DNA of 10,389 bases from the NCBI GenBank assembly GCA_009914575.1, contig WNEB01000038.1:1-10389 (forward strand), in the 5' to 3' direction. Below, piece after piece: positions 1-10,389 of the stretch (within the stretch, counting starts at the first letter, position 1; the number at the start of each line of letters is the position of its first letter). Below the pieces are notes generated by a model. It was given only the letters and a program-made list of their open reading frames with translations, was not told where the DNA came from and made no database searches. A program made the translations under genes and the position numbers. The DNA is from Burkholderia gladioli. Its GTDB lineage: Bacteria; Pseudomonadota; Gammaproteobacteria; Burkholderiales; Burkholderiaceae.

Positions 1-1
1 G

Positions 2-88
2 AAGTGGCTGTGGTCATACAATCACGAGCGGCCGAACACGGCCATTGGCGGCGTACCGCCGAAACAGAAGTTGCCCATCGCGGCATGA
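2..88 (+). pseudogene. IS3-family transposase, C-terminal 28 residues (5' end outside window)
   Basis: Reading from base 2, the frame gives KWLWSYNHERPNTAIGGV followed by PPKQKLPIAA and a TGA stop at 86-88. The YNHERPN..GG..PKQKL pattern is the usual C-terminal tail of IS3-family OrfB transposases of the DDE integrase (rve) fold, which cut and join insertion-sequence ends. Only the tail is inside the window, so I cannot say whether the gene is intact upstream. The gene points toward gyrB. Family assignment is by recognition of the tail pattern; the exact IS name is not determined. Confidence 0.75.
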
Positions 89-130
89 CCTCTACTTCTG
101 AACTCCGTTAAAAGCGGGGGGACTACCATC
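89..130 (+). mobile_element. Probable right end of the IS3-family element
   Basis: The stretch directly after the transposase stop ends in a G-run (CGGGGGGACTACC, about 115-127). This is where an IS3-family right inverted repeat would be expected, within about 40 bp of the transposase stop. The left end is outside the window, so the inverted repeat cannot be confirmed and the exact boundary is approximate. Confidence 0.4.
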
Positions 131-166
131 CTTCCTGTCTCACTTTGGTGTTGCTAGGAAATCTGC

Positions 167-200
167 TGGTGGAGCGGGGGGAGAATTGAACTGCGGACCT
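167..200 (-). other. tRNA 3'-end-like fragment (possible attachment-site remnant)
   Basis: Read on the minus strand this has the order seen at a tRNA 3' end: GGTC, then GCAGTTCAATTC (a TTCRA T-loop pattern), then a C-rich run ending CGCTCCACCA. The T-stem is mismatched, one base is extra between T-loop and CCA, and no complementary 5' acceptor strand is visible on the minus strand upstream, so it is not a functional tRNA. Such 3' fragments are commonly left at the junctions of tRNA-integrating islands. That role is an inference. Confidence 0.25.
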
Positions 201-298
201 TTGCTCCGCCACTCCAATGTGATGGCTGTGCTCGCACCTCTAAAAAGCTCGCGTCCAGAAAGAGGTGTGATGCGCGCCAAATAACCTCCGAGAATTTT

Positions 299-362
299 CA
301 CGAAATGCGGCTTCGATTGTCACTATTCGTGGGGCATTTTTCACTAATAGTGACTTTCGACA
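299..362. repeat. Spaced 11-bp quasi-palindromes; possible transposon end abutting gyrB
   Basis: Two related 11-mers, CACTATTCGTG (321-331) and CACTAATAGTG (342-352), start 21 bp apart. A weaker third copy, CACGAAATGCG (299-309), matches the reverse of the first unit in 8 of 11 positions. Together the first two also form one hairpin: GTCACTATT (319-327) pairs with AATAGTGAC (346-354), then GTG with CAC after one mismatch, with a 10-nt loop. Read on the minus strand, the array is preceded by TGTCGA (362-357), 12 bp beyond the gyrB stop. There is no T-run on either side, so a simple intrinsic terminator is unlikely. Multiple ~21-bp-spaced sites behind a TGT terminus resemble ends of Tn7-like or TniA-type transposons, but no transposase of that type is in view. 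Confidence 0.45.
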
Positions 363-374
363 ATTTACCCCCGC

Positions 375-3038
<2,664 letters not shown>

Positions 3039-4145
3039 TCAGATGCGCATCGGCATCACCACGTACTTGAAGGTGTCGTTCTCGGGCACGGTAATCAGCG
3101 CGCTCGAGCTGGCGTCTCCGAGGCTCACCTCGATGTTTTCGACCTTCAGGTTCGCCAGCACGTCGAGCAGATACGTGACGTTGAAGCCGATGTCGACCGT
3201 GTCGCCCTGGTAGGCGATTTCGAGTTCTTCCTGCGCCTCTTCCTGATCGGCGTTCGTCGACATGATCTTCAACTGGCCCGGCGCGATGATGCAGCGCACG
3301 CCCTTGAACTTGTCCGAAGTCAGGATGGCCGCGCGCTGCAGCGAGCGTTGCAGCTCCTCACGGCCGATCGTGAAGGTGTTCTTGTGCGCCTTCGGGATCA
3401 CGCGCTGGAAGTCGGGGAACTTGCCCTCGACAAGCTTCGTGACCAGCTCGACCTGACCGAACGTGAATTTGGCCTGGGTTTGCGCGATGTCGATCTTGAG
3501 CGTGTCGTCGATATCCTCGAGCAGGCGTTGCAGCTCGAGAATCGTCTTGCGCGGCACGATTACTTCCTGGCGCGGGAACGCACCGCCCTCGATCTTCATC
3601 GACGAGAATGCGAGGCGGTGGCCGTCGGTGGCCACGGCCATCAGCTGATCGCCGTCCACGACGAGCAGCATGCCGTTCAGGTAGTAGCGGATGTCCTGCT
3701 GGGCCATCGCGAAATACACCATGCCGAGCAACTGGCGGAACGCCTTCTGCGGCACGGCCAGGCTCGCGCCGAAATCCTTTGCCTGCGCGACCGTCGGGAA
3801 TTCGTCCGCGGCCAGCGTCTGCAGGGCGAAGCGGCTCTTGCCCGATTGCACGGTCAGGCGCTTGTCGGTCAGCGACAGCGTGACCTGGCCATCCGGCATC
3901 GCGCGCAGGATGTCGAGCAGCTTGCGCGCGGCCACCGTGGTGGCCACTTGTTCGCCGCCGACGCCGAAATCGGCGCGCGTGGTGATCTGGAGCTCGAGGT
4001 CGGTCGACAGGAACGACACATCCGGGCCGGTCTTCGTGATCAGCAGATTCGCGAGGATCGGCAGCGTGTGGCGACGTTCGACGATACCGCTTACGGTCTG
4101 CAGCGGCCTGAGGAGGGTGTCTCGTTCGGTCTTGACCAGTTGCAT
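3039..4145 (-). CDS. dnaN: DNA polymerase III beta subunit (sliding clamp)
   Basis: Encodes the 368-residue beta clamp, which dimerises into a ring around DNA and tethers polymerase III, ligase, mismatch-repair proteins and Hda. Length matches the family (about 366-370). Visible markers: N-terminal MQLVKTERDTLLRPL, the domain-2 motif ATDGHRLA at 172-179, GKFPDFQRVIP at 241-251, and the canonical C-terminus VVMPMRI at 362-368, which forms part of the partner-binding pocket. The ATG at 4145 has GAAGGAA (minus strand) upstream at good spacing. It lies 175 bases downstream of dnaA on the same strand and is probably co-transcribed with it. Confidence 0.98.
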   Translation of the reverse strand: MQLVKTERDTLLRPLQTVSGIVERRHTLPILANLLITKTGPDVSFLSTDLELQITTRADFGVGGEQVATTVAARKLLDILRAMPDGQVTLSLTDKRLTVQSGKSRFALQTLAADEFPTVAQAKDFGASLAVPQKAFRQLLGMVYFAMAQQDIRYYLNGMLLVVDGDQLMAVATDGHRLAFSSMKIEGGAFPRQEVIVPRKTILELQRLLEDIDDTLKIDIAQTQAKFTFGQVELVTKLVEGKFPDFQRVIPKAHKNTFTIGREELQRSLQRAAILTSDKFKGVRCIIAPGQLKIMSTNADQEEAQEELEIAYQGDTVDIGFNVTYLLDVLANLKVENIEVSLGDASSSALITVPENDTFKYVVMPMRI

Positions 4146-4244
4146 AGAGTTCCTTCGTTGAATAAACGGCCTGCCAGCCTCGCTACGCCGGCCCGGCGGG
4201 ACGCTGTCAACCCGCAGCCCGAGCGGTCATAAACCGGTATTGTG

Positions 4245-4285
4245 CCTTAAAACCGAACTGCCCCTTTTAATTTGGAACCGTTCGG
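4245..4285 (-). terminator. Weak terminator-like hairpin after dnaA
   Basis: On the minus strand, CCGAAC (plus 4285-4280) and GTTCGG (plus 4258-4253) form a 6-bp stem followed by TTTTAAGG. The loop is long (21 nt) and the T-run short, so this would at most be a leaky attenuator between dnaA and dnaN. Confidence 0.25.
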
Positions 4286-4320
4286 CTCAAGGAACGCGCG
4301 CGTGGCGCGTGCGTCCCGCA

Positions 4321-5910
4321 TCAGCCCTTCAGTGTCTGTTCGAGTACGTGCAGCTCGTGATTCAGTTGCGCGTCCTTGCTGCGCTCGTCGGCGATCTTGC
4401 GCACCGCGTGCAGCACGGTGGTGTGGTCGCGCCCGCCGAACAGCTCGCCGATTTCGGGCAGGCTCTTCTGCGTGAGCTCCTTGGCCAGGTACATCGCGAT
4501 CTGGCGCGGCCGCGCGATATTGGCCGGCCGTTTCTTCGAATACATGTCGGCGACCTTGATGTTGTAGAAGTCGGCGACCGTTTTCTGGATGTTTTCGACC
4601 GAAATCTGCCGGTTCTGCACCGTCAGCAGGTCTTTCAGTGCTTCCTTGGTCAGCTCGATCGAGATCTCGCGACCATGGAATTTCGAATACGCGAGGATCT
4701 TGCGCAGCGCCCCTTCGAGCTCGCGCACGTTCGAGCGCAGGTGCTTGGCAACGAAGAAGGCCACGTCCTCGGACAGGTTCACGCCTTCGGACTGCGCCTT
4801 GCGCATCAAAATCGCCACGCGCATTTCGAGCTCGGGCGGCTCGATTGCCACCGTCAGGCCCGAATCGAAGCGCGAGATCAGCCGGTCGTCGATGCCCGAG
4901 ATTTCCTTCGGGTACGTGTCGCTCGTGATGATCACCTGCGCCTTGTTGGCGACCAGCGCCTCGAACGCGTAGAAGAATTCCTCCTGCGTGCGCGATTTGC
5001 CCGAGAAGAACTGAATATCGTCGATCAGCAGCAGGTCGAGCGAGTGGTAATAACGCTTGAAATCGTCGAATGCCTTGCGCTGATAGGCCTTCACGACGTC
5101 CGACACGTATTGTTCCGCGTGGATGTAGCGAATGCGCGCGCCCGGCTTGTCGAGCAGCAGCTGATTGCCGATCGCGTGGATCAGGTGAGTCTTGCCGAGG
5201 CCGACGCCGCCGTACAGGAACAGCGGGTTGTACGACACGCCCGGATTGTCGGCCACCTGGATGGCCGCGGCGCGCGCGAGCTGGTTCGCCTTGCCGGTGA
5301 CGAAATTGTCGAACGTCAGCACCGGGTTCAGCTTCGAGCGCTCGTAGGTCGAATCGGCGGCATCCGCGGCGGGCGCGTTCGCGCCCGGGCGCCAGGTGCG
5401 CCGGCCGGCGGCGGCTTCGTGCGCGGTCAGGCTCGGCAGATCGAGATCGGCGGCATCGTCGGCGTTCAGCGCGGAGGCCTGGGCCGCGGCTTGTGCGGCC
5501 GCCTGGGCGGCCTGCGCTGCCAGCACGGCCGGGTTCGGCGTGTAATCCGCCTGAGCCTGGGCGGCTTGCGCGAGCGGCGCGGCCTGGGCCGCCGGTGCGG
5601 CTGTCACGACGGGGGCCGCGGCCGCGCGCGGCGAGACCGCGGGCGCGGCACCGCGCGCGCCGGCCTTCGGGTCGAGCACGAACTGCACGTCGATCGGCGC
5701 GTTCCAGAAATCGCGCGCCATATCGGCGATCCGGCCCGAAAACTGGCTCTTCACCCAGTCGAGCTTGAAGCGGTTGGGGGCGGCAATGGACAACGTCTGC
5801 GCTGTGGCATCGAAGGCCACCGGCGCCAGCGGTTTGATCCACGTCACGTACTGCTGGGGCGTCAATTCGCGCTCCAGCAGGGCGGAACAGTGTTGCCAGA
5901 AATCGTTCAT
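4321..5910 (-). CDS. dnaA: Chromosomal replication initiator DnaA
   Basis: Encodes a 529-residue AAA+ initiator that binds DnaA boxes, oligomerises with ATP, melts the origin and loads DnaB. Domains: I (1-80) begins [19 protein letters not shown] (about 81-190) is a long Ala/Gln-rich linker; III has Walker A GGVGLGKT at 234-241, Walker B LLLIDDI at 293-299, and RFDS at 347-350; IV is the helix-turn-helix with signature GRDHTT at 493-498. The start at 5910 is chosen over a frame-open position at 6033 because MNDFW is the normal betaproteobacterial N-terminus and the upstream 41 residues are low-complexity. No strong Shine-Dalgarno is present. DnaA boxes near its promoter suggest autoregulation. 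Confidence 0.98.
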
Positions 5911-6078
5911 CAAAATGCTGTCGTTTTGGGGTTGCACAGCGGCACGAGGCCGCCCTCGTCGCGGTTGGCGGCGAGGCCCGGTGCGGCCGAGCGAGCATGC
6001 TCCGCAGGCGCGTGCCACAAGGGTTTCGGGCACAGCACAGGCCGGAGCGGCGTGCGGGATTCTTGGAGATAAGGCGAG

Positions 6079-6084
6079 ATTCTA
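6079..6084 (-). promoter_or_regulatory. Candidate dnaA promoter -10
   Basis: On the minus strand TAGAAT matches TATAAT in 5 of 6 positions. No good -35 lies 16-18 bases upstream. The perfect DnaA box occupies the region about 26-34 bases upstream of this -10. If used, the leader would be about 160 nt. Confidence 0.4.
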
Positions 6085-6109
6085 CCGCCAAACGCGGTGC
6101 GAGCGGGAG

Positions 6110-6118
6110 TTATCCACA
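6110..6118 (+). promoter_or_regulatory. Perfect DnaA box
   Basis: TTATCCACA is the exact consensus high-affinity DnaA-binding 9-mer. Its CCACA is mirrored four bases later by TGTGG (6123-6127), so two core half-sites face each other. It is just upstream of the probable dnaA -10, where DnaA binding would repress dnaA. Confidence 0.85.
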
Positions 6119-6185
6119 GGGGTGTGGCGATCGGGTGGGTGGCCCAGGGTTGTCGCACACAGGGGGCGGGAACGGGCCTAAAGTA

Positions 6186-6214
6186 TTGACCGCCAAGAGA
6201 AAACCGGTTTAAAT
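6186..6214 (+). promoter_or_regulatory. Probable sigma-70 promoter for rpmH operon
   Basis: TTGACC (6186-6191, 5 of 6 to TTGACA) is followed by a 17-base spacer and TTAAAT (6209-6214, 4 of 6 to TATAAT). Immediately after is the perfect palindrome GCGGATTCCGC (6216-6226) at the expected transcription start. The leader to the rpmH ATG would be a little over 100 nt. Confidence 0.6.
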
Positions 6215-6328
6215 AGCGGATTCCGCGAAAACCAATCCAAGATTTTCGGCGATTGCGTTCGCCCGGTTCGCCTGAAGCTCGGGTACGCGGTCCCTGATTA
6301 CCGACATTCTCGAACAAGTGAGAGCAAC

Positions 6329-6463
6329 ATGAAACGTACCTACCAACCGTCCGTTACCCGTCGCAAGCGCACCCATGGTTTCCGCGTCCGCATGAAGACG
6401 GCAGGTGGCCGCAAGGTCATCAACGCACGTCGCGCGAAGGGCCGCAAGCGCCTCGCCATCTAA
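6329..6463 (+). CDS. rpmH: 50S ribosomal protein L34
   Basis: Encodes the 44-residue, very basic L34: [18 protein letters not shown] followed by [26 protein letters not shown] and a TAA stop. This is essentially the universal bacterial L34 sequence and length. L34 binds 23S rRNA in the large subunit. The ATG at 6329 is preceded by GTGAGAG, a modest ribosome-binding site. First gene of the rightward operon, with the rnpA coding region beginning 16 bases after its stop. Confidence 0.99.
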
Positions 6464-6479
6464 GGACGGGCCCAGCGCC

Positions 6480-7040
6480 GTGTCCGCCGTTCGCGGCGAT
6501 GCGGGCAGCAGCGCCGCCGGCGCGGGTGTAAGCCCGTCGCAGGCGGCTGCCGCATTCCCGAAAGCCGCGCGGCTTCTAAAAACGGATGAGTTCTCATCCG
6601 TTTTTCGTTTGCGGCCGTGGCGGCGTTCCGCGCACTTTGTCGTGTACGGCAAGCCGACCGGTGAAGCCGGCCGGCTCGGGCTCGTGATCGGCAAGAAGTT
6701 CGCGCCGCGCGCGGTCACGCGCAATCTGGTGAAGCGGCTCGCGCGCGAGGCGTTTCGCCTGCGCCGTGCCGAGTTCGCCGGTTGGGACATCCTGCTGCGC
6801 CTGCATACGCGTTTCGACAGGAAAGCCATGCCGAGCGCCGCATCCGCGCCGCTCGCGGCGCTCTGCGAGGGCGAGATCCGCGAACTGCTCGATCGGGCGG
6901 TGCGCGAAATCGCCCGACGCGGCGCCGCGCCGGCAGGTGGCGACACGCGTGTGCGCACGGTTGGCCAGCCGGCCGCGAGTGCGCCGGAAGCGGGCGCGCG
7001 CGCTTGGGTGCCGCCACCCGATGGCCCGGCGCACGGTTGA
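6480..7040 (+). CDS. rnpA: Ribonuclease P protein component
   Basis: Encodes the basic protein that binds the P RNA (rnpB) and pre-tRNA leader in 5' maturation of tRNAs. From GTG 6480 it is 186 residues. The core is clear: [17 protein letters not shown] at 26-42, [17 protein letters not shown] at 66-82 and the conserved RNR helix [16 protein letters not shown] at 78-93. Usual family length is about 115-140, so this one has about 20 extra N-terminal residues and a Pro/Ala/Gly-rich C-terminal tail of about 40. No ATG exists in frame before the core. GTG 6480 is the first plausible start after the rpmH stop, with AAGGA 13 bases upstream. A frame-open GTG at 6405 lies inside rpmH and is less likely. 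A perfect palindrome (6578-6605) sits within the coding sequence. Confidence 0.93.
6578..6605. terminator. Terminator-like perfect palindrome inside rnpA
   Basis: AAAAACGGATGAG (6578-6590) and CTCATCCGTTTTT (6593-6605) are exact inverted repeats around TT, giving an RNA stem ending in a U-run: the architecture of a bidirectional Rho-independent terminator. It begins 114 bases after the rpmH stop and encodes [10 protein letters not shown] of RnpA. It could cut rnpA-yidD-yidC transcription relative to rpmH. The surrounding codons (CTA, AAA, GAT, TCA, GTT, TTT) are A/T-rich for this genome. Confidence 0.65.
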
Positions 7041-7100
7041 TTCAATGCCGTGCCGGGCATGCCCGACACGGCAGGAGGGCGGCGCGCGAGCGCCACTGCT

Positions 7101-7367
7101 ATGCAAACGGTTCTGATCGCGTTGCTGCGTTTCTACAAGGCTGCCCTGAGCCCCCTGCTCGGCAGCCGTTGCCGTTTTTATCCTTCCTGTTCGGAATACG
7201 CGCGCGAGGCAATCCAGTATCATGGCGCCGCGCGCGGTACTTACCTGGCCGTCAGGCGCGTGTGCCGGTGTCACCCGTTTTCGGCGGGCGGCATCGATCT
7301 CGTTCCGTCGCCCCACTCCGATAGCCGCGCTCCCAACGAAGCGGAAGCGCCGTCCCATCGACTCTGA
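7101..7367 (+). CDS. yidD: Membrane protein insertion efficiency factor YidD
   Basis: Encodes an 88-residue protein of the YidD (DUF37) family, thought to help YidC-dependent insertion at the inner face of the cytoplasmic membrane. Signature pieces: amphipathic N-terminus [18 protein letters not shown], then [16 protein letters not shown] at 23-38, and [17 protein letters not shown] at 53-69, including the family's conserved cysteines. ATG 7101 is chosen because the family begins there; the upstream frame-open residues to 7050 look unrelated. The strong AGGAGG at 7073-7078 is 22 bases away, unusually far. The stop is 8 bases from the yidC ATG, so the two are surely co-transcribed and probably translationally coupled. 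Confidence 0.95.
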
Positions 7368-7375
7368 GACAACGC

Positions 7376-9031
7376 ATGGATATCAAACGCACCGTCCTAT
7401 GGGTGATTTTCTTCATGTCAGCGGTCATGCTGTTCGACAACTGGCAGCGAGCCCATGGACGCCAGTCGATGTTCTTCCCGAACGTCACGCAGACCACCGG
7501 CGCGTCGTCCACCGACGCCAGTAACGGCGCTTCGGCGGCGAGCGGCACGGCAGCCTTGCCAGCCGTCTCGACGGCCGCACCGTCGACCACAGCGCCCGCG
7601 GCACAGGCGCAGCTCGTGCGCTTCTCGACCGACGTCTACGACGGCGAGATCGACACGCGCGGCGGCACGCTGGTCAAGCTGACGCTGAAGAAGGAAGGCG
7701 ACGGCAAGCAGCCGGACCTGTTCGTCACGCTGTTCGACCATTCGAAGGATCACACCTACCTTGCGCGCACCGGCGTGCTCGGCGGCGATTTCCCGAACCA
7801 CAACGACGTGTTCACGGCCGTGGCCGGCCCCACCGCGCTGACGGGCGACCAGAACACGCTGAAGCTCGCGTTCGAATCGGCCGAAAAGGGCGGCGTGAAG
7901 GTCGTGAAGACCTACACGTTCACGCGCGGCAGCTATGTGATCGGCGTCGATACGAAGATCGAGAACGTCAGCACCGCGCCGGTCAATCCGACGGTCTACA
8001 TGGAAATCGTGCGCGACAACGAATCGGTCGAGACGCCGATGTTCTCGCATACGTTCCTCGGGCCGGCCGTCTACACCGACCAGAAGCACTTCCAGAAGAT
8101 CTCGTTCAGCGACATCGACAAGAACAAGGCGGAATTCGTCAGCTCGGCCGACAACGGCTGGGTGGCGATGGTTCAGCACTATTTCGCGTCGGCATGGATT
8201 CCGCAGCAAGGCGTCAAGCGTGACATCTACGTCGAGAAGATCGACTCGCTGTACCGCATCGGTGTGAAGGAGCCGGTGAAGACGATTGCGCCGGGCCAGT
8301 CGGCCGACGTATCGGCGCGCCTGTTCGCGGGCCCCGAGGAAGAGCGCATGCTCGAGTCGATCGCACCGGGCCTCGATCTCGTCAAGGACTATGGCTGGGT
8401 GACGATCATCGCCAAGCCGCTGTTCTGGCTGCTGCAGAAGATCCACAGCTATGTCGGCAACTGGGGCTGGTCGATCGTGCTGCTCACGCTGCTGATCAAG
8501 GCCGTGTTCTTCCCGCTGTCGGCGGCAAGCTACAAGTCGATGGCGCGCATGAAGGAAATCACGCCGCGCATGCAAGCGCTGCGCGAGCGCCTGAAGGGCG
8601 ACCCGCAGAAGATGAATGCGGCGCTGATGGAGCTGTACAAGACGGAGAAGGTGAACCCGTTCGGCGGCTGTCTGCCGGTGGTGATCCAGATTCCGGTGTT
8701 CATCTCGCTGTACTGGGTGTTGCTCGCGTCGGTGGAAATGCGCGGCGCGCCGTGGATTCTCTGGATTCACGATCTGTCGCAGCGCGATCCGTTCTTCATT
8801 CTGCCGGTGCTGATGGCGGGCTCGATGTTCCTGCAGACGCGTTTGAACCCGACGCCGCCGGATCCCGTCCAGGCCAAGATGATGATGTTCATGCCGATCG
8901 CATTCTCGGTCATGTTCTTCTTCTTCCCGGCCGGCCTCGTGCTGTACTACGTCGTGAACAACGTGCTGTCGATCGCGCAGCAGTACTACATCACGCGGGC
9001 GATTGGTGGCAAGAAGAAGGCCGCAACCTGA
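7376..9031 (+). CDS. yidC: Membrane protein insertase YidC
   Basis: Encodes a 551-residue Gram-negative YidC (YidC/Oxa1/Alb3) that inserts and folds inner-membrane proteins alone or with SecYEG. Seen: N-terminal membrane helix at about 5-20; a low-complexity Ser/Thr/Ala linker to about 80; the large periplasmic beta-domain at about 80-330; and the conserved five-helix core from about 345, with [20 protein letters not shown] at 371-390, the cytoplasmic helical hairpin to about 425, [16 protein letters not shown] at 427-442, [15 protein letters not shown] at 474-488 and [19 protein letters not shown] at 502-520. The C-terminus is Lys-rich. The groove position that is Arg in E. coli is Lys375 here, which retains the charge. 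Last gene of the operon before a strong terminator. Confidence 0.98.
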
Positions 9032-9068
9032 TCCTGCTCACCTGGGCGCGTTTGCTGCGCCCGGATGC

Positions 9069-9106
9069 AAAAAAGCCGCCCGAGCGTGAAGCTGGGCGGC
9101 TTTTTT
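9069..9106. terminator. Strong bidirectional Rho-independent terminator
   Basis: AAAAAAGCCGCCC (9069-9081) pairs perfectly with GGGCGGCTTTTTT (9094-9106). The inner AGC/GCT can extend the stem with a bulge. T-runs exist on both strands, so it can end yidC transcripts on the plus strand and the convergent regulator gene on the minus strand. Confidence 0.95.
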
Positions 9107-9162
9107 CATGGCGGCGGCGATGGCGGTGATGCGGGGTGTACCTTGCCGGGCCGCGCCGCGGC

Positions 9163-9585
9163 TCAACGCGCCGACGCGTCGCCGTAAAACTGTTCGATCA
9201 GCTCCTGCACCAGATAACGATGGTGCGGCGAGAGTGCCTCGAGCTTGGTGGCCAGCTCGATGGTTTCCGGCGTGAGCGGATAGGTGGTGTCGCGCGGCAG
9301 CGGCTTGGGCACGTCGCGTGCGGCCACCGACGGCGGCGGCCCGTAATGCAGCCAATGTGCGTCAACGCGTAGCCAGTCGGCGAGCGTCGCGAGCTTGTCC
9401 GGTGTCGGAATGGTGCGTCCGGTCAGCCATTTGTGAGCGGTTTGCGGAGAAACGGGGTGCTCGCCATGGTGCCGCAGGTTGAAGTGCAGCGCGAGTTCGG
9501 TCGCGCCGCCCACTTTCTCCGGGCTGCGCATCAGGGCGAATTTCAGGCGTTCGGAAAACGCCGTTTTTTCTTCGGGCGTCGGCAT
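9163..9585 (-). CDS. Small XRE-type helix-turn-helix regulator
   Basis: Encodes 140 residues. Residues about 8-82 resemble a Cro/C1-type DNA-binding domain: FSERLKFAL, then GGATELALHFNLRHH, PVSPQTAHKWLTGRTIPTPD (recognition helix and following turn, about 44-63), and KLATLADWLRVDAHWLHYG. The C-terminal part (about 96-135) is a short helical segment, ETIELATKLEALSPHHRYLV then QELIEQFYG, which may aid dimerisation. ATG 9585 (MPTPEEK) is preferred; a TTG at 9624 is frame-open but lacks a ribosome site. It converges on yidC across the shared terminator. The target is unknown. Palindromes upstream (9603-9653) could be its own operators. A diverged partial copy lies at 10021. Confidence 0.8.
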   Translation of the reverse strand: MPTPEEKTAFSERLKFALMRSPEKVGGATELALHFNLRHHGEHPVSPQTAHKWLTGRTIPTPDKLATLADWLRVDAHWLHYGPPPSVAARDVPKPLPRDTTYPLTPETIELATKLEALSPHHRYLVQELIEQFYGDASAR

Positions 9586-10020
9586 AGGCCGGATTGTGCA
9601 ATTGGCGCGTTCTGTCGCAGACAACTAGTCGCGCCATATTTATCTCAAATGAGTGTTGATTCACCCGATCGGTGGCCGATTTCGCCCTCGATGCTATCTC
9701 GTAAAGTCTTGTCGAGACGAGAAAAGCGAGAAATACGCAATAAGGGCCACAATCCATAACTTAGCGTAATTAAGAGAAGATGGGGTGGTTCGAAGCACGG
9801 AACCCTGCGTGATGGGTGGCATGACACGGTCGCCGATCCGGGCATCCATCGATGTCGCGCCATCTCATTAATGCAACTAACGGTCTATTTTCAAGCCTCG
9901 CGCCAGTGTGGCGTGTCGTCGCGATATGGGTGAAGAAATCATCGCGCAGGGGTGTCGGCGCGCGGTGATTCTGTTGTGTCGGCACGACGCAGACACGTCA
10001 GGAGGTGAGTGCTGGCTTCA
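9586..10020. other. Non-coding interval with palindromes upstream of the regulator
   Basis: No convincing gene is seen in these 435 bases. It is more A/T-rich than the core cluster. Near the regulator start are GGCGCG (9604-9609) paired with CGCGCC (9630-9635), the inner TGTCGCAGACA (9613-9623), and CTCAAATGAG (9644-9653). Further out, TCTCGT (9697-9702) and ACGAGA (9717-9722) are inverted. The first group is placed where promoter and operators of the minus-strand regulator should be. No exact -35/-10 is assigned. Confidence 0.4.
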
Positions 10021-10182
10021 TCAGTCCGGAGCACTGCCGTAGAACTGCTCGATCAGTTCCTGCACGAGGTAGCGGTGATGTGACGAGAGTGCTTCGATCT
10101 TGGTGGCGAGCGCGATGGTTTCCTGCGTTGGCGGATAGTGTTCGTCACGCGGCAACGGCTGAGGTGTGGCGGGGTGCGGCGG
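10021..10182 (-). pseudogene. C-terminal fragment of a second XRE-type regulator
   Basis: The last ~45 residues of this frame, LPRDEHYPPTQETIALATK followed by IEALSSHHRYLVQELIEQFY and GSAPD, match the C-terminus of the 9163-9585 protein almost position for position (LPRDTTYPLTPETIELATK and so on). Upstream, similarity stops at about 10170-10182 and the helix-turn-helix half is missing. The frame stays open to about 10380 but codes unrelated residues. The DNA is clearly diverged from the intact copy, so this is an old paralogue rather than a fresh duplication, cut by an insertion or recombination whose edge is near TGTCCCAAAC (10183-10192). Confidence 0.7.
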
Positions 10183-10200
10183 TGTCCCAAACGTAGTTGA

Positions 10201-10279
10201 AGGTTGAAGGCGGCGGTTCCCGTAGGAATCCGAGAGAATCGGGTTTCCAGGACCAACCTCCCGAATAGGAGAACCGCCG
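10201..10279 (+). promoter_or_regulatory. Highly structured leader of the downstream reading frame
   Basis: Three pairings are visible: CGGCGGTTC (10211-10219) with GAACCGCCG (10271-10279), 9 bp perfect; GGAA plus CCGA (10225-10233) with TCGG plus TTCC (10239-10248), loop GAGAA; and AGGTTG (10201-10206) with CAACCT (10254-10259). The first and third cross, so all together would be a pseudoknot, or they are alternatives. The 9-bp pairing covers the spacer between AGGAGA (10267-10272) and ATG 10282. It could be a translational switch or the end structure of a mobile element. Confidence 0.45.
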
Positions 10280-10281
10280 AA

Positions 10282-10389
10282 ATGAAGCCTACCAAGAAAC
10301 CGAACCGTCGTGCTGATGCTGAGTGTCGTGTTGTTGGTAAACAAGAGCACGAAGCGCTGCGCGCGGGCCTTGCCGAGCAAGCCCAGTTG
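10282..10389 (+). CDS. Unidentified reading frame, N-terminal 36 residues (runs off window)
   Basis: ATG 10282 follows a good ribosome-binding site, AGGAGA, at a 9-base spacing. The frame stays open to the window end: MKPTKKPNRRADAECRVV, then GKQEHEALRAGLAEQAQL. The start is basic and hydrophilic, then helical and rich in Ala, Glu and Gln; no signal peptide or membrane segment. I do not recognise the family. Its position directly beside a broken regulator and structured repeats suggests cargo or a transposase gene of an inserted element, but this is inference. Confidence 0.45.
   Translation, partial: MKPTKKPNRRADAECRVVGKQEHEALRAGLAEQAQL

Follow-up and report, generated by a model that had tools for sequence, protein, structure and literature searches.

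Near the start of rnpA in Burkholderia gladioli, inside the codons of the gene itself, there is a real palindrome (6578-6605 of the window, by which we mean the whole 10,389-nt stretch of contig WNEB01000038.1 analyzed here), and comparison with related genes indicates that an RNA element coincides here with an essential coding sequence and is under selection beyond the needs of the protein. We say so because the element is conserved, because synonymous variation within it is scarce, because its stem covaries and because the U-tract that follows is kept even when the encoded residues change. What might such an element do? Our reading, which we hold to be probable though well short of certain, is that the hairpin would act as a partial, translation-sensitive intrinsic terminator, holding transcription of rnpA, yidD and yidC below that of rpmH. 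A first-pass annotation made from the letters alone had proposed much the same, and its interpretation, taken as a whole, is partly supported.

The minus strand of the window carries gyrB (assigned by translation only), dnaN and dnaA, and the plus strand carries rpmH, rnpA, yidD and yidC (Table 1). The start of rnpA is probably the GTG at 6480, which has AAGGA at 6462-6466, 13 nt ahead of it; a further in-frame GTG lies at 6405, and these starts stand 34 and 59 codons ahead of the ACG codon of the hairpin. (The rnpA frame is open between 6405 and 6480, across the second half of rpmH back to the earlier GTG.) Elsewhere in the window, a near-perfect palindrome, TGCCGTGCCGGGCATGCCCGACACGGCA, occupies 7046-7073, between the rnpA stop and yidD; a perfect 13-bp inverted repeat just 3' of yidC (AAAAAAGCCGCCC / GGGCGGCTTTTTT, 9069-9106) resembles a usual intergenic terminator that works in both directions; and two minus-strand ORFs, 9163-9624 and 10021-10380, have the C-terminal stretch HHRYLVQELIEQFYG in common, as from a partial duplication.

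Table 1. The rnpA hairpin, its parts and the operon genes around it, in coordinates of the window
Feature	Position	Strand	Remarks
rpmH (ribosomal protein L34)	6329..6463	+	PF00468, E 5.3e-23; upstream neighbor of the hairpin
rnpA (RNase P protein)	6480..7040	+	PF00825, E 3.9e-22; hairpin lies within the RnpA domain match
A-tract	6578..6581	+	Pairs with U 6602-6605, lengthening the stem to 12 bp
Core stem, 5' arm ACGGATGA (8 bp)	6582..6589	+	Codons ACG GAT GA
Tetraloop GTTC	6590..6593	+	Third base of the Glu codon free to vary in relatives
Core stem, 3' arm TCATCCGT	6594..6601	+	Codons TCA TCC GT; pairs with ACGGATGA
U-tract TTTTCGTTT	6602..6610	+	Codons GTT TTT CGT TTG; a short rpmH transcript is predicted to end at or just after it
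yidD	7101..7367	+	PF01809, E 7.9e-29; downstream, would be under the hairpin
yidC	7376..9031	+	PF14849 and PF02096; downstream, would be under the hairpin

The palindrome reads AAAAACGGATGAG TT CTCATCCGTTTTT, and the exact 13-bp inverted repeat of the earlier annotation is just as it was described. The codons at the site are AAA ACG GAT GAG TTC TCA TCC GTT TTT CGT TTG, and the residues encoded by the palindrome are KTDEFSSVF; we number from ACG (0), so that GAT is 1, TCA 4, TCC 5, GTT 6 and TTT 7, with AAA preceding codon 0. Folded as RNA, the site forms a 12-bp stem closed by a GUUC tetraloop at -13.9 kcal/mol (z of -5.95 relative to dinucleotide shuffles, none of the 200 being equally stable), and the hairpin persists when 177 nt of the window, starting just 3' of the rpmH stop, are folded together. 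Its form is that of an intrinsic terminator, with a stem of at least five pairs including G-C, a short loop and a U-rich tract directly after the stem, and its position is operon-internal, after a ribosomal protein gene and ahead of other operon genes. The minus strand also folds, ending in TTTTT. A simple terminator scan of the window left the 6578-6605 site out of its output, presumably because A5 and T5 were counted as stem; an Rfam search of 6000-7500 gave nothing over the gathering score (its one hit, isrG, scored 14.7 bits where the cut-off is 100), and plasmid records gave no match.

How widely is the element distributed? Genomes were searched with a degenerate form of it, with the reversed pattern as control, around the reference genome G001 (Burkholderia sp. 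Ac-20379, locus L001). Within the family of G001, at no more than two mismatches, 116 of 150 genomes match and the control finds none; in this sample each matching genome has the element at a single place, which does not fit a dispersed repeat such as an uptake sequence, parS or a REP-like element, and among the family matches listed at least 1 of the 116 (G024) lies outside rnpA. At three mismatches or fewer, the order (which we take to cover most betaproteobacteria) yields 95 matching genomes out of 250, against 3 for the control, a count of 95 that includes the poor matches G391 and G372, not assigned to a place, and some matches outside rnpA; extra places appear at three mismatches in G175 (one) and in G314 (several variant copies). 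Some of the 155 order-level genomes without a match at that threshold carry rewritten stems. At class level only 2 of 171 genomes match, as many as with the control, and these are G001 itself, in rnpA, and G440, at another place. RnpA itself was located in 143 of 150, 231 of 250 and 178 of 185 genomes in three protein or family searches. The four further ACGGACGAYTTCTCGTCCGTTTT copies outside rnpA in G314 (L297-L300), whose rnpA carries the element, form near-identical hairpins with a T-tract and apparently lie between genes, as judged by eye.

For closer comparison we used 244 distinct loci, of which 194 were from the family and order and 50 from the class (the best 30 hits plus 20 hand-picked of 178), and 40 more from the order. 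Carriers number 170: 164 of the 194 with seven or eight of the eight core pairs and six of the 40 added by eye (L257, L265, L270, L278, L294 and L295). Because the loci were hand-chosen from hit lists, 170 of 234 is no frequency. The remaining 64 of the 234 order-level loci have no hairpin by this definition (they include the bulged or interrupted stems of L086, L088, L089, L179 and L180), yet they too have rpmH before rnpA. On a quick tree of RpmH, RnpA after the motif and YidD, built from 62 carrier representatives, the 64 noncarriers and 10 of the 50 class-level loci, hairpin presence has to change at least 15 times, although the tree, made from short proteins, is weak and does not separate gain from loss.

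Nucleotides, and not only residues, are being preserved, as synonymous sites indicate. We expressed synonymous entropy relative to codon use in the same stretch of the gene, over the 170 carriers and the columns in which the residue is at least 85% conserved. At codons 0, 1, 4, 5, 6 and 7 it is 0.03, 0.25, 0.15, 0.00, 0.00 and 0.10, whereas it is 0.40 at the AAA codon, 1.0 at the loop codon and 0.70-1.10 at 21 other conserved columns. The annotation had remarked that codons here are unusually A/T-rich, as if selected for RNA structure, and selection of these codons for nucleic acid structure is supported. The codons are rare ones: TCA makes up 0.8% of Ser, GTT 2.2% of Val, TTT 3.1% of Phe and AAA 7.3% of Lys codons (usage being taken from five neighboring ORFs, of which those of gyrB and dnaA probably include some upstream extension). 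When codons were shuffled within the gene and folded in 36-nt windows, the 194 family- and order-level loci gave a mean z of about -2 at the motif only. Taken singly, 23-31% of these loci reach p of 0.01 or less in the peak windows, and no comparable stability peak was found in the 50 class-level loci. In the windows that flank the hairpin, order-level loci are less structured than their codon shuffles, with a mean z of up to about +0.65.

The tract that follows the stem is preserved as well, and here the protein does change. All five bases of the tail are T in 154 of 164 loci; 4 loci have four T and 6 have three. Codon 8 stands for R, S, A, N, G, H or other residues, yet 154 of 164 loci have T as its third base (background 15%); codon 9 starts with TT in 155 of 164. 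The result is a near-invariant TTTTTnnTTT, longer than the A side across the stem, where the Lys codon is AAA in 147 of 160 (against a background of 32%). The annotation's further suggestion of a terminator in both directions is, given this asymmetry, not well supported, even with the preference for AAA.

Does the stem covary? The annotation had asked whether the arms covary or are kept at synonymous sites, and both are seen. The covariation set consisted of 57 distinct carrier sequences chosen for having seven or eight core pairs, and because they were selected by pairing, the percentage paired is no evidence; what counts is that both partners have changed in four of the eight core pairs (15 cells), a level matched by 0 of 500 shuffles, and slid structures give 0. 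A U-A pair formed by two third codon positions becomes C-G when GAT..TCA becomes GAC..TCG (L176, with GAT..TCG, has the wobble). Other replacements alter the protein: A-U becomes G-C with T-to-A and V-to-A changes in L093 and the L240 group, and A-U becomes C-G with E-to-A and S-to-A in the L240 group. Two adjacent pairs have changed in L170, and further covariants are L257, L265 and L278 (C-G) and L294 (A-U at the same pair). On the quick, weak tree, three covarying pairs changed at least five times (the third-position pair), twice and once. In the clade of L240 and L242-L246, the palindrome has been rewritten to GCGGATGC..GCATCCGC, with compensated residue changes and only three T after the core stem. 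Read on the plus strand, wobbles comprise 11 G-U cells vs. 2 A-C, an excess that leans toward a plus-strand RNA, with 9 of the 11 G-U at one pair and some inherited together. The core sequence is also more constant than pairing alone demands, and there may be an additional, sequence-specific reader of it.

The protein at the site deserves a word of its own, since the annotation had called it a conserved RnpA segment. For part of it the description holds: F at position 3 is common in both sets of noncarriers and V-F at 6-7 is common at class level, less so in the 64. For T, D, S and S it does not, in that positions 0, 1, 4 and 5 are T/A, D, S and S almost invariably in carriers and vary in the 64 order-level noncarriers and the 50 class-level loci, a comparison that is partly circular because carriers are defined by pairing (the synonymous sites are not circular).

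We think an intrinsic terminator is the best reading of these facts because the hairpin is so regularly a terminator-like site and because of the copies in G314. Of the 170 carriers, 167 have a terminator-like site, at -7 kcal/mol or better, within the 300 nt that begin at the rpmH end, against 27% in shuffles; in 156 it falls exactly at the hairpin. The corresponding numbers are 22 of 64 for the order-level noncarriers (shuffles 19%) and 5 of 50 for the class-level loci (shuffles 11%); the 22 are at scattered places, and relocated terminators in noncarriers are thus unconvincing. Several things speak against termination: the L240 clade keeps its hairpin with just three U, and many lineages are without the hairpin and have no clear substitute, so that the hairpin seems dispensable or sometimes replaced, given so modest and scattered an excess of terminators where it is lacking. 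The constancy of the core beyond the needs of pairing, and the moderate chance (14-21%) that the peptide by itself yields the stem, also count against it.

If it is a terminator, the rest can be imagined as follows. One piece of DNA would serve two purposes, encoding a conserved start of RnpA and an RNA hairpin of 8-12 bp followed by a U-tract. Transcripts without a ribosome trailing closely on rnpA would mostly end near 6605-6611, and the product would be a short rpmH mRNA with a terminal hairpin; when the start of rnpA is being translated, the ribosome would block hairpin formation and allow read-through. In E. coli, a trailing ribosome stops terminator hairpins from forming (PMC5021804). 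Termination would be partial, since genes that we take to be essential lie downstream. The outcome would be much L34 and little RnpA, YidD and YidC from one operon. The gene order suits this arrangement: the annotation had placed the site after the L34 gene, and rpmH precedes rnpA in 256 of 256 loci (244 of them distinct), with yidD present in 167 of 170 carrier loci. So does the frame, for an ATG, GTG or TTG stands in frame upstream of the hairpin in 169 of 170 carrier loci (the exception is L265), as expected if translation passes through the hairpin, which the annotation had also said. As to a ribosome-mediated attenuator of the trp or his type, the spacing between the rpmH stop and the ACG codon is anywhere between 41 and 235 nt among 164 carriers, and so offers no fixed leader.

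There are other ways to account for a conserved hairpin. It is possible, if improbable, that the element works after transcription, as an RNase processing or 3'-stabilizing site, a ribosome pause or an autoregulatory site for RnpA or another protein, with the U-tract secondary. A hairpin and a plus-strand lean among the wobbles would suit any RNA function, and the three-U tail of the L240 clade fits such a role; neither pairing nor processing, however, accounts for a TTTTTnnTTT kept independently of the encoded residues, and near-identical units recur at apparently intergenic places in the carrier G314.

It is considerably harder to believe that the palindrome is a DNA site bound by a dimeric protein, such as a one-site operator or an origin-linked site near dnaA. 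That idea draws on the near-invariant core, the fixed 4-nt spacing, the limit of one place per family genome and the presence of dnaA upstream in 128 of the 144 carriers with at least 700 nt of sequence before rpmH. It conflicts with arms that change together at four of eight pairs, so that no single fixed sequence is being read (a symmetric site could partly mimic this), with G-U outnumbering A-C and with a T-tract that has no mirror of equal length; a regulon, moreover, would need further copies, and there are none at two mismatches or fewer in the 150 family genomes. Very improbable, too, is a terminator directed against antisense transcription from yidC toward dnaA, its sense effect suppressed by translation: the minus strand does fold and end in TTTTT, and AAA is favored, but of the two tracts the A side is the shorter and the more variable, and the wobbles lean to the plus strand.

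How far, finally, could the protein and chance go by themselves? Part of the way, as it turns out. The peptide TDE-F-SSV is self-complementary at first and second codon positions and already makes most of the pairs there, so that the chance of the 8-bp core stem, given the protein and local codon usage, is as high as 14% (Watson-Crick) or 21% (with G-U). Nor can the length of the palindrome serve as proof of function, a perfect arm of at least 12 (loop 3-8) arising somewhere in rnpA in 106 of 3000 codon-resampled genes; it is conservation, not arm length, that puts the site beyond chance. Even so, that the whole is a by-product of protein conservation and chance codon choice is scarcely credible when synonymous invariance is limited to the stem and U-tract, when changes are compensated and when stem plus TTTTT has, in one genome, a probability of 7.5e-5 given the same protein and usage.

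A partial, translation-sensitive terminator would not be without relatives. In E. coli, partial terminators inside operons follow ribosomal protein genes in rplL-rpoB and rpsU-dnaG. These, like the candidate here, separate a highly expressed ribosomal protein gene from low-abundance operon genes, but they lie between genes, whereas the rnpA hairpin is inside the downstream coding sequence and conserved with it. In E. coli K-12, too, rnpA follows rpmH and has a hairpin among its first codons (L301:416-438, GGGAGUUA..UAACUCCC), one that differs in sequence, is centered about six codons upstream and has no U-tract; L190 carries a repeat similar to it. A 1985 paper on E. coli rnpA is said to discuss rnpA termination. 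Coding-region intrinsic terminators relieved by translation have been described for E. coli rsxC and narY, and without EF-P, there is less of the long rsxC transcript and no difference in vivo for narY (PMC5021804). They share with rnpA a hairpin and U-rich tract within an open reading frame; they were chosen by prediction in single genes, whereas the rnpA element is widespread, covarying and near the start of an essential gene. In Methanococcus maripaludis, internal termination in ribosomal protein operons is reportedly tied to differing gene levels (PMC10450193), but this is an archaeon, and a conserved intracoding hairpin is not known to be part of it. In the open-license literature that we searched, no rnpA terminator is described. 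Operon-internal terminators and coding-region terminators relieved by translation are, as kinds, already known.

One may go further, and we do so tentatively, with more doubt than conviction. Perhaps rnpA is its own attenuator leader; that is, translating its first codons would license transcription to continue through rnpA and on into yidD and yidC, the output of RNase P protein and membrane insertase would follow translation, and the needs of an RNA would have dictated the T, D, S and S of RnpA across many betaproteobacteria. The element itself would be a clear example of an RNA signal that overlaps essential codons and is kept across much of a bacterial order, an RNA apparently saved by changing the protein (T-to-A compensated with V-to-A, E-to-A with S-to-A). 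It would offer a possible answer to how one operon can give high L34 and low RnpA, and it may provide a natural, conserved reporter of transcription-translation coupling.
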